This document shows, in pieces, positions 1 through 33,192 of a stretch of 33,192 nt of DNA. The position numbers were made by a program, and so were the translations under genes. Numbering within the stretch: position 1 is the first letter of the stretch; each line of letters opens with the position of its first letter. The notes beneath the pieces were generated by a model. It had not been told where the DNA came from. It saw nothing but the letters and a program-made list of their open reading frames with translations, and did not search any database. The stretch is from Elusimicrobiota bacterium (lineage in GTDB: Bacteria > Elusimicrobiota > Elusimicrobia > Elusimicrobiales > UBA9959): assembly GCA_012517285.1 (NCBI GenBank), contig JAAYVG010000030.1, forward strand, positions 1-33,192. Reading direction: 5' to 3'.

Positions 1-432
1 TGGTTCTGAACCAACAGCTGTAGAAGTATCATTAGAACTCTCTTCTGCTTTCTGCTTTCTGACCTCTGACTTCTGACTTCTGTCTTCTGTCCTCTGACCT
101 CTGACTTCTGTCTTGCTGTCCATAACAAATTTCACGCAGTGCCTTATAGTAGGATAATCCTTTAAGCTTATGCTCTCTTGCTTAGGGATACCAAAGCTCT
201 CTCTTATCATACCAAACAACTCTGCTTGCTTGACTGTGTCTATTCCTAAATCAGCTTCCATATCCAGATCTAAATCTAACATGTCCTTCGGATATCCAGT
301 CTTTGATGCTATCATATCCACTATCTTATCTGCTACTTCTTTCTCATTCAAACCTGTTGAATTATTAGTGGCTCGCTCTGAACCAACAGCTGTAGATGTA
401 ACCTTAAAACTCTCTTCTGTCTTCTGTCCCCT
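1..432 (-). repeat. In-frame 372-bp period in the ACP region (tandem ACP linkers)
   Basis: Bases 4-54 match bases 376-426 at an offset of 372 bp, which is 124 codons in frame. Both copies encode a linker ending TSTAVGSE, just before an ACP in the case of the right-hand copy. The left-hand copy therefore predicts that a second ACP begins immediately beyond position 1. Tandem ACPs are known from PUFA-type synthases; here the second one is inferred from the repeated linker. Confidence 0.7.
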
Positions 433-3400
433 ATTCTCTGTCCACTGACCACTGTCCACTGACCACTGTCCACTGTTCGCTGTCTTCACCGGCCCTTTAT
501 CCTTTATTCTCAGAGCATTGTTTACAACCTCAAGCTCAGGTGTGTCATAGCCTGAAATCCTTCTCAACCAATTGTTGTATCTTTTTTCATCTATTATTCG
601 CTTTTCTCCAGCTGTATAAGTGTTTTCAATAAAGCTCATGGCCATATGAGAACCAAAACCTGCAGCAAACCTTATAGCATATTTAAGATTATATTTTCCC
701 CCCTTTGAAAGATTTATTCCAACAAGTTCTGGATCAGGTTCTTTATAATTTGCTATTGGTGGAACGACTCCTGTGTTTAATGCCCTTATTGCAATTGCAT
801 CCTCAAGCGATGCTCCCATAGTATGACCTGTAAAACCCTTTACGTTGCTAACAATAACCTTAGATACATCATCACCGAATGTCTTCTTAAGTGCTTTAAC
901 CTCAGCAGATGCACTGCCACCACGAGCAGGAGTATATGTCTCGTGAGAAACAAAAAGTGTTTTTGGAGCTATTTCTTTTCTTGAAAGATTATATATTCTT
1001 TCAATCTTTGACATAAAATTGTTCATTATATCTGAGACATGATCTGTATCAAGCCTTGTCACATGATATGCACTGTTTTTTGCCTCGGTAAGAAGAATCC
1101 TTGCAAGTGGTACAACGCCTCTATCTCTTACAAGCGTTTCATCCTCTATAACCATGGCCACTGCACCAGAACCAACTATAAGGCCATGCCTTCTCCTATC
1201 AAAAGGTAAAGCTGCATCTTCAACCCTTGCCTTTGTTGTTGCTGTACCGCTTGCAACAAAACCAGGCATAAGCCATTCCTGAAGCAACTCATTAGATATA
1301 TCATCAGCTGCAACTATTATAACTCTCTTACACTTTCCACTTCTTATCCATGACTCAGCCACATGAACAGACTGGGTTGTGCTTGAGCATGCTGCACTTA
1401 AATGTATTGCAGGTCCCTTTGCTCCAACAAACTGAGCAAACTGACTGTCTGCTATAGGAATAACCTTTAAAAGAAAGTTTTGACTGAACTGATACTTGCC
1501 AGTTTTGCCGGAGCTAAAGTTAGCAAGGTTTTCTTTCATCCATTTCCTTATCTCTTTTTTATCCTCATCGCTATGAATTCTTTCAACTATTGAATCATAG
1601 ACATCCCAAAGCTTATCGTCACTCAACGACGAATACTTATTAACAAAATAATCTGTAACTTCCTTTACTATGGACTCAAGCACAGCAAAAGCTGACGCAA
1701 ATATAACACCTGTTTCATCTGCTATCTCATCAGGAAGTGCCCATTTTTCAGGCAACCAACTCCCGGTTGTAGTCTTTTTATAGTAGTGAACAAGTGGTAT
1801 ATGAGCATCCTTTAATGCAAGAACACCCGCGGCAATAGCCATACGAAATGTGCTGTTGAGTGAGTCAGCGATTTTTGGATCCACTCCAAAATCTTTCACC
1901 AAATCAAATCTTCCCTTTCTTGCAGAAAGCTTTATGGCACCATCAATAGAATCTATAGCCTCAATTCTGTGATTACCTGTTTCTGACTTTATGATTCTTA
2001 TTATGTTTTTGTTTATTTGCTTCTGCTGCCAATCCTCAGGAATTGGTTCAATCATATTGATGCCCTGAAGTATCTCATCAAGCCCTCTTTCCCTGAAAAG
2101 TTCTTTATCTGATCCCGGCACTCCAGCTGCTATACCTGAGACCGATATTGGATTAAAATTAAATCCATAGTTTTTAACAAACTCATTTATATCCATAGTT
2201 GCCTCCCTCCTCATCTCTTCTGACTTCTGTCTTCTGTCCTCTGTTCCTGCCTGCGCCGAAGTGGCTTCGCCATGCTGGTCCTGTCCTCCCGCCATTACAC
2301 CATTGACGGGCAGGCTGTCTTCTGTTTTCTGTCTTGTGTCTTCTGTCTTCTGACCTCTGACTTCTGACTTCTGTCTTCTGTCTTCTGTCTTAATCGCCCA
2401 GTTAAAATAATATGGATTATAAAACTTTGAATCAGGTTTTATGTATTTGTCAGACCAATTAAGTTTGAAGTTAACCGTTATAAGGTTTGCTATCGCATCA
2501 TTAAAATCATATATACCACCACGCTTTGGATGATTGGTTGAAAGTATAAAAATATCATCCTTATCCTTAAGAGTTTCCTTTACAAGCGACGAAAGGACTC
2601 TCTTAGGACCACACTCTATAAATATTCTGACTCCTTCAGCATACATCTTTTTCAACTGGTTTATGAATTCAACAGGGCTCACCATCTGTGTTACAAGAAG
2701 GTCATAGATTGCCTCTTTATCCTTTGGGAAAAAATCAGCAGTAACATTTGATATTATAGGAATATTCCAGCTTGATATTGGGATCTTCTTTAAAAATTCG
2801 CGATACGGGCCTATCGCAGGTCTTATGATCTCGGAATGAAAGGCATGTGACACAGCAACATCCTGAGTCTGAACCCCAAGTGCCTTAAAAAGATTTACAG
2901 CCTCATCCACAGCTTCCTTTTCACCAGCTATCACAGTCTGTATTGGACAGTTTTTGTTTGCTGCAACAACATAACCCTTAACCTTTTTAAGCTGTTCCTC
3001 AACCTTTTCATAAGGCCATGATATTGAGGCCATCTTTCCAGGATCCTTAACCTTTACATTGCTCATCTCCTTTGCCCTTGATGTAACAGCTCTAAGCCCA
3101 TTCTCTAAATCAAATATTCCTGCGGCTGTAGCTGCAGCATACTCTCCAAGACTATGGCCTATAACCATATCAGGCTTAACCCCAAAGGACATAAGCAATC
3201 TAAACATTGCCATATCAGCTGTCATAACAGCAGGCTGTGTCATCTGAGTTTGTTTTATTGCATTTTCTCTTTCAGCAAGCTGCTCTTTTGTTTCACCGGG
3301 TTTTGACCAGAGCGTATCTGTAAGTGTAGTTCCTATCATCTTTTCAAGTATTTTATCAGCCTCTTTAAATGTGTCCATAACAACATCATACTTCATAGCT

Positions 3401-5280
3401 AAATCCCTCATCATATCGACATACTGAGAACCCTGGCCCGGAAACACAAAACCAACCTTTCCTTTATAATTATGTTTTTTCTTGAAAGGATATATTCCCT
3501 TAAGCTTGAAACCAAGTGGTACATCATCAAATATGTTTTCATTCATGTTTTTTTTGATGAAATCAAGCTTTTCATTAAAATCACGAGGAGATTTTGAAAC
3601 AAGGGTGATTCCCATATCATCCTGATTCTTATCATTTAGTTCAACCGATATCAGCGTCTGTGGATAGACATCAGGAAGCTGTTTGATTTTTTCTCCAAGC
3701 TCATCTAACTTTGATGAAAGCTCTGAGATGTTTTTTGATGTAACTGTAAATGTTTCTCCCTGAAGAAGTGAAAAAGGTGCTTTAGGGTCTTCTTTAATCT
3801 CAACTGTATTCATTTTAATCTCCTCATTCCTATTTTCAACCGATACATTTTCAAATGCTGAATTAACTCCATACTTTGTTTTCCCTTCAACATACTCTTC
3901 CAAAGCAACGTGGAAGTTTGTCCCACCAAATCCAAATGATGACACATTTACTCGTCTTGTTCTATCTGTTTTCCACTCAAGTGGCTCTGTTATAACCTCT
4001 ATACCTGAAAAATCAATATTTGGATTGGGAATTTTAAAATTTGCAGATGGTGGAAGAATCTTTTTATACAACGATAGTGCTGCTTTTATAAGGCTTATAG
4101 AGCCTGCGGCAGCCTTTGTATGACCTATGTTTGATTTTGCAGATGTCACCATAATCTTTCTTCCACTAAGATATGGCTTAAAAACGTTATTTAAAACCTC
4201 ACACTCAGCAGCATCACCGGCCCTTGTAGCAGTTCCATGACACTCGACATAATCAACATCCCCAGGCGTATAATCAAGCTCTTTAAAAGCATTTTCTATT
4301 GCTATCTTCTGTCCCTTTGGATTAGGGGCTGTTATACCTTTTCCCTTGCCATCGCTTGAAGCACCAACAGAATTTATAACTCCATATATCCTATCACCAT
4401 CCCTTATAGCATCTGATAATCTTTTTAAAACATATATTCCAACAGCCTCAGCCATAACAAATCCATTAGCCCTCTCATCAAAAGGAAATGATCCATCAGG
4501 AGAGAGAGCACCTATCTTACAAAACTTAACATAAGCAGCAGGGCTCATCATCTCATCAGCTCCACCAGAGATCATAACATCAACCTTACCTGATCTCAAA
4601 GCCATGACAGCATAATCAAGAGCAGCAAGCGATGAGGCACACGCCGCATCAACAGTCAGGTTTGGTCCATTGAAATCAAATACATTTGCGATTCTGCCAC
4701 TGGTAATATTTGCAAGCTCACCAGGCATAGTATCCTCTGTTATTTCAAGTATATTATCATCAATTCTCTTTTCATAATCTTCTATAAATTTTTTCTTTTC
4801 ATCATCAGTCATTTTCATAAAGGCATCTGTTTCAAAAAACAAATATTCATTAAAAAACTTGTAAACCCTTAAATCTGAAAACTCCTTCTTCATAGCACCC
4901 ATAGCATTTGCTATTACAACTCCTACGCCTTTAGGATCCCATTTATTTGGAGAATAACCCGCATCATCAAGTGCCATCTTAACCGCTTCTATCGTAAGCT
5001 GCTGAAGCCTTGAGATCTGAACAGCAGAGGATGGTGGGATCCTGTATTTTATAGGGTCAAACTTAAAATTTTCAATAAATCCACCTATCTTTGAGTATGT
5101 CTTATCCTTTGCCTTATGGTCATCATCATAATAGAGATGCCAGTCCCATCTATCCTTTGGGACCTCAGTTATACAATTTTTTTTGTTTATAATATTGTTC
5201 CAGAACTCATCCTTATTAAAAGCCTTTGGTGCTATTATACCTATACCAGTTATGGCAATCTTTTCATTTTTAAAAATCAT
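1..5280 (-). CDS. Type I polyketide/fatty-acid synthase, KS-AT-KS-ACP..., C-terminus off the window
   Basis: One open frame of 1760 codons runs from ATG 5280 to the window edge with no stop; I checked the frame across the repeat tracts in 1-600 and found it open. It should build a long acyl or polyketide chain from malonyl units. Domains by residue: KS1 about 1-450 with Cys214 (DAACASSL), His348 (CHGTAT) and His387 (NIGHTK); AT about 605-900 with FPGQGSQ, Ser710 (GHSLGE) and His815 in HAFH, a motif usual for malonyl; KS2 about 1029-1560 with Cys1298 (SAACSSTT), His1446 (SHETYT) and His1486 (FTGHTMG); ACP about 1655-1725 with GIDTVKQ. Both KS triads look intact. The ACP has Thr1682 where phosphopantetheine Ser is expected. 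AAAGGAG lies just before the ATG. It follows the pilin genes by 211 nt. The product is unknown: PUFA-, glycolipid- or polyketide-type are all possible. Confidence 0.93.
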   Translation of the reverse strand, partial: MIFKNEKIAITGIGIIAPKAFNKDEFWNNIINKKNCITEVPKDRWDWHLYYDDDHKAKDKTYSKIGGFIENFKFDPIKYRIPPSSAVQISRLQQLTIEAVKMALDDAGYSPNKWDPKGVGVVIANAMGAMKKEFSDLRVYKFFNEYLFFETDAFMKMTDDEKKKFIEDYEKRIDDNILEITEDTMPGELANITSGRIANVFDFNGPNLTVDAACASSLAALDYAVMALRSGKVDVMISGGADEMMSPAAYVKFCKIGALSPDGSFPFDERANGFVMAEAVGIYVLKRLSDAIRDGDRIYGVINSVGASSDGKGKGITAPNPKGQKIAIENAFKELDYTPGDVDYVECHGTATRAGDAAECEVLNNVFKPYLSGRKIMVTSAKSNIGHTKAAAGSISLIKAALSLYKKILPPSANFKIPNPNIDFSGIEVITEPLEWKTDRTRRVNVSSFGFGGTNFHVALEEYVEGKTKYGVNSAFENVSVENRNEEIKMNTVEIKEDPKAPFSLLQGETFTVTSKNISELSSKLDELGEKIKQLPDVYPQTLISVELNDKNQDDMGITLVSKSPRDFNEKLDFIKKNMNENIFDDVPLGFKLKGIYPFKKKHNYKGKVGFVFPGQGSQYVDMMRDLAMKYDVVMDTFKEADKILEKMIGTTLTDTLWSKPGETKEQLAERENAIKQTQMTQPAVMTADMAMFRLLMSFGVKPDMVIGHSLGEYAAATAAGIFDLENGLRAVTSRAKEMSNVKVKDPGKMASISWPYEKVEEQLKKVKGYVVAANKNCPIQTVIAGEKEAVDEAVNLFKALGVQTQDVAVSHAFHSEIIRPAIGPYREFLKKIPISSWNIPIISNVTADFFPKDKEAIYDLLVTQMVSPVEFINQLKKMYAEGVRIFIECGPKRVLSSLVKETLKDKDDIFILSTNHPKRGGIYDFNDAIANLITVNFKLNWSDKYIKPDSKFYNPYYFNWAIKTEDRRQKSEVRGQKTEDTRQKTEDSLPVNGVMAGGQDQHGEATSAQAGTEDRRQKSEEMRREATMDINEFVKNYGFNFNPISVSGIAAGVPGSDKELFRERGLDEILQGINMIEPIPEDWQQKQINKNIIRIIKSETGNHRIEAIDSIDGAIKLSARKGRFDLVKDFGVDPKIADSLNSTFRMAIAAGVLALKDAHIPLVHYYKKTTTGSWLPEKWALPDEIADETGVIFASAFAVLESIVKEVTDYFVNKYSSLSDDKLWDVYDSIVERIHSDEDKKEIRKWMKENLANFSSGKTGKYQFSQNFLLKVIPIADSQFAQFVGAKGPAIHLSAACSSTTQSVHVAESWIRSGKCKRVIIVAADDISNELLQEWLMPGFVASGTATTKARVEDAALPFDRRRHGLIVGSGAVAMVIEDETLVRDRGVVPLARILLTEAKNSAYHVTRLDTDHVSDIMNNFMSKIERIYNLSRKEIAPKTLFVSHETYTPARGGSASAEVKALKKTFGDDVSKVIVSNVKGFTGHTMGASLEDAIAIRALNTGVVPPIANYKEPDPELVGINLSKGGKYNLKYAIRFAAGFGSHMAMSFIENTYTAGEKRIIDEKRYNNWLRRISGYDTPELEVVNNALRIKDKGPVKTANSGQWSVDSGQWTENRGQKTEESFKVTSTAVGSERATNNSTGLNEKEVADKIVDMIASKTGYPKDMLDLDLDMEADLGIDTVKQAELFGMIRESFGIPKQESISLKDYPTIRHCVKFVMDSKTEVRGQRTEDRSQKSEVRKQKAEESSNDTSTAVGSEP
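41..121. repeat. 7-bp repeat tract TCTGWCY inside the synthase, after the ACP
   Basis: Degenerate tandem copies of a 7-bp unit (tctgact, tctgtct, tctgacc and variants). On the minus strand they are translated in frame as a polar linker rich in Gln, Lys, Glu, Arg and Ser between ACP 1 and the predicted ACP 2. The same unit occurs at 412-483, 2205-2393, 21381-21400 and around 32945. Confidence 0.85.
412..483. repeat. 7-bp repeat tract inside the synthase, KS2-ACP linker
   Basis: The tract mixes the tctgtct unit with the second variant, gtccactgacc. The second variant is otherwise seen between genes at 7103-7212 and 21440-21503. Translated on the minus strand it gives a linker containing two GQWSVD copies. 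It lies exactly between the end of KS2 and the ACP. Confidence 0.85.
2197..2215 (-). promoter_or_regulatory. Shine-Dalgarno-like site and ATG inside the synthase, before KS2
   Basis: The minus strand reads GAGGAGGGAGGCAACT and then ATG at 2196, the codon for residue 1029 and the first residue of recognisable KS2 sequence. Both AGGAGG and GGAGG are suitably placed. This could be a relic of, or a working start for, a separate KS2-ACP protein. Confidence 0.5.
2205..2393. repeat. Composite repeat (7-mers plus palindrome) inside the synthase, AT-KS2 linker
   Basis: Two blocks of tctgtct-type 7-mers flank a GC-rich imperfect palindrome (2246-2278, core gccgaagtggcttcgcc) and an outlying piece gacgggcaggctg. 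The same palindrome, also flanked by 7-mers, recurs at 7159-7191, 21403-21433 and 30569-30601. Here it is translated in frame as about 60 low-complexity residues between the AT and KS2 regions. Confidence 0.85.
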
Positions 5281-5491
5281 ATTAACTCCTTTTATCAGAT
5301 TTTGGAAGTTTTATAAACAAAGGAATAAGGGTGAAATGGAAGAATGGAGGCTATGTCATACTCTAATTCAAACATAATAAAATTTTATAAAATATAACAA
5401 CTTAAATCAAACCAATTTCTTAGAGAGTTTAAGAGGCTAATGCAACAAGAAAGATAAATCTGCTCAATTGACTATACTTCAATGTCTTTTG

Positions 5492-6175
5492 TTACCACTG
5501 AGGTGGACGATTAATGGCCACATAAAACTCATTGGTTGTATCAACATCTCTTGCAACCTTAGAGTAGTCACCCTCGCCAGTATGATAGTTAGCCTGCCAA
5601 AACAATCTTAATGTAACCCTAACAATATTGTTTGGTAAGTTTTGCCTTCCGAAGATAGTTGTGCTGTATAAACCAATGTTTGGTGCAACCAAATTACTCG
5701 ATACAATGGTTCCACCTGCTGCACCGCATGGTGGGGGTGATGGCAGAGAAACCACACTATTAGTTGCACAGTTTCCACCATTAAAAACCCCTGTATGATA
5801 ATAAAGTAAATTGCCTGATAGACAGAAATAATGCCATGTTGATGTGTTATTGATATCTGGTCTACAGCCTAATGATGATGAAACAGGTGGCGGAAGCCTT
5901 GTAAAATTAGAAAAAAAGAAAAGATTGTTTGAATTGCTTCCAACCCATGGTAACTGAATTTCAGTTGCTGTAACAAGCTTATTTTTAATAAACTTTGTTG
6001 CAAGTGTTAATCTGTTCTTCCATAAATCTTCTCTGTATCTCTGATAGAAATAGTTATTAGCAGTTATATAAACGGTCGAGAGGGTTGTCAGCATAAAAGT
6101 AAATATTATAAGGCTAACAAGCAATTCTATAAGTGTAAATCCTTTTCTGTTATATATTCCCTTTTTCATAATCAA
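5492..6175 (-). CDS. Type IV prepilin-like minor pilin / pseudopilin (PilW/GspJ type)
   Basis: A 227-residue protein with a class III leader: a basic stretch ending NRKG, cleaved before FTLIELLVS with Glu at +5, then a hydrophobic helix to about residue 35. Prepilin peptidase would cleave after the Gly and methylate the Phe. The soluble domain carries a Gly/Pro/Cys-rich middle and ends NRPPQW. The length and the FTLIELLVSLIIF pattern suit a PilW/GspJ-like minor subunit at a fibre tip. Its ATG overlaps the TGA of the upstream pilin (ATGA), so the two are translationally coupled; a second ATG lies two codons in. It is the last pilin gene before the synthase. No convincing terminator follows. 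Confidence 0.85.
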   Translation of the reverse strand: MIMKKGIYNRKGFTLIELLVSLIIFTFMLTTLSTVYITANNYFYQRYREDLWKNRLTLATKFIKNKLVTATEIQLPWVGSNSNNLFFFSNFTRLPPPVSSSLGCRPDINNTSTWHYFCLSGNLLYYHTGVFNGGNCATNSVVSLPSPPPCGAAGGTIVSSNLVAPNIGLYSTTIFGRQNLPNNIVRVTLRLFWQANYHTGEGDYSKVARDVDTTNEFYVAINRPPQW

Positions 6176-6645
6176 TCTGGATAGTTAAGAGTAAAACTCA
6201 CTTGCTTACAGGCATTTAATCCCCAACCAAAGCCACAGTCGCTATCAGTTATTGTATAGGTAAAACTACAATTAGCAACAGATCCGTTGCACAGCTTCGT
6301 CTTAAAAGGTTCGCTTTGTAGTATGTTAGTTATATTATGGTTACCGGCCTGCAATGCCCAACCAGTATATGTATCACACTGATTTCCGACATCAACAAAA
6401 TTAATACAAAATCGCCAGCTTCCTTGAGGTGCTGATATTAATGAACCAGAGGTATCTGATGTCACATAATTTTTTAAGGCTTCTTGAACCATTTTTATAG
6501 CAAGCCCCGATATTTCTCTCTTATCACTCTTTTTTTGTGAGACCATACTTGATGTAAATATAGAAAATGTAGCCATAGTAACCATAGCAGTTATAAGAAC
6601 TGAAACCACAACCTCAACCAGTGTAAGTCCCTTTCTTTTTTTCAT
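6172..6645 (-). CDS. Type IV prepilin-like minor pilin / pseudopilin (PilV/GspI type)
   Basis: I start this at ATG 6645 (MKKRKG, cleavage before LTLVEVVVS, Glu at +5), giving 157 residues. The frame can be extended to a TTG at 6660, but that overlaps the previous pilin and lengthens the leader without need. The hydrophobic N-terminal helix with LVEVVVSVLIT resembles PilV/GspI-type minor subunits. The C-terminal half has several Cys (KLCNGSVANC, SDCGFGWGLNAC) that could form disulfides outside the cytoplasm. It starts 2 nt after the stop of the 145-residue pilin and ends in a 4-nt ATGA overlap with the next gene. Confidence 0.83.
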   Translation of the reverse strand: MKKRKGLTLVEVVVSVLITAMVTMATFSIFTSSMVSQKKSDKREISGLAIKMVQEALKNYVTSDTSGSLISAPQGSWRFCINFVDVGNQCDTYTGWALQAGNHNITNILQSEPFKTKLCNGSVANCSFTYTITDSDCGFGWGLNACKQVSFTLNYPD

Positions 6646-6647
6646 AT

Positions 6648-7085
6648 TTATCTTGGACAATCACTTGTATCAGGAACACCCGTTCCATACGCTCTACAAT
6701 TTCCAACAGTATCCACCTCATACCTCCATCCCTTAGCAGTATTAGAAGCACAGGCAATTATTCCACCATTACACCCACCACCTCCACAGCTAGCAGTATT
6801 GCAGGAATAAAAAGCCCATTGGCCGCTCCAATCAGTTGTGGCTTTTGATGCTATATATTTTCTTGTTACAAGTAAATGATTATTGGTAACCTGACCGCTT
6901 ATATAAGCATTATTATCAAGCTGATACATCCTGTTCGCGTTTGCAATCATCTGTAATGTTGACAGAGCATCCATAGCCTTTGATGTATCTATCGTTTTTC
7001 TGTACTGAGGTACGGCAATGGTTGTAAGAATACCAATTATAAGAACCACAACCATAAGCTCTATGAGTGTAAAACCATTTTTCAT
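6648..7085 (-). CDS. Type IV pilin, probable major subunit of the fibre
   Basis: A 145-residue prepilin with a four-residue leader MKNG, cleaved before FTLIELMVVVLIIGIL with Glu at +5, followed by PQYRKTI. This is the classic N-terminal helix of type IVa pilins and GspG-like pseudopilins. The globular part contains YQLDNNAY and a C-terminal Cys pair region (GNCRAYG, SDCPR) like a pilin D-loop. GGAGG lies 7 nt before the ATG. It is the first of three pilin genes and is separated from pilC by 215 nt of repeats and a hairpin, so it may be expressed at a different level. Pilus and secretion pseudopilus cannot be separated from sequence alone. Confidence 0.88.
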   Translation of the reverse strand: MKNGFTLIELMVVVLIIGILTTIAVPQYRKTIDTSKAMDALSTLQMIANANRMYQLDNNAYISGQVTNNHLLVTRKYIASKATTDWSGQWAFYSCNTASCGGGGCNGGIIACASNTAKGWRYEVDTVGNCRAYGTGVPDTSDCPR

Positions 7086-7102
7086 CTATTACCTCCAACT
7101 AA

Positions 7103-7212
7103 ATAGTGATCAGTGGTCAGTGATCAGTAATCAGCAAAACCTTAAACAGTGAGCAATGCCTGCCTGCCGAAGCCGCTTTGGCGTAGGCAGGGATAGTCGG
7201 TCAGTGAATGGT
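7103..7212. repeat. Intergenic composite repeat between pilC and the pilin genes
   Basis: 7-mers of the form gatcagtggtcagt are followed by cagcaaaacc, then more 7-mer-like units, then the palindrome at 7159-7191 (gccgaagccgctttggc core) and gtcggtcagtg. Block order matches the copy at 21381-21503 when that one is read on the opposite strand, including the cagcaaaacc spacer. Confidence 0.8.
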
Positions 7213-7267
7213 TAATTAAAGTATATTCCTTATCACTGATTCTGCCTACCACCAGCATATTTCTAAA

Positions 7268-7285
7268 ACAAATCTTGCGATTTGT
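7268..7285 (-). terminator. Hairpin downstream of pilC
   Basis: On the minus strand ACAAATC-GCAA-GATTTGT forms a 7-bp stem with a GNRA-type loop, followed by a short T run, 15 nt after the pilC stop. It could terminate or attenuate transcription between pilC and the pilin genes. The short T run makes it a weak call. Confidence 0.45.
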
Positions 7286-7300
7286 AGATAGGCAAATAAA

Positions 7301-8524
7301 TTATCCGCCCTTTATCTGCGAAAGCTGGAATATCGGTATATACACAGACATAACAACCGTTCCTATAACACTACCAATAATTACCATCAGCAGTGGATCT
7401 ATCATAGCAGAAAACCTTCTTAAAAATTGATCCATCTGTTCCTTGTAATAAACAGATAAAACATCTATCATATCAGGTAATTTTCCAGACTCCTCACCCA
7501 TAAGCATCATATCGGTGACAAACTGAGGAAACGCCCCACTTCTCTTAAAAGAATCTGATATCATCTTACCACTTGTTATATCATTCTTTGCCTTTTTTAA
7601 AGCATTCTGTATTATCAAGTTTTGCTTAAAAGCGGTTTCAAGCACAGCTATAGAGTTTATAATACTAACACCGCTTTTTAAAAGAGTTGACATCGTGGTC
7701 AAACATCTCTCATAGTTTATACTTTTAATGAATCCACCAACAATAGGTATTGAAAACTGAAACTTATTCCAAGCTAAAAGACCCGATTCTGTTTTTATAT
7801 AGCTTTTAAATGACCAGTAGCCACCTATAGCTACAATTATCATTATAAGCCAGTAATTCCTAACCACATATGAAAAGCCCATAACAGCCTTAGTTATTGC
7901 AGGAAGCTTCATACCAAAATCAGTAAATATCTGAGAAAATACAGGAACAATAAAGATAACAAAATAAAACAAAACCCCCATAGAAAGCATAAGAAGAACC
8001 GCAGGGTACGCAAAGGCTGTTATTATCTTGCCCTTTATCTCCTCCTGTGTCTCTTTATATGATGTAATCTGTCTTAATACCAGTGGCAGCTGTCCAGAGA
8101 CCTCACCAGCTGATACAAGAGAAACCCATATATCATCAAAGATCTGAGGGTGCTTTTCAAGAGCCTTGTGAAGTGCACTACCAGACGATACATCCTTTGT
8201 TACCTGAAACAACACTGATTGCAAAGACTTATTTTCACTGTTCTCAGATAAAAGTGATAATGCCCTAACCAGTGGGACGCCACCTGCAACAAGTGTTGAA
8301 AGCTGTTCACCAAAGAAGCATATTTCCCTGCCTGATACCTTTCCACTACTCTTTTTTCTTAAAGCAAAAAGTCCTTTGGCACTTTCCTTCTCAGACTGTA
8401 TAGAAAGTATAAAATATCCCTTGTTCTGCAAATTTGAAATTACATTATCCTCATCATCACTCTCCATTGAGCCTGTGGTAACATTTCCCTGACTATCCTG
8501 AACTGTATATATAAAACGCGGCAC
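7301..8524 (-). CDS. pilC: Type IV pilus / type II secretion inner-membrane platform protein
   Basis: A 407-residue GspF/PilC family protein, the normal length, with two GspF repeats. Each repeat has a cytoplasmic helical part (FGEQLSTLVAGGVPLVRAL and YERCLTTMSTLLKSGVSI) before membrane helices at about 165-195, 219-237 and 376-398. It sits in the inner membrane and couples the assembly ATPase to pilin polymerisation. The start is GTG, preceded by AGGAGG at good spacing. It follows pilB by 52 nt in the same direction. The C-terminal IDPLLMVIIGSVIGTVVMS is typical of the family. PilC rather than GspF is chosen because of the PilMNOPQ neighbours. Confidence 0.93.
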   Translation of the reverse strand: MPRFIYTVQDSQGNVTTGSMESDDEDNVISNLQNKGYFILSIQSEKESAKGLFALRKKSSGKVSGREICFFGEQLSTLVAGGVPLVRALSLLSENSENKSLQSVLFQVTKDVSSGSALHKALEKHPQIFDDIWVSLVSAGEVSGQLPLVLRQITSYKETQEEIKGKIITAFAYPAVLLMLSMGVLFYFVIFIVPVFSQIFTDFGMKLPAITKAVMGFSYVVRNYWLIMIIVAIGGYWSFKSYIKTESGLLAWNKFQFSIPIVGGFIKSINYERCLTTMSTLLKSGVSIINSIAVLETAFKQNLIIQNALKKAKNDITSGKMISDSFKRSGAFPQFVTDMMLMGEESGKLPDMIDVLSVYYKEQMDQFLRRFSAMIDPLLMVIIGSVIGTVVMSVYIPIFQLSQIKGG

Positions 8525-8576
8525 TCAATCCTCCTAAAAATTTACCAACTATCTAATTTAAATATTATATAAAAAT

Positions 8577-10319
8577 TTACATCTCAACTATAGTAGTGGA
8601 GAGCATCTCCTCAACAGATGTCACACCAGCATAAACCTTTCTCCATCCACTTGCCCTTAAATCCCATCTCCCCTGTTTCTTTGTCACTTCTTTCATCTTT
8701 AACATATCAGGTTCATGGGTTATTATCCTCTTCAACTCCTCTGTTATAAAATAAGTCTCATATATTGCTACTCTTCCCTGATAACCTATATTAAAACACT
8801 TAGGACATCCCCTCGGCTTATAAAATATAACCTTATTCAGATCAGGCAATGGATTTATCATAGACTCCCTTCGAAACATCTCCAGCTCTTCCTGTGTTGG
8901 TTTATATGGTTGTTTGCACTCAGGACAAAGTCTTCTAACAAGCCTCTGAGCCTCAGTCAAAAGGAGTGTTGATGCTAACAGATATGGTTCCACTCCCATA
9001 TCTATCAACCTCGGTATGGCTTCTATCGCATTGTTTGTATGCAGTGTTGATAGAACAAGGTGACCTGTCATAGCAGCCTTTATACAGGCCTCAGCTGTTT
9101 CATTGTCCCTTGTTTCTCCAACCAGTATGACATCAGGATCCATACGAAGAAATGACCTTAGTCCTGCTGCAAATGTTAAACCTATCTCAGGCTTTATCTG
9201 TACCTGACTTATCCCATCTATTTTTACCTCAACAGGATCCTCAAGCGTTAAAAAATTCATCTCAGGCGTTTTAATTGTTGTAAGCAGTGCTGCAAGGGTG
9301 GTAGTTTTACCTGAACCTGTTGGTCCTGTAACAAGTATAAGGCCATGAGGAGAATCTGCAGCCTGAAAAAAATCTCTCTTCTGCTCAGGATCTAATCCCA
9401 TTTTATCAAGATTAAGTTCAACGCTACCCTTGTCCAGCAAACGCATAACAAGCTTTTCGCCAAAAACTGTCGGACATGTAGCAACACGAACCTCTATGGT
9501 TCTGTTCTGATATCTTATAGAGAAACTACCATCCTGAGGCAGTCTTTTTTCAGCAATGTTTAATTTTGATAAAATCTTAACCCTTGCTATGACATTATCA
9601 AAAAGATCCTTAGGTGGGTTTGTTCTTTCATGAAGCACACCATCTATTCTAAATCTTAATGAAATCTTTTCGTCATATTTTTCCAAGTGGACATCGCTTG
9701 CTCTTTCAGCTATCGCCTGCTTTAATATGGCGTTAACAAGCTTTATTGCTTGAGCACCGCTTGATTTGCTCATTATTGCTTTATCCAGATCAAGCTTTCC
9801 ATCGGCAGTCATAGAATCTATATCATTTGTATCCTCAGCTGAAGCCTTTGAATCCACCACCTCATCTATGAGATGAGTCTCAGATTGATAAAATGAGTCA
9901 ATAACCTTTAATATCTGAGCCTTCGTGGATATGAAAGTTTGTACCTCCATACCAGTCATAGCCCTTATGTTATCAATAAGCATAAGATCAGTTGGATCAG
10001 ACATTGCTATGGCAATCATCCCACCTTCGACAAAAAGTGGGATTACATAGTTATCCCTTGCAAACTTTTCAGTTATTATCTTCTCCATCCCCTGACCCTT
10101 TTCTGGTTTTAAAATCTGATTTGAAACAGATGCATATGGTATTCCTAACTGTTTTGATAAAGCTATTACGAGCTGTTCTTCATTTATATAGCCCAGCTTA
10201 ACAAGAGCCTCACCTATAAGCCCCTTGTTTTGCTGCTGATATTTAAGTGCCTTTGTTAATTGTTCATCATTGATTATGCGTTGCTCTATTAATATTTCAC
10301 CTAATTTCTTTCTTGACAT
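8577..10319 (-). CDS. pilB: Type IV pilus assembly ATPase
   Basis: A 580-residue GspE/PilB family ATPase, full length. Residues 1-130 form the MshEN-type N-terminal domain (LGEILIEQ...LGYINEEQL). The core has Walker A GPTGSGKTT at 332-340, an Asp-rich segment TLEDPVE near 358-364, Walker B VILVGE at 397-402 and a His box near 426. A tetracysteine zinc site is at Cys465, 468, 505 and 508, typical of extension ATPases of the PilB/GspE group and absent from PilT. It should power pilin assembly from the cytoplasmic face of the PilC platform. ATG start, no clear Shine-Dalgarno; it begins 14 nt after the pilQ stop. No pilT-like gene is present in the window. Confidence 0.95.
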   Translation of the reverse strand: MSRKKLGEILIEQRIINDEQLTKALKYQQQNKGLIGEALVKLGYINEEQLVIALSKQLGIPYASVSNQILKPEKGQGMEKIITEKFARDNYVIPLFVEGGMIAIAMSDPTDLMLIDNIRAMTGMEVQTFISTKAQILKVIDSFYQSETHLIDEVVDSKASAEDTNDIDSMTADGKLDLDKAIMSKSSGAQAIKLVNAILKQAIAERASDVHLEKYDEKISLRFRIDGVLHERTNPPKDLFDNVIARVKILSKLNIAEKRLPQDGSFSIRYQNRTIEVRVATCPTVFGEKLVMRLLDKGSVELNLDKMGLDPEQKRDFFQAADSPHGLILVTGPTGSGKTTTLAALLTTIKTPEMNFLTLEDPVEVKIDGISQVQIKPEIGLTFAAGLRSFLRMDPDVILVGETRDNETAEACIKAAMTGHLVLSTLHTNNAIEAIPRLIDMGVEPYLLASTLLLTEAQRLVRRLCPECKQPYKPTQEELEMFRRESMINPLPDLNKVIFYKPRGCPKCFNIGYQGRVAIYETYFITEELKRIITHEPDMLKMKEVTKKQGRWDLRASGWRKVYAGVTSVEEMLSTTIVEM

Positions 10320-10333
10320 ATTTTTAAAAAAAA

Positions 10334-11989
10334 TTAATCCACTAATATAGTTGGTGTTATAAATATCACAAGATCTGTATTTGTTCTCCTCGTGCTAGTT
10401 GATGTAAAGAACCATCCTATAACAGGGATATAACCCAACAGCGGGACTTTCTTTATGGTCTTCTGCTCAGTAGATGAAAGCATTCCGCCGATAACAACAG
10501 TCTGACCATTTTTGACCCTGACCATTGTCAAAGCTCCCCTTGTAGTTGGATCTAAAACAGTTGTGCCCTGTATCGTAACAGCTGAGGTCATGGTATCAGA
10601 GTATGATGGTTGTACTAACATGGTGATATAACCCTCTTTGTTCACCTGAGGTGTTACCTTTAAAGTCAAACCAACCTTTATCCTCTCCACCCCACTTGAT
10701 GAAGAGCCAGCATCTCCACCTGCTGACACAACAGTTGTCTGTGAAGCCACAGCAGCATTCTTTGATATTGTAACTATAGAAGTTTTGTTGTTCATAGCTA
10801 CAATCTTTGGTGTTCCTAAATATCTTGCCTCACCCCTCGAGATCATCGCCCTAAATATTGCCTGAAGCTGAGCCAAGCTGAACACGCCATAATAAACTCC
10901 CTGCGGACTTGTTTTACCGGTAGAAAATATTGGATCCATAGACCCGCCACCGCCACTGCTGCTTGAAGAGCTATCCCCACTTGTGCTTCCAATATTTGTT
11001 ATTTCTGGGGTGGCAGGAAAAAAGCTGTTATCGGTTCCACCTGAAAACATACCAGGTCTTAAAGGCCAATCAGTAAGCCTTGCTGGACCAGCGAAATATG
11101 CAAGTGTCCCATCAGTCCCCCCCCACTCTATTCCTAAATTGTTCAGTCTATCAGTGTTTATCTCAACAATCCTTGCCTCAATAAGTATCTGAGGGGCTTT
11201 TTTATCAAGCTCAGCTATTATCTGCTCTATCTGTGGGAAAACCTCTGGTATATCAGTAACTATTATACTGTTAGTCCTTGCATCCACTGCAATACTCCCA
11301 TATTTCTTGCTCAAAACACTTCTTATTATTTTTACTATATTTATACCACCAGAATCATCTTCCTTTTGACCTGAAGATTCATGGCCAGAATTAATAGACA
11401 TAAGCGAATTGTTATTGCTATCACCTAAATCTAATTCATTATCCTTTTCTGTGAGTGGAATAAGAGGTATATAGTTTAATGTATAGATTTTTGTTACCAT
11501 ATTAGGTTGAGTCGCTGTTCTTCTTGTTATTATATATGTGCTGCTTCTTCCTATTCTCTGATATGTCAATCCTTTAACTCTCAGAAGGATTTCAAGAGCT
11601 TCTCTCACAGTCGTCTTTCTTAAAAAAACCGTTATTCGCTTATTGACCACGTCATCGCTTATAATAAAATTAACATTTGATTGAGCAGATATTATATCAA
11701 GAAAACTTGTTAACGGTGCATCCTTAAGCCTTATCGGTCCTATCTTTTTATCCAGCGGTGATATATCCTCAGACTCCTCATAAAGAGGAGACTCTATAAC
11801 AGCATCAGCCTTTATCGGTGAACCTGGGGTCTGAGTCTTTGATGGTATGGTAATGTTGGATGTATCAGCAGAGTTGGTATCATCAAGTATTGGACCGCCC
11901 ATATCTGAATCAAAACTATCCTGATTTGACTGAGCAAAAAGATAAAATGGACACAAGATAAACAAAAAAGATATTATTATTCTACACAT
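10334..11989 (-). CDS. pilQ: Secretin, outer-membrane pilus/secretion pore
   Basis: A 551-residue secretin with a signal peptide (cleavage near residue 19, after FLFA). The N-terminal STN-like domain is at about 85-145 (KDAPLTSFLDIISAQSNVNF), a NolW-type domain at about 157-255, and the secretin core at about 256-549. The core carries the hallmark near the C-terminus (VKNGQTVVIGG, then KVPLLGYIPVIGWFF). A Ser/Gly-rich insertion lies at about 338-352. It would form the outer-membrane ring through which the pilus or substrate leaves. AGGAGG sits 4 nt before the ATG, and the gene starts 8 nt after pilP. It is shorter than proteobacterial PilQ, with no AMIN domain visible. Confidence 0.93.
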   Translation of the reverse strand: MCRIIISFLFILCPFYLFAQSNQDSFDSDMGGPILDDTNSADTSNITIPSKTQTPGSPIKADAVIESPLYEESEDISPLDKKIGPIRLKDAPLTSFLDIISAQSNVNFIISDDVVNKRITVFLRKTTVREALEILLRVKGLTYQRIGRSSTYIITRRTATQPNMVTKIYTLNYIPLIPLTEKDNELDLGDSNNNSLMSINSGHESSGQKEDDSGGINIVKIIRSVLSKKYGSIAVDARTNSIIVTDIPEVFPQIEQIIAELDKKAPQILIEARIVEINTDRLNNLGIEWGGTDGTLAYFAGPARLTDWPLRPGMFSGGTDNSFFPATPEITNIGSTSGDSSSSSSGGGGSMDPIFSTGKTSPQGVYYGVFSLAQLQAIFRAMISRGEARYLGTPKIVAMNNKTSIVTISKNAAVASQTTVVSAGGDAGSSSSGVERIKVGLTLKVTPQVNKEGYITMLVQPSYSDTMTSAVTIQGTTVLDPTTRGALTMVRVKNGQTVVIGGMLSSTEQKTIKKVPLLGYIPVIGWFFTSTSTRRTNTDLVIFITPTILVD

Positions 11990-11997
11990 TACTCCTC

Positions 11998-12534
11998 CTA
12001 CTTCATAATAAGCTTATAGTTTTTTCCATTATACCTTATAATGACATAACCAGAATAAACCTTAACAAGGGTAAACTCTTTTTTATATGGCATTCCTTCC
12101 TGAACCATCTCTCCATTTATTATAGCATATTTACCGACTATACCCTGAAGCTTGTACTTTTTTAATGGATCTTCCTTTTTCTTCTTTTCAACAGGCTTAC
12201 CTATCATTGCCTGCATCCTTTCTTCCTCTTCTCTTTTCTTCTGTTCTGCCATAAGTCTTATCTGTTCATACTCCACAGGACTTAGAAAAGGATCTCTGTT
12301 TGATTTTGGAGAAAAATAAGATTTCACATTAAAACCTTCCTCAGCAGAGACAACAGGAGATGATGAGATATCAACACCCTGACTTTGGGTTGAATTTATA
12401 ACACTGTTAGATGATACCATATTATCTGAAACTGCCATTCTTATTTTTAACATATCAACAGAAGCATTCATATTAAAAGGGTAGATGAAGATTAATAATG
12501 ATAACAAAGCAGCAGCATTTAAAAATATTTTCAT
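11998..12534 (-). CDS. pilP: PilP/GspC-like periplasmic connector
   Basis: A 178-residue exported protein with an N-terminal hydrophobic segment (residues 4-24). The SNRDPFLSP motif (about 79-87) resembles the RDPF motif of PilP. A charged helix follows (EQKKREEEERMQ), then a small beta domain (LQGIVGKYAIINGEMVQEGMPY) of the PilP/GspC homology-region type that docks on the secretin. No lipobox Cys is seen, so it is probably anchored by the N-terminal helix rather than as a lipoprotein. It overlaps the pilO stop by 4 nt (ATGA) and is followed by pilQ after 8 nt. The assignment rests on the motif plus gene order. Confidence 0.78.
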   Translation of the reverse strand: MKIFLNAAALLSLLIFIYPFNMNASVDMLKIRMAVSDNMVSSNSVINSTQSQGVDISSSPVVSAEEGFNVKSYFSPKSNRDPFLSPVEYEQIRLMAEQKKREEEERMQAMIGKPVEKKKKEDPLKKYKLQGIVGKYAIINGEMVQEGMPYKKEFTLVKVYSGYVIIRYNGKNYKLIMK

Positions 12535-13139
12535 ACAACCCTCTCTGCAAATACAGTGGAAACGACAAGCGAGACATTAAGTTTCCCAAACTCACCTGAT
12601 ATCTTTGTGACAGTAAGACCTGATATATCAACAAATATATTATGATTCTCAATATCACTTAGGAACAAACCGAGAGTATGGTAATCCGTTATAAAATGTA
12701 CCCTTTTAGAAACAAGATAAATATTTTGGTCTGCCAATTTTATCTCTTCCTGACTTTCTATATTAGTGAATACTATCTTATATTTTGCTGCAGTAGAGTT
12801 TAAAAGCGTGTTAAGCCATTCATCCTTTTCAGTTATAGGAGGAAATGAATCAATATAATTGTTTGTTTCTTTTTTTAGTGTAACATATTCATTATAAAAA
12901 CCACTTAGATTCTTCAATTTGGAGAGTTCTGTAATATCAGAATTCAGTGTGCTCTTGTTTGAAGCGTATATAAGATAAGATATCATTATAGCACCTATAG
13001 AGTACATAAGTGGTTTTTGAAAAGGTTTCATCCCCTTTTCAATGTAAACAGACTGAATGTCTGATATAAGATTTTTTACCTCTTTAAAGAGTTTATCACT
13101 TAAATTATCAAAAAATTCTTTTATTTTTTTCTGGTTCAT
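12531..13139 (-). CDS. pilO: PilO/GspM-like alignment-complex protein
   Basis: A 202-residue bitopic protein: a short cytoplasmic head, one membrane helix near 42-60 (LMYSIGAIMISYLIYAS), a coiled-coil stretch (LSKLKNLSGFYNEYVTLKKE), then a ferredoxin-like PilO domain (TDYHTLGLFLSDIENHNIFV). It should pair with the PilN half of the upstream fusion in the inner-membrane alignment complex that links the platform to the secretin. It shares 4-nt ATGA overlaps with both neighbours, so the PilMN-PilO-PilP set is translationally coupled. Sequence similarity in this family is low; position supports the call. Confidence 0.8.
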   Translation of the reverse strand: MNQKKIKEFFDNLSDKLFKEVKNLISDIQSVYIEKGMKPFQKPLMYSIGAIMISYLIYASNKSTLNSDITELSKLKNLSGFYNEYVTLKKETNNYIDSFPPITEKDEWLNTLLNSTAAKYKIVFTNIESQEEIKLADQNIYLVSKRVHFITDYHTLGLFLSDIENHNIFVDISGLTVTKISGEFGKLNVSLVVSTVFAERVV

Positions 13140-14692
13140 AGTTTACTTTTATCAAAATTACAGTTTATTGAAAAAGATGCAGATGAGATATCATCATTTT
13201 TATTATAGCTTCCATATGTCTGAGGATCATTGTTGCTAGCCTTATAATCAAGTTTTCCAGGTGGTGCACATATATAAAAACTTTTGCTCTTCCTTATCTC
13301 CTTCACAAAATACTCAATATAGTAAGTCCTAGCATCACCAGTCAAAAGAGTCTCACCATTCATTGACAAGGATATCTGTATACCACTATCAGGGTTTAAC
13401 ATAAAAGGGTTTGAATAAATAAATTCTTTAATCCACAGATCTTTGGGTATTATATCCGCCAAATCTGAAAGCCGGCTTGATACATAATCTCTCTTAATCA
13501 ATATTCTGTTAAATATATCTCTACTTTTCTTCATCTTTTCAATTTTTTTATTGGTTTCATCCGCAGTTAAATTTTTAAACTCAACCACCTCAGGCATCTG
13601 AACCATATACTGAGATATATCCTTTGATATAAAGTGTATCCTTATGGTGTTGATCAAAAAACTTAAAAGAAAAAGTGAAGATATCACACCTGCAATTATA
13701 GATATGTTTTTCATCACAATTTTATCAAATCTCTTACTCTTTTCTATCTCTGATATATCAATAGAATACTGCTCCTTTGTCTGATTTTTTATTGATGAGG
13801 ATATACTTAAAATGGTTGAAAAACTAAAATCAGGTGATACCATTTTATCTGAAAGTTTTACGACTTCAGGCTTTATACCAACATCCATTTCAATATTCTT
13901 TATCCATAACTCAGGAATACCTTCAAAGACAAAAACTTTCTTTACATCCATATTCGGTATCATTCTTTGAGCAAAAAGTATAGAACCCTTAAGATCAAGC
14001 GTTCTCCTTTCTGAAAACGATGAAGACTTAGAAAAAGAAAGGCATCTGAACATTATAGGGATATTTTCATAAGTAAGCACAGTATAGATATCATCATCAG
14101 ATGAATAGATAAATATTGAAGGCTCAAAAACTTTTGTTACAGTATGAAAAAATCTTATAGCAGCAAAGGCAGATGATTCTACAAGCTCTAATTTTATTCC
14201 TAAATTTTTAAGCTGCTGTACCAGAAATTCTGTTGTCTTTTTTTGAGTAACAGAAAAAGCAACTCCAATCTTTGAACGATCACTCATCTGGTATGCATAA
14301 AAGTCGTAGCCTAACTCATCGAACGAAACTGGTATGTATTTCTTAGATTCTATAGGTATAGCCTTGTTCCAAAATTTTCTATCTATATAAGGCATTGCAA
14401 AAAATCTTGTTATAGAAAAATCATGTGAGAGTGATATTACAGCAGAGTTGGACTTGAGATTAGATTTTTTTATTGCATCCTTAAACGCTGTAACCCAACT
14501 CTGCTTCTCGCTGAAAAAATCATTGTTCAGAGAAAGAGGTTTTACTATTCCCTCAGGCTTAAAATTTGTAGGGACATGTACCGTTTTGTTTACATTTATC
14601 TTGTCTTTATTTAATGTAGCAACAGATATCGCTATATCATTTATATCAATATATATGCCGATGGTTTCATTTATATTATCCTTTTTGATCAT
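13136..14692 (-). CDS. PilM-PilN fusion (GspL-like architecture)
   Basis: A 518-residue protein joining two parts normally made separately in type IV pilus operons. Residues 1-300 look like an actin-like PilM domain (TIGIYIDINDIAISVATL at the start, VESSAFAAIRFF as the second subdomain entry). One membrane helix lies at about 329-351 (IIAGVISSLFLLSFLI). The periplasmic part at about 355-518 resembles PilN (SRLSDLADIIPKDLWIKEF). The same layout is seen in GspL of type II secretion, so this may be a GspL-type protein in a pilus-type operon. No frameshift or stop separates the halves. It begins 4 nt after the OmpA-like gene and overlaps pilO by 4 nt. The PilM part aligns only loosely by eye. Confidence 0.82.
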   Translation of the reverse strand: MIKKDNINETIGIYIDINDIAISVATLNKDKINVNKTVHVPTNFKPEGIVKPLSLNNDFFSEKQSWVTAFKDAIKKSNLKSNSAVISLSHDFSITRFFAMPYIDRKFWNKAIPIESKKYIPVSFDELGYDFYAYQMSDRSKIGVAFSVTQKKTTEFLVQQLKNLGIKLELVESSAFAAIRFFHTVTKVFEPSIFIYSSDDDIYTVLTYENIPIMFRCLSFSKSSSFSERRTLDLKGSILFAQRMIPNMDVKKVFVFEGIPELWIKNIEMDVGIKPEVVKLSDKMVSPDFSFSTILSISSSIKNQTKEQYSIDISEIEKSKRFDKIVMKNISIIAGVISSLFLLSFLINTIRIHFISKDISQYMVQMPEVVEFKNLTADETNKKIEKMKKSRDIFNRILIKRDYVSSRLSDLADIIPKDLWIKEFIYSNPFMLNPDSGIQISLSMNGETLLTGDARTYYIEYFVKEIRKSKSFYICAPPGKLDYKASNNDPQTYGSYNKNDDISSASFSINCNFDKSKL

Positions 14693-14696
14693 AAAA

Positions 14697-16307
14697 CTAC
14701 TTCAATCTAACCTCTACTATGGTTTTATTAAAATCAGCGACCTTGCTGTAAACAAGTATATTATTTTTGTTTATCTTATAATTCTTCACCAAAAAATTTT
14801 TCACAACATTGGCTCTTTTAAGTGCTGTCGTCTTTGGCTTTGATTCGTTGGAAGATGAATATCCTACAAGAACAATCTTAGAACGAGGATACTTTTTATA
14901 ATCTGAAATAAATTGTTTGAGCCTTATCTTGCTGTTCTCTGTTATTTTAAAAGTTTCTGAGTCAAAATATACCTTATAAAAAACTTTACTCGCTAGAGGC
15001 AATTTCTTTGATGCCTTAACATTCTTAGCTGTATTCTTTGATGATAATGTCTTAGATGATATCTTTGCAGATGAATTAGAGCTATTATCAGAGTCTGTTT
15101 TTTTATTTAAATCAGTATTTTTATTTCCACCGATATAAATAGTCTTTTTTGCAAAGGAAGTGTTTCCTTTTGTATCTGAAACCTCTAAATAAAACTCATA
15201 GGTCCCAACATCATAATAATTACCAATAAACTTTTCCCTGCCATTAAAAAGTATCTGGGATGAAGTTGGCTCTGTGCCCTCAATCTTTTGTATTGAAAAT
15301 GACTGACCATTTCTATCCAATTTGTTTACAAGAAGCTTCCAGCTACCAATAGGATTCTTTCCCATTATTACTGAAAATTCTATTATGGCTGCCTCATCCT
15401 TTGATATATTTATATTATCAGGATAAATCGATACATAAGCCCCAGGTGATGAAAGATCAGGTGAAAATGTATCAGGCTGTTTGTCATAATTAAGAATCAA
15501 AAGAGTTCCATCAAGGTCATCAATCTTTTTTGATATTGATATATTCGAAGCCAACATATCAAGTTTAACTTTTGTCGGAGATAACCCAGATGACATAAAA
15601 TACGAATGAAGGACAGATGCCTTTCTAACATCAAGTATTTTCATATTTCCCACGACGGCACCATTTGGGACCACCGTAACAGAAACATTTCCAAGCGACA
15701 CAAGCAAACCAGAGATAAGCTTCATTTTGTTTATAATTTTAGTATTAAAAGTGAGGTCAGTGTTAAATATAACATCATTTTTTAATAGTATATAAAGAGG
15801 CTTTTCGTTGTTATCATCCATGTAAAGTTTTGCAAAATTTTCTTTGTAAAGAGAGAGAAGGATATTGGATTTTATTTCCTTTAATTTAGCAGATACTTTA
15901 TCAGCAAGCATATCATCACTGTTTGCATATGAAACAGAATTACTAACTCCCTTCTCGTTATTAAGGGTAACGCTATCATTTGTAACAGATTTGGTTGTAG
16001 CTGCTGGCTGTACAATCTGAGGCGTATTAGCAGAAGAATCAACAGTTTTTACGCTGACACTATTAGCATTTTTGTTGGATTCTGGAGATATACCTGTTGT
16101 TATCTTTGATATGTATTCGTTGGCCAGAGCTTTTTCCTCAGGAGTTCCCTGAACAAGTATATCCATAAACCTGTCCATAGCATCAGTATTTTTACCCTCC
16201 TGGTACAAGGTTATAGCCTGCTTCATCTGTCTTGAATAATTTTCTTCTCCAAAAAAAATGGTGGTAGTTAAAAGACACATAAAAAACAATATAAATTTTT
16301 TATTCAT
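14697..16307 (-). CDS. Exported OmpA-like (peptidoglycan-binding) protein within the pilus operon
   Basis: I start at ATG 16307, giving MNKKFILFF and a clean signal peptide (536 residues). An upstream ATG at 16322 adds five residues and has no better ribosome site. After the signal peptide comes a short TPR-like helix pair (AITLYQEGKNTDAMDRFM), a Ser/Asn-rich linker and a beta-rich middle. An Ig-like segment follows (YYDVGTYEFYLEVSDTKG), then a C-terminal OmpA-type domain (VYFDSETFKITENSKIRL, RANVVKNFLVKNYKI). It probably anchors an envelope structure to peptidoglycan. Its position directly before PilMN suggests a role with the pilus machine, analogous to the peptidoglycan-binding FimV/TsaP proteins, but it is not recognisably either. 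Confidence 0.75.
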   Translation of the reverse strand: MNKKFILFFMCLLTTTIFFGEENYSRQMKQAITLYQEGKNTDAMDRFMDILVQGTPEEKALANEYISKITTGISPESNKNANSVSVKTVDSSANTPQIVQPAATTKSVTNDSVTLNNEKGVSNSVSYANSDDMLADKVSAKLKEIKSNILLSLYKENFAKLYMDDNNEKPLYILLKNDVIFNTDLTFNTKIINKMKLISGLLVSLGNVSVTVVPNGAVVGNMKILDVRKASVLHSYFMSSGLSPTKVKLDMLASNISISKKIDDLDGTLLILNYDKQPDTFSPDLSSPGAYVSIYPDNINISKDEAAIIEFSVIMGKNPIGSWKLLVNKLDRNGQSFSIQKIEGTEPTSSQILFNGREKFIGNYYDVGTYEFYLEVSDTKGNTSFAKKTIYIGGNKNTDLNKKTDSDNSSNSSAKISSKTLSSKNTAKNVKASKKLPLASKVFYKVYFDSETFKITENSKIRLKQFISDYKKYPRSKIVLVGYSSSNESKPKTTALKRANVVKNFLVKNYKINKNNILVYSKVADFNKTIVEVRLK

Positions 16308-16338
16308 AAAAATATTATCCATAAATTATATTAAATTT

Positions 16339-18885
16339 TTATCTCATTAATTTTAACTTCTTTAGCTTATCCACCGCTTCACTGTTTTGAGGGTTTACTG
16401 AAACATAATCCTCAAGCAAAGCTATTGCATCATCATTTCTTCCCATCTTCTCATAAACAGCAGCCAGCGAATACCTTGCTCCATTAAAACTTTTATCTTC
16501 CCTTATTATATCCTTTAAGAGCCTCTCCGATGTTTCATAATCCTTAGTTTCAAAGCAATACTTGGCTTTCAAAAATTTAAACTTTGAAAAATCACCAAAG
16601 TCTTTTTCAAGTTTGCTTAAGCTCCTGCCTAAATAATCAGCATCAAAAATATTGTTCAAATACACATCTCTATATATTTTAATAAATTCAAGAGTTTTTT
16701 TATCACTATTTTTTGAGATTCTTTCAAAATTACTCAGATATGAATTATTCAATGGTTCATTTATGAGAGCAAGTTTGTAATAGTAATACGCCTTGTTATA
16801 ATCTTTTTTAATCTCATATATATAACCTAGTATGCTCATGATATATGAGTTATATCTGTGAATTTTAATTCCGTCAGACATAATCCTTTCTAAATCTGCA
16901 GCATATTTTGCTGGAGCGGCAAGCATTATCTCAGCTATAGCATAATATGATTTTTCATTCATAGGATTTATCCAAAGCGAAGTTCTAAAATTTTTTATTG
17001 CATCATCATTCATCATATTCTTTTTTTCAATCACACCTAAATTAAAGTATATTTCATCATATCCTGCGTTGGCATCTATAGCCTTTCTGTACATAAATAT
17101 TGCATTCTCTGTATCATCAAACTTTGTGTATGCATTTGCAAGCTCATAATTGGTATTAACATCCTTAGAATTAAACTTATAAGCCTTCTCAAGTTCTACC
17201 CTTGCACCAACATAATTTCCACCTCTCATCTTCTTAAAGCCTTCAAAATAATAAACCTCCCTCATGAACTGCAAAGACCAAACAACAATTACATATATAA
17301 AAAAAGCAGATATCAACAAAGCAATAAGTTTTATCATTTTCTTAAATTCTATATGAATATTCTTTGTCCCAGTCTTTAAAGAAACACTTCCTAAAAGCCA
17401 AAAGAAAAGAAGTCCAGGCACAGAAAAATGCATTGAAACGTTAAGAAGATTATCAACTAACATAGAAGAAACTGAAGAAACTGCTGTTATAAGAAAAAGC
17501 TTTTCATTGTTATCTGAATCTGATCTTATGAACTTGAGAAAAAGATGAAAAAATAAAAACAGAAAAAAGAATGAGATTCCTGCGCCAAGTATTCCTGTCT
17601 GAGACAGTATCTCTATTATCTCATTGTGAGCATTGTTTGCATGTGTCCTTATCTCTTTTGTAGCAGGGAAATCCCTCATCAGTTTACCCTGATAGAATGG
17701 ATAAAAAAGCTCAAAACTTCCCCAACCATTTCCGGTAACAGGATTTTCTTTAAACATCATCATTCCACCAGTCCATATCAGAAGCCTCTGATGAAACGAT
17801 GGATATATCTCATCCTCTTTCAAATTAAGTGTAAGTTTTGAAACACTATTCTTTGCTCCATCATATATTCTGTTTATTACTCCAAAGCTAAATGGCTTTA
17901 AATTTTGATCAGGCCATAATAAAAGAACAATTACAACAGTTATCAATAATTTATTAAGACTTTTAAGATTTAATGCTATAAACTTTCTATAATCTTTAAA
18001 AGAAAATAAAAAAACAACCATAAAAAATAATCCTATGAGAGTTGATCGTGTAAGGCTTGCAAAGATCATTCCTGCATATGAAAGGGTAAAAACAAAATAA
18101 ATTATTTTATCCCATCTGTTTTTAGATTTGGCCATATAATAAAATGAAAAAGGTATAAGCATAAGGACATAGGATGAGACAAAGTTAGGATTTCCGAATG
18201 TGCTTACCGCTCTCCTCCCATATGGATTTAAAATCTTAGGCCATATAAACTCAAAGCCAAAGTACTGAAGTATTCCATAAGCTGATGCAAAAAATCCTGA
18301 TAGCATTGCTATTTTTATGATGCTGTTCTGCGTTAGAGCAGCTGTTTTTTTAAACAGGTATATAAAACCAGCTAACCATATCAAAATCCCATAAATATCA
18401 AAAAATTTTGAATCAGATTTAAAATATGGGAATAAAAACCAGCTTATCCCCCAGATCACAATAAATGCAAAGCTATAATTATATTTTGGAACATCATCAG
18501 CTTCAAATGGAATATGCATTGAAAGAAAAAATGGGACAAGACAGTTTACAATAGTAAACATCCATACCCTTTCAAACTCATTTATGATTGATGGCCTATA
18601 AAAGTTTGAATGACCAAAATAAGAAATAACAGAGCTGATAAAAAATGCCAACAATACAATCAAAAAAGTTATTAAAAGAGAATTTATTTTAAGATCAATA
18701 CTCTTGTTCTTAAACCACAAAAATATTAGATATAGTAAAAATAAAGATAGCAATATGTTTACAACTGTTATCTGAAAATAATAAGGATTTCTTGTTAGAT
18801 CTGTAAAAAAGATAAGTGGTGATAAAAAAAACAATAACAAAGCAATAGATATTGCAAACTTACTATTTTTTATCTGACAATCCAT
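16339..18885 (-). CDS. O-antigen-ligase-family membrane protein with C-terminal TPRs (copy 2)
   Basis: An 848-residue protein. About the first 530 residues are polytopic, with the Wzy_C/O-antigen ligase features RAVSTFGNPNFVSSY and TGNGWGSFELFYPFY. The catalytic-loop-like HANNAHNEIIEILSQTG follows. The rest is TPR helices (NTNYELANAYTKFDDTENA, DEIYFNLGVIEKKNM, ARYSLAAVYEKMGRNDDA). The superfamily includes WaaL ligases and PglL/PilO oligosaccharyltransferases, which move lipid-linked sugars on the periplasmic side. It starts 3 nt after its paralogue, and the pair heads the pilus operon. A role in pilin glycosylation or in surface-polysaccharide ligation is an inference. Confidence 0.85.
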   Translation of the reverse strand: MDCQIKNSKFAISIALLLFFLSPLIFFTDLTRNPYYFQITVVNILLSLFLLYLIFLWFKNKSIDLKINSLLITFLIVLLAFFISSVISYFGHSNFYRPSIINEFERVWMFTIVNCLVPFFLSMHIPFEADDVPKYNYSFAFIVIWGISWFLFPYFKSDSKFFDIYGILIWLAGFIYLFKKTAALTQNSIIKIAMLSGFFASAYGILQYFGFEFIWPKILNPYGRRAVSTFGNPNFVSSYVLMLIPFSFYYMAKSKNRWDKIIYFVFTLSYAGMIFASLTRSTLIGLFFMVVFLFSFKDYRKFIALNLKSLNKLLITVVIVLLLWPDQNLKPFSFGVINRIYDGAKNSVSKLTLNLKEDEIYPSFHQRLLIWTGGMMMFKENPVTGNGWGSFELFYPFYQGKLMRDFPATKEIRTHANNAHNEIIEILSQTGILGAGISFFFLFLFFHLFLKFIRSDSDNNEKLFLITAVSSVSSMLVDNLLNVSMHFSVPGLLFFWLLGSVSLKTGTKNIHIEFKKMIKLIALLISAFFIYVIVVWSLQFMREVYYFEGFKKMRGGNYVGARVELEKAYKFNSKDVNTNYELANAYTKFDDTENAIFMYRKAIDANAGYDEIYFNLGVIEKKNMMNDDAIKNFRTSLWINPMNEKSYYAIAEIMLAAPAKYAADLERIMSDGIKIHRYNSYIMSILGYIYEIKKDYNKAYYYYKLALINEPLNNSYLSNFERISKNSDKKTLEFIKIYRDVYLNNIFDADYLGRSLSKLEKDFGDFSKFKFLKAKYCFETKDYETSERLLKDIIREDKSFNGARYSLAAVYEKMGRNDDAIALLEDYVSVNPQNSEAVDKLKKLKLMR

Positions 18886-18888
18886 ATG

Positions 18889-21306
18889 TTATTTCATCCC
18901 TATCATACCCCTTACTGTAGCTATATTCTTTTTTGCAAGCTCAAATGATGGATCTATATCAAGTGCAGTTTTATAATTCTCATATGCTTTTTTATAATCG
19001 CCCATCATAAAATATATACCAGCTAAATTTGTGTATACCTCTTGAAGTCCTGGATATATCTTTGGATCCCTGTGATCAACTCCATAAACGCTTTGAGCAG
19101 CAAGAAATTTATGACTATGACATTTCCATGCATCTAGATAATGGAGATATTCCTCTGCTGCCTTTTTAAAGTCTCTCTTATAAATCCATATCTGAGCCCT
19201 CTTAAAATAATTATATGGAAACACCGGATCAAGATTCTGATAAAGATCAAATCTTTTCATAGCCATATCAAGATATCCAAAAGCCTCATCATTTTTGCCA
19301 TGAGATCTCTGAAACTCTGCCATCTTTAGATATAAAGATCCCACCTGATAGTGAGTTTGGACGTAGTTAGGAGCAATGCTCCTAACCTTTTCATACATAT
19401 CAAGTGCCCTGTCAAAATCAGTCCTAGCAATATTATTCCTATCTCCCCAATCCTCTCTATAAAACTTATTCATATCAAATCTATCAGTAAAAACATTGCC
19501 CATAAAATAATATGCCATTATAAAGGTAGGGTTATCCTTAACAACCTTATTATAATATGTAAGAGCCTCATCCCATTTTCCCTGCCTTGAAAAGAATATA
19601 GCCATATTATGTTCCATATCTCCCTTAAACCATCCCCAGAAATAATAAATAGGAAAACGTGAAAATGGAAGGAAAAAAAACATCACGATTAAAGGAATAA
19701 AGATGTTAGATGTTTTTATCAGAACTCTAAAAAATGTATAACACAGATAGCCAATAATAAAAAGAAGGACTCCCCAACCACAGAGCCACAGTATTGTGTC
19801 TCCAGTCTCATTAAAGTTAGAAAATCCACCCTGAACAATTGAAAATTCGCTTATTATCTTATAAGCAAAAAACAAGAGAACTCCAATGGCTAAAAAATTT
19901 AATATCTTAACAGCAATATTTTGATCTGATTGAATAAGCAGATTATTTTTCTTTTGCTCACCTCCCATATAATGGAATTCCCAAAGAGCATGGCCCCTTG
20001 ATAAATTTACTATCACAGCAGGAAGAAGTCCAAAATAAACCCCTGATGAGACAAACCTCATACTTACATCAGTAAAATTATGTATAAGCATTCCCAAAAA
20101 GGCAACTAAATAACCAAGTATATCAAATGCCCTCTCCTTTTCTTTATTTGTAACATTAAACTTTATGGCTCTCAAACCAGTTATTGTTGTAAAAATTATT
20201 ATCCAGTAAAATATACCAGATCCAAGGATCCCATTATCAAGTATTTGTTCCAAATGCTCATTTTCAGAGTGATCAGTTTCAGTATTATGTTTGCCCTCTA
20301 TGTGAAATATAATAGGTCTTCTGTAAGCTGGATAGAGTGGTCTAAATGACCCGACACCACTACCAATCAACGGATGTGTCTCAATCATCTCCCATGTACT
20401 TAGCCATGTAGCCACTCTAAAAGGAACTGATGATTTACTTGTTTTTAAAGCATACTGAACAACCCCACCTGCTATTAAAATAGCAAGGAATACAAATCCA
20501 ATATAAATCCATCTTATTATTTTTTTGTTAAGGCTGGTAAAATAATATATATATATTGCAATAAATATCAGAAATGAAATTCCAAACCCTATCCATGCCC
20601 CCTTGGTATATGTGTTTACTATGCAGAATATATCAAGTGCACCCAGAAAAAGCAATGGAACTGATCTTTTTTTAAGGAACTGAGCAATAATTATAGGTAA
20701 CATCAAAACGAGATAATTTGCAAAAAAATTGGGATTGCCATAAGTTGAAAAAATTCTCTTTAAAAAAGCTCCCCTCCATACAAATGGATCAAATCCTGCT
20801 CCAACACCCCTAGGAGGAAAATAATTTACATCTATCCACTGAACAATGCCATATGCTATTGCAATCCATGCTGAAGCAAGCAGAAACTTGGTAAGCCGAT
20901 CCAGTGCAGGAAGATCAAACTCCCTTATTATAATAAGTGATATAAAGGTATAAAGCACATATCTAACAAAATCGTCAATAGCCCACTGCTTGTATGGTTC
21001 ATTTATAAAAGAAAAACATATGTATGCAAGATATGCTATGAAAGGTGCTAAAAAAACAAAATCATCCATAGTAAATGCTTTTTTCCCTTCCAGGATAATA
21101 AGTGAAATCCACATAGCAACAAGCGAAAAACCTCCCATCTGAAGAAGTGTTATCTTCACCTGAGCTGAATCATAGGTTCTCAGATAAAAAGAGCTTGAAA
21201 TCAACAAATAAAGAATAGGTAAAAAAAACTGTATAGCCTTTCTGAGTATTGATACTGATGGTTTTAAATCAAAGCCATCAGCAACAATTAAATTTTCTTT
21301 TTTCAT
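18889..21306 (-). CDS. O-antigen-ligase-family membrane protein with C-terminal TPRs (copy 1)
   Basis: An 805-residue paralogue of the next gene. The polytopic N-terminal half carries KRIFSTYGNPNFFANYLV, IGSGVGSFRPLYPAYR and TDHSENEHLEQILDNGILG, in the same order as in copy 2. The C-terminal TPRs follow from about residue 590 (NMAIFFSRQGKWDEALTYYN, AGIYFMMGDYKKAYENYK). A WGWFKGDMEHN segment joins the membrane and TPR parts. GGAG precedes the ATG. It is the first gene of the long minus-strand block, with a repeat tract and tRNA-Thr upstream. No strong promoter was recognised in the 200 nt before it. Confidence 0.85.
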   Translation of the reverse strand: MKKENLIVADGFDLKPSVSILRKAIQFFLPILYLLISSSFYLRTYDSAQVKITLLQMGGFSLVAMWISLIILEGKKAFTMDDFVFLAPFIAYLAYICFSFINEPYKQWAIDDFVRYVLYTFISLIIIREFDLPALDRLTKFLLASAWIAIAYGIVQWIDVNYFPPRGVGAGFDPFVWRGAFLKRIFSTYGNPNFFANYLVLMLPIIIAQFLKKRSVPLLFLGALDIFCIVNTYTKGAWIGFGISFLIFIAIYIYYFTSLNKKIIRWIYIGFVFLAILIAGGVVQYALKTSKSSVPFRVATWLSTWEMIETHPLIGSGVGSFRPLYPAYRRPIIFHIEGKHNTETDHSENEHLEQILDNGILGSGIFYWIIIFTTITGLRAIKFNVTNKEKERAFDILGYLVAFLGMLIHNFTDVSMRFVSSGVYFGLLPAVIVNLSRGHALWEFHYMGGEQKKNNLLIQSDQNIAVKILNFLAIGVLLFFAYKIISEFSIVQGGFSNFNETGDTILWLCGWGVLLFIIGYLCYTFFRVLIKTSNIFIPLIVMFFFLPFSRFPIYYFWGWFKGDMEHNMAIFFSRQGKWDEALTYYNKVVKDNPTFIMAYYFMGNVFTDRFDMNKFYREDWGDRNNIARTDFDRALDMYEKVRSIAPNYVQTHYQVGSLYLKMAEFQRSHGKNDEAFGYLDMAMKRFDLYQNLDPVFPYNYFKRAQIWIYKRDFKKAAEEYLHYLDAWKCHSHKFLAAQSVYGVDHRDPKIYPGLQEVYTNLAGIYFMMGDYKKAYENYKTALDIDPSFELAKKNIATVRGMIGMK

Positions 21307-21380
21307 AAAAACTCCAAATCAAGAGTGGTCAGATATCAAAAGTTAAAAAAACAAAAAGCAGATTTAAAAAAACTTTATTT

Positions 21381-21503
21381 GCCTGACTTCTGTTTTCTGT
21401 CTCTGCCTAAGCCGAAGCAGCTTTGGCAGGCAGGCACTGATCACTAATCACTGCCCACTGCTTTGGTTTTGCTGATCACTGTCCACTGACCACTGATCAC
21501 TGC
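21381..21503. repeat. Intergenic composite repeat between the ligase/pilus operon and tRNA-Thr
   Basis: Plus strand: tctg-type 7-mers (21385-21402), palindrome 21403-21433 (gccgaagcagctttggc core), cactgatcacta-type 7-mers, the spacer ggttttgctg, then more gatcactgtccactg 7-mers. Read on the minus strand, this is the same order as 7103-7191. It carries both the tctg variant and the cactg variant, so the two are parts of one family. Confidence 0.8.
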
Positions 21504-21510
21504 TTAAGAG

Positions 21511-21584
21511 AGCCAGGGAAGGGATTTGAACCCTTGACCTGCGGTTTACGAAACCGCCGCTCTATCCAACTGAGCTACCCTGGC
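21511..21584 (-). tRNA. tRNA-Thr (anticodon CGU)
   Basis: The acceptor stem GCCAGGG/CCCTGGC pairs fully. The D-arm is GCTC...GAGC, the anticodon stem GCGGT/ACCGC encloses loop TTCGTAA, so the anticodon is CGT, reading ACG. The T-arm is AAGGG-TTCAAAT-CCCTT. CCA is not encoded. The plus-strand text shows acg in the loop, which is why it can be misread as Arg. Confidence 0.93.
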
Positions 21585-21597
21585 AAAAATACTCTTA

Positions 21598-21626
21598 TTA
21601 TTAAATAATATAAAATTTGTCATCAA
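21598..21626 (-). promoter_or_regulatory. Possible promoter of tRNA-Thr
   Basis: TTGATG (21626-21621), a 17-nt spacer and TAATAA (21603-21598), placing the start a few bases before the mature tRNA 5' end at 21584. Both boxes are imperfect and the surroundings are very AT-rich. Confidence 0.4.
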
Positions 21627-21682
21627 ATTGAAAAATTGAATTAACTATTTAGGGTTTGGATAAAAAACATTTTTTCAAGAAA

Positions 21683-21714
21683 AAACGCTGTTATCTTTTT
21701 AGGTAACAGCGTTT
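21683..21714 (-). terminator. Rho-independent terminator after the P-loop gene
   Basis: A perfect 11-bp inverted repeat (AAACGCTGTTA / TAACAGCGTTT) with a 10-nt loop, followed on the minus strand by a T run. It lies 24 nt after the stop of the P-loop gene. A T-rich stretch on the other side could let it act on plus-strand transcripts too. Confidence 0.85.
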
Positions 21715-21738
21715 AATTTTTCTGTTTTTGTTAAAATA

Positions 21739-22725
21739 CTATCTTTTTGTTTTTAATGATTGCAGCATCGAAAAAAGGTTGTCGGTAGCAGATTTTATTG
21801 AATCTCTTATATCTTTAACCTTTTCCTTGTCCCATTTTGAGACATCATCCCTTAGAAAGCTTGTTTTATCCACCCTGTTATCAAAATAAGCAAAAGGCAG
21901 GTAATACTTCACACCATCCTTTTTAACTGCAACAGATCCCTCGATATCAGAGTTTTCTACTAGATAAAACATATCATCCGAGCCATAGTCATTGAGCATA
22001 ACTTCCATAGGAACGCCATGATGAAGTATTGAACCCGGATCATTCGGGTTTGCCCTCGCATTATTCTTTCTTCTTGATTCCTCAGGAGTGACCCATATAT
22101 AGAGTATCACTGCTTTTTCAAGTATACTTTTGCTGAGCTTTGAAAAAGAATAATCATAGCCAAATGGCTCTTTCAAAGGCATTGATGAACCATCCTTACC
22201 ACCCCTTGCAAACTCTATTATTATGGTCTTATCAGAAAAATCATCAGTATAGTTATCATACTTATCATCAAGTATTTTTTGAGCTTCATCTGATATCTCT
22301 AATGCAAGTTTATCAAGAGTGTTAGAATCAAGCTTTTTTAATCTGTAATCAATGCCAACAGCCTTTGCAGAATCCTCTATTCTGTCAATAAGCCATTTTC
22401 CTGGATTCTCATTATATTTCCTACCAGAAATCATATCCTCATAATCTCTGTTAATTATTTCTGTAAGAGTTCCCCAGTCATAGGAATTTATAAAAGGTTT
22501 GTCAGCAGAAAAGAAAAACACTCTTTCCTTACCGAGAGAAGCAAGTACATCATCTATCCTTCTCATCATATTTACATAAGGAAAATCATCCAGCTGCAGG
22601 TTCTTTCCTATATGGAAATCCTCAACAAGAGCTTTTTCATCAACATTTTTTAAAAACCTTCTGACCTCAGATTTACCTGAGGCTGGTAGTGCTGTTAAAA
22701 GAACAATGTCAAAAACATTCTTCAT
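21739..22725 (-). CDS. Uncharacterised P-loop NTPase / kinase-like protein
   Basis: I start at ATG 22725 because GGAGG lies 6 nt upstream; a TTG at 22737 would put that site inside the gene. The result is 328 residues. A Walker A-like loop ALPASGKS (12-19) sits right after the first strand, as in nucleotide kinases. Later segments are FFFSADKPF, IIIEFARGGKDG and ILYIWVTPEESRRKNNARA; the last, with its basic residues, could be a lid. There is no signal peptide or membrane segment, so it should be cytoplasmic. I do not recognise the family or substrate. It lies 46 nt behind the FKBP gene and is closed by a strong terminator, so the two form an operon. Confidence 0.7.
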   Translation of the reverse strand: MKNVFDIVLLTALPASGKSEVRRFLKNVDEKALVEDFHIGKNLQLDDFPYVNMMRRIDDVLASLGKERVFFFSADKPFINSYDWGTLTEIINRDYEDMISGRKYNENPGKWLIDRIEDSAKAVGIDYRLKKLDSNTLDKLALEISDEAQKILDDKYDNYTDDFSDKTIIIEFARGGKDGSSMPLKEPFGYDYSFSKLSKSILEKAVILYIWVTPEESRRKNNARANPNDPGSILHHGVPMEVMLNDYGSDDMFYLVENSDIEGSVAVKKDGVKYYLPFAYFDNRVDKTSFLRDDVSKWDKEKVKDIRDSIKSATDNLFSMLQSLKTKR

Positions 22726-22771
22726 ATAATCCTCCAAGATATTTTTTTAGTGAACTAAAACTCAAACTTTC

Positions 22772-23554
22772 TTATTCCTTTTTATTTCCACTGTTAGCAT
22801 TAGATTCAGTGGATGAAGAGACATCCTGTGCAATAGATGTTGAAGTTGAAACAGTTACAGTGTCTGTTGATCTTACAATATCTAAGAGTTCCACATCAAA
22901 AATTAACGTGGACCCACCAGGAATAACAGGGTCTATTCCATTGTCACCATATGCTAAATCAGAAGGACAGCCTATCCTTGCCTTAGAACCAACCCTCATA
23001 TTTGTCAACGCCTTTGTCCAGCATGGAATTACCTGATTTAAAGTAACATCAACAGGCTCCCCTCTCTTATAAGAGCTATCAAACGTGTTCCCATTGATAA
23101 AATAACCATTGTAATTAACCCTTACAACATCGGTTGAGAGAGGAATATCACCTGTGCCTTCATTTGAACTTATCATAACAAGCCCACCATCTAACTTCTT
23201 TGCTCCCTTTTCCTTGCTCATATTACTAAGATAGTTTTCTCCATCCTTTTTATTCTTATTAACATTCAAATTCTTTTTTTCGTTTATAAAATTATTAACT
23301 TTCTCATAGTTTATAACTTCCTTATAATTAAGCTTTTTCTGCATACCATCTGTAAAACCCTTTATCAGCTGTTGAATCTCTTCCTTTGTAAACTGATATT
23401 CGCTTAAATTCCTTGTCACAGCAGCACCAAGCATATATGCACTTGAGTAAGATGGCGTGGAAGTTTTAACCTCTTTACCCTTGGCTTTATTCTGAGCACT
23501 AACAGACAAAACAGACAATACAAATACTCCAATCAAAAAAACACTTTTTTTCAT
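22772..23554 (-). CDS. Periplasmic FKBP-type peptidyl-prolyl isomerase
   Basis: A 260-residue protein with a signal peptide (cleaved after VSA, residue 20). A helical Fkp_N-like dimerisation part covers about 35-110 (YMLGAAVTRNL, IQQLIKGFTDGMQKKL). The FKBP domain spans about 125-228, with VNYNGYFINGNTFDSS, VIPCWTKALTNMRVGSKA and IPGGSTLIFDVELLDI. This is the FkpA/Mip layout, expected to help fold envelope proteins. A Ser/Thr-rich tail of about 30 residues ends in KKE. GGAGG precedes the ATG. Two promoter-like sites and a leader ORF lie upstream, and the P-loop gene follows in the same operon. Confidence 0.93.
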   Translation of the reverse strand: MKKSVFLIGVFVLSVLSVSAQNKAKGKEVKTSTPSYSSAYMLGAAVTRNLSEYQFTKEEIQQLIKGFTDGMQKKLNYKEVINYEKVNNFINEKKNLNVNKNKKDGENYLSNMSKEKGAKKLDGGLVMISSNEGTGDIPLSTDVVRVNYNGYFINGNTFDSSYKRGEPVDVTLNQVIPCWTKALTNMRVGSKARIGCPSDLAYGDNGIDPVIPGGSTLIFDVELLDIVRSTDTVTVSTSTSIAQDVSSSTESNANSGNKKE

Positions 23555-23578
23555 ATAAACCTCCTATAAATAACAATC

Positions 23579-23629
23579 TCAATAAATAAATGATAGCATT
23601 AATAAAATATAAAAGTCAAAAGCCCGCAT
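23579..23629 (-). CDS. Possible 16-residue leader peptide before the FKBP gene
   Basis: ATG at 23629 is preceded at 8 nt by AAAGGAGG, the best ribosome site in the neighbourhood. The frame reads MRAFDFYILLMLSFIY and stops 24 nt before the FKBP ATG. The start codon sits in the loop of a small hairpin (AGCCC/GGGCT). It has the form of a leader peptide, but so short a frame could be chance. Confidence 0.4.
   Translation of the reverse strand: MRAFDFYILLMLSFIY
23590..23619 (-). promoter_or_regulatory. Promoter P2 of the FKBP operon
   Basis: TTGACT (23619-23614), an 18-nt spacer and TATCAT (23595-23590) with an upstream TGC, giving an extended -10. It overlaps the leader ORF and would give a transcript without the upstream hairpins. 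Confidence 0.6.
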
Positions 23630-23634
23630 GGGCT
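23617..23634 (-). terminator. Small hairpin with T run in the FKBP leader
   Basis: AGCCC-ATGC-GGGCT followed by TTTT on the minus strand. The AGCCC arm can instead pair with an upstream GGGCTATA (23678-23671, complement at 23637-23630), so two exclusive foldings are possible. It may end the upstream operon or act as an attenuator. Confidence 0.4.
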
Positions 23635-23668
23635 ATACCTCCTTTCTTTATTTTTATTCTATAAAGAG

Positions 23669-23696
23669 AATATAGCCCTTTTTATATCCTTGTCAA
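23669..23696 (-). promoter_or_regulatory. Promoter P1 of the FKBP operon
   Basis: A consensus TTGACA (23696-23691), a 16-nt spacer and TATATT (23674-23669). The transcript would start near 23662 and carry the Shine-Dalgarno and ATG of the leader ORF. Confidence 0.65.
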
Positions 23697-23749
23697 CTTA
23701 AAATTACACATAATATTTTAGATTACCATCAGCCCTCTGATTTATCGAT

Positions 23750-24721
23750 TTAGATCTCTATTCCTATCTGTTTTATCCCATTATATACATCCGATATATA
23801 CTTTGATTCTCTTGGATCAAAGCCTCTTATTTGATATACAATCTTGTTATCTTTAATAAAATATAGTTTTGGTCCACCCAAAAAAGAAAATTTATTAAGA
23901 CACCCTTGAAGCTTATCTTGATGAGGATATATAAAATGCTCTAATTCTGGATTGTTTTTATTCCATACAGCCATATCGTTAAGATATGACATTGAGGTAC
24001 TTAATGATATTATAATTGTAGCATACTTCTTAAATATATTCCTTAGTTCTGGTGTGGCAGAGGTTAGTTTCATAGCTTGCTTTGAGAAATCACATCCTGG
24101 ATTTGACACAAAGATTATTTTTGGACCTTCTTTAATATTAACAGAAATAAGACTTATAGACCTTCCATCATCTGAAATCTTATATAGTTTACAATCTTCT
24201 CCCATTATTGAAGCATTATCATATACAATAGGGACAACCTCTGATTTTAATATACTCTGATATTCATTTTTAAGACTATTAGCCTTTGAAAAATCACCAA
24301 ACAATATATAAAAACCAAATATATCCTCCACATAATTATATGTGGTTTTATTTACTATATAATTTTCCTTCTCAATATTCCTCTTCTTTAAAATTTCAAA
24401 GATTTCTTCAAGATTATATAGATACTTTTTTTCAAGACACTGGAAGGCCATTGTATTATTTACCTTCCAAAGCCCTTGTAGTGTAGGATTATCATACATT
24501 GAAAAATCAATCTTTTTGTCCCCAAATAATTGGGTATATTTTTTTTCAAGCTGTGTCTTAAATTCCATATCATTACTACCTAAATAATCATCAGGTTTGC
24601 TTAAAATTCTTTCTCCCTCTAACTCATGGTAATTCAGGAAGGTTTCTACCTTTGATGTTGTGGGAATATTGTGATAACAACCTGTAAACAAAATAAAAAC
24701 TACCAGCATAAGATATCTCAT
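23750..24721 (-). CDS. Lipoprotein with thioredoxin-like fold and CxxS site
   Basis: I start at ATG 24721, 5 nt after AAGGAG; the GTG six bases earlier would collide with that site. The 323-residue product has a lipoprotein signal ending LFTGC (Cys15). The middle is helical and polar. The last third looks thioredoxin-like: a strand KIIFVSN, then PGCDFSKQAMKL with a single Cys210 in a CxxS arrangement, and later GGPKLYFI, with the cis-Pro position. It would be membrane-anchored outside the cytoplasm; monothiol CxxS proteins tend to trap or isomerise rather than oxidise. It lies 35 nt after the Cys-rich exported protein, a plausible partner. The family is not recognised. Confidence 0.65.
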   Translation of the reverse strand: MRYLMLVVFILFTGCYHNIPTTSKVETFLNYHELEGERILSKPDDYLGSNDMEFKTQLEKKYTQLFGDKKIDFSMYDNPTLQGLWKVNNTMAFQCLEKKYLYNLEEIFEILKKRNIEKENYIVNKTTYNYVEDIFGFYILFGDFSKANSLKNEYQSILKSEVVPIVYDNASIMGEDCKLYKISDDGRSISLISVNIKEGPKIIFVSNPGCDFSKQAMKLTSATPELRNIFKKYATIIISLSTSMSYLNDMAVWNKNNPELEHFIYPHQDKLQGCLNKFSFLGGPKLYFIKDNKIVYQIRGFDPRESKYISDVYNGIKQIGIEI

Positions 24722-24756
24722 AAACACTCCTTTTAGATATATTAAGTAACTTAATC

Positions 24757-25452
24757 TTATTTTGCAATGATGTTTTCTAATAATCCCCTTGTCTTTTCAG
24801 TACCGAGATGATTTAAAAGACCTCCATAATAACACCCACTTATCCTTCCATCGTTTATAATAAGACTTCCAGCAAATTCTTCAACTACCTCTCTTGGAAC
24901 TTCATTAAAAAGATCAGACATATCCATATATCCTGCACTACCCTTATAAGGAGTTACAGGCTCACACGGACCATTACAAACAACTGGATCACATGAAGAA
25001 AGACTAAACCATCTACATCCAAGTCGACGAAAGATACATAAACAATTTTCATCTTTTTGAGTATCCTTATTAGTAAATATATCCATTGAATTAATAACAT
25101 TCTTATCAAAACATCCCTTAACGCTTTCGTTATTTATAGAAGCCAATCTACCATTTACAATAACAATACTTTTATAAAACTCTATTTGCTTCTCTTTGGG
25201 ACAGTTCTTTATTGCCTCATTTAATGTATAAATATTTTTTTTATTTATAACATTATATTCTACCTGCGGTTTAACATTATTATATAACATATCCTCACTT
25301 ACAAGTTCGACCTCTTGGTTTATATCAGCCTTATTATCAAAGTCAACAACGATTTCTTTGCTCAACGAAGGGATTACAAAAGACAGAAAAATCCCAACCA
25401 TAAACAAAAAAATATATTTTATCATTCCACTATTTAACTCATTAATTTTCAT
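24757..25452 (-). CDS. Exported cysteine-rich protein, function unknown
   Basis: A 231-residue protein with an N-terminal hydrophobic segment at 11-30 (signal peptide or anchor). It has nine Cys: 84, 114, 137, 139, 146, 154, 159, 163 and 207, most of them in a compact cluster (CLCIFRRLGC...CDPVVCNGPC). Two similar stretches, EFYKSIVIVNGRL (91-103) and EFAGSLIINDGRI (192-204), suggest an internal duplication flanking the cluster. AAGGAGA lies 6 nt before the ATG, and a consensus promoter lies just upstream. It forms an operon with the CxxS thioredoxin-like lipoprotein. The cluster could bind metal or form disulfides. I recognise no family. Confidence 0.75.
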   Translation of the reverse strand: MKINELNSGMIKYIFLFMVGIFLSFVIPSLSKEIVVDFDNKADINQEVELVSEDMLYNNVKPQVEYNVINKKNIYTLNEAIKNCPKEKQIEFYKSIVIVNGRLASINNESVKGCFDKNVINSMDIFTNKDTQKDENCLCIFRRLGCRWFSLSSCDPVVCNGPCEPVTPYKGSAGYMDMSDLFNEVPREVVEEFAGSLIINDGRISGCYYGGLLNHLGTEKTRGLLENIIAK

Positions 25453-25476
25453 ATCTTCTCCTTTATATCTTATTAA

Positions 25477-25504
25477 ATTGTAGAAAAAAAAACTGTGATG
25501 TCAA
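25477..25504 (-). promoter_or_regulatory. Sigma-70-type promoter of the Cys-rich/thioredoxin-like operon
   Basis: TTGACA (25504-25499), a 16-nt spacer containing a T tract, and TACAAT (25482-25477). The predicted start near 25470 leaves a leader of about 18 nt that holds the AAGGAGA site. Confidence 0.7.
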
Positions 25505-25611
25505 GCAATTATCGAAGTCCGTCTATACTGAACTTTTTCATATCAAAAGGGCTGGTGCTAAAAAAATAGTCAAAAAAGAGAAATAATTAGTTGAAAAGGA
25601 TTTTTTATTCT

Positions 25612-26523
25612 TTAAGTCTGCCTTTTAATTACAGATGCAAGCATTGATGCAGCAAGGATTAAAAGTATAGCACAGAGAGATGTGATAGGAGAAATGATTA
25701 TAAAATGAGACAAAAACATTTTCAAACCGACAAAAACAAGGATAACAGCTACACCAATCTTAAGATATTTGAAATAGTCATTAAGAGATGCAAGTGCAAA
25801 ATAAAGACTTCTAAGTCCTATAACAGCAAATATATTTGATGAATAAACAACAAGCCGATCCGTGGATATACCTAAAACAGCAGGGATTGAGTCCACGGCA
25901 AATATCAGATCAGATGATTCTATAACTATAAGAACAGCAATCATAACTGAAGGTATTAGTTTATTATCCCTTCTGATAAAAAAATTACCCGTTTTTTCTT
26001 TCATATCAATACCAATTTTTTTAGATATGAATTTTAAAGCTATATTATTTCCAGGGTCCATCTGCTCATCACCAGATACAACCATCTTTATTCCAGTGTA
26101 AACAAGTATTGCTGCAAAGATATATATTATCCATTCAAACTTATTTATTAAGGCTATACCGGCAAAAATAAATATTAACCTCATCACCACGGCACTCAAA
26201 ACACCTATAACAAGAACCTTTGGCTGGTATTTTTTCTCTATATTAAAATATGTAAATATCATCAAGAAAACGAACATATTATCTATTGAAAGTGAATACT
26301 CAACCACATAGGCTGTAAAATATTCTATCATCTTATTTGTATCAAGGAAATGCCCCACGATACCACCGTACAAAGAAGCAACAAAGATCCATAAAAGACA
26401 GAGAGAGATTGATTCCTTAAAAGATATTGAATGTGGTTTTAAGACTGAAAGTCTCAGATCAAATATAAAAAGAATTACTGCTAAGAATATAAAGATAATC
26501 CAGAGTATTGTATGTGGTGTCAT
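25612..26523 (-). CDS. TerC/Alx-family integral membrane protein
   Basis: I start at ATG 26523 (MTPHTILW, 303 residues); the frame extends to a TTG at 26538, which lies upstream of the -10-like TATAAT. It is polytopic with about nine membrane helices and the TerC signatures EYSLSIDNMFVF and VIESSDLIFAVDSIPAVLG, whose acidic residues lie within helices. The family is linked to metal (manganese) homeostasis and tellurite resistance, and is often tied to metalation of exported proteins. It stands alone: nothing else co-directional lies within 150 nt, and no Shine-Dalgarno is seen. A terminator was not recognised downstream. Confidence 0.93.
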   Translation of the reverse strand: MTPHTILWIIFIFLAVILFIFDLRLSVLKPHSISFKESISLCLLWIFVASLYGGIVGHFLDTNKMIEYFTAYVVEYSLSIDNMFVFLMIFTYFNIEKKYQPKVLVIGVLSAVVMRLIFIFAGIALINKFEWIIYIFAAILVYTGIKMVVSGDEQMDPGNNIALKFISKKIGIDMKEKTGNFFIRRDNKLIPSVMIAVLIVIESSDLIFAVDSIPAVLGISTDRLVVYSSNIFAVIGLRSLYFALASLNDYFKYLKIGVAVILVFVGLKMFLSHFIIISPITSLCAILLILAASMLASVIKRQT

Positions 26524-26529
26524 AATTAA

Positions 26530-26535
26530 ATTATA
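26530..26535 (-). promoter_or_regulatory. -10 box 6 nt before the TerC start codon
   Basis: TTGTATAATTTAATT and then ATG. The usual -10 to start distance puts transcription initiation at the A of the ATG, predicting a leaderless message. The -35 region is poor. The same geometry is seen at 30852-30864. Confidence 0.45.
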
Positions 26536-26538
26536 CAA

Positions 26539-26865
26539 AATAATTATTTAGGATCACTAAAAAGTTATATATATACTCATTTAGTCATCAAGATGAAGAC
26601 AGATTCATCAGGATGTAAACAGATATAATTAGTTATTTGGTTATTTAGGAAGAAGAATCATCAAGATCTAAACGGATAAGACATCTGATGAAGACAGAAA
26701 AGTTAGTTATTTGGTTATTTAGTTATTTAGTTGTTTGGGAAGAGAGGGCAAGGCAGTTATATAGTTATCTGGTTATTTAATCATCAAGATCTAAACGGAT
26801 AAGAATCAGATGAAGACAGATAAATTAGTTATTTAGTCATCTGGTTGTTTGGTTGTTTAGGAATA
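26539..26865. repeat. 8-bp AT-rich repeats with a 123-bp duplicated segment
   Basis: No gene is visible. The stretch consists of degenerate 8-mers (ttagttat, ttggttat, ttagttgt) alternating with catcaagat and gatgaagacaga blocks. A 25-bp block (aatcatcaagatctaaacgg and the next five bases) occurs at 26656-26680 and again at 26779-26803, and each copy is followed by a related gatgaagacaga block and more 8-mers. It differs in unit length and sequence from the 7-mer family. Confidence 0.75.
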
Positions 26866-26869
26866 AAAG

Positions 26870-26888
26870 AGTAACCTACGAGGTTACT
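26870..26888 (-). terminator. Hairpin terminator, probably of tRNA-fMet transcripts
   Basis: A perfect 8-bp stem AGTAACCT/AGGTTACT with a 3-nt loop, followed on the minus strand by CTTTTATT. It is the first simple stem plus T run downstream of tRNA-fMet in that direction, although it is about 500 nt away. Confidence 0.5.
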
Positions 26889-27159
26889 TCTGGTCTTATT
26901 TTTGCTTCAGTCTTCTCAAATTTCATACGATCGTGTCAGAATGAAGGAAAACTATTTTTAATTTTATATCTAAACTGCAAGTTTTTTAATTATTCTTAAT
27001 AAATCCAGTTAAGTTTTTTTAAAAATTGTTTTTTTTGTCGATTTTTTTGGATTGGATAACGAATAATAAAATTTCCTCCCCCAAAACAACTAAACAACCA
27101 AATAACTAGATAACTTTTTCGAGTATCTCCTGTTATAACTTTATCTGAAAAATTATTTA
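26889..27159. other. AT-rich stretch without genes
   Basis: I see no credible reading frame here. It has long T runs around 26990-27055 and an inverted set of the 8-mers (aactaaacaaccaaataact) at 27084-27118, the reverse complement of the units at 26700-26735. Together these could bracket 26.7-27.1 kb as a large imperfect inverted repeat. Confidence 0.5.
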
Positions 27160-27315
27160 TTGAAGTGTTATTGCGGGGGTAGGATTTGACTACAAATAAA
27201 ATTTGCTCACCGCAAATTTTTTCGCAGTCCGCTCCTCGCCCTCATAAATTGCACAATCGGGCTGCGGACTTTCAAATCCTACGAAAAGCCAAATCATTGG
27301 CTTTTCTACCCCCAC
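27160..27315. mobile_element. Structured element carrying a tRNA-fMet 3'-end copy (MITE-like)
   Basis: Bases 27160-27189 are an exact 30-bp copy of 27382-27411, which covers the 3' part of tRNA-fMet and its flank. An inverted piece of the same sequence (tcaaatcctac, 27272-27282; tacccccac, 27307-27315) closes the element. It is interrupted by a perfect palindrome at 27283-27306 (gaaaagccaa/ttggcttttc). Inside are further stems: AAAATTTGC/GCAAATTTT (27198-27220) and AGTCCGC/GCGGACT (27226-27270). There is no coding frame. It looks like a non-autonomous element or a folded RNA/DNA structure derived from the tRNA. Confidence 0.55.
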
Positions 27316-27381
27316 AAAAAAAGTAAAATTTACAAAAAGCTTTTGTTTCTCTACTATAGTCTTTACATAATTAATTGCGTT

Positions 27382-27411
27382 TTGAAGTGTTATTGCGGGG
27401 GTAGGATTTGA
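27382..27411. repeat. 30-bp direct repeat overlapping the tRNA-fMet 3' end
   Basis: Identical to 27160-27189, at a distance of 222 bp. It covers the T-arm and acceptor 3' strand plus about 11 nt of flank, the usual place for integrase attachment sites. No integrase gene is in the window. Confidence 0.7.
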
Positions 27412-27466
27412 ACCTACGACCTCCAGGTTATGGGCCTGGCGAGCTACCGGGCTGCTCTACCCCGCA
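27393..27466 (-). tRNA. Initiator tRNA-Met (fMet), anticodon CAU
   Basis: 74 nt without CCA. The body closely follows bacterial initiator tRNA: GCGGGG acceptor, GAGCAGCCCGGTAGCTC D-arm, GGTCG variable region, TAGG-TTCAAAT-CCTA T-arm and A72-A73. The anticodon stem/loop is CCAGG-CCCATAA-CCTGG. Oddities: base 1 is U opposite A72 instead of the usual mismatched C1; position 33 is C rather than U; and the third anticodon-stem pair is A29-U41 instead of G29-C41. Confidence 0.9.
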
Positions 27467-27471
27467 TATAT

Positions 27472-27477
27472 ATTATA
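27472..27477 (-). promoter_or_regulatory. -10 box upstream of tRNA-fMet
   Basis: TATAAT ends 5 nt before the mature 5' end of the tRNA. The -35 region is not recognisable. If used, it would leave almost no 5' leader on the tRNA precursor. Confidence 0.35.
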
Positions 27478-27625
27478 ACAAATTTTAATGAAAATAAATA
27501 TTAAAAAAAATATCAGATAATAATAACATGTAAATGCAAGGGAAAAAGTTAAAAGATGGAATCAAAATGATTAATCATATTTTATTCTATTTAATCTGAT
27601 TAATCCTAAAACTTTAATTCTTAAC

Positions 27626-28792
27626 TTATTTATTTAATACAAATCTATCAATCTGATTTAATGAATAATCATATGCTGTTATATCTATTTTATCACCATC
27701 AATATTTGTATATAAAAAAACTTTTTTTTCAACATTTGTATCTATGTTTTCTTGGTCATAACTCGGTGTTAAATAATTTTCGCTTCCACCGAGTGTTATA
27801 TAAATAATACCTTTATCATCATAGACCCCATACTTAACGGGTTTTGTTCTCAAATAATAGCTGCTACCATTTTGGAAAACAATATCAACATTGTATTTTA
27901 TAAAAAGTTCTTCAAGATCCTTAATATCATTGCTGGCTGAAGCTGATGGATACAAGGGATAATTCAATACAACAAATATCCATTTTTTATCCTTTGAATA
28001 TTTGAGCACACCTTCAAGCCATATATACTGCTTGGAACCTGCAACAAGAAGCGGGGCAGCAGCAATATCATTGAATGAATTGTTGTCAACAAAAATAAAA
28101 CGAGCCTTTGATATATCAACATAATAATAGTGTGGGGATAGACCATTTTTAGCAAAGCTATGATAAGAGGCATAGTTCTCTTTAAATATTTTATATCCCT
28201 TAGCCTTATTCCTCTCATCTCCATATTCTTGAGGACCTGGTGATATAAAAACTGGTTTTGAATTAATTATATTTAAAAATGGTATAAAAAATTTCTTATC
28301 AGTATCATCAATCATTCCTGATGATGAGATGTTTCCTGTGTGAATAATAAACATATAATCATTTTTTAAAGATGCAACGGAGCTTGAAAGCTCTACATTC
28401 TCCTCATCGCTGTTAAAACCATTGTTTGAAAAAACAACAAAGGAAAATGATGAAATACTTTCATCATAAAAGCTTGTAAAAGTTGAACTGGATGAAATAT
28501 ATGAGTTTGTTGAAGCACTAATGGGCAGATAAACATTATAACAGTATTTTTTGCCAGGCCTTATTCCATAAACATTGACTGAGTTATTAACCTTTGGCAC
28601 CATAGGTATCACATATCTATCACACTTTGGAAATTCCCCCCAGCCCAGCCAGCTTAAAGATTGCGAGTCAAGAACATATCTTATAGCTAATTCTGAATCA
28701 GAAAGATTATCTATATATGGCCCCTTTACAATACTTACAGCATAACTATTTGGAATAAAAAGGCAGAATATCAAAAAAAAATTTTTAATCAT
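27626..28792 (-). CDS. Secreted purple-acid-phosphatase-like protein lacking metal ligands (pseudoenzyme)
   Basis: A 388-residue protein with a signal peptide (ending NSYA, residue 18), an N-terminal fibronectin-like domain of the purple acid phosphatase type (about 20-110) and a calcineurin-like fold (about 115-360). Every metal-site motif is recognisable yet altered: FSNN (Asn123 for Asp), HTGNISSSG (Asn154 for the GD Asp), SPGPQEYGD (Pro187-Gln188 for the Asn-His of GNHE), VVLNYPLYP (Asn277 for His) and FQNGSSYYLR (Gly309 and Ser311 for the two His). The surrounding residues remain family-like, and the frame is intact. It should keep the fold but not the di-metal chemistry. It starts 2 nt after the adenine deaminase gene. 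A binding or structural role outside the cytoplasm is inferred. Confidence 0.8.
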   Translation of the reverse strand: MIKNFFLIFCLFIPNSYAVSIVKGPYIDNLSDSELAIRYVLDSQSLSWLGWGEFPKCDRYVIPMVPKVNNSVNVYGIRPGKKYCYNVYLPISASTNSYISSSSTFTSFYDESISSFSFVVFSNNGFNSDEENVELSSSVASLKNDYMFIIHTGNISSSGMIDDTDKKFFIPFLNIINSKPVFISPGPQEYGDERNKAKGYKIFKENYASYHSFAKNGLSPHYYYVDISKARFIFVDNNSFNDIAAAPLLVAGSKQYIWLEGVLKYSKDKKWIFVVLNYPLYPSASASNDIKDLEELFIKYNVDIVFQNGSSYYLRTKPVKYGVYDDKGIIYITLGGSENYLTPSYDQENIDTNVEKKVFLYTNIDGDKIDITAYDYSLNQIDRFVLNK

Positions 28793-28794
28793 AA

Positions 28795-30528
28795 TTATTT
28801 CACAAACAGATCTATAACCTTGAACTTGTTTGCATCTATAATACCTCTATCAGTTATCTTTATCTCAGGTATTGGTGGAAGGGTCAAAAATGACATTGCC
28901 ATAAAAGGATCAGGTAGCTCTGAGCCTAAGTACTTTGCCACCTCTCTGAGCCTTCTAAGCTTGGTTCTGACAAAATCAGCACTTCTGTCAGACATAAGCC
29001 CCGCAACAGGAAGAGGAAGTGATTCAAGTATCTGGCCATTTAATGCTGCACATATTCCACCCTGCATCTTGACCACGCCAACAGCTGCCTGATACATATC
29101 CTCGTCATAGGTTCCAACAACTATTATGTTATGAGAATCATGGGATATGCTTGATGCTATAGCACCCTTTTTAAGCTTGAAACCTCTGACAAGCCCCTTT
29201 GCTATCCTGCCACTGGCCATATGCCTTTCAATAACTGCAATCTTTAATATATCTCTTTCTGTATCACATGAAACATAACCACCATCAACCTTAACATCCT
29301 CCACAGTCATTTTTGTTATTATTTCATTTGGAATAACGTTTATAACCCTCGCTTTTTTTGATTCAGCCTTCAAAGCAAAATCATCATGCTCTATCCATCT
29401 CACATTTATTGTCCCTCTTAACTTTTCCTTGTATTCCTTTATTATTCCATCAACTATTTTCCCATTCTTTGAGACCATAACCCCATTTTTGAAAACCATT
29501 TTTATATTTATTTTTTTTAGATTATCAAAGACTATCATATCAGCAGAATATCCTGGAAGTATTGCACCCAAGTTATTAAGTCTAAAATACTCAGCCGTGT
29601 TTATTGTTGCCATCTGGATTGCTTTGACAGGGTCAACCCCATATTCTATTGCCTTTTTAACAAGATAGTTTATGTGCCCTTCATTGTTGATATCCTCAAG
29701 ATGCCTGTCGTCAGTAACAAAAAGCATTTTTCTTGAGTTATCAGAGTTTACAAGCTTTATTAAAGATTTTAAGTTCTTAGCAGCCGTACCTTCCCTTATC
29801 ATTATATACATTCCTGCTCTTAATTTTTCTCTTGCCTCTTCTATATTGCTGCACTCATGCTCAGATTTGATTCCACTGGATACATAGGCATACAAACCTT
29901 TGCCCGAGAGGAATGGAGCATGGCCATCTATAATCTTTCCATTTGCTATTGCTATTTTCATCAGGAGATCTCTATCACCGTTTAGTACCCCAGGATAATT
30001 CATAACCTCAGCTATCCCTATAACCCTCTCATCGTTTAAAAGAAGTGAAAGATCATTTGCAGAAAGTGTTGCTCCTGACGTCTCTAAATTTGTTGAAGGG
30101 ACACAGGATGGCAACATCACATAAACACCTAACATTGCATCTATGCTCGATGAGAGCATATACTTTATACCCTCTGTTCCAAGCACATTTGCTATTTCAT
30201 GAGGATCTATGACAACGGATGTTGTCCCGCATGGAAGCACAACCTTCGCAAACTCTGGTATTTTTACCATTGAACTTTCCACATGTATATGACCGTCTAT
30301 AAAACCGGGAGAAACATACATACCCTTTAAATCTATAACATTTTTAGCATCATAACTCCCAAAACCGACTATCTTACCATCGTGAACTGCAATATCAGTT
30401 TTATATATATCACCAGAAAAAGTATTTATAAGCTTTGCATTTTTAAGAAGAAGATCAATCTTTTTCTTATTCAATGAAATATCTATCTCTTTCTTTAAAG
30501 TTTCTACCTTTTTATTTATATCAATCAT
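28795..30528 (-). CDS. ade: Adenine deaminase
   Basis: A 577-residue amidohydrolase, normal length for Ade (adenine to hypoxanthine plus ammonia, purine salvage). Metal-site motifs are present: FIDGHIHVESSM (His80, His82, Glu84) and DPHEIANV (His110), then GHAPFLSGKGLYAY, SEHECSN and FVTDDRH. The C-terminal domain has the typical SISHDSHNIIVVG and PLPVAGLMSD. AAGGAGA precedes the ATG. The cytoplasmic enzyme is followed at 2 nt by the secreted phosphatase-like pseudoenzyme, a neighbour with no obvious metabolic link. Confidence 0.96.
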   Translation of the reverse strand: MIDINKKVETLKKEIDISLNKKKIDLLLKNAKLINTFSGDIYKTDIAVHDGKIVGFGSYDAKNVIDLKGMYVSPGFIDGHIHVESSMVKIPEFAKVVLPCGTTSVVIDPHEIANVLGTEGIKYMLSSSIDAMLGVYVMLPSCVPSTNLETSGATLSANDLSLLLNDERVIGIAEVMNYPGVLNGDRDLLMKIAIANGKIIDGHAPFLSGKGLYAYVSSGIKSEHECSNIEEAREKLRAGMYIMIREGTAAKNLKSLIKLVNSDNSRKMLFVTDDRHLEDINNEGHINYLVKKAIEYGVDPVKAIQMATINTAEYFRLNNLGAILPGYSADMIVFDNLKKINIKMVFKNGVMVSKNGKIVDGIIKEYKEKLRGTINVRWIEHDDFALKAESKKARVINVIPNEIITKMTVEDVKVDGGYVSCDTERDILKIAVIERHMASGRIAKGLVRGFKLKKGAIASSISHDSHNIIVVGTYDEDMYQAAVGVVKMQGGICAALNGQILESLPLPVAGLMSDRSADFVRTKLRRLREVAKYLGSELPDPFMAMSFLTLPPIPEIKITDRGIIDANKFKVIDLFVK

Positions 30529-30541
30529 AAAATCTCCTTAA

Positions 30542-30606
30542 TTAGTTGTCAGTGTTCAGTGATAAGTGCCTGCCTGCCGAAGCCGCTTCGGCGCAGGCGG
30601 GGTCAG
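30542..30606. repeat. Composite repeat upstream of adenine deaminase
   Basis: The 7-mers gtcagtgttcagtgataagt are followed by the palindrome 30569-30601 (gccgaagccgcttcggc, the most perfect copy in the window) and a closing ggtcagtc. It lies in the divergent gap between ade and the TauE gene. Confidence 0.8.
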
Positions 30607-30678
30607 TCAAACAACTAAATTTTCTTTAGTGCTCACCTGCTACTTTTCCTTTTACATTATGATTCACCACTGACTGCC

Positions 30679-30748
30679 TTTACCCAGTTAGAAGTAATCG
30701 TGGAAGGCTGTATCTCCCGCTTACGGCTGGAACTTCTAACGGGGTAAA
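30679..30748. mobile_element. 70-bp MITE-like inverted repeat
   Basis: The terminal inverted repeats TTTACCCAGTTAGAAGT and ACTTCTAACGGGGTAAA match at 16 of 17 positions and flank 36 nt of unrelated sequence. It lies between divergent genes, so it is not a terminator of either. It has no coding capacity. Confidence 0.6.
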
Positions 30749-30833
30749 TAATATTCTACAAATTTTTATTTTACTTTTATTATTTATTTACAGATCAAAA
30801 ATGCAACTGCAATAAAATGGAAATATAAGCTTA

Positions 30834-30857
30834 TGATATAATACTATTTTGTATAAT
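30834..30857 (+). promoter_or_regulatory. Two overlapping -10 boxes before the TauE gene
   Basis: An extended -10, TGATATAAT (30834-30842), and a second TATAAT at 30852-30857. The second places the start at the A of ATG 30864. There is no Shine-Dalgarno in either short leader. Confidence 0.45.
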
Positions 30858-30863
30858 TATTCT

Positions 30864-31622
30864 ATGACATTATCATCCCTGATTCTGCTTGGTTTATTAG
30901 TTCTTATTGCAGGCTTTGTAGATGCTATAGCTGGCGGAGGAGGGCTGATAACCATACCGGCATATCTTAACTATGGAATAACTGAAAGATATCTTTTAGG
31001 AACAAACAAGCTATCATCAACAATAGGAACATTTGCTGCCACAATCAAATATTTATCGGAACTAAAATTTAAAAGATCATATTTGATAATAATCCTTTGT
31101 TCATCAGCCATATTTTCTTCCTCAGGAGCATTTTTGATATCAGCCATACCATCCTATTTAATAAAGATAATAATAATATGTGTTATTCCACCGCTTTCCA
31201 TATATCTCATATCAAAAAAAAAATTCGCAACAGTTGACAGAACTAAATTTGTTTCAAAGAAAAAACTGATAACACTTTCGCTAATAAACTCATCAATATG
31301 TTCATTTTATGATGGGCTTTTAGGACCTGGAACTGGTAGCTTTCTTGCCACAGGGTATTCAATTATAGGATATGATATACTGAGTAGCACTGCTCTCGCA
31401 AAGTTTACGAACCTTATATCAAACATATCAGCACTGATAACATTTTTAATATTAGGAAGAGTTGATATAAAAACAGGGATTTTTATGGGTTTTCTTTCAC
31501 TCATAGGGAATTATGCTGGTGCACATATTGCTTTAAAAAAAGGAGTTTTTATAATCAAGCCAGTTTTGATAATAGTATCAAACATTATTCTTCTAAAAGT
31601 AATCATTGATTTGCTAAAATAA
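30864..31622 (+). CDS. TauE/SafE-family membrane transporter
   Basis: I start at ATG 30864 (252 residues); the TTG at 30849 overlaps a TATAAT box. It is polytopic with about eight membrane helices and the family signatures FVDAIAGGGGLITIPAYL in helix 1 and FYDGLLGPGTGSFLATGY in the second half. These are the two inverted-topology repeats of the family, which exports sulfite, sulfoacetate or related organic anions. The substrate cannot be read from sequence. The GNAT gene follows after 10 nt. The upstream gap holds the MITE-like element and repeats. Confidence 0.93.
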   Translation: MTLSSLILLGLLVLIAGFVDAIAGGGGLITIPAYLNYGITERYLLGTNKLSSTIGTFAATIKYLSELKFKRSYLIIILCSSAIFSSSGAFLISAIPSYLIKIIIICVIPPLSIYLISKKKFATVDRTKFVSKKKLITLSLINSSICSFYDGLLGPGTGSFLATGYSIIGYDILSSTALAKFTNLISNISALITFLILGRVDIKTGIFMGFLSLIGNYAGAHIALKKGVFIIKPVLIIVSNIILLKVIIDLLK

Positions 31623-31632
31623 TATTATACCT

Positions 31633-32055
31633 ATGAGTCTCAAAATAAAGACTATCAAAAATCCAAATATAAACCAACTGAACCAAATAAAAGATATCTA
31701 TATTGATGCAGGATGGTGGTATGACTACGATAATATAAAAAGGCTTCAAAAAATTGTTAAGAAAACCTATCTATTTATTATTGCAGAGCTTGATGGTAAG
31801 ATAGTAGGCATGGCGAGGGTTATATCAGATGGTGTAAACGATGCATATATACAGGATTTTGCTGTCAAAAAGAAATTTAGAAAAAATGGGATTGGAAGCA
31901 AAATAATAGAATATATAATTCTATATCTAAAAAAAAGAGATTTTAAGTGGATAGGGCTCATAGCTGAAAAAGAAGCATATTCACTGTATAAGAGATTTGG
32001 ATTTAAGATGGATGCAGATAAAAAACCAATGATATATGAAACTAAAAAAGCTTGA
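31633..32055 (+). CDS. GNAT-family N-acetyltransferase
   Basis: A 140-residue single GNAT domain. The acetyl-CoA loop is RKNGIGSKI (about 82-90) after the strand YIQDFAVKKKF, and the C-terminal YSLYKRFGF is the usual last helix/strand. Its cytoplasmic substrate is unknown. It starts 10 nt after the TauE gene with no Shine-Dalgarno, so it is probably read from the same message. Its last 20 nt overlap the start of the DUF2156-like gene, which suggests coupled synthesis. Confidence 0.9.
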   Translation: MSLKIKTIKNPNINQLNQIKDIYIDAGWWYDYDNIKRLQKIVKKTYLFIIAELDGKIVGMARVISDGVNDAYIQDFAVKKKFRKNGIGSKIIEYIILYLKKRDFKWIGLIAEKEAYSLYKRFGFKMDADKKPMIYETKKA

Positions 32056-32929
32056 ATACGATGATATTAAAAATGTTGTAGATTTTATAAAATCTAATCC
32101 TCAGAAACTCTCTCTCTACAACCCAGCTACCATATCGCTATGGAATGGTTGTATCTATGATGTTTATTTCACCATAGAAGATAATATTTTAATAATAGCT
32201 GAGGTTGAAATAGAAAACAGTAATAATAAGAGACTGATGCTGCCAGTAGGCAAAAAAATTGCTCCTGAAAAACTTAAAGATATAATGAATTTGCTTGGGT
32301 ATAAATATGTATATTATGTATCTGAGGAGTATATAAATGAAAACAGAAATGAACTTGAACAGATATTTGCTATATCAAGGCAGGAAGAATATGATGATTA
32401 TGTTTATCTTACATCTGAACTGAGTGAACTAAAGGGAAGCAAATACTCACCAAAAAGAAACTTGATAAATCAATTTCTAAAAAACTATTCTGATCTTTTT
32501 GAAATAAAGCCATTAGCAGTTGAAAACATTGATGATGTGATAGAACTGACAAATAATGTTTATAAACAGATAAGCACCGAAAAGGCATTCAACATACTTG
32601 CATGTGAAAAGAAGGCTATAGAAAACATAAAAAAACTGTGGGGATTATTAGAATTTAAGGGAGTATGTATTTATATAAACAAGCAATTGAAGTCATTTGC
32701 GATTGGCTCAAGATTAAATCCTGAAACTTATACACTTAACTTTGAAAAGGCTGATAAGAATATAAAAGGGTTATACCAATTTGTTGACAGAGAATTTGCA
32801 AAACTTGTAAGAAACGACTGCTTATATATCAATAAAGAATCAGATTTGGGAAAAGAGTTATTAAAGAAAGCTAAAGAATCATACCATCCCGTTTTCAGAT
32901 TAAACTCATATATACTTGAACTGAAATAG
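32036..32929 (+). CDS. DUF2156-like acyl/aminoacyl-transferase-fold protein
   Basis: A 297-residue protein without signal or membrane segments. The second half has the look of the DUF2156 / phosphatidylglycerol lysyltransferase C-terminal domain: YDDYVYLTSELSELKGSKYS followed by KRNLINQFLK, then FEFKADKN-like strands (LNFEKADKNIKGLYQFV), and FRLNSYIL at the end. That fold is a tandem GNAT. The family's soluble members have no settled function. The start overlaps the preceding GNAT gene by 20 nt; no Shine-Dalgarno is evident. A repeat tract begins at its stop codon. Confidence 0.75.
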   Translation: MKLKKLEYDDIKNVVDFIKSNPQKLSLYNPATISLWNGCIYDVYFTIEDNILIIAEVEIENSNNKRLMLPVGKKIAPEKLKDIMNLLGYKYVYYVSEEYINENRNELEQIFAISRQEEYDDYVYLTSELSELKGSKYSPKRNLINQFLKNYSDLFEIKPLAVENIDDVIELTNNVYKQISTEKAFNILACEKKAIENIKKLWGLLEFKGVCIYINKQLKSFAIGSRLNPETYTLNFEKADKNIKGLYQFVDREFAKLVRNDCLYINKESDLGKELLKKAKESYHPVFRLNSYILELK

Positions 32930-33052
32930 TGATCAGTGATCGGAAGACGGAAGTCAGAAATCAGAGGACAGAAAGGACAAAAAGCAATGATGATTAGTAG
33001 ATAAAGCGTTTCCTTTTACTGAACACTGATCACTAACCACTTATCACTAGTC
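32928..33052. repeat. 7-bp repeat tract after the DUF2156-like gene
   Basis: gtgatcagtgatcgg and gaagtcagaaatcagagg (both repeat variants) on the left and ctgatcactaaccacttatcact on the right, in opposite orientation, with about 50 nt of unique sequence between. The first units overlap the stop codon of the gene. No palindrome core is seen in this copy. Confidence 0.75.
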
Positions 33053-33192
33053 CATACTTCCAGACAAAAACAGGGGGTAAAAAGCTGGAAAATGATTATT
33101 TTATAAACATATTTTTGGTTTTTGCCCTTTCAAAATGTAGCCACTAATACAGATAGGATGGCCTACGGCATTGATAATACTGTAGATAGACA
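33053..33192. other. Window end, no recognisable feature
   Basis: AT-rich with an imperfect inverted pair (gggtaaaaa at 33074, tttttgccc at 33117). I see no gene or convincing terminator. Confidence 0.4.

What the first reader, a model, noticed from the sequence alone, without database searches (positions are those of the whole stretch)
1..2393. Dispersed 7-bp repeats are translated as interdomain linkers of the synthase
Seen: tctgwcy-type 7-mers, and once the GC palindrome, interrupt the synthase at exactly three places: AT|KS2, KS2|ACP and ACP|ACP. The reading frame stays open throughout and the repeats encode polar Q/K/E/S-rich stretches. The same elements lie between genes elsewhere in the window. 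Established parallel: Rickettsia palindromic elements inserted in frame within proteins. Inference: an intergenic repeat family invades a megasynthase only where extra residues are tolerated, acting as a source of domain linkers and possibly as recombination points for domain shuffling.
Basis: partly seen in the sequence, partly recalled or inferred. Interest (0 to 1): 0.75.

Follow-up and report, generated by a model that had tools for sequence, protein, structure and literature searches.

The report
Seven-base repeats forming enzyme linkers
In a group of uncultured Elusimicrobia, short seven-base DNA repeats that normally sit between genes also lie, in frame, inside giant lipid-making enzymes, where they spell out the flexible tethers between the working domains; different species use different seven-base words at the same joints.

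Summary
The synthase is a Type R-like "secondary lipid" synthase (KS-AT-KS2-ACPn-KR-DH plus PPTase, Elusimicrobiota), cut at the contig start and continued on contig C19. Heptamer arrays (TCTGWCY, CACTGWC) interrupt it in frame at AT|KS2, KS2|ACP and after the ACP, and on C19 at ACP|KR.

Among 42 synthase ORFs from 40 genomes, 27 arrays have period 7 and almost none any other period. They occur in 10 genomes of 7 genera, all at interdomain joints. The heptamer differs by lineage and usually matches words abundant in that genome. The sister species (79% identical) has ordinary linkers. A second PKS cluster shows the same contrast: 7 arrays in a heptamer-rich genome, none in six heptamer-poor ones.

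A period of 7 encodes the same seven-residue cycle in all three frames, so an array is frame-agnostic if its total length fits; two paralogous linkers differ by exactly six units (42 nt). Most likely this is near-neutral capture and turnover of heptanucleotide repeats, filtered to disordered linkers. Domain shuffling and phase variation are not supported. Heptanucleotide repeats and in-frame repeat insertions are each known; recurrent use as megasynthase linkers appears undescribed.

The parts
1..5280 (-). Type R-like secondary lipid synthase, 5' part: KS1-AT-KS2-ACP; continues on contig C19 (ACP-KR-DH)
3835..5265 (-). KS1 (ketoacyl synthase, aa 6-482)
   Evidence: Pfam PF00109/PF02801/PF16197
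2551..3450 (-). AT (acyltransferase, aa 611-910)
   Evidence: Pfam PF00698
2308..2401 (-). heptamer array 1 in the AT|KS2 linker (GWCAGAR on the coding strand; about 11 units)
2236..2288 (+). GC-rich imperfect palindromic repeat (>=42 copies in the genome), translated in frame between arrays 1 and 2
2202..2244 (-). heptamer array 2 in the AT|KS2 linker
511..2181 (-). KS2 (second ketoacyl synthase; CLF position of Type R), about aa 1034-1590
   Evidence: alignment A1 and second ketoacyl-synthase stretches in Pfam; end points approximate
413..492 (-). heptamer array 3 in the KS2|ACP linker (GWCAGTG, then GACAGAA)
133..330 (-). ACP (aa 1651-1716), GIDTVK motif
   Evidence: Pfam PF00550
35..120 (-). 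heptamer array 4 after the ACP; its paralogue on C19 is 42 nt longer
7100..7147 (+). intergenic CAGTGWT-type heptamer array
21389..21507 (+). intergenic composite: TTCTG heptamers, GC palindrome, CACTGWC heptamers
32946..33048 (-). intergenic heptamer arrays

Best explanation
These genomes carry families of heptanucleotide tandem repeats spread mainly between genes. Arrays, sometimes with an embedded GC palindrome, have also entered megasynthase genes and grow, shrink and turn over there. Only arrays in the flexible joints between domains survive, so the repeats become the linker sequence. Because 7 and 3 share no factor, a heptamer array read in any frame gives the same seven-residue cycle, so any array whose strand is stop-free and whose total length is a multiple of 3 makes a tether, mostly polar and disordered. 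The resulting sequence is near neutral; joint position and an open frame are what is kept. Shown: position, period, open frame, lineage-specific words, genome-vocabulary match, absence in the sister. Inferred: entry by copying rather than growth in place, and near neutrality.
For: Lag spectrum of 42 synthase ORFs (249.8 kb): 27 regions at lag 7, 13 at lag 14, 0-2 at every other lag from 2 to 20; all 27 at interdomain joints. Linkers are about 14% of the protein, so 27 of 27 by chance is about 1e-23 if independent, which they are only partly. Different words at the same joint in different lineages. Linker words match the genome's own: GTCACAA linkers (G003, G005, G009, G019, G025) and TCAKCC linkers (G003, G009, G011, G025) occur only in genomes with many copies; heptamer-rich genome against linker array, Fisher p = 0.001. 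In sampled G000, of 64 distinct arrays only those in this synthase lie inside an ORF. Paralogous linkers differ by 42 nt = 6 units. Self-identity in coding arrays falls from lag 7 (0.695) to 14 (0.628) to 21 (0.598), and mismatches are even over codon positions (155/171/158), so the repeat lives at DNA level. Same peptide in three frames verified for ten heptamers. Array linkers have the lowest model confidence (pLDDT about 22-36). Second PKS cluster: 7 arrays in heptamer-rich G014, 0 in six heptamer-poor genomes. Array presence needs 7 changes on the synthase tree, at least 4 by well supported branches.
Against: Three heptamer-rich genomes (G006, G010, G016) have no linker array at the threshold used, and G015 has one although its genome is poor in the three families tested. 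No empty site with flanks was shown, so entry by copying is not separated from growth in place. All sequences are metagenome assemblies; no reads or peptides were seen. Weak constraint for polar, disordered residues cannot be told from neutrality here.
Confidence: 0.75

Rival explanations
1. The arrays are contingency loci: loss or gain of one 7-base unit shifts the frame and switches the synthase off and on (phase variation).
For: Unit length is not a multiple of 3, the classical design of slippage switches; two paralogous arrays differ in unit number.
Against: All 27 coding arrays are in an open frame, whereas a switching locus should often be caught off; the arrays are imperfect (mean neighbour identity about 70%), which lowers slippage; several arrays lie in one gene, each of which would have to be in register.
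Confidence: 0.06
2. The arrays act as recombination points that shuffle or multiply domains, above all the ACPs.
For: ACP+array units are near-identical tandem copies (94%), and contigs break there.
Against: Relatives without any array have 4-5 tandem ACPs (G001, G032, G046) and domain order is the same in all. The ACP itself is a long enough homology for unequal crossing over.
Confidence: 0.1
3. Linker composition is selected at the protein level (heptad-like polar repeats) and the DNA periodicity is a by-product.
For: The peptide has a 7-residue period, and linkers in array-free relatives are also E/K/S/T- or A/P-rich.
Against: A protein-level repeat of 7 residues gives DNA lag 21, not 7; in the arrays lag 7 exceeds lag 21, and mismatches do not favour third positions. 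Peptides differ widely in composition (VTSHKSQ, LIPHPSS, DRRQKTE).
Confidence: 0.07
4. Assembly artefact: repeats wrongly joined inside the gene.
For: Contigs end at these repeats in this genome and in many relatives.
Against: Open frame through every array, in independent assemblies of 10 genomes with different heptamers, always at the same joints, with conserved domains on both sides.
Confidence: 0.02

Closest known systems
Heptanucleotide tandem repeats (STRR / long simple sequence repeats) of cyanobacteria, Beggiatoaceae and xanthomonads (MacGregor 2015 PMC4679880; Rehm 2015 PMC4692102)
   Same: 7-base, often degenerate units in short arrays, mainly intergenic, many per genome; patchy between close relatives; MacGregor suggests insertions might be tolerated between subunits of modular proteins
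   Different: Those reports place coding copies mostly at protein ends or in hypothetical proteins; here arrays recur at homologous interdomain joints of conserved megasynthases, with a different word in each lineage
Rickettsia palindromic elements (RPE), as reviewed in PMC10969869
   Same: a dispersed repeat inserted in frame in protein genes
   Different: RPEs are about 150-bp elements with a conserved peptide in unrelated genes; here tandem 7-mers with no fixed peptide, found mainly in one class of protein
Borg tandem repeats creating disordered regions (PMC9879509)
   Same: tandem repeats translated into disordered regions
   Different: all Borg coding units have lengths divisible by three; here the unit is 7 and only total length is constrained
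Type R secondary lipid synthase (Shulse and Allen 2011, PMC3098273; includes Elusimicrobium minutum)
   Same: KS-AT-KS/CLF-ACPn-KR with a downstream PPTase gene
   Different: an extra C-terminal DH region, and linkers made of heptamer arrays in some lineages

Membership tests
Heptanucleotide tandem repeats (STRR/LSSR) | tandem units of 7 bases, degenerate | tested here: met
   lag-7 spectrum and Tandem Repeats Finder
Heptanucleotide tandem repeats (STRR/LSSR) | many dispersed, mainly intergenic arrays in the genome | tested here: met
   62 exact matches against 1 control; 21 of 29 regions of period 7, 14 or 21 in a 428-kb sample are intergenic although ORFs cover 90%
Rickettsia palindromic elements | one element of about 150 bp with inverted repeats encoding a conserved peptide | tested here: not met
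   arrays are 7-mer tandems; the palindrome is about 50 bp and only one copy is in this gene
Rickettsia palindromic elements | in-frame insertion in many unrelated protein genes | tested here: not met
   in sampled G000 only this synthase holds internal arrays
Type R secondary lipid synthase | KS-MAT-CLF-ACP(3-6)-KR domain order | tested here: met
   KS-AT-KS2-ACP on C51, ACP-KR-DH on C19; at least 2 ACPs here (gene split by a contig gap, so the number 3-6 is open), 4 in G001
Type R secondary lipid synthase | downstream PPTase gene | tested here: met
   L039 15058-15687, PF01648
Type R secondary lipid synthase | KS phylogeny groups with Type R | not tested
   no reference Type R sequences were placed in the tree
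Phase-variable contingency locus | frame off in a share of copies | tested here: not met
   27 of 27 coding arrays in an open frame across 10 genomes
Phase-variable contingency locus | length variation within a population | not testable with these tools
   no reads available

The most novel reading that the evidence does not exclude
Non-triplet (period-7) repeats are a recurrent, frame-agnostic source of protein linkers: in heptamer-rich lineages they repeatedly and independently rewrite the tethers of multidomain synthases from the genome's own repeat vocabulary, so that linker sequence is set by DNA repeat dynamics rather than by protein ancestry.
Probability: 0.5. Interest if true: 0.72.

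Novelty: new variant of a known kind. Interest (0 to 1): 0.62.

Why it matters
It shows a concrete route by which non-coding repeat DNA becomes part of large conserved enzymes, explains why a unit that is not a multiple of three can be harmless in a gene (same peptide in all frames), and offers a natural series of orthologues with swapped linkers for testing how much linker sequence, as opposed to length, matters in lipid and polyketide synthases. Repeat-caused contig breaks here also show why such genes are often split in metagenome assemblies.

Tried and rejected
Domain shuffling: rejected because array-free relatives have as many ACPs. Phase variation: rejected because all arrays are in frame. 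Protein-level repeat selection: rejected by lag 7 > 14 > 21 and even codon-position mismatches. Family f11 genomes that carry the TCTGWCY repeat have no such synthase, so they gave no test. The synthase tree has two bogus long rows (G012, G036: another ORF was picked), which do not affect the array rows. The structure model is only moderate (mean pLDDT 60; the N-terminal part of KS2 is also low) and was used solely for domain against linker contrast. A single array in a UvrD-like helicase of G011 (L143) shows that capture is not strictly confined to synthases.

Full report
What is there. The window is the whole of contig C51 of a 1.96-Mb, 52-contig genome. The relatives with names are Elusimicrobia metagenome assemblies. 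The minus-strand ORF 5280-1 is open to the contig start and reads KS1-AT-KS2-ACP. The end of contig C19 continues it in the same orientation: ACP, array, KR, DH, then a PPTase gene. The ACP+array unit at the two contig ends is 94% identical, so the assembly broke there. The order KS-MAT-CLF-ACPn-KR with a downstream PPTase is that of the Type R secondary lipid synthases, a type that includes Elusimicrobium minutum (PMC3098273).

The repeats. Period-7 arrays lie at AT|KS2 (two, around a GC-rich palindrome), KS2|ACP and after the ACP in the window, and at ACP|KR on C19. The window has 25 matches to two joined units against 0.25 by shuffling. The genome has 62 exact three-unit matches against 1 for the reversed control. 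The palindrome is a separate element of at least 42 copies, typically embedded in heptamers.

Coding against intergenic. In 428 kb of this genome (ORFs cover 90%), 21 of the 29 regions of period 7, 14 or 21 were intergenic; of the eight touching ORFs, four are the synthase arrays, and the rest are at ORF ends or A/T-rich. Among 64 distinct arrays in all stretches fetched, only those in the synthase lie inside a gene with coding sequence on both sides (the two arrays at contig ends are listed there as 'edge' because the contig stops).

Relatives. A search with the synthase matched all 60 nearest genomes, most of them with a full-length or contig-broken orthologue and a few with weaker ketoacyl-synthase matches only. 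In 42 ORFs from 40 genomes (249.8 kb; two rows, G012 and G036, proved to be another ORF), 27 regions have lag 7, 13 its harmonic 14, and nearly none any other lag from 2 to 20. They come from 10 genomes of 7 genera, and every one lies at KS1|AT, AT|KS2, KS2|ACP, ACP|ACP or ACP|KR. The words differ: GACAGAA and GACAGTG here; GTCACAA, TCATCCC/TCAGCCT, GTTACCR, GAGAGGC, GTAGAGG, AATCGAA elsewhere. Two species of one genus (G003, G014) differ at the same joint. The sister species G001 (79% identical) has none in the gene and no exact TCTGWCY arrays in the genome. Presence needs 7 changes on the synthase tree, at least 4 forced by well supported branches.

Link to the genome's vocabulary. Genomes with GTCACAA or TCAKCC linkers are all among those with many copies of that word. 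For heptamer-rich genomes against linker arrays the table is 9/3 against 1/12, p = 0.001; species are not independent, so this is a guide. A second PKS cluster gives a further contrast: in heptamer-rich G014 it has 7 arrays, including an AT-ACP region and a KR|DH joint; in six heptamer-poor relatives the homologous loci (about 78 kb) have none.

How it works. With a unit of 7, three units make seven codons and all three frames give the same cyclic peptide; this was checked for ten heptamers. The opposite strand of several of them carries a stop, so orientation is filtered. Two paralogous linkers in this gene differ by exactly 42 nt, six units or 14 codons. Identity between units falls with distance (lag 7 0.695, lag 14 0.628, lag 21 0.598) and mismatches are spread evenly over codon positions (155, 171, 158): the process acts on DNA, with little sign of residue-level constraint. 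KS2|ACP linkers have the same median length (72 aa) with and without arrays, whereas AT|KS2 is longer with arrays (38.5 against 28, p = 0.006). The linkers have the lowest confidence in the predicted structure, as expected for disordered tethers. I infer near-neutral capture and turnover under two filters: an open frame and position in a joint.

What is not supported. Array-free relatives have four or five ACPs, so arrays are not needed for ACP multiplication. All 27 arrays are in frame, against phase variation.

Known and new. Heptanucleotide repeats are a known class, reported as over-represented among longer-unit repeats in bacteria (PMC4692102, PMC4679880). MacGregor noted that stop-free orientation matters and that insertion might be tolerated between subunits of modular proteins, but found coding copies mostly at protein ends. 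In Borgs all coding tandem repeats have units divisible by three. I found no report of period-7 arrays as recurrent megasynthase linkers in the library searched; subscription journals are largely absent from it.

Limits. All genomes are metagenome assemblies or drafts; arrays are related by descent and by ACP duplication, so the probability given for joint confinement is a guide only; the linker borders were set by eye from domain matches; only three word families were counted genome-wide.

Noticed in passing
window 133-330 and all orthologues: All 68 ACP copies of this synthase across the relatives have GIDTVK or GIDTIK, with Thr at the position of the phosphopantetheine Ser, although a PPTase gene is next door; the second PKS cluster of G014 has the usual GIDSIK.
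   Followed up: partly
L193 2-522 (G014): The PKS linker has a higher-order repeat (GKVTSNQYPVSSQE, repeated several times) built of heptamers, up to the contig end.
   Followed up: partly
L143 10846-10892 (G011): A GTCACAG-type heptamer array lies in frame inside a UvrD-like helicase/nuclease gene, after the UvrD_C match.
   Followed up: partly
window 26699-26740 and 27082-27116; L115, L117, L126: Other dispersed repeat families: 8-base (TTAGTTAT-type) arrays and 21-base CATCCTGATGATATCCGTTTA-type arrays between genes.
   Followed up: no
contig ends of G000, G005, G014, G019, G026, G030 and others: Contigs of many relatives end within or next to the ACP region of this synthase, so ACP counts from these assemblies are lower bounds.
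   Followed up: no
L040-L057, L173-L184: Intergenic heptamer arrays often come as head-to-head pairs (CAGA array then TCTG array), which would fold as hairpins in RNA, possibly terminator-like.
   Followed up: no

Follow-up and report, generated by a model that had tools for sequence, protein, structure and literature searches.

The stretch of DNA directly 3' of a tRNA-fMet gene in an Elusimicrobiota bacterium repeats pieces of that tRNA in both orientations around a set of hairpins, and the question raised by this locus is what kind of element could have come to be built in this way. The window analyzed here comprises 33,192 nucleotides (contig JAAYVG010000030.1) of a 1.96-Mb draft genome in 52 contigs. 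The tRNA-fMet (CAT) gene, recognized by ARAGORN and by Rfam RF00005, is the target gene; it occupies 27393..27466 on the minus strand, its T-loop reading TTC|AAATCC, and all features of the element lie on the same strand.

In the direction of the minus strand, the tRNA is followed by an A/T-rich flank (27318..27392), which belongs to the segment duplicated in relatives, as judged from the sequence and from the tandem units of a congener. Next comes an inverted copy of the acceptor 3' strand with one mismatch (27307..27317), found by reading and paired in the DNA fold. P0 (27283..27306) is a perfect 24-bp palindrome or hairpin with a 10-bp stem and a 4-nt loop, a conserved component according to the sequence, the relatives and the DNA fold, and it separates the acceptor copy from a' (27271..27282), an inverted copy of the T-loop/T-stem 3' half that is complementary at 12/12 positions to 27401-27412. 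Two core helices supported by covariation and the DNA fold follow, namely P2 with its distal stem-loop (27226..27270) and P3 (27188..27229). The element closes with a'' (27160..27189), identified by repeat comparison as a direct copy of the tRNA-fMet 3' end from T-loop base 57 together with 11 bp of downstream flank; its pairing with a' constitutes P1. The direct repeat of 27160-27189 and 27382-27411 is exact over 30 bp, with a start-to-start spacing of 222, and the final 2 bp of the 27160..27189 segment match the TC of TTC by chance in this copy. The first-pass annotation had reported the repeat, the inverted partial copy split by the palindrome, and the two further stems, all of which were recovered.

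Fold prediction, also proposed at that stage, gave a stable structure for the minus strand of 27160-27320 both as DNA (-40.4 kcal/mol, z -8.3) and as RNA (-68.6, z -7.0), with 0/200 shuffles equally good in either case. With DNA parameters, the structure predicted from this one copy has the acceptor/P0/P1/P2/P3 arrangement, and the RNA fold deviates in detail. The element units have no coding capacity.

The fMet element is one member of a family of structured elements of about 100-250 bp. When the 3' side of every tRNA gene found was inspected in the window's genome and in the congener, an element was seen directly 3' of 9/44 tRNA/tmRNA genes in the former (3 unassessable at a contig end) and of 20/43 tRNA genes in the latter (1 unassessable), where a possible 21st, behind Gly-tcc, ends with its contig after 38 nt. 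Other copies with long matches in the window's genome lie directly 3' of tRNA-Asn, tmRNA, Gly-tcc, Gly-gcc, Arg-tcg, Leu-caa, Lys-ctt, and Leu-cag. A sequence search of 60 relatives was positive in one further genome, the only congener found, with 15 matches that are all at tRNA loci. A covariance model matched 47/340 Elusimicrobiota genomes at E 1e-4 or better and 21/379 evenly drawn genomes of Patescibacteria, counts that rest on stricter filters and on rough E-values of the model (R1). A tRNA lies immediately upstream at 26/30 of the Elusimicrobiota loci fetched, and a same-strand tRNA lies no more than 400 nt upstream in 33/42 of those fetched from Patescibacteria, where one match (L287) is apparently a false positive.

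Scanning 84,980 species with a pattern for the core alone found at least 119 stretches with a match. The 80 that were listed belong to Elusimicrobiota and Patescibacteria (including Lloydbacteria, Moraniibacteriota, Campbellbacteria, the Parcubacteria group, and others), save a few titled only "uncultured bacterium" or "bacterium", and 73 of the 84 matches in these listed stretches lie 3' of a tRNA on the same strand at a distance of at most 400 nt, with most others near contig ends. For example, the core pattern located an element behind tRNA-Arg in JAJUJA010000066.1 (Elusimicrobiota bacterium). The genomes used are drafts and, to judge from their titles, mostly metagenome assemblies. Among the Rfam 15 covariance models, only tRNA reaches its gathering score; phage and plasmid collections gave no match to the window element as query, and viral contigs gave 0 matches to each of two core patterns. 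The plasmid matches listed for one other locus (L085) span only its tRNA-Ser portion. None of the titles and abstract openings listed in searches of open-access literature describes such elements, and the tRNA-tail elements apparently constitute an undescribed family. The family is frequent in the congener, spread across Elusimicrobiota and Patescibacteria, and missing from Rfam, and the annotation of tRNA ends and of integration sites could be misled by it.

The arms of these elements match the tRNA behind which each one sits. This was examined with 31 units of the window's genome and the congener and 2000 shuffles of tRNAs among units, the regular expression used for the core and arm comparisons having skipped some units (e.g., Asn and Leu-cag of the window's genome and Gly-ccc of the congener). 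Seven bases of the inverted arm are the complement of bases 57-63 of the unit's own tRNA in 25/31 units (shuffled mean 3.6, maximum 10), and nine bases of the direct arm are those of its own tRNA, from T-loop position 57, in 26/31 (shuffled mean 1.4, maximum 8). Among the matches in named genomes the correspondence is weaker: inverted matches of 8 nt or more were found with the own tRNA in 33/73 cases versus 8/5094 with other tRNAs, and direct matches of 12 nt or more in 20/73 versus 0/5094. A looser direct test, with at least 14 of 16 positions matching, gave 28/70 own versus 17/4730 other comparisons; a 9-base inverted test restricted to T-stem bases separated poorly (20/70 own versus 606/4730 other). 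The correspondence is not perfect everywhere: many copies in Elusimicrobiaceae have the direct copy altered or lost, and, by reading, a' of some copies departs from the tRNA at one or two bases, which would turn T-A or C-G pairs into G-A or A-G.

The two arms begin at different points of the T-loop. The direct copy begins with the base that follows TTC in the tRNA, and TTC itself stands before the copy in 0/31 units; the inverted copy continues through TTC. Non-TTC T-loops are mirrored in 3/3 cases seen: TGC as GCA in the tmRNA, TTT as AAA in L140, and TGC as GCA in L196. Because these odd T-loops are mirrored, while TTC never precedes the direct copy, a' extends beyond the point at which the direct copy starts. 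Such mirrored and repeated pieces of the host tRNA suggest a mobile element whose ends are built anew from the target, and to our knowledge no known mobile element re-makes its ends to match each target.

Within one genome, cores behind different tRNAs can be near-identical and have different arms. Six pairs reach at least 93% identity, including Leu-cag versus Glu-ttc at 100% and Thr-cgt versus Leu-caa at 95.1%; in another example, the cores of Arg-tcg and Arg-cct are 97.5% identical, with T-arms GAGTCCTCT and AAGTCCGGC. P0 and the flank belong to the locus and not to the core, the Leu-cag and Glu-ttc copies having the same core and different P0 hairpins. Occupancy differs as well. Four orthologous loci (Arg-cct, Gly-ccc, Val-gac, and Thr-cgt), each tied by a conserved downstream gene of 48-73% amino-acid identity, are occupied in the congener and empty in the window's genome, with no P0 or inverted arm seen at any of the four empty loci. 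One of them lies in the window itself, where the tRNA-Thr (CGT) gene at 21510..21584 on the minus strand is an empty site and the orthologous congener gene has two tandem units. Occupancy differs in eleven tRNA pairs altogether, 10 types being filled in the congener only and 1 in the window's genome only; orthology is supported for just the four, the other seven having no downstream protein match. The first-pass annotation had proposed looking for further copies and for empty sites, and both were found, rather than a lone element fully conserved at its site in relatives. In addition, in the third unit of the tRNA-Lys array of the congener, the core end is joined to tRNA-fMet base 57 and fMet flank (219 bp, 84.5% identity). 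This core-to-fMet junction indicates that the T-loop side of an insertion is precise and the opposite side ragged.

Taken together, we favor, with moderate confidence, the explanation that these are small non-autonomous mobile elements that insert in the T-arm of tRNA or tmRNA genes between bases 56 and 57 (TTC|R), leaving the tRNA intact, by the mechanism outlined below. Mobility as such is probable, movement being something that we infer from the comparison of genomes; the mechanism in its particulars is offered tentatively and is rather doubtful. In this scheme, the tRNA-sense strand would be cut at TTC^R57, and a folded, single-stranded core would be attached by its 3' end to base 57. Extension from the 3' end left free at TTC would then re-copy the tRNA 3' end and its flank, which would produce the direct repeat and keep the tRNA intact. 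The new strand would fold back on its own tRNA 3' end and copy through TTC, generating the inverted arm a', after which synthesis would switch into the core. P0, P2, and P3 would serve as recognition hairpins, and host replication or repair could supply most of the process. Cutting, joining, extension, fold-back copying, and the template switch would yield all four hallmarks: the junction at base 57, the intact tRNA, the ragged-ended duplicated 3' end, and the inverted copy through TTC. Two observations speak against the scheme. P0 is conserved even though it lies within the mirrored arm, and simple copy-back accounts for neither its place nor its conservation. In addition, some a' arms retain a base of donor type, such as the Glu-type fourth G in the first Leu-cag unit, which points to correction at a later stage and not to direct templating.

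The elements are best read as a new class of non-autonomous mobile element with arms regenerated from each target tRNA. They may even, and here the chances seem to us a little short of even, be mobile DNA of a categorically new kind: a folded core without genes, spreading among tRNA genes and across two phyla, with both arms rebuilt for each target by a re-copied tRNA 3' end and a fold-back, so that the insert is custom-fitted and the tRNA never broken. If this is true, there would be a way to insert DNA beside tRNA genes with no carried attachment site, and the elements would preserve a natural trace of fold-back synthesis on single strands in bacteria.

The same ragged outer ends and mirrored arms, the latter expected from copy-back synthesis, could also be produced with no dedicated mobility at all, if template switching by polymerases and palindrome correction, both at stalled forks in tRNA genes, were all that creates and spreads the units, and the lack of a reverse transcriptase, Y1 transposase, or integrase common to the carriers agrees with such an origin. 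We consider it rather unlikely in view of the precise T-loop junction and of a core that is specific and conserved, its hairpin loops included, in two phyla.

P0 had been taken by the first-pass annotation for a second insertion that interrupts the tRNA-derived arm and duplicates TAC, and neither part of that proposal has held. The hairpin is a regular component of the family at the same position, and its loop word AACTGCTT is flanked in relatives by arms complementary at 6/8 positions or better at 126/181 sites, versus 0/63 for the reversed word; this paired, recurrent loop word rules out a random second insertion. A TAC duplication is no feature of the family: by reading, the bases after the hairpin in relatives are usually GT or GG, irrespective of the tRNA.

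The core is a covarying three-way junction, as predicted from covariation. In 14 units aligned by sequence, 30 pairs have 96.2% of their cells paired, 17 pairs show compensatory change, and the covariation score is 0.407, versus 0.158 for shuffled and at most 0.119 for slid versions. The 96 distinct distant matches are 87.5% paired and score 0.468 versus 0.149, in an alignment (A2) that was fitted to the model. To judge from these comparisons, the core fold is under selection, and it may be asked in which nucleic acid. A structured RNA acting in cis on tRNA 3' maturation would be folded too, its inverted arm switching between two pairing partners, the tRNA 3' half and the direct copy further downstream. 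The mutually exclusive pairing partners, the covariation and conserved loops, and the excess of G-T over A-C pairs when P2 and P3 are read on the tRNA-sense strand (17 versus 3 in the well-aligned pairs of A2) all fit such an RNA. Against it, wobble pairs are scarce (17 of about 1,600 cells, versus 55/1,060 in T-stems of the same genomes), and 10 tRNA types are filled in the congener and empty in the window's genome, with 1 the other way round. Moreover, a sister family often has, by reading, a terminator-like hairpin with a T-run between the tRNA and P0. The inverted copy in that family often spans, again by reading, the acceptor end and part of the flank with the terminator, and together with the tRNA 3' end and the terminator it makes up a single long hairpin. 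An RNA switch is therefore unlikely, and the pairing pattern seems to lean toward folded single-stranded DNA.

Which enzyme might move such elements was approached through the gene content of carriers. Reverse transcriptase (PF00078) is absent from the window's genome, the congener, and three further carriers (G013, G021, and G027), which sets the family apart from group II introns, retrons, and other retroelements in the five carriers tested. The Y1 transposase PF01797 occurs in 5/20 genomes with an element match versus 28/41 without (61 genomes), and in 12/17 Patescibacteria carriers. Tyrosine recombinases (PF00589) number only two in each of the same five Elusimicrobiota carriers of the window's family, as expected for XerC and XerD; there are 0-1 in nine Patescibacteria carriers and 3-6 in six carriers on the Elusimicrobiaceae side (G042-G058). 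No integrase gene was found inside the units, and no dedicated one in the main carriers tested. None of the three (reverse transcriptase, Y1 transposase, dedicated tyrosine integrase) tracks the family. An autonomous version with genes of its own would show itself by a direct copy far from its tRNA; behind 156 tRNAs of 119 records, every direct copy found lay within 0.7 kb, a weak result since the records had been chosen for short units.

These counts bear on the classical alternative, namely that the elements are minimal satellites placed in tRNA T-loops by a tyrosine recombinase. Integrative elements of this type break the T-loop, duplicate the tRNA 3' end, and restore the tRNA (Williams 2002, cited in PMC2647930). 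The T-loop break, a direct repeat reaching from the T-loop to beyond the tRNA 3' end around the insert, the restored tRNA, and the tandem arrays are all features that the tRNA-tail family would share with them. In contrast, the tRNA-tail units are of about 100-250 bp, lack an integrase, and possess an inverted copy and a covarying core that are foreign to att sites. Their arms are re-made for each tRNA around near-identical cores, which a fixed attP for one tRNA does not explain. We regard satellites of this kind as quite unlikely. The first-pass annotation had likened the locus to an attachment-site duplication plus a non-autonomous element; the non-autonomous element with a duplicated tRNA 3' end has stood, and a classical, integrase-made duplication has not. 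The remaining proposal, that duplicated tRNA 3' ends are protective decoys diverting phage or island integrases, draws on their being exact copies of common att sequences and is very improbable, for it makes the inverted arm and folded core superfluous and the direct copy is often degraded.

The mobile-element reading finds partial parallels among known systems. IS1294 of the IS91 family prefers to insert at GTTC or CTTG and mobilizes adjacent flank (PMC6052338), and Helitrons have a hairpin near their 3' end (PMC4778049). A hairpin near the 3' end and flank copying are points of likeness, and insertion after GTTC (T-loop bases 53-56) may be another: the tRNA-tail elements always follow T-loop base 56, where GTTC is near-universal, and the three odd T-loops read GTGC or GTTT. 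The tRNA-tail family differs in using these odd T-loops as well and in having a target duplication, which IS91 elements and Helitrons do not. The first two proposed steps (cut and joining) would resemble HUH transposition, and the remainder would resemble repair synthesis.

REP/REPIN sequences with their RAYT and derivatives of IS200/IS605 are small, palindromic, non-autonomous elements that act as a folded single strand and occur in copies genome-wide. The tRNA-tail family shares the small, folded, palindromic, and non-autonomous character, and differs in its strict tRNA location, its target-copied arms, and the absence of Y1 from most carriers of the sister family. Likewise, the integron attC is a recombination site recognized as a folded single strand; unlike attC, the tRNA-tail elements have tRNA-derived arms, and their main carriers have no extra tyrosine recombinase. 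Finally, MITEs carry their own terminal inverted repeats and make a short, fixed duplication, whereas here the inverted arms follow the target and the duplication varies in length.

Several further observations concern the surroundings of these elements. In five tandem arrays of the congener (L054, L071, L072, L231, and L245), the tRNA-adjacent unit is short and subsequent units have an insert of about 62 nt in P2. Several Elusimicrobiaceae copies (L142 at about 4230-4530, L132, L087, and also L119, L176, and L177) contain, between inverted arm and core, a nested insert of about 250-300 nt whose inverted ends read GGGTTGGCAAGGTG/CACCTTGCCAACCC; an Rfam search of the records with this insert returned only tRNA over threshold. 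A REP-like palindrome (CTGCCGAAGCCGTTTCGGCGTAGGCAG) is inserted within the direct tRNA copy of some units (L012 at about 275-305 and L011 at 1-40). In L196, a group I intron (4426-4660, minus; RF00028, 71 bits) lies in an apparent tRNA-fMet gene with a TGC T-loop, and the TGC-mirroring element then follows. In the window's genome, a short tandem repeat of another kind (GACTACGCGTGGTAATCGCTTCGTCTGG) comes after the tRNA-Ser genes of L035 and L042, and several tRNA genes (e.g., L010, L013, and L047) are surrounded by simple repeats of the AGTGGACAGTGATCAG type. Elsewhere in the window, 5492-16322 on the minus strand holds a type IV pilus/type II secretion-like cluster with confirmed T2SSE, T2SSF, and secretin domains and with pilin-like ORFs close by.
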